A DNA stretch of 40,129 nt from Leptospirales bacterium (GTDB lineage: Bacteria > Spirochaetota > Leptospiria > Leptospirales > Leptospiraceae): the NCBI GenBank assembly GCA_013297885.1, contig JAAFIR010000040.1, positions 1 through 40,129 of the forward strand, in the 5' to 3' direction. Made by a program: the position numbers and the translations under genes. How positions within the stretch are numbered: position 1 is the first letter of the stretch; every line of letters starts with the position of its first letter. The notes under the pieces are model-generated. The model ran no database searches, had not been told where the DNA came from, and saw only the letters and a list, made by a program, of their open reading frames with translations. Positions 1 through 40,129 of the stretch are shown here, in pieces.

Positions 1-61
1 TCGCTAGTTAGGATTTAAACCTTGAAAGGGATTTAGGCTTCTTCTACAGATTGTTCAGATC

Positions 62-96
62 ACTTTTTTACTGATAATATAAAACAGTAAAAAAGT
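62..96. terminator. Perfect 12-bp hairpin, possible bidirectional terminator
   Basis: ACTTTTTTACTG at 62-73 is exactly repeated in inverse at 85-96 around an 11-nt loop. The arms are T/A-rich, so a transcript from either side would end its stem in a U-run. No gene start or end lies closer than about 300 bp inside the window, so what it terminates cannot be seen. The rest of 1-114 shows nothing else I recognise. Confidence 0.4.
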
Positions 97-114
97 CACC
101 TTTTTATCTAATGG

Positions 115-313
115 AAAGGGATTGAAACGGTATCAAAAAATTTTATATGAAATTTTTTGATAGAAGTTGAAAGCCCGATTTTTCGTAAATGTGGAATTAA
201 AAATGAAAAATTTTTCATTCATAATTCAAGATTCTCCTCACTAAAGCCATTCTTCGTTAGCGCTCAAATATCCACATTTTTTCAGCGAAGCTGAAAAGAA
301 AAATTCGCCCAAA
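115..313 (+). repeat. Structured intergenic repeat, copy A (long H2 form)
   Basis: This member of the ten-copy family begins with AAAGGGATTGAAACGG. Hairpin 1 is TATCAAAAAATTT (131-143) with AAATTTTTTGATA (150-162). The link box GTTGAAAGCCCGA follows. Hairpin 2 has TTTTTC/GAAAAA and TGTGGA (190-195)/TCCACA (271-276) as its base, with a small TTCAGC-GAA-GCTGAA hairpin (281-295) inside it, and the element closes on TTCGCCC (304-310). The GGG/CCC base, the A-G mismatch and the tandem G-A/A-G mismatch of the family are all present. It lies beyond the 3' end of the NHL-repeat gene; 314-394 holds nothing else I recognise. Confidence 0.8.
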
Positions 314-394
314 AAAAATGTGATTAAATTTGAAATAGCATTTCAGCTTAGCAGTTTTGTTTAAAGAAAATTTGAAAATTTTAGAAGAAAAAAT

Positions 395-1774
395 TTAACG
401 TAAAATTCTGATTGAATGATTTAGAGAATCTGTTATGTATAATGCTTTTCCATCAGATACAATTCCAATTGGTTCTTCAAATCTTACATTAGTCGAGGTT
501 GAACTATTTATATAACCAGGCACTCCAGTAGTTGAACCAGCAATTGTAGTAACAGCAGCAGTTGAGATTTGAACTTTTCGAATTGCATGATTTGCAAAAT
601 CTGTAACGTAGAGATTTGTTCCATCTGTAGTAATTCCTGTTGGGTTATTAAATCTTGCATTCGTTCCAACTCCGTCTTGAAATCCTTGAACAGCACAACC
701 AGCAAATTGAGTAGATGTCCAAATACCAATTGTAGTTTTAAAAATACAACTGTTATTACTAAAATCAGTAAAATAAAAATCATTTCCAACCTGAACGATT
801 GATCTAGGTGTAAAAGCAGGTACAGTCAGAAGAGTTGTGAAAGTTGAGTTGCTCAAATCAAAACTTACTAACCCATTAATTAATGAATCTAAAATATATA
901 ATTTATTGTTGTGAAAAATAATTCCTCTTGGAGCTGGGATGTTCGGACTAGATGATATTAATGTTGTGACAATTCCTGAACTGATTTCTATTTTCCGTAG
1001 TCCACGATTAGTATTATCAGTGAAATAAATAAAATTTCCTTCAGCTGTTAAATAGTCAGGACTTTGAATTGATGCAAGAATACCTGTAGCATCAATATCA
1101 TCTGCTATTCCATTTCCTGCCAAAGTGGAAGTTTCACCATTTGAGATTCTTATTTTTCTAATTCTGTGATTTGTATTATCAGCAACATATAAAAAAGTTT
1201 TATCAGTTGTGATCCCTGAAGGTTTAAAAAATTGAGCTAAAGTTGGATTTGTAGAATCATTAAAACCATTTAAAGCAAAGCCATTACATGTTGAATTTGG
1301 ATTACAAAAATTTGTACCGGCTAAAGTTAAAACTTCACCCGTTAAATTCAAAAGATTGTTTTGAGGTTGAGGGTTTGGTTGTTGTAAAAGTTCAGGTTGA
1401 CTAATTGTAGTATTTGAACAAAGAATATCAATATTAGTTATGTTTCTTGAAGAAACAACTCCAATTCTGTTTTCAATTCTACAACTTGAATTAATTGGTT
1501 CGGTAAAAACTGAAATTGAATAATTTGTATTATTAATTAATTCAGCGGAAAATCTAAATCTGCCATTGGAATTTAAAGTTAAATTATCAGTTAAATTATT
1601 TTGAATAATTAAAGTTCCATTTAATCCTGAAACATTCCCTCCAATTGAAAAAGTATTTAGTTGCAATCTATTATTTTGATTAAACAAACTAACACCAAAT
1701 AATAACTTAGGGCTTTGATCAATTTGACAAAAAAGATTAACTAGTAAAATTAAATATAGTAAAAACTTAATCAT
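395..1774 (-). CDS. NHL-repeat lipoprotein
   Basis: 459 residues. An N-terminal hydrophobic signal runs to Cys16 (motif VNLFC), a plausible loose spirochaetal lipobox. Residues about 43-110 form a small beta domain that starts IGGNVSGLNGTL and ends in a paired Cys region, a module I associate with leptospiral and other secreted lipoproteins. From about residue 145 to the end there are about six NHL-type repeats, each with a pattern like GITTDGTNLYVTDFANHAIRK, which should fold as a beta-propeller. The protein probably sits on the outer membrane or in the periplasm as a binding scaffold; no catalytic residues are evident. No clear Shine-Dalgarno precedes the ATG. It stands alone, about 60 bp downstream of manA on the same strand. 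The substrate or partner is unknown. Confidence 0.85.
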   Translation of the reverse strand: MIKFLLYLILLVNLFCQIDQSPKLLFGVSLFNQNNRLQLNTFSIGGNVSGLNGTLIIQNNLTDNLTLNSNGRFRFSAELINNTNYSISVFTEPINSSCRIENRIGVVSSRNITNIDILCSNTTISQPELLQQPNPQPQNNLLNLTGEVLTLAGTNFCNPNSTCNGFALNGFNDSTNPTLAQFFKPSGITTDKTFLYVADNTNHRIRKIRISNGETSTLAGNGIADDIDATGILASIQSPDYLTAEGNFIYFTDNTNRGLRKIEISSGIVTTLISSSPNIPAPRGIIFHNNKLYILDSLINGLVSFDLSNSTFTTLLTVPAFTPRSIVQVGNDFYFTDFSNNSCIFKTTIGIWTSTQFAGCAVQGFQDGVGTNARFNNPTGITTDGTNLYVTDFANHAIRKVQISTAAVTTIAGSTTGVPGYINSSTSTNVRFEEPIGIVSDGKALYITDSLNHSIRILR

Positions 1775-1833
1775 TTATAGTTTAAAGTATTTTTATTAAA
1801 AAAATATTCAATTTTTCAAATTACTAAATTCAA

Positions 1834-2832
1834 TCAATGAATTTCTCCAAGCCAATCTAGCCCAACAGTCATCAAAGCTAATTTCACAGATGAAGAATTT
1901 GGAATAATGTCTTGTTCAATCGCATTTGCTGGAATTAAAAAAGTTTCACCTTTGGAAAAATTTTCGTCAGCGATTTTAAAATTTCCTTCTAGAACATGAA
2001 TTGCTTTGAATACTTTTTTTTCTGTGAGTTTTGGAAGTTTTGCTATATTAGAAAATTCTAATGTTTCCAAATGGAATTTATCATTTGTGATGTGAATTTC
2101 TCTTTTTCCGAACTCCCAATTTTTTGAAACTGGTTTGATAAATTCTTCACCAGAAGATTTTTTAAATCTTAATACATCTAAAGATTTTTCGATATGAAGT
2201 TTTCTTGGTTTTCCGTCATCTCCAAGTCTTCCATAATCATAAACACGATAAGTTGAGTCGGATGATTGTTGCACTTCTAAAAGTAAATTCCCACCACCAA
2301 TTGCGTGAACTGTTCCTGGGTTGATGATAAAAGAATCATTTGCTTTGGCTAAAAATTTTTGAAGTGGGATTTCTGCTTTATTTTCTTCAATCAATTTTTG
2401 GTATTTTTCTCGATCTAAGTCTTCTGAAAATCCGCACACGATTTCAGAATTTTTATCTGCATCTAATATAAACCAAGATTCTTTTTTTCCAGAACTTTCT
2501 GGATCTTTTTCTAAAGCATATGTATCATCTGGATGAACTTGCACTGAAAGTTTTTCTTTTGCATCAATGATTTTAATTAATAATGGAAAACTTTCAGTAG
2601 AAGAAAACATTTCTCCCAAAATTTCTTTAGGATGATTTTGGTAAATTTCTCTAAAAGTTTTACCTTTAAGTTCTCCGTTTGAGATTACTGATTGGTCAGT
2701 TCCATAATCAGAAATTTCCCAACTTTCACCAATATTTCCGTTTGGAATTTTTCTTCCAAGTTTGGTTTCTAATTTTCTTCCACCCCAAATTTTATCTTTA
2801 TAAATTGGTTCAAACTTTAAAATGTTTTGCAT
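1834..2832 (-). CDS. manA: Mannose-6-phosphate isomerase, type I
   Basis: 332 residues, the usual length of the short bacterial class I cupin isomerases. It should interconvert mannose-6-phosphate and fructose-6-phosphate in the cytoplasm, feeding GDP-mannose and surface glycan synthesis. The zinc-site motifs are visible: QVHPDD with His100, Glu118 in the KKESW segment and GTVHAIGGG with His176. The IWGG motif near residue 16 and YRVYDYGR near 196-202 are also family hallmarks. The start codon shares one base with the stop of the upstream J-domain gene, so it is probably translationally coupled as the last gene of a four-gene run (SGNH lipoprotein, outer-membrane protein, J-protein, manA). 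No lesion is seen. Confidence 0.93.
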   Translation of the reverse strand: MQNILKFEPIYKDKIWGGRKLETKLGRKIPNGNIGESWEISDYGTDQSVISNGELKGKTFREIYQNHPKEILGEMFSSTESFPLLIKIIDAKEKLSVQVHPDDTYALEKDPESSGKKESWFILDADKNSEIVCGFSEDLDREKYQKLIEENKAEIPLQKFLAKANDSFIINPGTVHAIGGGNLLLEVQQSSDSTYRVYDYGRLGDDGKPRKLHIEKSLDVLRFKKSSGEEFIKPVSKNWEFGKREIHITNDKFHLETLEFSNIAKLPKLTEKKVFKAIHVLEGNFKIADENFSKGETFLIPANAIEQDIIPNSSSVKLALMTVGLDWLGEIH

Positions 2833-3509
2833 TAGTGTAACTCTATCTTAATCCTAAATTTTTTTTTCTTAAAATGAATAAATTTTTCTGGTCTTAAACG
2901 ATTTAATTCAAATTCATAAATTCGATTGTTTACAATTTGTTCTGGTTCAAAACTGATTTGCAAAAGTCTTGTGCCTTTATAAGTTCCAATTCCACTACAA
3001 GATTCACAATGTATATCGGAACCAAAACAAGATGGACAAAGAAGTCTCACAACAAGTGGAACTTTTACTAAAATTCTTTTTCCAATTTCAGATTTAAAAA
3101 TAATCAAATCAATATCATGTTTCTCACCAGTATATTTGGAACGATCTTTTTTTCTGAGACCAGTTTTTAAAAGTCCACGTTTAGCTAGTCGATTAATGGA
3201 AGTGGTATACTGAATTCTATCTTGAGATAAAAGAACTGTTTCTTTTTCTTTGGATAATTTCTTTTTTAAAGTATATACTTTAATATATACTTTATCATAT
3301 TGTTCTCTATTATCACTTGAAAGAATTTGATAGGCTTTATGTATTTCTTCAAATTTTTCTCTTTGACCAGTTTGTTTGTTATCAGGATGAAAAATTTTAG
3401 CAAGAGTGTAATAATAATTTTTGATTAAATCTCTGCTTGAACCAAAAGGTAAATTCAAAGCAGAATAATAATCTGGAAAATTTTTTATTTTTTGTATTTC
3501 AGAATACAT
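2832..3509 (-). CDS. J-domain protein with C-terminal zinc-ribbon-like cysteines
   Basis: 225 residues. A J domain covers about residues 12-72 and has the HPD tripeptide at 41-43, the site that stimulates DnaK ATPase. The middle is basic, and near the C-terminus two CxxC pairs (LLCPSCFGS and HCESCSGIG) resemble one zinc module of DnaJ. It lacks the G/F linker and the full four-repeat zinc centre, so it is not the housekeeping DnaJ but a specialised co-chaperone, probably cytoplasmic. The start overlaps the end of the upstream barrel-protein gene by 11 nt, and the stop overlaps manA by one base. The client is unknown; because the two upstream genes encode exported proteins, a role in envelope-protein handling is possible (inference). 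Confidence 0.85.
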   Translation of the reverse strand: MYSEIQKIKNFPDYYSALNLPFGSSRDLIKNYYYTLAKIFHPDNKQTGQREKFEEIHKAYQILSSDNREQYDKVYIKVYTLKKKLSKEKETVLLSQDRIQYTTSINRLAKRGLLKTGLRKKDRSKYTGEKHDIDLIIFKSEIGKRILVKVPLVVRLLCPSCFGSDIHCESCSGIGTYKGTRLLQISFEPEQIVNNRIYEFELNRLRPEKFIHFKKKKFRIKIELH

Positions 3510-4287
3510 GGTAATAGCTTAACCTAAGCCCTCTGTCAAATGTTCTTTCTTGTAACATCGGAAATTGAAGTGAGAAACCTAAAAAACCACCTGTGTAAAT
3601 TTGATAACTTATACCAGGATATAAATTCCAAGAACGTATGTTCAGATCCACTTTTGGATTATAAGGTGCACGATATTCAGTTTCTAAAAATCCTCTAAAA
3701 TTTTCTGTGAAGCCATAGGACAAAGCAAGTGAACCTAAATAATTTCTTCTAAATTCTTGTGAAGGCTCTTCTTTAAACTGGCGATTTGATTCTGATTGAA
3801 ATTGAAAATTTGCAATTACTTCAAATGCGTCAAATTTTAATCCCATGTTCAAATGAGTTCTTAAAATGTACAGATCTGGAGCAACATCATCTCTTTTAAA
3901 TTTTGGATTTTGTTTATCAATTAGTCTTGTTCCAAATCCCCAAGCAAATGCACCAAATGATGTTGCATGTTCACGAGCAAATTTTAATCCAATATTAAAT
4001 CTATCGAGCTCTGTTAAAGTTTTTGCACCTGATTTTTCCCACTGTGTTTTTGTTGTGCCAAATTTCACAGAAAAATAATTTAGAAATTTCAACTCACCTT
4101 CAATGTAGGCTTGTTTCTCTCTTTCATAATAATTGACATCTCGTTTTTCAGAGCCACCTGCATCAATTCTAATTTTGGTATACACTCCAACAGGTTCTAC
4201 TCTTTGAGGAATTGCAAATTTACTATCTTCAGAAAATAAATTTAGTGATATAAAAATTACAAGAATTATTAGTATATTATTTTTCAT
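3499..4287 (-). CDS. Predicted outer-membrane beta-barrel protein
   Basis: 262 residues with a signal peptide of about 19 residues ending near LNLFSED. The mature part is rich in alternating aromatic/hydrophobic and polar residues, for example YIEGELKFLNYFSVKFG and GFLGFSLQFPML, and ends in an aromatic (YYHVF), the usual C-terminal signature of BAM-assembled barrels. I do not recognise a named family. AAGGA lies about 10 nt upstream of the ATG. The gene overlaps the upstream SGNH lipoprotein gene by 11 nt and the downstream J-domain gene by 11 nt, so the three are almost certainly cotranscribed. A link to the SGNH enzyme in envelope lipid or glycan modification is inference. Confidence 0.75.
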   Translation of the reverse strand: MKNNILIILVIFISLNLFSEDSKFAIPQRVEPVGVYTKIRIDAGGSEKRDVNYYEREKQAYIEGELKFLNYFSVKFGTTKTQWEKSGAKTLTELDRFNIGLKFAREHATSFGAFAWGFGTRLIDKQNPKFKRDDVAPDLYILRTHLNMGLKFDAFEVIANFQFQSESNRQFKEEPSQEFRRNYLGSLALSYGFTENFRGFLETEYRAPYNPKVDLNIRSWNLYPGISYQIYTGGFLGFSLQFPMLQERTFDRGLRLSYYHVF

Positions 4288-5125
4288 TATTAGTATATCC
4301 TTGTAAAACGGTTACATATTTTTTTGCCAGTATGCTAAAACCACCTGATGTTGGATGAATACAATCAAACATATTTCCAGCATTCGAAAATTGATTTCCA
4401 CCAGGTGCTAAACCAAGTGTTCCTCTGAGGTCAATGTATTTTAGTTGGGGTTCAATTCTTGTCAAGTTGACTAAAAAAGAATTATAGTCATTTAAGACTG
4501 CTGGAGCAAAAGCATTTACTTCTGCATTTGTAAAACCAACTGATGTATAAGTTGATCTGCAACCTGTTGTGGAAATCTCAGGAGCTTTGACATCTGGATT
4601 GGAATAATCATAGCCATGAACAATCCATACTAAAGGAGTTCCTCCATATTTTTGCATTTTGTATGCGTTGCCACCTTGGATCATTTGTTGAAAATTAGTT
4701 TGAAGTAAATTAAATCGAGATTGTTTTTCTTGTTCTAATCTTCCAACATATCCTGAAGGTGAGCCAAGCAAATCATTTCCACCAAGTGAAAGAAGCATGT
4801 ATTTTATATCAGCACCAGCTTCATCAATTACACGAGTATAAAGTGCGGTGCGATTCACTGCATTTAAAGTTTGTCCACCAAGTGTAGAACCTGTTATGCG
4901 ATAACCATGATAACGTTCCAACTGCACACGAAGAGTTTCAATCACTGGAACACCTAGTAAAATATCAGTCCAAGAATCTCCAATCATTCCAAATTTTGTT
5001 CCTCTTGTATCTGGAACACAAACTACTCCAACCCTACACAAAAGAGAAATTTTGATTTCATCAGTGAGTCCAGCTTTTGGACTATCACAATTAAATAGAA
5101 AAATTAATATAAATAATAACTTCAT
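4277..5125 (-). CDS. SGNH/GDSL-family hydrolase lipoprotein
   Basis: 282 residues. The first residues run to a lipobox ending FNC, so lipidation at Cys13 is likely. The SGNH blocks are clear: GDSW with nucleophile Ser51, a Gly/Thr-rich block II, GGND with Asn117, and FDCIHP with Asp254 and His257. It should act as an esterase or acyl-transferase at the cell envelope; the substrate (lipid or O-acetylated glycan) cannot be told from sequence. It is the first gene of the minus-strand run leading to manA. Upstream, 5126-5203 is AT-rich without a gene, and then repeat copy B begins. Confidence 0.88.
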   Translation of the reverse strand: MKLLFILIFLFNCDSPKAGLTDEIKISLLCRVGVVCVPDTRGTKFGMIGDSWTDILLGVPVIETLRVQLERYHGYRITGSTLGGQTLNAVNRTALYTRVIDEAGADIKYMLLSLGGNDLLGSPSGYVGRLEQEKQSRFNLLQTNFQQMIQGGNAYKMQKYGGTPLVWIVHGYDYSNPDVKAPEISTTGCRSTYTSVGFTNAEVNAFAPAVLNDYNSFLVNLTRIEPQLKYIDLRGTLGLAPGGNQFSNAGNMFDCIHPTSGGFSILAKKYVTVLQGYTNNEK

Positions 5126-5203
5126 AGGTATAATTAAAAATTTTTAAAATTTTTGTCTAGTTAAAATAAATTTGGATTTCTTGTTAAATCTATTTTTAAT
5201 TTT

Positions 5204-5335
5204 GGGAGTTCCCCTTTCATTTACAATTATTTTCACAAGTAATATCGTTTGACAATAGTAATTGAAAGGGTCGGGCTTTTTGCTACTTCTGAATCCTCTT
5301 ACTAAAGTCAGAGGATTCAGAAACGCTTCAATCCC
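5204..5335 (-). repeat. Structured intergenic repeat, copy B (GACC/GGGAAC subfamily)
   Basis: Read on the minus strand it starts GGGATTGAAGCG. Hairpin 1 has a perfect 13-bp stem (AGAGGATTCAGAA 5310-5322 with TTCTGAATCCTCT 5287-5299). The link is AAAAGCCCGACC. Hairpin 2 pairs CCCTTTCA with TGAAAGGG and contains a TATCGTTTGACAATA core; the element closes with GGGGAACTCCC. The hairpin 1 arms nearly match copy D, while the link, hairpin 2 and closing box match copy I, so it looks mosaic. It fills the gap between the SGNH gene start and the 3' end of the 143-residue gene; 5336-5416 shows nothing else. Confidence 0.8.
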
Positions 5336-5416
5336 TAACTCTAGAAGAGAAAAAATTTATTTTAATAAAATTTGAATTATTTATTGTTTAGAACCAAACA
5401 GTTTTTTTGGATTTTT

Positions 5417-5848
5417 TTAAAGAATTTTTTTTCCACTATTTAAAGCATTTATTATATGTTGAAATGGAATTTTAATAACTGCATAAGTAAAATTTTTTGT
5501 AATAACAAATTGTCCAGTATGAGTTGAAGTTCTACCTTCACCACCAATATCTGGTTTTAATGGAATTTTTGATTCATGATAAACAGTAATTCCATCAGAA
5601 GCAATTTGATCACCACTATCTAAATTTGAACCTTTTTTTAGTGGCTCGATCTCTACTTTATTAATTATAGCAATTTTAGGATTTAATTCTTTTAAAATTT
5701 CAGCCGTACTATTCCGGTCACATTCATGTTTAAAAAAAGATTTTTTAACTGAATCTAAGCGAACTAATTTTACGGGGATAATTTTTCTAAAAATAATTTT
5801 GGCACTTTCACATTCAATTGATTCTCCAACTTGATGAAAAGTTCCCAT
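5417..5848 (-). CDS. Hypothetical protein, last gene of a small accessory operon
   Basis: 143 residues, not recognised. There is no signal peptide or membrane segment. It is a mixed alpha/beta protein with two cysteines in the first half (IECES and KHECDRN) and a Gly/Thr-rich stretch near residue 105 (GGEGRTSTHTGQF). It starts one base after the stop of the 162-residue gene, so it is probably translationally coupled. Together with the two genes upstream it follows a broken HEPN-like gene on the same strand, which makes an accessory or defence role possible, but nothing in the protein itself shows it. Confidence 0.6.
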   Translation of the reverse strand: MGTFHQVGESIECESAKIIFRKIIPVKLVRLDSVKKSFFKHECDRNSTAEILKELNPKIAIINKVEIEPLKKGSNLDSGDQIASDGITVYHESKIPLKPDIGGEGRTSTHTGQFVITKNFTYAVIKIPFQHIINALNSGKKIL

Positions 5849-5849
5849 T

Positions 5850-6335
5850 TTATTTTAAAAGATGACTTGATACTTTTTCAAGTTTAATTGGATCAATAGA
5901 AAATAGTTCTGAGACTTCATCGACTGAAAAATCTATTCCAATTTTCTGAACTATTTCTGAAATAATTTTTAACTTATGTAAATCAACTTCTTCATTAGCA
6001 TGTACAACATACTTATCTTCATTTTCATTTAATTCATTTCCAAACTCTTCTTCTGTTATTAATTTTTCTGAAAGATTATTTAGTAACTTTAAAAAATTAT
6101 TTGTTTTATGATAATTTCTTAAAGCTGTTATATAAAGATTTTCTTTAATTTCATTTTTGAATATGAATTTATTACCAAGTTTTAAAAGATTCTTTTTATC
6201 CATTAATGCAATTTGATTTGGAGTATGAACTGTAACATAAAAATCTTCTGAATTAGCATCTGTTTCATTTGGATCAAAATAAATTTTTTCGCTAGTTTTA
6301 TAGTTTTTTAAATATTTAGGAGTTTTTAGAGTCAT
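5850..6335 (-). CDS. Hypothetical protein of accessory operon
   Basis: 162 residues from the chosen start. A 15-nt longer reading from 6350 is possible, but the ATG at 6335 has AGAAGG six bases upstream and is preferred. It overlaps the end of the 116-residue gene by 20 nt. The protein is soluble and charged. The second half looks like helical segments (KLLNNLSEKLITEEEFGNEL, then VDLHKLKIISEIVQKIG), and the last 25 residues (VDEVSELFSIDPIKLEKVSSH) could be a small helical or HTH-like unit. I do not recognise the family. Confidence 0.6.
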   Translation of the reverse strand: MTLKTPKYLKNYKTSEKIYFDPNETDANSEDFYVTVHTPNQIALMDKKNLLKLGNKFIFKNEIKENLYITALRNYHKTNNFLKLLNNLSEKLITEEEFGNELNENEDKYVVHANEEVDLHKLKIISEIVQKIGIDFSVDEVSELFSIDPIKLEKVSSHLLK

Positions 6336-6666
6336 TTTTAGCCTTCTCAAATTCTTCTATTGCTTCAATAATTGTATTCTTTAAGGAAATAGCATTTTCT
6401 AAAGTCAGAGCAACGGAGAATTGTAGGTTTCTTTCCAAGGCTACTTCAGAGGAAACTAATGGTTTACCTGGTTCAATTAGATTTTTATTTTCATCTAATT
6501 CAAAAATAAATTTTGCTGGTATTGCAGGTTTATCAATAAAAAATTCTAAAATAATTTTGTTCTCAGTTGAGTTTGGAAAAGCATCATCTATAGAATATGT
6601 TTTGTAATCGGGAGATTTAGTGATTAACAACAAACCTTTATTAGTCATATCAATTTTATCAGCCAT
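6316..6666 (-). CDS. Hypothetical protein, weakly DUF3467-like
   Basis: 116 residues, soluble. The layout of beta strands followed by a single C-terminal amphipathic helix (FSVALTLENAISLKNTIIEA, then IEEFEKAK) resembles DUF3467-type proteins in form, but I see no conserved signature, so this is only a suggestion. No clear ribosome-binding site precedes the ATG; Met7 is an alternative start. It is the first of three overlapping or abutting genes (6666 down to 5417). The 147 nt upstream (6667-6813), before the HEPN-like pseudogene, has no gene and may hold the promoter. Confidence 0.5.
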   Translation of the reverse strand: MADKIDMTNKGLLLITKSPDYKTYSIDDAFPNSTENKIILEFFIDKPAIPAKFIFELDENKNLIEPGKPLVSSEVALERNLQFSVALTLENAISLKNTIIEAIEEFEKAKNDSKNS

Positions 6667-6813
6667 AATGTATCAATTATTGATTTTTTTTGTTCAATGT
6701 CAATAGGAATTTTTTTTAAAGATTCAAAAGCAAAAAATATTAGATTGATTGGTCAAAATCTATTTATTTTAGATATACAATCAATCATCAACTTGTTTCA
6801 ATTAAGTATAATT

Positions 6814-8225
6814 TTAATTCTCCGTTTCTTTCTTTGACCAAGGGACATATTCTTCACCATTACTATAATAATTCGTATTTATACATCTATTTATGTATTT
6901 ATCTTCAAATTCTAAAATCCTAAGTAATGACATTTCTATATACCAAATATAAAGTTGCAATGTTTCTAAAATTGTATCAAAACTAATTTCACTTAATTTT
7001 TTTCTTTTTTCTATTTGAGAATGAACGATAGCATTTCTGGTATATACTATTGCTTCAGGTGCATCAAGGATATTATTTTCTGAAACTTTAAATTCTTGTA
7101 ATGAGTTAAGATCAGTTGGAATTTGATAACCAATATTAAGTTGCGAGAGTAATAATCGAATTTTATTGGAAGCGCTTATATTTTCAGAATCTTTTCCTAA
7201 GATCATTCCTTTATTTTCAATAATCCACCAGTTATAAATTAGCTCTAATGCAGTTTGTGCTAAAATTATAGACCCATCAGCAAATCCAGCAGTTCCGTTT
7301 GCTTCAACATACCAATGAACTGCATGAGTAAGAAAATTTTTTCCATCAGTTTTTTTATCTTGCCAAGTTGATCTAAATTTTTTCCAAAGTTCATTTAAAC
7401 CATCAACTGAATGTGCTAAAGCCCAACTTTGAACCCATTTATACGGATCAGTATAATAGAAAGTATAATCAGTCCAAATGGTTTGGTTATCATGAATTCC
7501 TTTTATGAATAAAGCTGAAGTTTTTCTTCCATTTAAAAACGATAAGAATGTGTTAAGGCAGTGAAAAATATCTTGAATATCTCTTTGAGAAATAGAATTT
7601 TTTTGTAGTTAATTCTCCTGCATAAAGAATTAAGTAACCTCCTTTTTCTTGCAATGATTTAATGCGTTCTTTATAATCAATACACTTGTCAATGGTTATG
7701 AGAAAGTTTTCATCCTCCAAACGAATTCTATTCATAGACGTTGTGCAACTACTTTCTGAAATACTTTTTACTTGTACTCCCCAAAGTTCTCTAAGATTTG
7801 GAATTGAAAATGAAATTTTATTTACAGGAATTGTTCCATCACCTAAAATTGTAATACCACTCAATACCCCTTTAATAAAAACTATACTTATAGTATCTTT
7901 ATAATTATTTGTAATTTTTGTTATAAAAACTTTTCCTAATTCTATACCATTAAAAATTAAAAGTAAGTTTGAGCTATTCGTATTTAAAGATAATCCTTTA
8001 TTACCCTTTATTGGCTTTTATTGGCTTTCCAGAAAAGCAGACTCTTGAATTTGGAAACCATTCAAAAGAGATATTCCCAAATATTATTATTTCATTAGAC
8101 TCTTCCTTTAGTATAAATTCTCCTTCATGAATTTTAATTGAATCATTTGCTTCATTCATTGTAACAGAAAAAGGGTTTATTTTTGGTATATCTTTAACAA
8201 TTTCTAAATATTCCTCGTTAGTCAT
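6814..8225 (-). pseudogene. HEPN-like (ApeA-type) protein, broken by two frameshifts
   Basis: Three minus-strand frames join into one protein of about 466 residues: 8225 to about 8026, then to about 7604, then to 6814. The first break is an exact tandem duplication of TTTATTGGCT (8007-8016 and 8017-8026). Removing one copy makes the frame run straight on through a region with no start codon of its own. The second break is a run of seven T at 7598-7604; six would restore the frame. The C-terminal part carries RNAIVH, the R-x4-H motif of HEPN ribonucleases, inside a helical region. The N-terminal half is beta-rich (FEWFPNSRVCFSG), which suits the domain found before HEPN in ApeA-like abortive-infection proteins. 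The family call is recognition by eye. AAGGA lies about 12 nt before the ATG. As written it cannot make the full protein. Confidence 0.75.
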
Positions 8226-8330
8226 ATAAATTATAAATCCTTAAGAAACTATATGAATGAATGATCCTACTTGTCAAGGAAATTAGGCAAGTTTACTATT
8301 TACAAAATTTAGTTCCCCAACACTTAGCGA

Positions 8331-8504
8331 AAGTGATTGAAACGTGGTCAAAAAATTCAGAAGGGAATTTTTTGACCGAAGTTGAAAGCACGGTTTTTTC
8401 TCACACCTAACCCTCTTTCCCTACCCTCACAGGGAAGGGACAAAACTGAAATATTATTCTACAAAAATAAAATTGTGTTAGGTGTGAGAAAAAATTCGCC
8501 CAAG
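8331..8504 (+). repeat. Structured intergenic repeat, copy C (GTG/CAC variant)
   Basis: It starts AAGTGATTGAAACG. Hairpin 1 has a perfect 13-bp stem (8346-8358 with 8365-8377). The link is GTTGAAAGCACGG, and hairpin 2 has a perfect 18-bp stem (8394-8411 with 8477-8494), closing on TTCGCCCAA. The 5' box is GTG instead of GGG and the link box is CAC instead of CCC, so the pairing is kept by a compensatory change. The loop of hairpin 2 holds a further TTCCCT/AGGGAA hairpin. It lies between the HEPN-like pseudogene and the 3' end of the barrel-protein gene. Confidence 0.85.
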
Positions 8505-8513
8505 AAACAAAAC

Positions 8514-9767
8514 CTAAAATCTCAAAGTGTAACCCAAACTAAATGTAAAAATATGTTGTGGAATTTTTTGGCTTTGGTAATTTTCTAAAACTAAATTTTG
8601 GTATGGAGCAGGAACATTTGATTGGATATAATCTCTCACAAAATTATTATATGTTCCATAAACTCTACTTGGATCAACTGTTCTTCCATCATTTGAATTT
8701 GTATCCACAGCATAACCAGAACTTGAATTTGGATAACTTCTCACATTATCAAACATGTACAGATTTGGACGATATACATCTGTCACAGTAAATGCAAAAA
8801 GTTTATAAATAAATCTCACTGAAGTGGAAATATCTGTTACACCAATTTTTCGATCAATATTATTATTCATGTATTGATAACCTGATTGAATTTCTGGAAC
8901 GATGCGAAAACTTTGTCCTTTAAAAAATTCATAACTAATTGAAAAACGATGATGAGAATTTCCTTGATTAATTCCCGCAGACTCGGAAGTAAATCTAAAA
9001 TAAGAAGTGACTGTTGGGTTAAACATTGTTAAAAAAGGAAATTTGTATCCTACAAAATAATTTCCAACTACAGCATTATTTGGATACATCAAAGAATTAA
9101 TCATAAAAATCCCAGTTGTAAATCCACCAGCTTTTGTGTTCCAATCATACGACAAATTAAATAGCACATAGTCTTTTACACCATTACGTTCTTTTTGTCT
9201 TTTTAATGCGTTTGGATCATTTGTGAGTCGTCCAGAATTAATTTCATTTACTACAAGTTGATTTTGATTTTGTCCACCAGGAGTTGTTTGAAACCAGCCG
9301 TCCACATCTTTATTACTTCTAGATGTCACAGAACTAGCAGTAATCAAACTAAGTTTGAGTCCTTCAATTGGAGTAAAAATATTTAATACATTTGCAAGCA
9401 CCAATGATTTTGGTAGATTATTATAAGATTCAGAATTTCTTCTATCATATCTCTCTCCAAATAAACTAGAACCAAATGCAAAATAATCATTTCCTACAAT
9501 TTGAGAAAAAATAAATTCTGGTTTTGGTTTTGGTGGTGGGGGTAATGGAGGTGGCTCTTTCTCACCTTCTTTTTGAACTGCATGAATTTTTTCTTTATCA
9601 AGACTTGCCAAAAGCCCATCTTCAGTTGTGATGATGTAGCGTGTTTCATCTTCTTTTTCGATTTTTACATTTTCCAATTTTTTACCAGTCTTCAAATGAA
9701 TTGTTTCTGAATTTAAGAAAATTGAAAATAAAAAAGAAAATAGGATTATAAAATTTTTAGAGTTCAT
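8514..9767 (-). CDS. Predicted outer-membrane protein with SH3-like N-terminal module
   Basis: 417 residues from the ATG at 9767. Starts at 9800 and 9791 are in frame but would put 11 or 8 residues ahead of a normal signal peptide (MNSKNFIILFSFLFSIF, then LNSE). Just after cleavage comes a small beta module, ETIHLKTGKKLENVKIEKED and following residues, of the kind seen at the start of leptospiral envelope proteins. It is followed by a PPPLPPPPKPKP linker and about 300 residues of alternating-strand sequence ending GYTLRF, a terminal aromatic typical of BAM substrates. A porin-like or structural role in the outer membrane is likely; the ligand is unknown. Repeat C abuts its stop and repeat D its start. 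Confidence 0.78.
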   Translation of the reverse strand: MNSKNFIILFSFLFSIFLNSETIHLKTGKKLENVKIEKEDETRYIITTEDGLLASLDKEKIHAVQKEGEKEPPPLPPPPKPKPEFIFSQIVGNDYFAFGSSLFGERYDRRNSESYNNLPKSLVLANVLNIFTPIEGLKLSLITASSVTSRSNKDVDGWFQTTPGGQNQNQLVVNEINSGRLTNDPNALKRQKERNGVKDYVLFNLSYDWNTKAGGFTTGIFMINSLMYPNNAVVGNYFVGYKFPFLTMFNPTVTSYFRFTSESAGINQGNSHHRFSISYEFFKGQSFRIVPEIQSGYQYMNNNIDRKIGVTDISTSVRFIYKLFAFTVTDVYRPNLYMFDNVRSYPNSSSGYAVDTNSNDGRTVDPSRVYGTYNNFVRDYIQSNVPAPYQNLVLENYQSQKIPQHIFTFSLGYTLRF

Positions 9768-9820
9768 TTTTTCATAATATAAAGAAATCATTTTTTGCAA
9801 ATGGAATTTTTATTTTTTGC

Positions 9821-9958
9821 TTGGGCGAATTTTTTCTCACTTAACATTGATTAAATGGTAATTTTTATTTTTAAAGAAGTGAGAAAAAACCGGGCTTTTC
9901 GCTACTTCTGAATCCTCTGCCTAAAGTCAGAGGCTTTTCAGAAACGCTTCAATCCCTT
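9821..9958 (-). repeat. Structured intergenic repeat, copy D
   Basis: On the minus strand: GGGATTGAAGCG, hairpin 1 TTCTGAAAAGCCTCT with AGAGGATTCAGAA (the copy-B hairpin with a small mismatch), then the link GTAGCGAAAAGCCCGG, hairpin 2 TTTTTTCTCACTT with AAGTGAGAAAAAA (9830-9842), and closing TTCGCCCAAGC. It is just upstream of the barrel-protein gene and shares the TCTCAC arm with copy C on the other side of that gene. The remainder, 9966-10190, is AT-rich with no gene or clear signal. Confidence 0.83.
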
Positions 9959-10193
9959 TCGCCTGTTTAAGGAGAATCTATCCGATTTTAAAAAAATTTT
10001 ATAGTGGGGATTTTTTTAAAGTGAAAAAAATGTTTTTGAAACTTGAATTCTATTGAATAGCTTTGCAAATTTTTTTGATACGAGAAAATTTCCCCTACAG
10101 ATTTATTATAAAGTATTACAAAACAGAAAAATTCATTTTATAAAGTTGAAAACATAATTTTATCTAACAAAAAAATTTTCTGAACACAAAGCA

Positions 10194-10394
10194 AAAGGGA
10201 TTGAAGCGTTTCTCCATCGTTATAAAAATTCAGTGGGTCAAGACCCACTGTCTTCAAACTATTTGATGGAGAAGTAGCGAAAAGCCCGTTTTTTTAAAGT
10301 TAAGGGCTTTAAAACTATCCGTTTTAAAGCTAATAAAAAATTAATTTATTTGGGTAGTCTTTGTTGTAACCCTTAACTTTAAAAAATTTGCCCT
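10194..10394 (+). repeat. Structured intergenic repeat, copy E
   Basis: It starts AAAGGGATTGAAGCG. Hairpin 1 is TTCTCCATC (10210-10218) with GATGGAGAA (10265-10273), and its loop contains a separate small hairpin, CAGTGGGT-CAAG-ACCCACTG (10231-10250), that recurs at 31459. The link is GTAGCGAAAAGCCCG. Hairpin 2 has a perfect 17-bp stem (10290-10306 with 10370-10386), and the element closes on TTTGCCC. It lies immediately past the 3' end of the RluA-family gene, so hairpin 2 could also end that operon's transcript. Confidence 0.83.
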
Positions 10395-10401
10395 TCTTAT
10401 A

Positions 10402-11334
10402 CTAATAATGAATTCCAACTTCATCAAATCGTTTAAAATTATCTGGAAAAGGTAATTCAAATTCGAGAATTTTTTTCTTAAATGGATGTTTAAATTTCAA
10501 ACTCCCTGCAAAAAGCAAAAGACCAAATTTGGAAAATTCTTCACCTGTGCGAGAATAAAGCATATCACCCACAACAGGACAACCAAGACTTTGAAAGTGC
10601 ACACGGATTTGGTGAGTTCTTCCTGTTTCAATATGAATTTCTGCAAGAGAATAATTTCTGCCTTTTTTGGAAACAATCGTTTTGAGGATTTTATAATTGG
10701 TAATTGATTTTCTACCATTTTGATTGACACACATTTTTAATCTTTCAGTTGGATGACGTGCAATTGGAGAAGTAATTCTTCCTTCCATTAATTTTGGAGT
10801 TTGAACAAGCCATGCAAAATATTTTTTTTCTATTTCACGATTTTGAAAAAGAGTTGCTAGTTTTAAATGAGCTCGATCCGTTTTTGCAATCACCATAATT
10901 CCCGAAGTGGGTTTGTCAAGACGATGCACAATCCCTGGTCTAATCTCTCCACCAACAGTAGAAAGATTTTTGAAATAATACAAAAGCCCGTTTACTAAAC
11001 TCGGAGTTGGATCAGATGGTCCACCATGAGAAGAAATTCCAGCTGGTTTGTTGATAACAACAAATTCTTCTTCTTCATATAAAATTGGTATATCCATTTT
11101 TACAGGATTCAAATGAAACACTTCTTTTTTGGGAATGGTGATTTCAAATTCTTCACCAAGTGAAACTATGTAATTTGGTTTGAGAGGTTTTTCTGAATTT
11201 TTTAAAATTACATGTTTGGACTTAATCCATTTTTGAATCGCTGTTCTTGATATATCGTCTGAAGTAGTTTGGGCTAAAAATGAATCTAGCCTCAAATCTT
11301 CATATTCTTCTTTTACTTCAATTTCTAATTTCAT
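10402..11334 (-). CDS. RluA-family 23S rRNA pseudouridine synthase
   Basis: 310 residues, normal for RluC/RluD-type enzymes. An S4 RNA-binding domain covers about residues 14-70 (LDSFLAQTTSDDISRTAIQK). The catalytic domain follows with the signature HRLDKPTSG, in which Asp140 is the nucleophile, and later GRTHQIRVH. It isomerises uridines in large-subunit rRNA in the cytoplasm; which positions cannot be told (RluD-like by general form). The ATG overlaps the stop of the AGCS-psd gene by 4 nt (ATGA), which makes it the last gene of the bcp operon. Repeat E lies about 10 bp beyond its stop. Confidence 0.92.
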   Translation of the reverse strand: MKLEIEVKEEYEDLRLDSFLAQTTSDDISRTAIQKWIKSKHVILKNSEKPLKPNYIVSLGEEFEITIPKKEVFHLNPVKMDIPILYEEEEFVVINKPAGISSHGGPSDPTPSLVNGLLYYFKNLSTVGGEIRPGIVHRLDKPTSGIMVIAKTDRAHLKLATLFQNREIEKKYFAWLVQTPKLMEGRITSPIARHPTERLKMCVNQNGRKSITNYKILKTIVSKKGRNYSLAEIHIETGRTHQIRVHFQSLGCPVVGDMLYSRTGEEFSKFGLLLFAGSLKFKHPFKKKILEFELPFPDNFKRFDEVGIHY

Positions 11335-13544
11335 TTGGGTAAATTAAAAATCTTTTTTTTGAGTATGCCAACAGAATTTCCAAGTTTGGTTCGTTGGTCT
11401 TTTTCAAAAACATTCATATCAAATGTATCAGTTTCAAAAACTAAAATCACAGTTGAGCCCATTTCAAATCTTCCAATTTCAGCACCTTTATCAATTAAGA
11501 TATTTACGTTTTCGTATTCTTGTTCTTTTGGAATACGGATCAATTTGTTTGTTACTATTTTTGTGTCATAAGTAACTCTGATTTTTCCCACGTTCGATGC
11601 TCCCACTTTTACCATTGCAATTTTTCCATATTCAGTTTGCAAAAATGTGATGAGCCTTTCATTTTTTGGAAACAAACCTTTGATCCCTTCAACAGCAGCA
11701 TCATTTACTGGAAACAATTTCCCAGGTGCATAATAGTATCCCAAAATTTTTCCATAAAATGGAGCATGGATTCTATGGTAATCTTGTGGAGATAAATAAA
11801 AAGTGATGAACTTACCATTTTCAAAAAATGGGTAATATTTTTCTGAGCCTAATAATTCTTTAACTGAATAATCAATTCCTTTTGCTTGGATAAGTGTGCT
11901 TTCAGTGATGTTTCCAAAACTAGTGATTCTTGCATCAACTGGAGAAACAACTGCATTTTCTGCTGAGTCAATTATTCTAACACCAGCTTTTAAGGCTCTT
12001 GTAAAAAATTGGTTTAAAGATTTATAATCTTTGATGTTCATTTCTGCTTCAGAAATATTAATTTTATACATTTTTGCAAATGCTTTTAAAATTGGAACCA
12101 TCATAAATGTAGGCAATCTCAAATAAGTGAATGAACCAAAAAATTTAGACATTAAATTTTTCGGAAGTGCAGACATGATGAGCAAATAAATATCTTTAAA
12201 TATTTCATATCTCACATTTGCTTCATTCAAATATTTGTTCATTTCTGAAATTGCAATTTTAGCAAGTAAGATTAATGAAATAAGAACTGGAATAGCTGTA
12301 AACACTGCAAGCGTATAAGCGATGTTAAACGAAGATTCTATAAAACTTTTATCTATATTTGTATAATAATAAGTTCCAGCAAGTAGTCCTGCAAAAAATA
12401 AAATTCTAAACAAGTTTGCAAATTTTTCACCTAGAATATAAAACGCTGATTGTTCACCATTATAAAACCAACCGAGGATGCTATTAAATCCAATTAGAAT
12501 TAATGTGATTGCAAACAGAATATTATAAATAGATTTATCAATTAGGATTTTTTGAAAAAAACTAACTTGTGAATTTGTATCTGTTAAATTATTGGAAATA
12601 AAAAAATAAAACACCAAAGTAGAAATAAATATTCCTTCAAAAAAACTAGAAAGCATATTTACTAAACCTTGTTTAAATGAATAATCTGTTCTCACTGCTC
12701 CAGAAACACCTGCAGATTTTCCAAGTCCAACTTCAGTGGAAATAAAAAACGTTCCACAAATTTGTCCAAGTAAAACAACTAAACCAAATGATCCTCCTGC
12801 AACAATGGATTCCATTTGAAATGCATTATGAAACACTAATGATAAAAATTCACCAAATGGAATAAACCCATTTGAAAAAATTAAAAAGAATAATATAATA
12901 AAACTGAAAATTGAAACTGGAACAGAAATCCCAGATACTCTTCCAATTCTTCTGATTCCACCAATTAGAACATAAATTAAAACAGCTACAACACCAAGAG
13001 CAAATCCAAGACCTTTTGCATCAAAAGTATTTCTAGAAATATAAACCATGCTGAGGGTTGGAAGAAGTCCACCTAAAGTGAACACAGTTCCAATTGTTCC
13101 AAGTGCAAATGCGATTGCCAACCATTTTGCTTTGAGTGCTTTTTCGATGAAGTACATTGGACCAGATAAAATTCTTCCGTTTGGTAAATTGGTTCTGAAC
13201 CTGATGGCAAGTGTGGAAGATACAAGTCTAATTGGCATTAATAAAAATGTTGCAATCCAAATCCAAAACAATGCCCCAACTCCACCAAGTGAAATTGCAA
13301 ATGCAGAACCAATGATCGCACCGGGAATTAAAGAAGATGCAACACCAGAAAAAAATGCTTGAGATTGGAGAAGTTGTCCTTTTAAACTTTTATAATCCAT
13401 TGCTCCTGAAAAAATTTTTAGAGCTAAAAATAAAAATCGAAACTGTGGAAATTTTAATCTTATGCTCAAAAAAATTCCCACAAAAAGTAAAAGCCCAAAG
13501 TAAGAGGCTAAAATTTCAGATTCAAAAATAAAATTTTCTTTCAT
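11331..13544 (-). CDS. psd: AGCS-family transporter fused to phosphatidylserine decarboxylase
   Basis: 737 residues in one frame. Residues about 1-450 are polytopic membrane protein resembling Na+/alanine symporters ([40 protein letters not shown]). Residues about 480-737 are a phosphatidylserine decarboxylase: [50 protein letters not shown] and the self-processing EMGSTVI, where cleavage before Ser697 would create the pyruvoyl group. The enzyme half should make phosphatidylethanolamine at the inner membrane. Whether the transporter half still moves amino acids is unclear; it may be an anchor or supply substrate. The 4-nt overlaps with pepA upstream and the pseudouridine synthase downstream show an operon. 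No internal start with a good ribosome site was seen that would make the halves separately. Confidence 0.88.
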
Positions 13545-15025
13545 GATTTTTTTACTAACTCTTCCACAAGATCAACTAAAAGTCTCACACCATAACCAGT
13601 TGGTCCATCTGGTTGTGTGCCAGAAGCTTTTGATCTCCAAGCAGTTCCTGCTATGTCGATATGAGCGAATTTAATTTCTTTATCTACAAATTTTCCCAAG
13701 AATTGTGCTGCTGATAAAGTTCCACCAGCTCTACCACCAGTGATATTTCTAACATCTGCAATATCACTTTTTAAGTCTTCACCATATTCTTCCCAAAATG
13801 GAAGTTCCCAAATTTTATCAGCAGATTTTGTAGAAGCTTGATCGAGCAAATTAAATAGCTCTTTTGAATTTGTCATTACTCCAGCAGCTTCATGACCAAG
13901 TGCGATAATAACTGCTCCTGTTAGAGTTGCTAAATCCACCATGTATTCTGGTTTGAACTTTTTTGAAATATAAGAAAGAACATCACCTAACACCAATCTG
14001 CCTTCAGCATCTGTGTTCTGAACTTCAACAGTTGTGCCATTGTATGCAGTGTACACATCACCGGGTTTTAATGCAGCTGCATCAGGCATATTTTCAGCTA
14101 CACCAATTGCAGCGATAACTGGAAATTCTAAACCAAGTGCAGCGATTGCACCAATTGCATGAATTGCAGTTGCAGCTCCACACATATCATATTTCATTTC
14201 ATGCATTTCACCAGCTGGTTTGATGCTAATTCCACCTGAATCAAATGTGAGACCTTTTCCAACTAAAGCCAAAGTTTTTTTGGATTTGGTTTTTTTAGGA
14301 ATGTATTCCAAAATAATCATTTTTGCTTTTTTGTCTGAGCCTTGGCAAACAGATAAAATTCCACCAAAACCTTCTTTAGAAAGTCTTGCTTCATCAAAGA
14401 TTGTAATTTTTAATTTATTATCTTTTGCAATTTCTTTGGAACGAGAAACAAATTCTTCTGGAGTAAAATAATTTGCAGGAAGATGTTCTACATACCTAGA
14501 CTCATTTAAGTATTTGGAAACTGTTTTAGATTTTTTTAGTGCATAACGAATATCAAGATCAGAATTTTTATCTGATACAAAACTAATTTCGCCCACAGAA
14601 ATTTCTCTTTCACGATATTTTTTAGAAAGTGAATCAACAGGGTAACAAGCAATTTCAAGTGAGTTGGCAATTTGATAAGCAAGTGAATAAGCAGAAAATT
14701 TTTCAACTTGTTCTTTTGTTAAATGAATTTCTAGTCCAACAGATTTCCATTTTAAAAGCTCCGCACCAATTTTTAAAAATGCAGCTGCTACTTTTCCAAC
14801 TGTTGCTTTTTCTTCTTCACCAAGTCCAATGTATAATTTTTGATTAGCATGATCAAAATAAATTTGTCCACCATCTGCGATAAATACTTTTGCTTGTATT
14901 AAACTGTCTAATGAAGTTTTATAATCAGATGGAATTTTATCTTTAAAAAATAAATGTGTTTCGTAAAATTTTTTGGAAGAATTTTTTCCAAAAACAATTT
15001 TTAATTTTGATTCAGGTAATTTCAT
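13541..15025 (-). CDS. pepA: Leucyl aminopeptidase, M17 family
   Basis: 494 residues, full length for the family. The C-terminal catalytic domain has the metal-site segments [15 protein letters not shown] and, near residue 338, [12 protein letters not shown], plus the ITGGRAGG loop. It is a cytoplasmic two-metal hexameric peptidase that removes N-terminal residues from peptides. The N-terminal 160 residues are the less conserved M17 N-domain. It overlaps bcp upstream by 4 nt and the AGCS-psd fusion downstream by 4 nt. Nothing looks damaged. Confidence 0.94.
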
Positions 15026-15492
15026 TTTAATTCCTTAATGTCTTTGATGATTTCAGCTACATGGTCTTTTACTTTTACAGGAGAATAAACTTTTTTGATT
15101 TTTAAATCTGTTCCAATGATAAAAGTGGATCGAACAATTCCCATAAATTTTTTGCCCATCATTTGTTTTTCTGCCCAAACACCAAATTTATCACAAATAC
15201 TCCCGTCATCCGATAGTAGTTTAAAATTTAAGTTTTGTTTTTCTACAAATTTTTTATGTGATTTTAAATCATCTTTAGAAACTCCAATCACTTCATAACC
15301 TAGTTTTTTGATTGCTGTTTGATTATCTCTAAAATCACAAGCTTCAGTTGTGCAGCCTGGTGTGTTATCTTTTGGATAAAAATATAGAACCATTCCGTTC
15401 TTACCCATTAAATCTTCTAACTTTGTTTTTTTTCCTTCTTCAATTAAACCACTTACACTTGGAATTTTTTTTCCAACTTCTAATACAGACAT
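15022..15492 (-). CDS. bcp: Thioredoxin-dependent peroxiredoxin, Bcp/PrxQ type
   Basis: 156 residues. [17 protein letters not shown] holds the peroxidatic Cys47 and the resolving Cys52, five residues apart as in the PrxQ alpha-type. It reduces peroxides in the cytoplasm using thioredoxin. It is the first gene of a four-gene operon (bcp, pepA, AGCS-psd, RluA-type) joined by 4-nt overlaps. Upstream, 15493-15603 is AT-rich and must carry the operon promoter, but I could not pick one confidently. Confidence 0.94.
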
Positions 15493-15603
15493 ATTCCCTC
15501 TGAAAAAATAAAATTAGCAAAATCAAATTGATTGCTAAAATTTAGACTAAATTCAGTGAATTCAATTTGATATGAGAAGAAAAGTATTTTTAGTTTTTCA
15601 TTT

Positions 15604-15786
15604 GGGCAAATTTTTCCCAAAGCAAGCTTTGGAATTAAAAATTGAAGAATTAAAAATGAAGAATTTTTGAAGAAGAAAATTTTATATTAAAAATTCATTC
15701 TTAATTCTTCAATTTTCACCCTACATTCTAGTTGGGAAAAAACGGGCTTTTCGCTACTTCGCTTCGCGAAACGCTGCAATCCCTTT
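15604..15786 (-). repeat. Structured intergenic repeat, copy F
   Basis: On the minus strand: AAAAGGGATTGCAGCG, a minimal hairpin 1 (TTCGC-GAA-GCGAA, 15758-15770), the link GTAGCGAAAAGCCCG, then hairpin 2 with base TTTTTTCCCAA/TTGGGAAAAA (15613-15622 with 15732-15741), closing on TTTGCCC. The interior of hairpin 2 is an imperfect GAATTAAGAATT-type palindrome like those in copies A and G. It sits between the divergent bcp and ParD-like genes. The rest of the gap, to about 15920, shows nothing else. Confidence 0.82.
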
Positions 15787-15923
15787 TGCTAGTATTGTCG
15801 AGAATGGGCTTTGCATTGAGGTAGCGTAATGCAAAGAGATGGGGATGCATAGTGTTGAGAAAATTTACTGAAAAGAAAAATATAATTCAACAAGTTTATC
15901 AAAATTTAACACTTTATATTTTC

Positions 15924-15951
15924 TTGACTTTTTATAAGTCCCAACTAAAAT
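15924..15951 (+). promoter_or_regulatory. Predicted sigma70 promoter of the ParD/ParE-like pair
   Basis: TTGACT at 15924-15929 and TAAAAT at 15946-15951, separated by 16 bp, 18 bp ahead of the ATG at 15970, with an AGGA Shine-Dalgarno in between. Such toxin-antitoxin promoters are usually autorepressed by the antitoxin; no operator could be picked out by eye. Confidence 0.5.
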
Positions 15952-15969
15952 TAAATTCAGGATTAATTT

Positions 15970-16221
15970 ATGACATCATTTGCTATTGATATTGAAAATT
16001 CAAAACAAGCAGAAGCTTTATTTGCTTTTTTAAAAACACTTGATTCAGTAAAAATTACTAAAACTACTATATCTCACAAATCCAATAAAAAAAAATCTGC
16101 ATTAAATGATGAAATGAAAAAAGAATTAGATAATAGAATTAATGATATTGGCAAAGTTAAAACTTTTAAAGCAAGTGAAACATTAGCTTATGCGAGAAAA
16201 AGAATTAAATCTAGAAGTTGA
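15970..16221 (+). CDS. Antitoxin-like protein of ParD/RelB type
   Basis: 83 residues. The first 50 are a small strand-helix unit (FAIDIENSKQAEALFAFLKT) and the rest a very basic, helical tail (KKKSALNDEMKKELDNRI and on to ARKRIKSRS). Its size, charge pattern and a 32-nt overlap with a downstream RelE/ParE-like frame identify it as the antitoxin half of a type II module. The exact antitoxin family is not certain. AGGA precedes the ATG. The partner toxin frame is broken, so this gene may survive as a solo antitoxin. Confidence 0.7.
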   Translation: MTSFAIDIENSKQAEALFAFLKTLDSVKITKTTISHKSNKKKSALNDEMKKELDNRINDIGKVKTFKASETLAYARKRIKSRS

Positions 16222-16501
16222 ATTTCATCCAGAATCAAGACTTGAATTGGTTGAGTCAGCAATTTGGTATGAAGATAAAAAGTCTGGGCTTGGTGATAAA
16301 TTCATCAATGCAATTGAAGAAAAATTAAATCAAATTTTAAAGCATCCCTTTTCCTACTCAGTCGTTCATAATGGAGCAAGACAAACATAACTAAAAAAAT
16401 TTCCTTTTTTTATTTATTATGTGATACAACCAAAAGTTATATATGTAATTGCAGTTTGGCATAAAAAAAGAAATACAGAAGGATGGAAAGATAGACTTTA
16501 A
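16190..16501 (+). pseudogene. ParE/RelE-family toxin with in-frame TAA
   Basis: The frame reads EVEFHPESRLELVESAIWYE, then a helix-rich middle to VVHNGARQT, and stops at TAA (16388-16390). The same frame continues with LKKFPFFIYYVIQPKVIYVI, AVWHKKR and WKDRL to the next TAA at 16499-16501. The second part is the conserved ParE/RelE ending (FPF-IYY, then H-KR, then WK-R). The complete product would be about 103 residues, as expected for the family. Only one codon separates the halves, so this is a nonsense mutation rather than a deletion. The first 66 residues alone lack the catalytic-side residues and are probably inactive. Confidence 0.82.
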
Positions 16502-16582
16502 AAACTTTCTTTTGAAGTACAACATAGTTTTGTTTAATGAAAAATGATTGACTAAGAATAATTAAAATGTTTAACTTAACTC

Positions 16583-16783
16583 ATGACTGAATCGTCCCTT
16601 TTAAAAAGAATAACAATTAGTCCAGAAATATGTCATGGAAAACCTTGTATAAAAGGAACTAGAATTGCAGTGGTTGATATTTTGGGTTGGCTCAGTGCTG
16701 GTATGAGTTATGAAGAAATTATTGAAGACTTTCCTCAATTGAATAAACAACAAATTCTTGTAGCTCTTGCGTTTAGATTATAG
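16583..16783 (+). CDS. DUF433-family antitoxin, orphan
   Basis: 66 residues with the DUF433 signature (ITISPEICHGKPCIKGTRI, then a helical DILGWLSAGMSYEEIIEDFP). It is slightly short: the usual C-terminal ALAYAADRE-like tail ends here at VALAFRL. DUF433 proteins are normally antitoxins for a PIN-like DUF5615 toxin encoded directly downstream. None is present here; the next gene is the Hint toxin. It may be a remnant or act on a distant partner. Confidence 0.78.
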   Translation: MTESSLLKRITISPEICHGKPCIKGTRIAVVDILGWLSAGMSYEEIIEDFPQLNKQQILVALAFRL

Positions 16784-16798
16784 AATTAATTTTTTAAA

Positions 16799-16830
16799 TT
16801 GACAGATAAGTGAGTGCATGTTATTATAAT
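16799..16830 (+). promoter_or_regulatory. Predicted strong sigma70 promoter of the Hint toxin operon
   Basis: A consensus -35 TTGACA (16799-16804) lies 17 bp before TATTAT (16822-16827), and the overlapping TATAAT at 16825-16830 is 20 bp away. It is 16 bp after the DUF433 stop and about 50 bp ahead of the toxin start, which gives the toxin and its neighbour a promoter of their own. Confidence 0.6.
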
Positions 16831-16880
16831 TAGCAGTTCGTTATTATGCACAAAATTATCTGGAGTAGATTAAGGTAAAC

Positions 16881-18287
16881 GTGTCGAAAATTATAATTTT
16901 TTTTCTCTCATTTCTGAGTCTTTTTTTACAATCACAAGAATTGTCCAAAGAAGATTACAGAAAAGAAGTTTTAATTGGAGAGTATTATTCGTTACTTAAA
17001 TTGCATAAAAACAAAGAAGCGGTGGCATTTGTGGAAGAATATTTTCCAAAACACCTTTCTGAACGCATTAAAAGAGACGGACATAAAAACTTGAGTAAAC
17101 AAGATTTTGAAGCTAAAAGTTCAGAATCCTCAAACATTAATTCCATCGAATATGAAAGTAGCGTTGTGCAAATTTTAAGAATTGATAGAGATGATGATGC
17201 AAAAACTATTATGGTCAAGAAAATATTGAATCATTACAATGCCCTCGTTTTAAATGGAAAAAGAGAACAAGGACTCCATTTTGCAAAGCAAAACCTTCCG
17301 GAAGATATTTACCAAAAACTTGCTTTAAGCAACGAATCAGTTATTATCACTAAATTAGATGTAATAAAAAAATATAATGATGTTGCTTATAATCTTCATT
17401 ATGTAAGCGAGCCGAATTTCAAACTCGTAAAAGTTTATAGGACATACAAAATAACTTATAAAGATGGGACTTCTGTTGAAGCTACAGCTGAACATCCATT
17501 TTATATCTTAGGCAGAGGTTGGACACCTGTTAAAGAATTAAAAGTTGGTGACGAATCAGAAACGATTAAGAGGAAAGGATTAAAAATTATTAGCATTGAA
17601 ATTAAAGATTCTAAAACACCAGTAACTGTTTATAATTTCGAAGTTGAAGGAGATCATAATTATTTTGTAGGTGCAAGTGGAGTTTTGGTTCATAATGATT
17701 GTAAATTTACAGAAAAACCCATTCAGTATAAAGAGCTCCCAAAGGGATTTTTTAGAGATGAATATGGGAATATTCCTGAAAAGGCTGCATGGGCTGGGAC
17801 AGGACTTGAATTTGTTATAGAATTAAATCCCCCAAAAAAAAATCCAGAAGGAACTTATAGCATAAAAGTAAAAACTTTTGAAGTTGAAGTTCAAACTATC
17901 ATCAATACTGATAAAAATCTTGAATGGAAAAATATAAATGACTTTAAAGATTATTATAAAAAAGATAAAGTCTATACAATCAAAGATGTTGATCAAGACT
18001 TTACAACAAAAGGAGGGACTGAATATCATGAAAGTTTGCATAGAAAAGTTGCTAAAGATACTTTTGATAAATATAAAAATGAAATAGAGTCTGAAATAGG
18101 AAAAATTAAAGATACTGACTTTAGAATTGTAATAAAAAAAGCAAGAGAAAAACTTTTGGATTATAAATCTAAAATCCAAAAAGAATTTTATGACAAAAAA
18201 GATCATGACCGGATTCGGGTAGATACTTGGAATTATTTTAGAACAATTTATGAAAAAGAAGTCTTGAACAAAAAGGATCAAAAGTGA
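16881..18287 (+). CDS. Polymorphic-toxin-like protein: partial Hint domain and HExxH domain
   Basis: 468 residues starting at GTG, with AAGG five bases upstream. Residues 1-19 are a signal peptide. Residues about 20-165 are helical and of unknown fold. Residues about 183-272 match the C-terminal part of pretoxin Hint domains (YKITYKDGTSVEATAEHPFY, GRGWTPVKELKVGD, VYNFEVEGDHNYFVGASGVLVHN). The usual N-terminal Hint segment with its catalytic Cys is missing: the only Cys is 274, just after VHN. Residues 273-468 form the cargo, with HESLH (383-387) as an HExxH zinc site and a later YDKKDHD (437-443), a layout like DUF922 metallopeptidases. Exported protease toxin is the likely role. The overlapping lipoprotein gene downstream is the likely immunity gene. 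Confidence 0.75.
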   Translation: MSKIIIFFLSFLSLFLQSQELSKEDYRKEVLIGEYYSLLKLHKNKEAVAFVEEYFPKHLSERIKRDGHKNLSKQDFEAKSSESSNINSIEYESSVVQILRIDRDDDAKTIMVKKILNHYNALVLNGKREQGLHFAKQNLPEDIYQKLALSNESVIITKLDVIKKYNDVAYNLHYVSEPNFKLVKVYRTYKITYKDGTSVEATAEHPFYILGRGWTPVKELKVGDESETIKRKGLKIISIEIKDSKTPVTVYNFEVEGDHNYFVGASGVLVHNDCKFTEKPIQYKELPKGFFRDEYGNIPEKAAWAGTGLEFVIELNPPKKNPEGTYSIKVKTFEVEVQTIINTDKNLEWKNINDFKDYYKKDKVYTIKDVDQDFTTKGGTEYHESLHRKVAKDTFDKYKNEIESEIGKIKDTDFRIVIKKAREKLLDYKSKIQKEFYDKKDHDRIRVDTWNYFRTIYEKEVLNKKDQK

Positions 18288-18769
18288 TGAAAAAAATTTC
18301 AATGCTTTTTATATTTCTTATGAATCTAAATCTTTGTAAAGAAAATAGTCCTGAGCAAACTCCGAATGAAGGAATGATTAATGGTAAACAAAAATTTATA
18401 ATTGAAATTGAAAACACAGGAAAAGTTAGTTTAAAAAATTTCACACTGAAAATTAGTGTAAAAAACAATGCCCAAAAAGAAATAGAATTTAATCCTGATT
18501 TGATAAAAGTATTTTCTTTAGATGATAGCGAATTAAAATATGGATATGAATATGTTATACAAGAATTTAGCTACTCAAACAGTAGGTTAATTAAAATTAA
18601 ACCAAATGAAATATATAATTTTGAAAAAAGCTTTGAATATATTGAAAAGGAATTTCTCGATAAATATAAAAATAAAAAAATAGAAGGTGATTATTATATA
18701 AGTCTATTTTACGAAATAGAGAATGAATTGTATCAGAGTAATATGAAAATGATAAGTATAACTTATTGA
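18287..18769 (+). CDS. Lipoprotein, probable immunity protein of the Hint toxin
   Basis: 160 residues from the ATG at 18287, which overlaps the toxin stop as TGATG. A GTG three bases earlier is possible, but AAGGA is better spaced for the ATG. The signal ends MNLNLC with Cys as the lipidation site. The mature part looks like one all-beta Ig-like domain (FIIEIENTGKVSLKNFTLKI and on to IEGDYYISLFYEI). I do not recognise a named immunity family. Position, translational coupling and a periplasm-facing lipid anchor fit neutralising an exported toxin before or after it reaches the periplasm (inference). Confidence 0.7.
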   Translation: MKKISMLFIFLMNLNLCKENSPEQTPNEGMINGKQKFIIEIENTGKVSLKNFTLKISVKNNAQKEIEFNPDLIKVFSLDDSELKYGYEYVIQEFSYSNSRLIKIKPNEIYNFEKSFEYIEKEFLDKYKNKKIEGDYYISLFYEIENELYQSNMKMISITY

Positions 18770-18810
18770 CTTTAGTGTTTAGAATTGTACAAATCTTCAC
18801 CTAACAACTC

Positions 18811-19001
18811 TTATCCACTGCTGTAACTAACTATAATTTTTTCTTTAACTATTTGTTCTAATAAGTTTGTTGCTGCATAAATTAAGATATTTGTATCTAG
18901 GATATACTTCTGTCCCATTCACTTCTCAATACTTTTATTTGTTCATCTAAATTTGTTGAGTCTTTTAATTTCCATATTCCAAAATAAACATCTGGATTAA
19001 T
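18811..19001 (-). pseudogene. vapBC remnant: antitoxin tail and 35-residue PIN start
   Basis: On the minus strand, 19001 to about 18905 reads INPDVYFGIWKLKDSTNLDE, then QIKVLRSEWDRSIS and stop. This is the C-terminal tail of a VapB-type antitoxin without its N-terminus. An ATG at 18918, inside that tail in another frame, opens GQKYILDTNILIYAATNLLE and runs to a stop at 18811. It is the beginning of a PIN-domain ribonuclease with the first acidic residue (LDTN), missing about 95 residues. The tail is directly in frame behind the TAG of the Uma2 gene. The module is dead. The rest of 18770-18810 holds nothing. Confidence 0.75.
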
Positions 19002-19559
19002 CTATCCTAACAATTCTTTTAAATTGATTTTGGTTCCTTCTATTTCTAGTGCATCACTTGAAAGATAAATTTTTCTATTTAAATATTTTTCTGAAGTAGG
19101 ATTTTTATACACTTCAACTTCAGAGTTGTTTAAATTAAACAACCAATATTCTGGAATGTTAGCTTTTGCATAAACAAATTGTTTTCTAAAATCTAATTCA
19201 TAAGTGGTTAAACTAATTTCAACAACAAGTTTAGCTGATGTTGGATGATTATTGATATAATCTTTTTGGTTTCCTTCTATCACACTAATATCAGGCTCAG
19301 GCTCAGAATCTTGGATTGAAATGGGTTGTTCAATTTGCACATAAAAATCTTTTTCATTAAAAATGGATCTTAAAATTTTTGCAATTGAATTTACTAAAAA
19401 AGTATGTTTTGGAGATTTTGGCATTTTATTAAAAATAACCCCTTCAATTAGTTCCATTTTTTCAGATAAGACACCTAGTTCACCAAGTTTATGATAGTCG
19501 TTCAGACTAATTTTAGCTACCATAGATTGAATATCTTTATTTTCTAAAATCGTATTCAT
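19002..19559 (-). CDS. Uma2-family (DUF820) endonuclease-like protein
   Basis: 185 residues, typical of the family. It shows the PD-(D/E)xK layout: EPDISVIEG, then KLVVEISLTTYELDFRKQF, then ANIPEYWLFNL. These proteins are abundant in cyanobacteria and found in Leptospira; their target is not established. The gene starts only about 8 nt after a predicted -10 box, so the transcript may be leaderless. At its 3' end the frame runs on, after TAG, into the antitoxin-tail remnant. Confidence 0.85.
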   Translation of the reverse strand: MNTILENKDIQSMVAKISLNDYHKLGELGVLSEKMELIEGVIFNKMPKSPKHTFLVNSIAKILRSIFNEKDFYVQIEQPISIQDSEPEPDISVIEGNQKDYINNHPTSAKLVVEISLTTYELDFRKQFVYAKANIPEYWLFNLNNSEVEVYKNPTSEKYLNRKIYLSSDALEIEGTKINLKELLG

Positions 19560-19567
19560 AACAAAAT

Positions 19568-19613
19568 TTTATAAACATAAAAGCATTTCTGTCAATTAAA
19601 TTATTCCTTGACA
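19568..19613 (-). promoter_or_regulatory. Predicted promoter of the Uma2 gene within a TGTCAA/TTGACA inverted repeat
   Basis: On the minus strand TTGACA (19595-19590) is followed 16 bp later by TATAAA (19573-19568), and the ATG follows after 8 nt. TGTCAA at 19590-19595 and TTGACA at 19608-19613 form an inverted repeat with a 12-bp centre, so a second -35 points towards the receiver gene at 19659. No good -10 was found for that side. Confidence 0.5.
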
Positions 19614-19658
19614 GAAACTATTTTTTTCTTGAACCTAATCAAAAAAAAGGATAATTAA

Positions 19659-20054
19659 TTGGAAAAAATAATAACCATCATTGATGATAAATATCATGCT
19701 ATTAAACAGATAAAATATTGTTTTCCTTCAAGTTTAGTATATGATTTTCAATTTATTCATTTTGAGACTTTTGAAAAATATAATTCTGAACTTTCAAAAA
19801 AGAAAGTGAACATGATATTCTTAGATTTTTTTTTGGATAAAGACAAATTAACTGGAAATAAAGTAATCCATAAATTAAATTCAGAATATCTAATTTGTTT
19901 TTCGTCTATGGAAGAAGCTTCTATTGGAATGAAAAATCTTGCAATTGAAATAAATCAATATGATGATGATAAAGTTTATAGCTTGAAAAAAATAAAAGAA
20001 ACTCTAGAAAATATTCCTCTGAGAAATTTATTAAAAGAATTATTGGAAAAATAG
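19659..20054 (+). CDS. Stand-alone receiver-domain-like protein
   Basis: 131 residues, starting at TTG with AAAAGG eight bases upstream. It has the CheY-like pattern: IIDD acidic pair near residues 8-9, MIFLDFFL with the phospho-acceptor Asp, CFSS for the Ser/Thr position, and DDDKVYSLKKIKETL with the conserved Lys before the last helix. There is no output domain. The sequence is divergent and I would not assign a pathway. No kinase gene is adjacent. It stands alone between the divergent Uma2 gene and the convergent SH3-like lipoprotein gene. Confidence 0.6.
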   Translation: MEKIITIIDDKYHAIKQIKYCFPSSLVYDFQFIHFETFEKYNSELSKKKVNMIFLDFFLDKDKLTGNKVIHKLNSEYLICFSSMEEASIGMKNLAIEINQYDDDKVYSLKKIKETLENIPLRNLLKELLEK

Positions 20055-20110
20055 TTTAAATTAGCAAAGCGGTAAGAAACTTTTTTGAATATTTTTCTGC
20101 TTTAAACTTG

Positions 20111-20869
20111 CTAGTTTTCTTCTCTCCGTTCTAAATATTCTCCAAATATCCAACCAAACTTTTTATCACAACCACTACTGTGCCAACCTGTGTATGGTTT
20201 TACGTAATACCAATAATTTTCTGATTCTTTGACTTTGAATTTTTCAGTTGTTCTTGCGATAACAAAAACATAACTTTTTTCAGGAAGGGAGTTCATTCTA
20301 ACATTATATGCTGCTACTTCCACTCCACAAGAAATTGATTTAAAATTTATTCCAGGTCCTTCTCTAAAAGCAACATTATCTTTTGTAAAATATCCATTCG
20401 GATTCAATGCAATTGTTTTAATTGAATTGATATATAAAATAGTTCCATCTTTTTTTTGATCTTTAACACTGTAATATTCAGAATTCCCACAAATAATTTT
20501 CCAATCTGAATAAAGCGATTTAGGTGAGGTTTGAAGTGTACACAAATTTTCTTTGAGTCTTTTTTTATTTACGCAGGATTCATTTGGATTTGGTTGTAGC
20601 TTGATTCTATTTTTATCATCAACAAAATACTTTCCTTTATAACCACCACAACCTTCACCATTAAAATACTCTTCATAATTTTCATAATTTTTAAATTCAA
20701 TCACCCAACCATCTGTATAATATTCGGGAACCCACTGACCAATTAATTTTTTAGAAAAACTATTTTCTATTACTAAGTTAGCTTGAACTTGTTCGGAAAT
20801 ATTTTTGTCTATACTGCAATTAAAACTAAAAAGAATAATCAAAAAAATAATATATTTAAACCTACTCAA
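20111..20869 (-). CDS. Lipoprotein with C-terminal SH3-like domain
   Basis: 252 residues. The start is TTG, lying inside the end of the upstream gene, with AGGAAAG about 10 nt before it. The signal ends FSFNC, so Cys18 is the probable lipid site. The first half is a small beta domain with several Cys (GEGCGGYKG, NESCVNKKR, CTLQT). Residues about 158-252 look like a bacterial SH3 domain (DNVAFREGPGINFKSISCG, then YWYYVKPYTGW and GWIFGEYLE), often a peptidoglycan-binding or protein-binding module. It is cotranscribed with the membrane protein upstream through an 8-nt overlap. Confidence 0.75.
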   Translation of the reverse strand: MSRFKYIIFLIILFSFNCSIDKNISEQVQANLVIENSFSKKLIGQWVPEYYTDGWVIEFKNYENYEEYFNGEGCGGYKGKYFVDDKNRIKLQPNPNESCVNKKRLKENLCTLQTSPKSLYSDWKIICGNSEYYSVKDQKKDGTILYINSIKTIALNPNGYFTKDNVAFREGPGINFKSISCGVEVAAYNVRMNSLPEKSYVFVIARTTEKFKVKESENYWYYVKPYTGWHSSGCDKKFGWIFGEYLERREEN

Positions 20870-21863
20870 CTATTTTAAACTTTCCTAGTTTCAAAAATTT
20901 TAATTTGAATTTTTTTGAATCAAAAATTAAATAAATAAATTCTTTATCAATTTCGATTATACCTTCCTCTTTGACTTTGTTTGAGATAAAAATGACTTTT
21001 TCATTTTGAAAAGAAAAATACTGTTTTGATGACGTTTTATTTCCTGCAACCAACACGTCTTTTTGTAAATTTAATATTGCAATTTCTGGTAATGGTTGAA
21101 CTTCTGAAAGAAATTTTCTTGGGACTTGTGCATTTATAGAAGGTAAAAAACAATATTCAACATTAGACTTACAAGACTCTTCAGTTTTTACTTTTAAGCT
21201 ATGAGGTAATTGAGTTAAAACATTTTTGTTTGAATCTATTACATTAATAAATCCACCAACCGGTGAAGAAATATAAAAATAAAATTCAGGAGAAGTTACT
21301 TTCTGAATTGGATTTTCTTTTTGTTGTATTTTTTCATTTTTTGAAGATATTAAGTAAAGTTGACTAACTAACCCTAATGTTAGAAAAAATAAAAAACTAA
21401 TTGGAATATGATAAAATTTATTGGAAGATAGTTTTTCAAAAAAATTTTTAAAAATATGAAAATCTATTTTCATAACTTTGATATTTTTAAAATTTATTTT
21501 AGTCCAAATTATAAGAAAAATTATTTTTATAATTTTAAGAAACTTAATCAATAAATTTAGAAGAAACTTTATTATTCTTTTACATATAGGGTTAAATTTT
21601 TTATCATTATTATTTTCAAACAAGTAGTTATCAAAATCTGGATGTCTTAGTAATGCTTTTTTTAACGTATTTACAGCTTTTTTTAATTCATTGAGTTCTA
21701 ATTGTTTTTGAGGATTAGTTAATTTGGAATCTAGCTCTAAATCGGAAAATAATGAATTGTACTTGCTTATTAAAATATTTTCATTTAAAGAAGATGTATG
21801 TAATAAATTTAACTTATTTAAAGCTTTCTTAATTTCTTTGAATTCATCTCTAAAAAACATCAT
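20862..21863 (-). CDS. Hypothetical inner-membrane protein
   Basis: 333 residues, family not recognised. Residues 1-75 are charged and helical, probably cytoplasmic coiled-coil. Residues about 92-120 are a very hydrophobic, Lys-dotted helix (LLIKFLKIIKIIFLIIWTK), and about 152-172 is a clear membrane segment (ISFLFFLTLGLVSQLYLIS). The remaining 160 residues are beta-rich and probably periplasmic, beginning with a PEGA-like stretch (YISSPVGGFINVIDSNKNVL). It is the first gene of a pair with the SH3-like lipoprotein, suggesting a small envelope complex. ATGATG at the start leaves two possible initiation codons. Confidence 0.65.
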   Translation of the reverse strand: MMFFRDEFKEIKKALNKLNLLHTSSLNENILISKYNSLFSDLELDSKLTNPQKQLELNELKKAVNTLKKALLRHPDFDNYLFENNNDKKFNPICKRIIKFLLNLLIKFLKIIKIIFLIIWTKINFKNIKVMKIDFHIFKNFFEKLSSNKFYHIPISFLFFLTLGLVSQLYLISSKNEKIQQKENPIQKVTSPEFYFYISSPVGGFINVIDSNKNVLTQLPHSLKVKTEESCKSNVEYCFLPSINAQVPRKFLSEVQPLPEIAILNLQKDVLVAGNKTSSKQYFSFQNEKVIFISNKVKEEGIIEIDKEFIYLIFDSKKFKLKFLKLGKFKIVE

Positions 21864-21944
21864 CTTTCATACAAAAAAAAATGAATGTTATTTATCAATA
21901 AGTAAAATTTAGTTAACAACTATTAAGTTTTTCAACGCTCCGCG

Positions 21945-22162
21945 AAAGGGATTGAAACGGGGTCAATATTTTGCAATTTGACTTCGCTCAGTGACAAGCA
22001 AAATATTGACCAGAGTTGAAAGCCCGGTTTTTCCCTTGGGAATGAAAAATGTTGAATTAAGAATTACAAATGGAAAATTTTTTTAATTTAATTAGAAAAT
22101 TCAAAATTCATCATTCTTAATTCAACATTCCAAAGCTAAGCGTTGGGAAAAATTCGCCCAAA
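21945..22162 (+). repeat. Structured intergenic repeat, copy G
   Basis: It starts AAAGGGATTGAAACGG. Hairpin 1 has a perfect 14-bp stem (21961-21974 with 21998-22011). The link is GTTGAAAGCCCGG. Hairpin 2 has base TTTTTCCC (22028-22035) with GGGAAAAA (22145-22152) and a long interior palindrome of the GTTGAATTAAGAAT type, closing on TTCGCCCAA. It lies between the membrane-protein gene start and the OmpL47-like gene end. From 22166 to 22400 there is only a degenerate stretch in which a short frame (SILPENKLLFHDVENSIKSG) suggests an old coding remnant. At 22400-22437 short TATCGTT/ACGATA hairpins resemble the hairpin 2 core of copies B and I. Confidence 0.83.
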
Positions 22163-22505
22163 AAAAATAAGAATGATTTGACTTTTAATAATTTTTCATA
22201 AAATTTATCAGTTAAAAATACAATGAAATTTATTTTAATGATATTCTTACTTTAAAATCAATTTTGCCTGAAAATAAATTATTGTTTCATGATGTTGAAA
22301 ATTCTATTAAATCAGGAGTTTCAATTCATACCAAAGATTGTCATGGAAAATCATTATTCATCAATGCTTTTAGAAATAAATTTTTCTTTTTTAATATCGT
22401 TACACGATAGTATCGTTAAATGATACTAAAAAATAAATATATACTTAAATCTTATCTTTTCCACTCCAGAAATAACCAATAAGTTAAAATTTAAACATGA
22501 ATGAC

Positions 22506-22535
22506 AAAAAAAAAGCTCCTCTTTCGAGAAGCTTT
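22506..22535 (-). terminator. Rho-independent terminator of the OmpL47-like gene
   Basis: On the minus strand AAAGCTTCTC-GAAA-GAGGAGCTTT forms a 10-bp stem with one G-U pair and a GNRA-type tetraloop, followed by a run of nine T (22514-22506). It lies 30 bp after the stop codon. This is the clearest intrinsic terminator in the window. Confidence 0.88.
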
Positions 22536-22565
22536 CTAGATTTAAACTATTAGAAATTTGTTTGA

Positions 22566-23750
22566 TTAGTTTGAAATAGCTTTGATAACAGTATTTGGAG
22601 CTTTGATGTCGTTTGAAAACATTACTTTTTTAATGTCAGATTCATTTCCAACATTATCAATTGATTTTGCTTCAATTACATGGTCACCAGAAGTTCCAAA
22701 AGTTAGTGGCTCTACGTAAGGAACAAAATCAGTTTCTCCATCTTTTTTAACAAGAATTTGTTTGATACCAGATTGTCCATCAGCAGCTGTTAAAGTAAAC
22801 ACAGTTTCTTTTTTTGCATAAACTTTATTGTTAATCATGATGTATGGCATAGATTCTTTGATATCAACAGTTGGTTTAACATTATCAACATTGATGATAT
22901 AAGAATTTTCTTGGCTAACATTTCCAGCATTATCAACAGCATAATAATTAATTACATGAAAACCAGATTTTTCAAATTTGATTGGTTGGTTTTTGTATTC
23001 TTGTTTAGCTTCATTATCTACAGAATAATAAATTTGTTGAACACCAGAAATTGAATCTTCAGCAAGTAATTGATAAGCATTTCTTGCAGATGTATAAACT
23101 GTATTTCCCATTGTGTATAAAGGTTCAGAAGATTTAACCATTACATTTGGTGGAGTGTTATCAACAATTACATTAATTACTTGTGCATTTTCTTTGTTTC
23201 CAACTTTATCAACAGCTTTGTACATAATAGTTGCAGGACCTTCTTTTGATAAAGAAATAGGTACAGTGTAACGAGTATATTCTTGTTCGTTGATTTTGTA
23301 TTCAATGAAATCAAGACCACTTAAATCATCAGCAGAAGCTAAATCAAAAGTAGTTTTTGAATTTACAAACATAGCAGGTTTGTTTGGGTCACCAGTAAAA
23401 GATCTTGTTCCAAAACTTGAACTAGTAGTTGTAGTTCCTAAATTTGAACTTGGAGCTGGAGTAAAAGTTGAAGTTGTGCTTGGTGCAGGAGTTACAACAG
23501 TTGAACTTGGTGCTCTGTAAATTGGTGCTGAAGAACTTGAACTAGGAGTATAACTAGAACTTGAACTAGGATTAGTAGTTGTGGTAGTTGTAGTGGTTGA
23601 AGTAGTAGAAGTTGTAGTTGTTGGTGCTGAAAGTGAGTCTATAGACTTTTCAATTCTTTCCATTTGGCCACTATTGCTGATTGGCTTTGACTGAGCATAA
23701 ATTGCAAGGCTTAAACCAAGTAATAGAAAAATTATACTAGATTTTTTCAT
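22566..23750 (-). CDS. OmpL47-type repeat surface protein
   Basis: 394 residues from the ATG at 23750, which has AAAGGAG six bases upstream; a longer frame to 23819 lacks any signal. The signal peptide ends LAIYAQS. Residues about 43-125 are an extreme Ser/Thr/Pro linker with long threonine and serine runs. Three tandem modules of about 70 residues follow (131-199, 217-292, 310-384), each with the pattern ADD-SGL-FIEYKIN, then HVI-Y-AVDNAGN, then VDNTPP. This is the module of leptospiral OmpL47-like proteins. These are exported and bind host or environmental ligands in some species; here the role is unknown. It has its own promoter and a strong terminator, so it is a single-gene unit. Confidence 0.88.
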   Translation of the reverse strand: MKKSSIIFLLLGLSLAIYAQSKPISNSGQMERIEKSIDSLSAPTTTTSTTSTTTTTTTTNPSSSSSYTPSSSSSAPIYRAPSSTVVTPAPSTTSTFTPAPSSNLGTTTTSSSFGTRSFTGDPNKPAMFVNSKTTFDLASADDLSGLDFIEYKINEQEYTRYTVPISLSKEGPATIMYKAVDKVGNKENAQVINVIVDNTPPNVMVKSSEPLYTMGNTVYTSARNAYQLLAEDSISGVQQIYYSVDNEAKQEYKNQPIKFEKSGFHVINYYAVDNAGNVSQENSYIINVDNVKPTVDIKESMPYIMINNKVYAKKETVFTLTAADGQSGIKQILVKKDGETDFVPYVEPLTFGTSGDHVIEAKSIDNVGNESDIKKVMFSNDIKAPNTVIKAISN

Positions 23751-23790
23751 CAAAATCTCCTTTAAAGATGTACTTGAGGTATTAAAAACC

Positions 23791-23819
23791 AATAAAAAAC
23801 AAAACCAATTACTTGTCAA
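23791..23819 (-). promoter_or_regulatory. Predicted promoter of the OmpL47-like gene
   Basis: On the minus strand TTGACA (23819-23814) and TTTATT (23796-23791) are 17 bp apart. The leader to the ATG at 23750 is about 35 nt and contains AAAGGAG. The -10 box is a poor match, but the spacing and the -35 box are canonical. Confidence 0.5.
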
Positions 23820-23965
23820 GGATAGCTAATTTTTAATTAAAATTTTTGAAACTTTATTTGATTCTAGCAAAATTGATTTAATATTAATTATAATGAAAGG
23901 AAATATCAGTTAAAATATTTTTAATATAAAAAAATTTTAATAAAATTAATTTTGTTTATAAAATA

Positions 23966-23998
23966 TTGACAAAAAAAAATTTTCACCTGTTGTATATT
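23966..23998 (+). promoter_or_regulatory. Predicted promoter of the large lipoprotein gene
   Basis: TTGACA at 23966-23971 is followed by TTGTATATT at 23990-23998; with TTGTAT or TGTATA as -10 the spacer is 18 or 19 bp. The leader to the ATG at 24033 contains CGGAGGG, the strongest Shine-Dalgarno in the window, which points to high expression. Confidence 0.5.
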
Positions 23999-24032
23999 GT
24001 AGAAAGTTATAAAAACTATCCGGAGGGATAAA

Positions 24033-26054
24033 ATGAAAATTTATTTAATCAGTTTTTTATTTTTTGCAATTCTTAATTGTGCTGACAACGAAAAAAAACC
24101 AAATCTTTTATTAGGGATTTTAGGTATTGGAAAACCTCAAACAAGTTCCAATTCAACTGCAAATCCATCAAATAAGCCTGAATCAAATACTGCAGTTACA
24201 AATTTAGCAAGTTCTCCTTCTTCCAGTAACAATCCGGAATCAAATGCTGCAGTTACAAATTCTGCTAGTCCACAGGCTCCTACAAATGTAGCTGGGAGTG
24301 TTCCAGCTACAAATACAAATTCTGTAAATTCAGAAATTCCAGTTCAACTAGAACCAGAAGAATTGAATCCAATCTATAGAGGTTTATCTAAATATATAGC
24401 TCCATTCTTTGATTGGGGTTCAGTAAGTATTTTATTAAAAACTTTGAAAGGAATTCCCAGTTATGTAGATTATGAAAAATCTGATGCTTATGCAGAATTT
24501 TTAAAATTAATTCCACCAGAAGGTATTTATATTGGAAGAGCTTTGCCTGTTGCAATTGCTCCAAATATTGATTGTAGTTCTTTATTACCGGTTACAGGGA
24601 ATCCAACTTATAATGGTGAGCATATCCAAAATGTAACTCTTTGGAAAAAAACAGGAGTGGATAAATGGGAATATGTACCAGGCACAGTCAAATGTGCAAA
24701 TGTTCACTTTGGATTTAATCATCTAGATAGTGTTATTTATCCTGTTATTCCATATTGGTTCAAAGAAGGAGATGATCCAGAGAAAACTCTTGCTAAAAGG
24801 GACTTATCAAATATTAAAAAAGTAAATGAACTTTGGTTAGATCCAAATTCAACGTATCGGGTTTTAGTTTCTCTTGATATAAAAGCAAAAAACGGTAAAA
24901 AGTTAGCAGAAATACCAGATTGGAAATACAATCCAAATCAATACACTCCTTCTCCAGTTAGCCCCCATTCAATTGATTCATCTTTATTTACTTTTGGAAC
25001 AGAGAATAATTATTATTGGGCGGATTTTAAAACTATGCCAGCTCCTTGTTTTAAAACTTATTTTGATTTTTCAGGATATGGTTATCCATATTATCACCAA
25101 TTTTATAATGGAAGTGAACAAGAAGCTCATGGAACAGTCTATTCCTTTACTCCTCCTAGTGTTTATATTCCAATCTATTCAAATCAATATGCAAATGGTT
25201 ATGCGAATACAATTCAACTTACTGGTCCAGCATTGATGAATAAATCTAGATTAGAACTTTGCTCAATCATCCCTGATTTATGTATTCCGAATATAAATTA
25301 TTTACCAAATCGAGCTATTTTAAATTACCTCGACAATAGATATTCTCCAGATGAGTATGATTATAATAGAGAAGATTTTACTGGACAGTGTGTTCTAAAT
25401 CCAGGAAAAGAAACTGAATATGTAAACGTTTTTAGCAGGGGTTATTATTTTGATAAAGTAGCTTTGAAAAATCAATGCCAACAAAAAAAAGGAATTTGGA
25501 GAAATCATTCATACGAGTTACCAAGTTATAATTTTCAACAAACACGTTGTTCTGTAAATTCTGGTTCAGGTTCAGGTGGAAATGGAAATCCTGTATGTCG
25601 AGTAGCTTCTGGCAGAATAGATGTAACTCAAGGCAACTGGTATGAAACCAAAAAAGAAGAAATTACAAATCCGCAAAATCGGAACAAGAAAATTTCGATT
25701 AGTGGAATTCATACTTTTTGGGAAAATCAAAAATTGATTTATAAAATTAAATCCAATTGTAAATCTGGGGATTATAATTTAACCATTCTTGCAAAAAATA
25801 TTTTTGGACCTTTACCATCTGATTTCAAAACATTTAAAATAAAAATTTTGAATAAAAAAGATGGAAAGACTTATGATATGGAAATTAATGCATCAGATCT
25901 CAAATACAATTCAGGAAGAATCACTCTATTTATAGATAAAGGTGATACTGATTTAGAAATTTTATGGACAAATGATGCTTATAAAGAATCAGTTTATGAT
26001 GCAAATATCCAAATCAAATCCATTAGCTTGAAGCTTGTTAATGAATTAAAATAG
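24033..26054 (+). CDS. Large predicted surface lipoprotein
   Basis: 673 residues. The signal ends FAILNC, so Cys17 is the lipid site. Residues about 30-110 are a low-complexity Ser/Asn/Pro/Thr spacer with an internal duplication (PESNTAVTN, then PESNAAVTN). The remainder is a large globular ectodomain rich in Tyr, Asn and Pro with about ten cysteines, including a short SGSGSGGNGN linker near residue 512, after which a compact beta domain (about 545-670) ends the protein. I do not recognise a family or catalytic motif. It is a monocistronic unit with its own promoter, a strong ribosome site and a terminator. Length, spacer and high predicted expression suggest a major surface protein. Confidence 0.78.
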   Translation: MKIYLISFLFFAILNCADNEKKPNLLLGILGIGKPQTSSNSTANPSNKPESNTAVTNLASSPSSSNNPESNAAVTNSASPQAPTNVAGSVPATNTNSVNSEIPVQLEPEELNPIYRGLSKYIAPFFDWGSVSILLKTLKGIPSYVDYEKSDAYAEFLKLIPPEGIYIGRALPVAIAPNIDCSSLLPVTGNPTYNGEHIQNVTLWKKTGVDKWEYVPGTVKCANVHFGFNHLDSVIYPVIPYWFKEGDDPEKTLAKRDLSNIKKVNELWLDPNSTYRVLVSLDIKAKNGKKLAEIPDWKYNPNQYTPSPVSPHSIDSSLFTFGTENNYYWADFKTMPAPCFKTYFDFSGYGYPYYHQFYNGSEQEAHGTVYSFTPPSVYIPIYSNQYANGYANTIQLTGPALMNKSRLELCSIIPDLCIPNINYLPNRAILNYLDNRYSPDEYDYNREDFTGQCVLNPGKETEYVNVFSRGYYFDKVALKNQCQQKKGIWRNHSYELPSYNFQQTRCSVNSGSGSGGNGNPVCRVASGRIDVTQGNWYETKKEEITNPQNRNKKISISGIHTFWENQKLIYKIKSNCKSGDYNLTILAKNIFGPLPSDFKTFKIKILNKKDGKTYDMEINASDLKYNSGRITLFIDKGDTDLEILWTNDAYKESVYDANIQIKSISLKLVNELK

Positions 26055-26078
26055 TTTTTCCAAAACTCAAATTCCCAT

Positions 26079-26106
26079 CAACTGAATAATTTAATTTATT
26101 CAGTTG
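26079..26106 (+). terminator. Rho-independent terminator of the large lipoprotein gene
   Basis: CAACTGAATAA (26079-26089) pairs perfectly with TTATTCAGTTG (26096-26106) around a 6-nt loop, followed by GTATTTTCTTT. It lies 24 bp after the stop codon. The rest of the gap to 26374 is AT-rich, with no gene seen. Confidence 0.75.
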
Positions 26107-26374
26107 GTATTTTCTTTATAGGGCAATCTTAAAATTGCAGATAAAATTTCATTTTTAAAAAAATCAGTTTTTTGAATCCACATATATCAAGTTGAAGTTA
26201 ATCTATCAGATAACTTTTTTTCCAATTTAATTCAATTATTTTTGGATTAGTTTAAGTAAAAATTTTTTTAAATCAAATTTTTTATAGAATATTTTTTAAT
26301 AAATTGATTAAAAAAAGAAAAAAATAAAACTTCTTTACTTTCTTGTTAAGAATAATTATCTTAAAAAGTGATTT

Positions 26375-27211
26375 ATGAGTAACCGAATAAAGATTGAGCA
26401 AGGTTTGAATTTTATTGAAAAAAATTTAAAACAAAAAATAAGTCCAAAAGATGTAGCTAAAAATTCTTTTTTATCTTTATATTATTTTCATAGATTATTT
26501 AGATTATTTACTGGAAATTCAGTCGGGGAATACATTTTAAAAAGAAAAACCTCAGAAGCATTAAAAGAAATATTAATTGGACAAAAAAAAATTATTGATA
26601 TTGCTTATGATTATTCTTTTAAAAATCCTGAAACTTTTTCAAGGGCAGTAAAATTTTATTTTGAAAAAACTCCTTCTGAAATAAAAAAACAAAATGAAAT
26701 TCAATTTTTTGAAAATCATTTGATTAAAGATTTACCTAAAATCCAAAAAATGAATTTAGAACCAGAAATGATTCTCAAAAAACAAATTCATTTAAGAGGT
26801 GAACATTATAATACAAAATTTGGGATACACAAGAATCAAATTAGTTTAATTTGGTACAATTTTGTTAAAGAAAATAAGTTATCTACTATTTCTGAAAGGG
26901 AAAATGATGAGGAAATTTTTGGACTGTATTATGGATTTGAAAATAATTATTTTAAAATTTTGATTGGAGCAAATTTAAGAAAAAACACAACCAGATTAAA
27001 AAAAGATATAATTATACCTGTTAGTAAATATGCAGTTTTTCAAATAAATGGTCCTCATCCTGGTCAAATTATTGATGCTTGGGCTTATCTATATTTAGAT
27101 TGGCAAAGTAAAAAATACAAACTTTTAGATAAAAATTCATTCGATGTAAAACTAAATAAAATAGATTCTTTGACTAAATTACCTGTAAAAATTTATCTTC
27201 CTATTGAGTAA
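26375..27211 (+). CDS. AraC-family regulator with GyrI-like effector domain
   Basis: 278 residues. The N-terminal DNA-binding domain (about 8-105) has both helix-turn-helix units of AraC proteins (DVAKNSFLSLYYFHRLFRLF, then IIDIAYDYSFKNPETFSRAVK) and the closing TPSEIKKQ. The C-terminal half (about 125-278) looks like a GyrI/BmrR-type small-molecule-binding domain (IPVSKYAVFQINGP, then IDAWAYLYLDW). This order is that of Rob- and SoxS-like multidrug-sensing regulators. It is monocistronic and the targets are unknown. A perfect 16-nt palindrome just after the stop (27215-27230) may serve as a weak terminator. Confidence 0.85.
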   Translation: MSNRIKIEQGLNFIEKNLKQKISPKDVAKNSFLSLYYFHRLFRLFTGNSVGEYILKRKTSEALKEILIGQKKIIDIAYDYSFKNPETFSRAVKFYFEKTPSEIKKQNEIQFFENHLIKDLPKIQKMNLEPEMILKKQIHLRGEHYNTKFGIHKNQISLIWYNFVKENKLSTISERENDEEIFGLYYGFENNYFKILIGANLRKNTTRLKKDIIIPVSKYAVFQINGPHPGQIIDAWAYLYLDWQSKKYKLLDKNSFDVKLNKIDSLTKLPVKIYLPIE

Positions 27212-27214
27212 GAT

Positions 27215-27230
27215 AAGATTCATGAATCTT
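27215..27230. terminator. Short palindrome, weak terminator candidate
   Basis: AAGATTCATGAATCTT is self-complementary and followed by TTCCTCTTC. It begins four bases after the AraC-gene stop. The rest of the gap to 27516 has only a 31-codon open frame from a TTG near 27352 (KKFAILAITKRASDP), probably a remnant or chance. Confidence 0.3.
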
Positions 27231-27516
27231 TTCCTCTTCAAATAGAATTGAATACTCATAAAAACCAATAAAATCGATATTTTAAAGTGCTTTTTTTGTA
27301 ATTATTTTTTTTTAATTTTTTTTCGGACAAAATTCATGAAGTGGAACGACAAACTTGAAAAAATTTGCTATATTAGCTATTACAAAAAGAGCGAGTGATC
27401 CAACACTTCATGCGAAAAATGAACAATGCGAAATAGGACTTGAACTTTAAATTTGGAATGAAATTTAAAGAACAGAATTAAACTTGTTTTTGGATTTTCA
27501 AATACAAGTTTAATTT

Positions 27517-29010
27517 ATGAAAATGTATTTTGAAAGAGTTTGGATGCTTGTGAAATTTTATATTTTAATTCTATTTTTGTTTTCTTTATCTAATTGTTCT
27601 GACAGAGCAATCAAAGAAATTGATTTTGATAAAGAAACTTTTCAAAACAAAAAAATAATCTTTCAAAAAAAACTAGAAAAAATAAATGGAGATATACTTT
27701 ATTCTAACGTTAGCGGTGATTTAGAAGTTTATTTTTGCAACCATCAAATTTATGAATTTGGAAGTATGGACTCAGAATCAATTGTTGGCTCTACTTCAGT
27801 TTTAATTGAATTAGATTTTAAAGATCATGAAACTTGTGATTTAAAAATCATTCTAGCCCACGAGCCATCGGAATCAGGTATTAATCCTTTTTACCAAGGA
27901 AAAGAAGATGTTCTGATTTTATTTATGATTCAAAGAGAAATTCCATTTTTTATTGCTGGAATATTTTCAATTTTAAGTTTTGGTTATATTTTAATATTCT
28001 TTTTTAGTCGTAGAAAAGGTTTATTTTTTTATAGTATTGAAGCTTTGATTTTGTGTTTAGGATTTTATTCTTTTAGTTCTTCTATTGGAATCATCTATTT
28101 ATTATTTCCAAATTTTCCAAATTCCTTATTCCCATATTTTACATACCAAAGTCTTTATTTGGTTCCGGTATTTTTGATTTTTTTAGCAGTAAGTTTGATA
28201 AATAGACAACCAAATAAAATAGAAAAAGTAGTAATAGGTTATTTTTCAGCTCATAGTATTATTCCACTTTTAACTTATTTATTTAATATTCATCCTGAAA
28301 TTAGTTTAACTTTTTTTCACGGGGGAATTATATTATCAATTCCAGTAATGATTTCTTTTTTAGTTTATATTCGTGTTAATCACAAAAAAGAGTTTCATAT
28401 TATTTGGTTTGGAATTGGTTCACTTGTTTTATTTACTTTAATCGAAATTAGTCTTTATTATTATAATGAAAAAAGACTTCTTTTCCCTATCCTGCCTTAT
28501 GGAATATTTCTATTAATTTTATCGTTTATCAGACTTGCTTCAGTTAGAAGTAAAGAATTAAATTTACTTGAATCCAGTGAAAATCTTGAAATCGAAGAAG
28601 TTAAAATTCTTGAAGAAGAAAAAAAACCATTAGAAGAACGTCAAATTATAAGACTTGCAGCAGAAGAAGAAAAAGAATTAAAACTTAAATTGGACAATCT
28701 TTTAGAGAATGAAAAAATTTATAGAGATTCAGAATTAAATTTAGATAAATTAGCAAATGAGTTAAAAATTAGAACTGATCAGGTTTCTTATTTAATCAAT
28801 CATGAATATAAAACTTCATTTAGAAAATTAATTAATGATTATCGTGTAAAAGAATCAGTTCAAATGATTGAAACAGAAAAAGATTTTACACTTCTACATA
28901 TTGCATTTGAAGTTGGTTTTAATTCAAAAACTATTTTTAACAATGAATTTAAAAGAGTTATGGGAATTACTCCAAGTGAATATAAGAAAAATCAAAAAAA
29001 AGAAATTTAA
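27517..29010 (+). CDS. Membrane-bound AraC-family regulator with 7TM region
   Basis: 497 residues. The first 28 residues are a signal or anchor ending SNCS. Residues about 30-140 are a periplasmic domain, about 145-345 about seven membrane helices (FFIAGIFSILSFGYILIFFF and onward), then a charged linker, and residues 395-495 an AraC DNA-binding domain (LDKLANELKIRTDQVSYLIN and LHIAFEVGFNSKTIFNNEFK, ending ITPSEYKK). This 7TM plus AraC form is common in Leptospira and suggests signal-dependent transcription from the membrane. The start could also be Met10 at 27544, which has GAAAGAG in front. It is followed 41 bp later by the thioredoxin-like gene, a possible target or operon mate. Confidence 0.85.
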   Translation: MKMYFERVWMLVKFYILILFLFSLSNCSDRAIKEIDFDKETFQNKKIIFQKKLEKINGDILYSNVSGDLEVYFCNHQIYEFGSMDSESIVGSTSVLIELDFKDHETCDLKIILAHEPSESGINPFYQGKEDVLILFMIQREIPFFIAGIFSILSFGYILIFFFSRRKGLFFYSIEALILCLGFYSFSSSIGIIYLLFPNFPNSLFPYFTYQSLYLVPVFLIFLAVSLINRQPNKIEKVVIGYFSAHSIIPLLTYLFNIHPEISLTFFHGGIILSIPVMISFLVYIRVNHKKEFHIIWFGIGSLVLFTLIEISLYYYNEKRLLFPILPYGIFLLILSFIRLASVRSKELNLLESSENLEIEEVKILEEEKKPLEERQIIRLAAEEEKELKLKLDNLLENEKIYRDSELNLDKLANELKIRTDQVSYLINHEYKTSFRKLINDYRVKESVQMIETEKDFTLLHIAFEVGFNSKTIFNNEFKRVMGITPSEYKKNQKKEI

Positions 29011-29051
29011 TTTGTTTTGACTAAATCATTTCCTTAAAAAAACTTTTACCT

Positions 29052-30119
29052 ATGATGAAATTTTTTTTATTCTTAACTTTATTATACCCAATTTATTCAG
29101 AAGAATCTATAAAACAGGAAATCATTTTTGAAAAATTAAATTTCAGAGATGCTCAAACAAAAGCCAAAAAAGAGAAAAAAGGAATTTTTTTAAACGCATC
29201 TGCAGATTGGTGTACACCTTGTATCTGGATGGACAAAAATGTTTTTAACCAAACCGAAGTGATAGAATCAATGAAAGATAGATTTGTTTCTATTAAAATT
29301 GATTTTGATAAAGAAGAATTAGCTTTAAAAGAAAAATTAAAAATTGACTCTTATCCAATTTTACTTTATTTTAATTCAAGAGGAGAATTAATTCATCGTT
29401 ACCAAGGACCACTTAACAAAGAAGAATTTATTTCAGAATCCAATAAAGCATTTAACCCAGACCAAGCATTTTATTCATTAAAGTATAAATACGATAGAAT
29501 AAGCTTATCTCAAAAATTATTATATCAATACATTTTATCTTACCATAAAGCTTGGGGGTATGTAGATAATTCAATTTTGGATTCCTATTTTTCAAAAGAA
29601 AAAGATTTATATAAAGAAGAAAATTGGAAACTGCTTGATTCCTATTTAACAGATTTAGATTCATTTACATTTATACTTTTTAAAGAGAAAAGATTCCAAT
29701 TCCAGAAAAGATTTAGTAAAGAAGTTGTTGAAAAGAAATTTTTACTTACCCAAATGCAATATCATTCTAAAAAAGAAAATTGGGATAAATACGCAAAGAT
29801 TGCTTTTGAATATGCGGAAAAATACTTAGATAATGATTGGAAAAGTTTGGATGGAATTGCTTGGAAACTAGCAGAACATTCAGAAGATAAAAATGTTTTA
29901 AAAAGAGCGGAGTTTTTAGCAAAAAAATCAATCAAATTAGAGCCAAATTTTTTGAATTATGAAACATTGGCAATTATTAATTTGAAACTTGGAAAGCTAA
30001 AAGAATCTCATTCCTCAATTACAACTTCAATGAACATGGCAAAAGAAATTGGGGAATCACTTGATTCTGGAATCGAAATTCTTCACAAAATCTTAAACAA
30101 AATATTTGAAACGAAATAA
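29052..30119 (+). CDS. Exported thioredoxin-like protein with helical-repeat tail
   Basis: 355 residues. A signal peptide of about 16 residues is followed by a thioredoxin fold (about 24-135) with ADWCTPC holding Cys54 and Cys57 and the cis-proline segment IDSYPIL. The C-terminal 200 residues are helical with TPR-like character near the end (YETLAIINLKLGKLKESHSS). It probably reduces or shuffles periplasmic disulphides, like DsbD C-terminal or thioredoxin_7 proteins. The 41-bp gap from the membrane AraC gene suggests cotranscription. No partner membrane electron carrier is in the window. Confidence 0.83.
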   Translation: MMKFFLFLTLLYPIYSEESIKQEIIFEKLNFRDAQTKAKKEKKGIFLNASADWCTPCIWMDKNVFNQTEVIESMKDRFVSIKIDFDKEELALKEKLKIDSYPILLYFNSRGELIHRYQGPLNKEEFISESNKAFNPDQAFYSLKYKYDRISLSQKLLYQYILSYHKAWGYVDNSILDSYFSKEKDLYKEENWKLLDSYLTDLDSFTFILFKEKRFQFQKRFSKEVVEKKFLLTQMQYHSKKENWDKYAKIAFEYAEKYLDNDWKSLDGIAWKLAEHSEDKNVLKRAEFLAKKSIKLEPNFLNYETLAIINLKLGKLKESHSSITTSMNMAKEIGESLDSGIEILHKILNKIFETK

Positions 30120-30203
30120 TGTTTTAGTACTTAAAAAAAGGTTGCTAATAGAGACCTAATTTATAGTTTATTTTTGTCACCTAATTTTAAGGAAAATTTC
30201 TTT

Positions 30204-31445
30204 ATGAAAATGTCTTTACTGATTTTACTAACAGTTGTTTTATTGAGTAATTGTTCTAGTCCAGAAACTAAAACACCAGCTCAACCCCAAAAATCTGCCG
30301 AGCCTAGATTCTATGCTCCAAACAAAGCTTATACTGATAAAGTAAACTTAGGAGAAGTGAAGCTAGAACCAATCACTTCAGCCCCAAACGAGCCTTTGAA
30401 TGTATTTAAAGGAACAGATGGAAATAATTATTTATTTTTTAATTTGAATTATAAAGATTCAGGTCTTTCAGTTGTTGAAGCAATCAAAGCTGGAGAAATT
30501 CTTGATAACAAAATTATTGTTAGAGATCAAACAGGAAAAGTAATTGGTTCTGAAATTGTAAACATACAAGACTTCACTCAAGTAGAAAGCAAAGCAAACA
30601 GCAAATTAACTTTAAAAACACTTGAAGGTTTTCAAACAACAATTCCTGCTCAAGCCATTTTTGAAAGAAAAGACTCTGAAACTGCTTATACTGGAAACAA
30701 TCGTTTTTATACTGCAAACGATAAAGATGTTTACCAAATTGTAAAATTAAATGAGTTACCACCAAATAGTTCTTATATTTCTGCACAAGTATTTATGACT
30801 TATGTTCAAACTAGTCTGCAACAAGTTTGTGTTGATAAATCTGTTCAACCTGACACAAAAAATTCAAAAGATGCAAAACCAGTTGTAGTTTCAACTACAG
30901 TTTGTAAAGTTCAAGAAGAAGAAATTCACAAATCTGTTTTATTAGACAATAAAGAAAGAATTTCGAAAATCGAAACAGAAAATAGTTCCATGAAAAACGA
31001 AAAAATTGGTAAAAAGTTTTTTGTTAGCAATGATGAATATTTTAAATACAAAGAAGATATGAAGAAAAAAGCTGCTGCTTCCGGTAAAACTTTAGTTACT
31101 TCAGACAAAAAGAATGTTTCTTCTGTGATTGATGTTGAAAAAGCAAAAGTAAATTTTAGAGAATGGAATTTATATTCTGAACCAAAATATTTTCAAATCA
31201 ACACTACCAATGTTCGATCTTTAAAAGCAGAAACAGACCCAACTGGTAAAAAAGTTACAACTGAAGTTATTCAACCAAAAAATGAAATCATCAAAATTGA
31301 GGGTTATAGTGAAACAGTAGTTTTAAAATCTGGACAAACTATTAGAAATGTCAGAACTAAAACTGAAGGTAATATCGTTAAAATAGAAACTCCTGAAGGC
31401 AAAACCCTAGAAGTTAATACAAAAGACGTAGAAATTTTAAAATAA
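30204..31445 (+). CDS. Lipoprotein with C-terminal SH3-like module
   Basis: 413 residues from the ATG at 30204, which has AAGGA about 12 nt upstream; a frame to 30174 would add ten residues ahead of the signal. The lipobox is LLSNC (Cys18). A Pro/Lys/Thr spacer is followed by about 300 residues of mixed beta and charged sequence with Lys-rich stretches. The last 50 residues (ETVVLKSGQTIRNVRTKTEG, then NIVKIETPEGKTLEVNTKDV) form a small beta module much like the N-terminal module of the barrel protein at 8514-9767. Probably a periplasm-facing or surface lipoprotein of unknown function. It is followed by a stem-loop. Confidence 0.77.
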   Translation: MKMSLLILLTVVLLSNCSSPETKTPAQPQKSAEPRFYAPNKAYTDKVNLGEVKLEPITSAPNEPLNVFKGTDGNNYLFFNLNYKDSGLSVVEAIKAGEILDNKIIVRDQTGKVIGSEIVNIQDFTQVESKANSKLTLKTLEGFQTTIPAQAIFERKDSETAYTGNNRFYTANDKDVYQIVKLNELPPNSSYISAQVFMTYVQTSLQQVCVDKSVQPDTKNSKDAKPVVVSTTVCKVQEEEIHKSVLLDNKERISKIETENSSMKNEKIGKKFFVSNDEYFKYKEDMKKKAAASGKTLVTSDKKNVSSVIDVEKAKVNFREWNLYSEPKYFQINTTNVRSLKAETDPTGKKVTTEVIQPKNEIIKIEGYSETVVLKSGQTIRNVRTKTEGNIVKIETPEGKTLEVNTKDVEILK

Positions 31446-31458
31446 CAATCTCAGCTAG

Positions 31459-31481
31459 CAGTGGGTTAAGACCCACTGTCT
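31459..31481 (+). terminator. Stem-loop after the SH3-tailed lipoprotein, shared small hairpin repeat
   Basis: CAGTGGGT-TAAG-ACCCACTG (31459-31478) followed by TCTATTTTC. The same 23-nt hairpin with one base changed lies at 10231-10253 inside repeat copy E. Here it lies 13 bp after a stop codon and can serve as terminator. Confidence 0.5.
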
Positions 31482-31522
31482 ATTTTCAACCATTTAAAAA
31501 CTAAAAAATCTTATATAATAAT

Positions 31523-31640
31523 TTGGGCGAATTTTTGTTTCAATTCGTTGCATGCAACGACTTGAAACAAAAACCGTGCTTTCAGTTCGGTCAAAAAATT
31601 TTATTCAAAATTTATTGACCTCTGTGCTTCAATCACTTTC
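31523..31640 (-). repeat. Structured intergenic repeat, copy H (GTG/CAC variant)
   Basis: On the minus strand: AAAGTGATTGAAGCACAG, hairpin 1 (GGTCAA with TTGACC at its base), link GAACTGAAAGCACGG, hairpin 2 with a 12-bp stem (31532-31543 with 31562-31573) enclosing the perfect palindrome CGTTGCATGCAACG, closing on TTCGCCCAA. The outer box is GTG with CAC as in copy C. The inner pair next to the tandem G-A mismatch is AG/CT instead of AAC/GTT, a second compensatory change. Confidence 0.85.
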
Positions 31641-31698
31641 GCGAAGTATTGTGGGAATTTGTTTGTATTTGAATTTGAGTTAATGATTGTATAAAACT

Positions 31699-32389
31699 AT
31701 GAAACTTTTTTTTTAAAGAATACTTAAAATTTTCTCATATTCTAATTTATTTAGTAATAATCTTATTAAATCTTTTTGATTTTAATAAAATAGAAAAGTT
31801 AAAAACAATTGAAGATTTTCAAAATTTCAAATTTATAATTTATTTCAAAATGTTAATAGCTTACATTCCTATTTTATATTTCATACTATTAGGGTTTTTA
31901 ATTAGAAAAAAAATAGTTCAAAATGATTATAACTTTTCAACTTATCTTTTTTCAATTATTCTCTGCACTTTAAAATTAATTATGATTTTATTTCCAATTA
32001 ATATCATATTTATTTTTATATTAACTGCATTTTTAAGCAGTGATATGAATTCAAACTCAACTTCAATAATAAATATTATAATGAAAATTTTGGGTTTTCC
32101 TCAAATAATTTTTTCATTAGGTTTTACTTCAATTGCAATTTATAAAATAAATGGGGACTACAACATTAGAGATGCATTTTATATTTTTAAAAAACCAATT
32201 TTTGCTAAATCATTTTTCATTGTTTTAATAACTTATTTATTCCCTACAATTATTCATTTAGTAACTTTAAATTACAATAATTCTTTTTTATTTTATAGCT
32301 TAATATGCTTAGAACATATTTCAACATTAGTTATTTTTTACTTTACTCTATTTCTTATAGATTATCTAAATCAGAAATATGCCAGATAG
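31699..32389 (+). CDS. Hypothetical membrane protein, possible homopolymer frameshift at its start
   Basis: The frame clearly open from ATG 31850 gives 179 residues with about four membrane segments (IPILYFILLGFLI and onward). The same frame is coding-like well upstream (YLVIILLNLFDFNKIEKLKT) but has no start there. An ATG at 31699 followed by nine T (31706-31714) would join it if there were eight T, giving MKLFFKEYLKFSHILIYLVI as the beginning. So the gene is either a fresh frameshift, a sequencing error, or truly starts at 31850. It overlaps the next gene by 11 nt. Function not recognised; membrane plus soluble pair. Confidence 0.55.
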
Positions 32390-33116
32390 AATTCTAAAAG
32401 ATATTCGTTATTTTGAATCTGATAAACCAAATATTTCAGGTCAAAGCACACCTTCTTATTTTGGAAAAATATTTATCCCTACAAAAGATACAATTTTTAT
32501 TGGAGAAAGAATAGCTAGAAAGTTAAATGAGTTCAAATTTTCTTTTGGTGAATACGATCATATCTATTTAAATTTTACTACAATTTTAAAAGAAAATCAA
32601 TTTCAACTTTCAGAAAGAAATATTGATAAAACAATCAAATATATTGATTATGGGTTAGATCAAATTAAGTTTAATGCCTTAAACGATTCAGAAAAAGATA
32701 AATTTATAATTTCAGTAACAATTGAGATTTAAAAAAAAATTAGTAATAGTGAAAACTTTCTTCTTGTTGAAGAAATCGAAAAACAACTAAATCAATTTGG
32801 AACAGAACTTAAAATTCATTTTAAAACAAAAGAAACAAATTCCTACAAAATTGAAATATTTTACCAAATAGCTCCTACTGGAAATTCTTCAAAATCAATC
32901 ATTCAATATATTGATAAAAAAACTAAAATCCATTTGATGAATAGTTTTGAGTTAAAATTTTTTCACGATATTTATCCTTTGATTGATAAAATTATTTTTA
33001 AAGAAAATCAAATCATCTTGATTCCAAAAAAATCTTTTGGAGCTGAACTTTATAATGAAAGATACAAGACCCCAATCGTAATGGATTTAAAATATTTTAG
33101 TAAAATAAATTTTTAA
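32379..33116 (+). pseudogene. Unknown gene interrupted by one in-frame TAA
   Basis: The frame from ATG 32379 stops at TAA (32730-32732) after 117 residues. The very same frame continues without another stop to 33116, reading KKISNSENFLLVEEIEKQLN and on to YKTPIVMDLKYFSKINF. Uninterrupted it would be about 245 residues, soluble and charged, with two similar halves rich in Phe, Lys and Ile. The TAA sits before an A-tract (ATT TAA AAA AAA ATT), so an AAA-to-TAA change would explain it. I do not recognise the family. It is coupled to the membrane protein by an 11-nt overlap. Confidence 0.7.
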
Positions 33117-33301
33117 ATTAAATGATCACCAATCCTATGGAGAATTTTGATTTCTCATTTAAGAGAAACGATTCAATTTTTTCATTGGAATAATTGATGG
33201 CTATAATGCTAGACTTGAAAAAATCTTAATAATAAATTTGAATTTATTTTAAAAAAATATTCTCCCGAAAATAAACTCTGGATTTAATTTATATACCAGC
33301 T

Positions 33302-33395
33302 GCCAAAAGTAATTACCCATTACTTTTGGCTAGTTGTATGTCCCGATTGAATTTTGTTCTTTAAAATGAGTAATTATTATTGTCAATCGGTATAA
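33302..33395 (+). repeat. Second repeat family, copy K1
   Basis: About 94 bp matching 39853-39947 on the other strand with four substitutions and one indel. Hairpin one is GCCAAAAGTAAT (33302-33313) with ATTACTTTTGGC (33319-33330). Hairpin two is CCGATTGA (33343-33350) with TCAATCGG (33383-33390) and a 32-nt loop. The surrounding 33117-33301 is degenerate and has no gene. Confidence 0.85.
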
Positions 33396-33455
33396 ATGAA
33401 AAAAAATACATTGAAAAAATAAAACAGACTAAACTTCAAATGAAAAAACCTAATT

Positions 33456-33563
33456 GAACTTTCAATTGAAGAAAAAATTAGAAGAGTTGTTGAAATGCAA
33501 AAATTTTCTAAAGAATTTAAAAAAGAAAAATCAAAAAAAATTTATGTTTGGGATTTGGTTTAG
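33456..33563 (+). pseudogene. Remnant of a small charged protein
   Basis: The frame reads ELSIEEKIRRVVEMQKFSKE, then FKKEKSKKIYVWDLV, and stops. It has strong coding character but lacks an in-frame start; the ATG at 33440 is in another frame. It looks like the last 35 residues of a small conserved protein whose first part was damaged. The stretch from 33564 to 33890 is very AT-rich with only chance frames. Confidence 0.45.
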
Positions 33564-33933
33564 ATTGTATATGAATTTTTCTTGGTTTAAAAAATAGAAA
33601 CAAAAATTGGAACTTGTTTTTTTAACACAATTTGAAAAAGGTTTAGTTCAACTTCATTATAAATTTTTATAAAAATTAGTTAAAAATATTTTTTTGGAGA
33701 AAAAAAAATCTTTTTTGTAAAAAATTAGCAAAAATTTTTTTTAGTTTTTAAAATTCTTATAATTCTTTTTTCTATTCTGCTCTAAATTTATCAATTCACT
33801 CGAATTATTAAATCAATCATAAGACCAAAAATTCTAATTAAAAAAAACTCCAACAAGCTAGACAAAAAATCTTTTTTTTAAAATTAGTTCGTTTTTGTGT
33901 AAACTTTTCTGTCACAAAATCAGTTTAATAGAT

Positions 33934-34443
33934 ATGAAATCAAAATTTATTTTTCAAAACCAACAAATTGCAGAATTAAGTGAAATGGAAGAAGTTGTAG
34001 AAACCTCTTGTACACTTTTAATTCCAGAAGAATACTGGAAAGAGCTTCATTTCAAAATAGAAAATTTTGGAAGTTTGAAAAATTATTTTACTCACTTGTT
34101 AGTGAAATATGAAATTTATTTAAAAAGCGGAATTGTTCCTTATTCTTGTAGGCTAAAAACAGAGTATCAAGCTAAAGGACAAAATTTGATTCGGAAAGAT
34201 TTTGAGCCGAGGAAAAAGGATTGGTTTCTAATGAAACTTTACCGGTCAGCATTTAATTTTTCGATCAATAAACTTTTTGTGTTGCTGCTCCGCATTGACT
34301 TGATGAATTTTACAGAAGTTGTGGAATCTGCCGTGAACTTAGACTTCCCCGTTGCAACGGGTAAAGAATGGGTTTTTCAATACGGGGGATTCTTTCAAAA
34401 CGGTAAAATTCCCCAATACGAAAGGATTTTCCAATTCGGATAG
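33934..34443 (+). CDS. DUF1564 family protein
   Basis: 169 residues from ATG 33934 (a TTG start at 33895 would add 13). The core matches DUF1564: TLLIPEEYWKELHFKIENFG, YFTHLLVKYEIYLKSG, then LKTEYQAKGQNLIRKDF, EPRKKDWF and LLLRIDLMNF. DUF1564 is a family I know essentially from Leptospira, where it is multicopy; its function is not established, though the ribbon-helix-like LLIPEEYW start suggests nucleic-acid binding (inference). The last 30 residues (EWVFQYGGFFQNGKIPQYER) are Gly/Gln-rich and repetitive, unlike the family, and may be read-through into repeat-like DNA. Confidence 0.82.
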   Translation: MKSKFIFQNQQIAELSEMEEVVETSCTLLIPEEYWKELHFKIENFGSLKNYFTHLLVKYEIYLKSGIVPYSCRLKTEYQAKGQNLIRKDFEPRKKDWFLMKLYRSAFNFSINKLFVLLLRIDLMNFTEVVESAVNLDFPVATGKEWVFQYGGFFQNGKIPQYERIFQFG

Positions 34444-34539
34444 ATTTTTCAAAGCGAAAAAATCCACTACACTAACATATTCCTCAACCCAAAAAAATTC
34501 CCCAATACAACTATACAAAAAAATTTTTCACTACAAGCG

Positions 34540-34668
34540 TTAGGGATTAAAAAGGTTGCGACAGCAAGTCCGAAGGACGGAACCCTTTTTAAGCCCGACC
34601 ATTTCATTTACTATCGTCAAACGATACTACTATCGAGGGACAGTTGTAAATGAAATGGGAACGCCCCA
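34540..34668 (+). repeat. Structured intergenic repeat, copy I (GACC/GGGAAC subfamily)
   Basis: TAGGGATTAAAAAGGTT pairs with AACCCTTTTTAAGCCC; the family A-G mismatch next to the GGG/CCC base is kept, while the tandem G-A mismatch is replaced by plain A-T pairs. The link is GCCCGACC. Hairpin 2 has a perfect 13-bp stem (CCATTTCATTTAC 34599-34611 with 34646-34658) and closes on GGGAACGCCCC. It lies between the convergent DUF1564 and fumC genes and probably serves as their shared terminator. Confidence 0.8.
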
Positions 34669-34672
34669 GAAA

Positions 34673-36064
34673 TCACAATCCGGGCTTAATCATCGATTCT
34701 GGTTTTACCCAATTTTTAAATTTTTCTTCGTCTAAAAGACCGAGTTTTTTTCCAGCTTCAAGAAGCGTGCTATTATCTTTGTGTGCAGTTTTTGCAATTT
34801 TAGCTGCGTTGTCATAACCGATATGCGGATTTAGAGCAGTTACAAGCATCAAAGAATTGTGTAAATTGTGATTGATCTTGTCTAAGTTTGGTTCAATTCC
34901 AACAGCACAATGTTCTTCAAACATTTGGAGCGAATCAGAAAGTAAGCGAACAGAATTTAGCACATTAAATACAATCAACGGTTTGAACACGTTTAATTCA
35001 AAATTTCCAGAAGCACCACCAATATTTACAGCAACATCATTTGCGATCACTTGAGAACAAACCATTGTCATTGCTTCAGACTGAGTTGGATTTACTTTTC
35101 CTGGCATGATGGAGGAGCCCGGTTCATTTTCAGGAATTGAAATTTCACCAATTCCACAACGTGGACCAGAAGCAAGCCAACGAATATCATTTGCAATTTT
35201 CATCATTGACGCTGCAATTGTTTTTAGTACACCAGAAGTTTCAACAAGTGAATCGTGTGCTGCAAGAGCTTCAAATTTATTTTCAGCAGAAACAAATGGA
35301 AGACCTGTTTCTTTAGCAATTTGTTTTGCAACTTTTTCTGAAAATTCTGGATGAGTGTTTAGTCCTGTTCCCACAGCAGTTCCACCAATTGCAAGTCTAT
35401 ACACAGAAGGCAGAACATGTTTTACTCTATCTATGTTGTAGCTTAGTTGTTGAACATAACCAGAAAATTCTTGTCCTAGTGTGAGAGGAGTTGCGTCTTG
35501 AAGATGAGTTCTTCCAATTTTAATTATATCATTGAAGTCATTTGATTTTTTTGAAAGAGTGTCGCGAAGTTGAGTGAGAGTTGGAATGAGTCGGCGATTT
35601 ATTTCTTCAGCTACAGCAATATGCATTGCAGTTGGAAAAGTGTCGTTTGAACTTTGAGCTTTGTTGACATCATCATTTGGATGAACAGGTTTTTTGGAAC
35701 CCATCACGCCACCAGCAAGTTCAATTGCACGATTGGAAATCACTTCGTTTGCATTCATATTTGTTTGTGTTCCAGAGCCAGTTTGCCAAATCGAAAGTGG
35801 AAAATGTGAGTCCAAATTACCTGAAATCACTTCATCAGCAGCTTTGAGAATTAAATCTTTTTTATCAACAGGCAAAATTCCTAATTCACAATTTACAATC
35901 GCTGCAGATTTTTTTAGCACACCTAATGCACGAATCATTTCTCTTGGAAATTTATCTGTGCCAATATGAAAATGATGAAGTGAGCGTTCTGTTTGAGCTC
36001 CCCAATATTTACTGCTATCAACTTCGATTTCGCCCATCGAATCAGTTTCTTTTCTTGTAGCCAT
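34673..36064 (-). CDS. fumC: Fumarate hydratase, class II
   Basis: 463 residues, full length. Signature [11 protein letters not shown] carries the catalytic Ser318, and GRTHLQD has His187. [14 protein letters not shown] near residue 95-107 and [14 protein letters not shown] near 128-141 are the other family blocks that separate it from aspartase only by degree; FumC is favoured by overall pattern. It converts fumarate to malate in the TCA cycle, cytoplasmic. It is monocistronic with repeat I directly at its 3' end. Confidence 0.95.
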
Positions 36065-36230
36065 AATGCCCTCTTATAAATGAATTAAAGACAAGGTTCT
36101 ATTTCAAAAACAAATTTCAAGATTAATTTGGTCTATTTTTTTTGTAAATACTACACATCTTGATTTTTAAAAGAAAATTTAGTAAAAAACTTTTAGTTGA
36201 ATTATATTTCAGATATAAAATAAAAGTAAG

Positions 36231-37775
36231 ATGAGTTTAAAAAAGAAAATCCCAATTTATATTTTATCTAGTTTGGTTTTATTAAAACTTTTAGATTATT
36301 TTTTCTTTTCGTTTTTGTTTTTAAAATTTCCAAATGAAATGGAATGGGACACATCCCCTTGGTACAATTTTTTACATTCCACAAAAAATTTAAGTTTTGA
36401 TTCTTCCAAAAAAAAAATCATCATTACTGGAAGTTCTGTAGCTCAATATTCATTTTTACCTAATGAATTAATTGAAAAAGAAATTGACGCAAAATTTTAT
36501 TCTCATGTAGCAATGTCTCCAACTGATTTGTATTATTATTCAGATGAAATTATTTCCAAAAAATCAGATGCAGTTTTTTATTTAATTAATGCTGGAGATT
36601 TTCAATTAGACCATTTTATAAAAAAAGATTCTGAAACAGAATACAAATTTTCAGAAGAAGATAGAATCAGAGCTTATGCAAAACGTCATCCTGTGAAATT
36701 TTTTTATCCATTAGAATTTGTTTTGGATGAGTTTAGCACTCTTACCAAAAAAGAAATTTTATTTTTACTCACAAAATCTTTTTTATTTGTAAATCGTTAT
36801 CGTAGTTTTGCATTTGATCCAATTGATTCTTATTTAGAGCATCATTATCGTTCAGGAAGAAGTTATCATAATTATCTTGGACCAAATGCAAATGGAAATG
36901 AAATTTATCGAAAAGGTTGGACTCCAAAAAATTTTTCGATTCCATGTGATGAGTCTTTTGATTATTTATTTGAAGAAACAATTTTTATTCCAAAACAAAA
37001 CACTGAAATTTTAATTTCAGATTATGACGGAGAAATTATTCACAAAGAAAATTTTTCAAAGTCAGGTTGGAATAAACTAAAGTTCAAAATTCCACCAGAT
37101 TTTGAACCCATGATTTTTTATTTTCAAATATCCAATACTGTTTCATCAAAAGAAATAGATGGCAAAGCTTATGGAAAATCTTTTGAATATGGAGTTAGAC
37201 TTTCCCAAAATTTTTGTAAAACAGAAAGACAAAAAAATATTTCATATAGCAGAAACGAATCTAGAGATGATTTTGAAATTGAAAATATGAATGATGAAGA
37301 GTATAAAAAAGATTATTTTGCTAGAATGTATGAAGATGGGAACTTGTTTTTGGATAAAGAAAAAAAACTTTTTAAAAGACCTGAAATCCAAAGACTTTAT
37401 CATCTACATAAAGTGAAAAAATTTTTTTCTGAAACAAAAACTGAAATCAAACTTTGGTCAGAGTTTGAAAAATTAGAACAAACAGCAAAAAAATTCCACG
37501 AAAAAAATATTCCACTATTTATCTTCAACAATCCTGAAAATCCTTTGGAGCTAGAATTGTATTCCAATTCCAATTTTTACAAAACTTATTTGGAATTTTT
37601 AAATAATTTGTCTCTCAAATATCCAAATGTAAAATTCCTAGACTTCAAAGACAAAGTTAGTAAAAAACAATTTTTTATAGATTCCCATCATTTAACATTT
37701 AACGGTGCAAAAGAATACACAAATTTGATTTACAAAACAATTTTACAGCCAAATTTGTTTGGAGAAAAAAAATGA
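36231..37775 (+). CDS. SGNH/DltD-like membrane-anchored protein
   Basis: 514 residues. An N-terminal membrane anchor (about 8-33) is followed by a periplasmic-type domain. IITGSSVAQYSF is the likely nucleophile block and DSHHLTFNGAKEY near the C-terminus the Asp-His block, the layout of DltD/AlgX-like SGNH proteins that move acyl groups onto surface polymers. A long insertion (about 200-360) is rich in Tyr, Lys and Glu. AAGTAAG precedes the ATG. It overlaps the next gene by 4 nt and forms an operon with a GT-C-like membrane protein and an SDR. No MBOAT partner is in view. Confidence 0.68.
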   Translation: MSLKKKIPIYILSSLVLLKLLDYFFFSFLFLKFPNEMEWDTSPWYNFLHSTKNLSFDSSKKKIIITGSSVAQYSFLPNELIEKEIDAKFYSHVAMSPTDLYYYSDEIISKKSDAVFYLINAGDFQLDHFIKKDSETEYKFSEEDRIRAYAKRHPVKFFYPLEFVLDEFSTLTKKEILFLLTKSFLFVNRYRSFAFDPIDSYLEHHYRSGRSYHNYLGPNANGNEIYRKGWTPKNFSIPCDESFDYLFEETIFIPKQNTEILISDYDGEIIHKENFSKSGWNKLKFKIPPDFEPMIFYFQISNTVSSKEIDGKAYGKSFEYGVRLSQNFCKTERQKNISYSRNESRDDFEIENMNDEEYKKDYFARMYEDGNLFLDKEKKLFKRPEIQRLYHLHKVKKFFSETKTEIKLWSEFEKLEQTAKKFHEKNIPLFIFNNPENPLELELYSNSNFYKTYLEFLNNLSLKYPNVKFLDFKDKVSKKQFFIDSHHLTFNGAKEYTNLIYKTILQPNLFGEKK

Positions 37776-38968
37776 AATCCATTTTACAAAAATTAGATTT
37801 TCCAATTTCACATTTTTTAATTTTTATTCTTCTATATGGAGTCACAACTTTTTCGATTTGGAAAAAATATGAGTTTAGTCCAAGCTCAATGATTCATTTT
37901 GGAAAAGAATATGCTGAACAAAACAAAGATAAAATGCCAAATAAAGCAATTGTTGAACTTGGAGAAAAAAATGATTTGGGTGCTGGTTATGATGGGCAAA
38001 TATTTTATTTTTTTTCTAGAACATTAAGTGATTTTAGTTTGGATTGGCCAAAAGGTTTTGATGAAAGTTATAGAGCACCAAGAATTGGTTATCCATTTTT
38101 AATTTCTATTTTTGGAATTTTTGGAAAATGGTTTTCTATTTTTGGGATGTATTTTGTAAATTTAGTTTTGTTTTATTTTTCGTTTTTGGCATTAAGAGAA
38201 ATTTTGGATAATGAAAATAAATACCTTTCTATTTTTTATTTGTTATCTCCGTTTGCACTCGGAAGTTATTCGGTTTTAGTAAGTGATACAGTGATGATGT
38301 CACTTGTGATTTTGGCTTATTCTTTTTATTTGAAAGAAAAAAATATTTTGTTTATAATGTTTTCTTCACTGGCCATTTTAACAAAAGAGCCTGCATTGTT
38401 TTTTTTCTTCCCACTTGGTTTATTTTGTTTATTACAGAAAAGACTTAACAAAGTAATTCTTGTGGCTTCCATTTTAATAATTCCCATTTTATGGCATTTG
38501 TATTTAAGAATTACATTTCCTAATTGGAGAGCAGCTAGACTCACTGATTTTATTGTTCCTCTTGAAGGAATATTAACTTATTTAACTGGCTTAAAAGATT
38601 TTTTTTCAAAACCATTTGGATTTAAAGATTTGGCTCGTGAGCTTTCTCGTTTTCCACTTTTGATTTTATTACTGCTTGGTTTTTATGTTTTGCTCACTGG
38701 TTCAAAAAAGTTGGGAAATCAATTTCGTTTATCTATACTTCTCGTATTTTTTATGGTGAGCACAGCAAGTTATTATCATTTTTGGTCTGTGTATGAAAAT
38801 ATTTCTAGGATGTTTACCCTTTCGATTCCATTATTTATTTTACTAAAAAATGAAAATCCAAATTCCAAATCAGAATACTATTTGAATTTCACTTTAATCA
38901 TTTTATTTTTATTTTTAGTTAAAATTATTTTTATTCAAAAAACCCAGAATTATCAAATTTGGCTCTGA
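37772..38968 (+). CDS. GT-C-like polytopic membrane protein, surface glycopolymer type
   Basis: 398 residues with about nine to ten membrane segments. An early extracytoplasmic loop has GAGYDGQIFYFFSRTL and then YRAPRIGYPFL, the pattern I associate with AZOBR_p60025-type cell-surface glycopolymer proteins, which resemble lipid-linked-sugar glycosyltransferases. TKEPALFFFFPLG is another typical stretch. Probably adds sugars to a surface polymer from a polyprenyl-linked donor (inference). Both joints in the operon overlap (4 nt upstream, 1 nt with the SDR). Confidence 0.75.
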   Translation: MKSILQKLDFPISHFLIFILLYGVTTFSIWKKYEFSPSSMIHFGKEYAEQNKDKMPNKAIVELGEKNDLGAGYDGQIFYFFSRTLSDFSLDWPKGFDESYRAPRIGYPFLISIFGIFGKWFSIFGMYFVNLVLFYFSFLALREILDNENKYLSIFYLLSPFALGSYSVLVSDTVMMSLVILAYSFYLKEKNILFIMFSSLAILTKEPALFFFFPLGLFCLLQKRLNKVILVASILIIPILWHLYLRITFPNWRAARLTDFIVPLEGILTYLTGLKDFFSKPFGFKDLARELSRFPLLILLLLGFYVLLTGSKKLGNQFRLSILLVFFMVSTASYYHFWSVYENISRMFTLSIPLFILLKNENPNSKSEYYLNFTLIILFLFLVKIIFIQKTQNYQIWL

Positions 38969-39657
38969 TGAAAAAAAAAGTTTTAGTAGTTGGTGCAGGT
39001 TCAGGAATTGGAAAAGCATTATTTGATGAATTAAAAAATAAAACTGAGGTTCTTGGAATTTCTAGAAGAGGAAAAAAATTTACTTCAACTGACAAATTGG
39101 AGTTTGGAATAAATTACTATGTGGACTTATTAATTGAACAAGATATTATAGAATTTAAAAAATTTTATTTAAATAATTTTAAATCAATTGATACAATTTA
39201 TTTTTGTCAAGGCTCAGGTCTTTTTGATAAAGTAGAAAATATCAGCACAAAAGATTTTGAAGAGCATATAAAACTCAACTTAACTTCCAATTTCATTTTA
39301 ATTAAAGAATTTTTTTCACTTCTAAAAAAATCAAAACAAAATCCTTTTGTATGCTTTTTGTCATCAACTGCTGGAAAAATCGGCTTCCCAGAATCCACTG
39401 CTTATTGTTCATCCAAACACGCAGTTTCTGGTTTTGCAAAAAGTTTACGTGAAGAATGGAAAAAAGAAAAAATTCGTGTGTTCACTGTTTTTCCTGGAGC
39501 AATCGCAACTGAAATTTGGAATGGTCGTGAAGGTTTTTCAAAATCAGATATGATTAAGCCAAAAGAATTTACAAAATTTTTGAGTAGTTTTATTGATTTG
39601 CCAAAATCAATAGTGATTGATGAAAGTTATGTTTTGCCAATGAAAGGAATTTTGTAG
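38968..39657 (+). CDS. Short-chain dehydrogenase/reductase
   Basis: 229 residues from ATG 38968, which overlaps the previous stop as TGATG; a TTG nine bases earlier is in frame but unneeded. Rossmann motif GAGSGIG at residues 9-15, catalytic Tyr146 and Lys150 (YCSSK) with the Ser in FLSSTAGKIG. Classical SDR of slightly short length. With its two operon partners it may make or modify a sugar or lipid building block for the surface polymer (inference). Substrate not predictable. Confidence 0.88.
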   Translation: MKKKVLVVGAGSGIGKALFDELKNKTEVLGISRRGKKFTSTDKLEFGINYYVDLLIEQDIIEFKKFYLNNFKSIDTIYFCQGSGLFDKVENISTKDFEEHIKLNLTSNFILIKEFFSLLKKSKQNPFVCFLSSTAGKIGFPESTAYCSSKHAVSGFAKSLREEWKKEKIRVFTVFPGAIATEIWNGREGFSKSDMIKPKEFTKFLSSFIDLPKSIVIDESYVLPMKGIL

Positions 39658-39668
39658 AATTTTTTTTT

Positions 39669-39762
39669 GGCAGTTCCCTTTGTTCCAAAGGTCAGGCTAC
39701 AAAATGGTTCCGTTGGGCAAGCCCAACCCGCACTTACGTGCGGCATTTTGTATCCTTAACTG
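39669..39762 (-). repeat. Structured intergenic repeat, copy J (divergent, multi-branched)
   Basis: CAGTT (39671-39675) pairs with AACTG (39758-39762). Inside are CCTTTG-TTC-CAAAGG (39677-39691) and a long stem TACAAAATG (39698-39706) with CATTTTGTA (39744-39752). That stem encloses TTGGG-CAAG-CCCAA and CCGCAC-TTAC-GTGCGG. Read on the minus strand it has AGGATAC, hairpin 1, GTAGCCTGACC, hairpin 2, GGGAACTGCC, which lines up with copies B and I. The base is AGG/CCT with the A-G mismatch kept, a third compensatory variant. Confidence 0.65.
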
Positions 39763-39852
39763 TGAATTTTTTTTGCTGTTATTTTAGAAAAATTTTTTTG
39801 AAAAAAAATATTCTTAACCAAACTGTTATTTTACAAATTATATTTATCATTG

Positions 39853-39947
39853 TTATACCGATTGACAAAAATAATTACTCATTTTTAAACAACAAAATTC
39901 AATCGGGACATACAACTAGTCAAAAGTAATGTGTAATTACTTTTGGC
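39853..39947 (-). repeat. Second repeat family, copy K2
   Basis: Inverse copy of 33302-33395 with four substitutions and one indel over about 95 bp. It keeps the CCGATTGA/TCAATCGG arms and the CAAAAGTAAT hairpin. A GCTATC-TTC... type hairpin (GCTATCTTGAAGATAGC, 39946-39962) abuts one end and is absent from K1. Confidence 0.85.
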
Positions 39948-39997
39948 TATCTTGAAGATAGCAGTCACACTAACTTAGAATTAAATCTAAAATCTTT

Positions 39998-40129
39998 GGG
40001 ATTTTTTTAAGCTGCTCCCCCTGTTTGGCTAAAACCTTCGACCTAGTGGTTGAACAGAAACTTGAACTATTGAATTGAGCTAGGGATTTTTTTAAGCTCC
40101 TCCCCTGTTTGGCTAAAACCTTCGACCTA
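39998..40129. repeat. Direct repeat at window end (two units, 37-bp gap)
   Basis: 39998-40045 and 40083-40129 are 48- and 47-bp copies starting GGGATTTTTTTAAGCT and ending GGCTAAAACCTTCGACCTA. They differ by one substitution and one indel and are separated by 37 unrelated bases. The window stops at the last base of the second copy. It could be the edge of a longer array (CRISPR-like or tandem repeat) or a simple duplication. No cas gene is in the window. Confidence 0.6.

What the first reader, a model, noticed from the sequence alone, without database searches (positions are those of the whole stretch)
6814..8225. HEPN-like defence gene split by a 10-bp tandem duplication and a 7-base homopolymer
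Three reading frames become one continuous protein of about 466 residues when one TTTATTGGCT copy (8007-8026) and one T of the 7598-7604 run are removed. The C-terminus has R-x4-H (RNAIVH). Both lesions are of the reversible slippage type, so the locus could also be phase-variable. ApeA-like HEPN proteins are abortive-infection effectors, where reversible silencing makes sense.
Basis: partly seen in the sequence, partly recalled or inferred. Interest (0 to 1): 0.65.

Follow-up and report, generated by a model that had tools for sequence, protein, structure and literature searches.

The report
Broken copy of a YopA-type HEPN gene
A gene for a likely virus-defence RNA-cutting protein, acquired from distant bacteria, has been broken in this genome by two small length changes; the break itself is ordinary decay, but the protein family (named after YopA of a Bacillus virus) appears not to have been recognised as RNA-cutting before.

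Summary
Three minus-strand frames (8225-8004, 8017-7556, 7608-6817) line up end to end with one uninterrupted 467-aa protein of Psychroflexus aurantiacus (59%) and with Dyadobacter (52%) and Hymenobacter (43%) proteins. The frame changes at a 10-bp tandem duplication (8007-8026) and at a 7-base T run (7598-7604). All three pieces are conserved, the gene shows no rate excess, and a near-consensus promoter remains: recent inactivation, or less likely assembly error. Phase variation is not supported: two breaks would have to revert together, relatives lack the duplication, and such homopolymers are everywhere, many inside intact genes. The protein belongs to the family RefSeq calls 'YopA family' (SPbeta YopA). 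No Pfam, NCBIfam or PADLOC model recognises it above cut-off. Its C-terminal domain is HEPN: RN-x3-H and an upstream ALE motif are invariant, and solved HEPN toxins and Csm6 recur in the fold search. The N-terminus is beta-rich, like ApeA, but ApeA's own models are not met. Family members sit inside restriction-modification operons in several phyla. Here the gene is a horizontal acquisition from Bacteroidota, absent from 295 other genomes of the phylum.

The parts
8001..8225 (-). N-terminal piece (74 codons, ATG at 8225) of the broken gene; about residues 1-69 of the joined protein
   Evidence: Matches Psychroflexus residues 1-68, 60%, E 3e-22
8007..8026 (.). 10-bp perfect tandem duplication TTTATTGGCT x2, with an imperfect third copy at 7997-8006; first frame break
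   Evidence: absent at the homologous position in L021, L022, L023
7556..8017 (-). Middle piece, open frame of 154 codons (beta-rich N-terminal domain)
   Evidence: part of it (7553-7864) matches Psychroflexus residues 117-205, 62%, E 8e-34
7598..7604 (.). T7 run (A7 on coding strand); second frame break, in a lysine-rich stretch that is naturally A-rich in homologues (5, 6 or 9 A's)
6814..7608 (-). C-terminal piece, open frame of 264 codons plus stop; holds the HEPN domain; only usual start codon in this frame gives a 130-aa ORF from 7206
6817..7428 (-). HEPN domain as modelled (204 aa, pLDDT 85, pTM 0.85)
7021..7038 (-). RNAIVH, the HEPN R-x4-H catalytic motif
   Evidence: RN-x3-H invariant in 12 of 12 sequences
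7243..7251 (-). ALE motif, conserved acidic residue upstream of R-x4-H
   Evidence: Invariant in 12 of 12 sequences
8248..8277 (-). Promoter-like site TTGACA-18-TATAGT, followed by AAGGA at 8238-8242, 12 nt before the ATG
   Evidence: 11 of 12 consensus matches; such sites are common by chance in this AT-rich DNA

Best explanation
This is a recently inactivated copy of a single-gene HEPN ribonuclease effector of the YopA family. The lineage acquired it from Bacteroidota. When intact, the beta-rich N-terminal 250-odd residues probably sense a phage-related signal and the C-terminal HEPN domain, as a dimer, cleaves RNA through RN-x3-H and arrests the infected cell. Two small length changes of the slippage type put the catalytic domain out of frame with the start codon, so this copy makes no full-length protein. 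Shown: the one-gene identity, both breaks, the HEPN signature, the horizontal origin, and restriction-modification neighbours of relatives. Inferred: RNase activity, sensing by the N-terminus, and that the breaks are real mutations kept because the gene is costly or dispensable.
For: Uninterrupted full-length homologues over the whole length. Window nested inside a Bacteroidota clade with 100/100 support; no copy in 295 other genomes of the phylum; the flanking 3499-5125 gene pair is conserved in relatives, the 5.4-8.2 kb stretch is not. RN-x3-H and ALE invariant in 12 of 12. Fold search of the window's own C-terminal domain: top hit is the HEPN toxin of a HEPN-MNT pair (7bxo, prob 0.77), with further HEPN chains (7ae6, 2hsb, 4nqf, 8xdj, 8xeh) and Csm6 in the first 50. 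No accelerated change (relative-rate test 38 against 29, chi-square 1.2), so the breaks are recent. No sign of general homopolymer error: 69 runs of 7 or more lie inside 28 intact ORFs of the window. Relatives in E. coli are also broken repeatedly: a split ORF of unchanged length, IS5 and IS1 interruptions. Restriction-modification neighbours: type I RM plus two DUF262 genes in E. coli, MmeI plus YhcG plus DEAD helicase in Burkholderiaceae, methylase plus SNF2/PLD helicase in Nostoc.
Against: No reads were available, so an assembly error at either tract is not excluded, and only one genome carries this allele. No fold hit passes E 0.001 and HEPN_Apea is below its cut-off. Anti-phage function of any YopA-family member has not been shown in the papers I could search. 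The Bacteroidota copies are not in obvious defence operons.
Confidence: 0.72

Rival explanations
1. Assembly or sequencing error: the gene is intact in the living organism and one or both length changes are artefacts.
For: The gene shows no excess of substitutions and no other damage; one of two breaks is a homopolymer; draft genome of 72 contigs.
Against: 69 homopolymers of 7 or more, up to 10, sit in intact ORFs of the same contig; a 10-bp duplication is not a usual base-calling error; two errors in one gene and none evident in 28 ORFs of 150 aa or more is unlikely.
Confidence: 0.16
2. Phase-variable locus: reversible slippage at the two tracts switches the effector on and off.
For: Both breaks are of slippage type; the third, imperfect 10-bp copy shows local repeat expansion; Dyadobacter has A9 at the same place.
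Against: Two independent tracts would have to be in frame at once; the 10-bp unit has only two perfect copies and is absent in all close relatives; tracts of 7 are below the usual length of switching tracts (own knowledge) and are everywhere in this window.
Confidence: 0.06
3. The pieces are still functional, either as a separate 130-aa HEPN fragment or through slippage during transcription or translation.
For: No decay beyond the two breaks; poly-A tracts can slip in AT-rich genomes (own knowledge).
Against: The 130-aa ORF from 7206 starts after the first helices and after the conserved ALE motif, so the HEPN bundle is incomplete; slippage at A7 cannot bypass the 10-bp duplication.
Confidence: 0.05

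Closest known systems
YopA of Bacillus phage SPbeta, and RefSeq 'YopA family protein'
   Same: Homologous along 94% of the length (E 3e-25); same domain layout, RN-x3-H and C-terminal Y-x-NR...VPW tail
   Different: SPbeta yopA is intact and prophage-borne; ours is 26% identical, chromosomal and broken; no described function found for yopA
ApeA (ApeA_NTD1 + HEPN_Apea)
   Same: Similar length (474 and 467), beta-rich N-terminus then HEPN, ALE and RN-x3-H in the same order; ApeA is also described as embedded in R-M operons (PMC3710099)
   Different: ApeA_NTD1 not matched, HEPN_Apea below cut-off, profile-profile E 0.075
Tha (tail-activated HEPN anti-phage protein of S. aureus prophages, PMC11087260)
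   Same: Single protein, C-terminal HEPN with RN-x3-H (RNSIMH), prophage-borne like YopA
   Different: 301 aa, N-terminus not predicted to fold, partner Ith; no sequence comparison made here
HEPN toxins of HEPN-MNT pairs; Csm6
   Same: Best structural matches of the C-terminal domain
   Different: No MNT antitoxin or CARF domain is seen in or next to the window gene

Membership tests
HEPN superfamily | R-x4-6-H with a polar residue (mostly N, D or H) after R | tested here: met
   RNAIVH in the window, RN-x3-H in 12 of 12 sequences; definition from PMC3710099
HEPN superfamily | Upstream conserved acidic residue | tested here: met
   ALE invariant in 12 of 12
HEPN superfamily | Alpha-helical HEPN fold | tested here: inconclusive
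   All-helical model, pTM 0.85; HEPN chains recur among the top 50 but none below E 0.001
HEPN superfamily | RNase activity, dimer | not testable with these tools
   -
ApeA | PF18862 ApeA_NTD1 at the N-terminus | tested here: not met
   No match up to E 10 in the joined protein, nor listed at E 1 for any member of alignment A4; true ApeA proteins of the phylum score 30-144 bits
ApeA | PF18739 HEPN_Apea above 24.4 bits | tested here: not met
   17.6 bits, E 0.005; 6 of 13 family members match weakly at E up to 1
ApeA | PADLOC model match | tested here: not met
   No match for the pieces; for homologues only stray single-member hits, the best CARF_HEPN and Cas13a
YopA family | Full-length homology to SPbeta YopA | tested here: met
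   94% coverage, 25.5% identity, E 3e-25; alignment A1
Phase-variable locus | Repeat tract conserved among relatives or length-variable in the population | tested here: inconclusive
   Duplication absent in relatives, so conservation is not met; population variation not tested, no reads available

The most novel reading that the evidence does not exclude
The YopA family is a widespread, so far unmodelled family of single-gene HEPN ribonucleases, with a beta-rich sensor domain, that defends phages, plasmids and chromosomes against other phages and is recurrently inactivated when not needed.
Probability: 0.5. Interest if true: 0.5.

Novelty: new variant of a known kind. Interest (0 to 1): 0.3.

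Why it matters
The broken gene itself is an ordinary case of a horizontally acquired, probably costly gene being lost. The use of the finding is that it ties SPbeta YopA, a gene of unknown function in a model prophage, to the HEPN ribonucleases and to restriction-modification operons in Cyanobacteriota and Pseudomonadota, which gives a directly testable prediction for a family that the Pfam, NCBIfam and PADLOC copies used here do not model.

Tried and rejected
Search for the gene in 99 related genomes and 296 of the phylum: none but its own. DNA-level relatives on plasmids: none. Viral contigs with the C-terminal piece: none; with an alignment: one near-copy of SPbeta yopA. Conserved partner gene next to the HEPN gene: window neighbours 5417-6666 have no counterpart near any homologue and no family match. 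Whole-protein fold searches against PDB and viral models gave nothing usable; the domain alone was informative. The idea that the three frames are chance ORFs is rejected by the homology. Bacterial -1 frameshifting at A7 as a rescue is rejected because the frame needed is the other one and because of the second break. The preprint on ApeA activation cited in PMC13405049 is not held.

Full report
Observation. The window is the whole contig C37 of a 4.6-Mb, 72-contig genome. On the minus strand, 8225-6814 holds three open frames: 8225-8004, 8017-7556 and 7608-6817. The first change of frame falls in TTTATTGGCT x2 (8007-8026), preceded by a 7-of-10 copy at 7997-8006; the second in a T7 run (7598-7604). 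Read through, the frames give 466 residues. As sequence features both repeats are unremarkable: simulated windows of the same composition have 0 to 2 perfect tandem duplications of period 10 or more, and the window has 137 homopolymers of 7 or more.

It is one gene. A scan of 84,980 species found an uninterrupted 467-aa protein in Psychroflexus aurantiacus (59% identity over query residues 1-462), and others in Dyadobacter (52%) and Hymenobacter (43%). The three window ORFs match successive parts of the Psychroflexus protein with E 3e-22, 8e-34 and 3e-51, starting at its first residue; in the alignment the middle piece stops matching exactly where the C-terminal piece begins. The homologous DNA in all three relatives lacks the 10-bp duplication, and at the tract it has 5, 6 or 9 A's and codes for a lysine pair or triplet. 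So the duplication is an insertion in our lineage, and the second break is in a naturally A-rich codon run; whether bases were lost or gained there cannot be said.

What family. The joined protein matches SPbeta YopA along 94% of its length (E 3e-25) and plasmid proteins of Methylophaga, Escherichia and cyanobacteria. RefSeq names the E. coli ones 'YopA family protein'. No Pfam, NCBIfam or PADLOC model passes its cut-off; the only recurrent signal is HEPN_Apea, at 17.6 bits against 24.4 in the window and at weak levels in 6 of 13 members. RN-x3-H and an upstream ALE are invariant in 12 of 12, as defined for HEPN in PMC3710099. AlphaFold2 gives a confident model of the intact Psychroflexus homologue (pLDDT 87, pTM 0.88): a beta-rich half to about residue 250, then helices. 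The window's own C-terminal domain (204 aa, pTM 0.85) has as top structural match the HEPN toxin of a HEPN-MNT pair (prob 0.77), and HEPN proteins and Csm6 recur in the first 50, although no E-value is below 0.001. Motif plus fold together make HEPN likely.

Relation to ApeA. True ApeA proteins exist in the same phylum. Profile comparison with them gives a weak (E 0.075) but collinear alignment that pairs the LSF region with LSL and ALE with ALE. ApeA_NTD1 is not matched. I therefore call it ApeA-like in layout, not a member of ApeA.

Neighbours of relatives. In E. coli the gene lies in an integrase-bearing island with a type I restriction-modification system and two DUF262 genes; in a Burkholderiaceae MAG between an MmeI-type enzyme and YhcG plus a DEAD helicase; in Nostoc and Planktothrix between a methylase and an SNF2 helicase (with a PLD domain in Nostoc). 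SPbeta carries it in a prophage. The Bacteroidota copies and the window copy stand alone. This is the pattern of a self-contained effector that is often recruited by defence islands.

Origin and age. The window protein is nested in a Bacteroidota clade with 100/100 support; no other genome of 296 in the phylum has it. The neighbouring gene pair 3499-5125 is conserved in relatives but the 5.4-8.2 kb stretch is not, so it is accessory. The third-position GC equals that of the neighbours. A relative-rate test shows no excess of changes (38 against 29). The breaks are therefore recent compared with the acquisition, or not real.

Real or artefact. In the same contig 69 homopolymers of 7 to 10 bases lie inside 28 intact ORFs of 150 aa or more, so there is no general homopolymer error, and a 10-bp duplication is not a typical error. 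Without reads I leave 16% for an artefact. Inactivation recurs in the family: one E. coli copy is a split ORF of unchanged length, others are interrupted by IS5 or IS1, and a cyanobacterial MAG copy is frameshifted.

Phase variation. Two tracts would need to be in phase together; the perfect unit is present twice; the duplication is not conserved. I give it 6%. The 130-aa ORF from 7206 lacks the first HEPN helices and the ALE motif, so it is unlikely to be an active enzyme on its own.

Mechanism. Most likely, when intact: signal sensed by the beta-rich N-terminus, HEPN dimer activated, RNA cleaved, infected cell arrested. The HEPN signature is shown; sensing, cleavage and protection are inferred from HEPN biology (PMC3710099, PMC11087260) and from neighbours. 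In this organism the gene is most likely off for good.

Noticed in passing
window 8380-8512: Palindromic element (CTCACACCTAAC...GTTAGGTGTGAG) just upstream of the gene; dozens of full or partial copies in the genome (40 matches listed, the cap), up to 87% identical. MITE- or REP-like; a 28-bp piece also at 9813-9840.
   Followed up: partly
L010:836-9103 and L011:893-10766: Cyanobacterial plasmid operon: N6 methylase (Eco57I/TaqI_C in Nostoc), small ORF, YopA-type HEPN, then SNF2 helicase (with PLD domain in Nostoc); looks like an R-M or BREX/DISARM-related defence locus with a built-in HEPN.
   Followed up: partly
L017:3724-19314: E. coli island next to uvrA-ssb: recombinases, 158-aa ORF, YopA-family protein, HTH, type I RM M and S, two DUF262 genes, R. 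The HEPN gene is matched in only 19 of 5,426 genomes, 9 of them with a full-length copy.
   Followed up: partly
L018, L019, L032, L063: Independent breaks of the same family: split ORF of unchanged length, IS5, frameshift in a Richelia MAG, IS1 with loss of the rest.
   Followed up: partly
L022:8004-9341: Dyadobacter copy lacks the C-terminal VPW tail found in most members outside the cyanobacterial plasmid group.
   Followed up: no
window 5417-6666: Three consecutive minus-strand ORFs (143, 166, 116 aa) downstream of the broken gene, with no family match and no counterpart near homologues.
   Followed up: partly
window 16881-18287: 468-aa protein with a Hint-like stretch (VEGDHNYFVGASGVLVHN), as in the pretoxin part of polymorphic toxins; seen by eye only.
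   Followed up: no
window 33895-34443: 182-aa ORF with third-position GC 0.32, about twice its neighbours; a 34% relative lies beside the conserved 3499-5125 gene pair in a genome of the same genus (L049:11512-11982).
   Followed up: no
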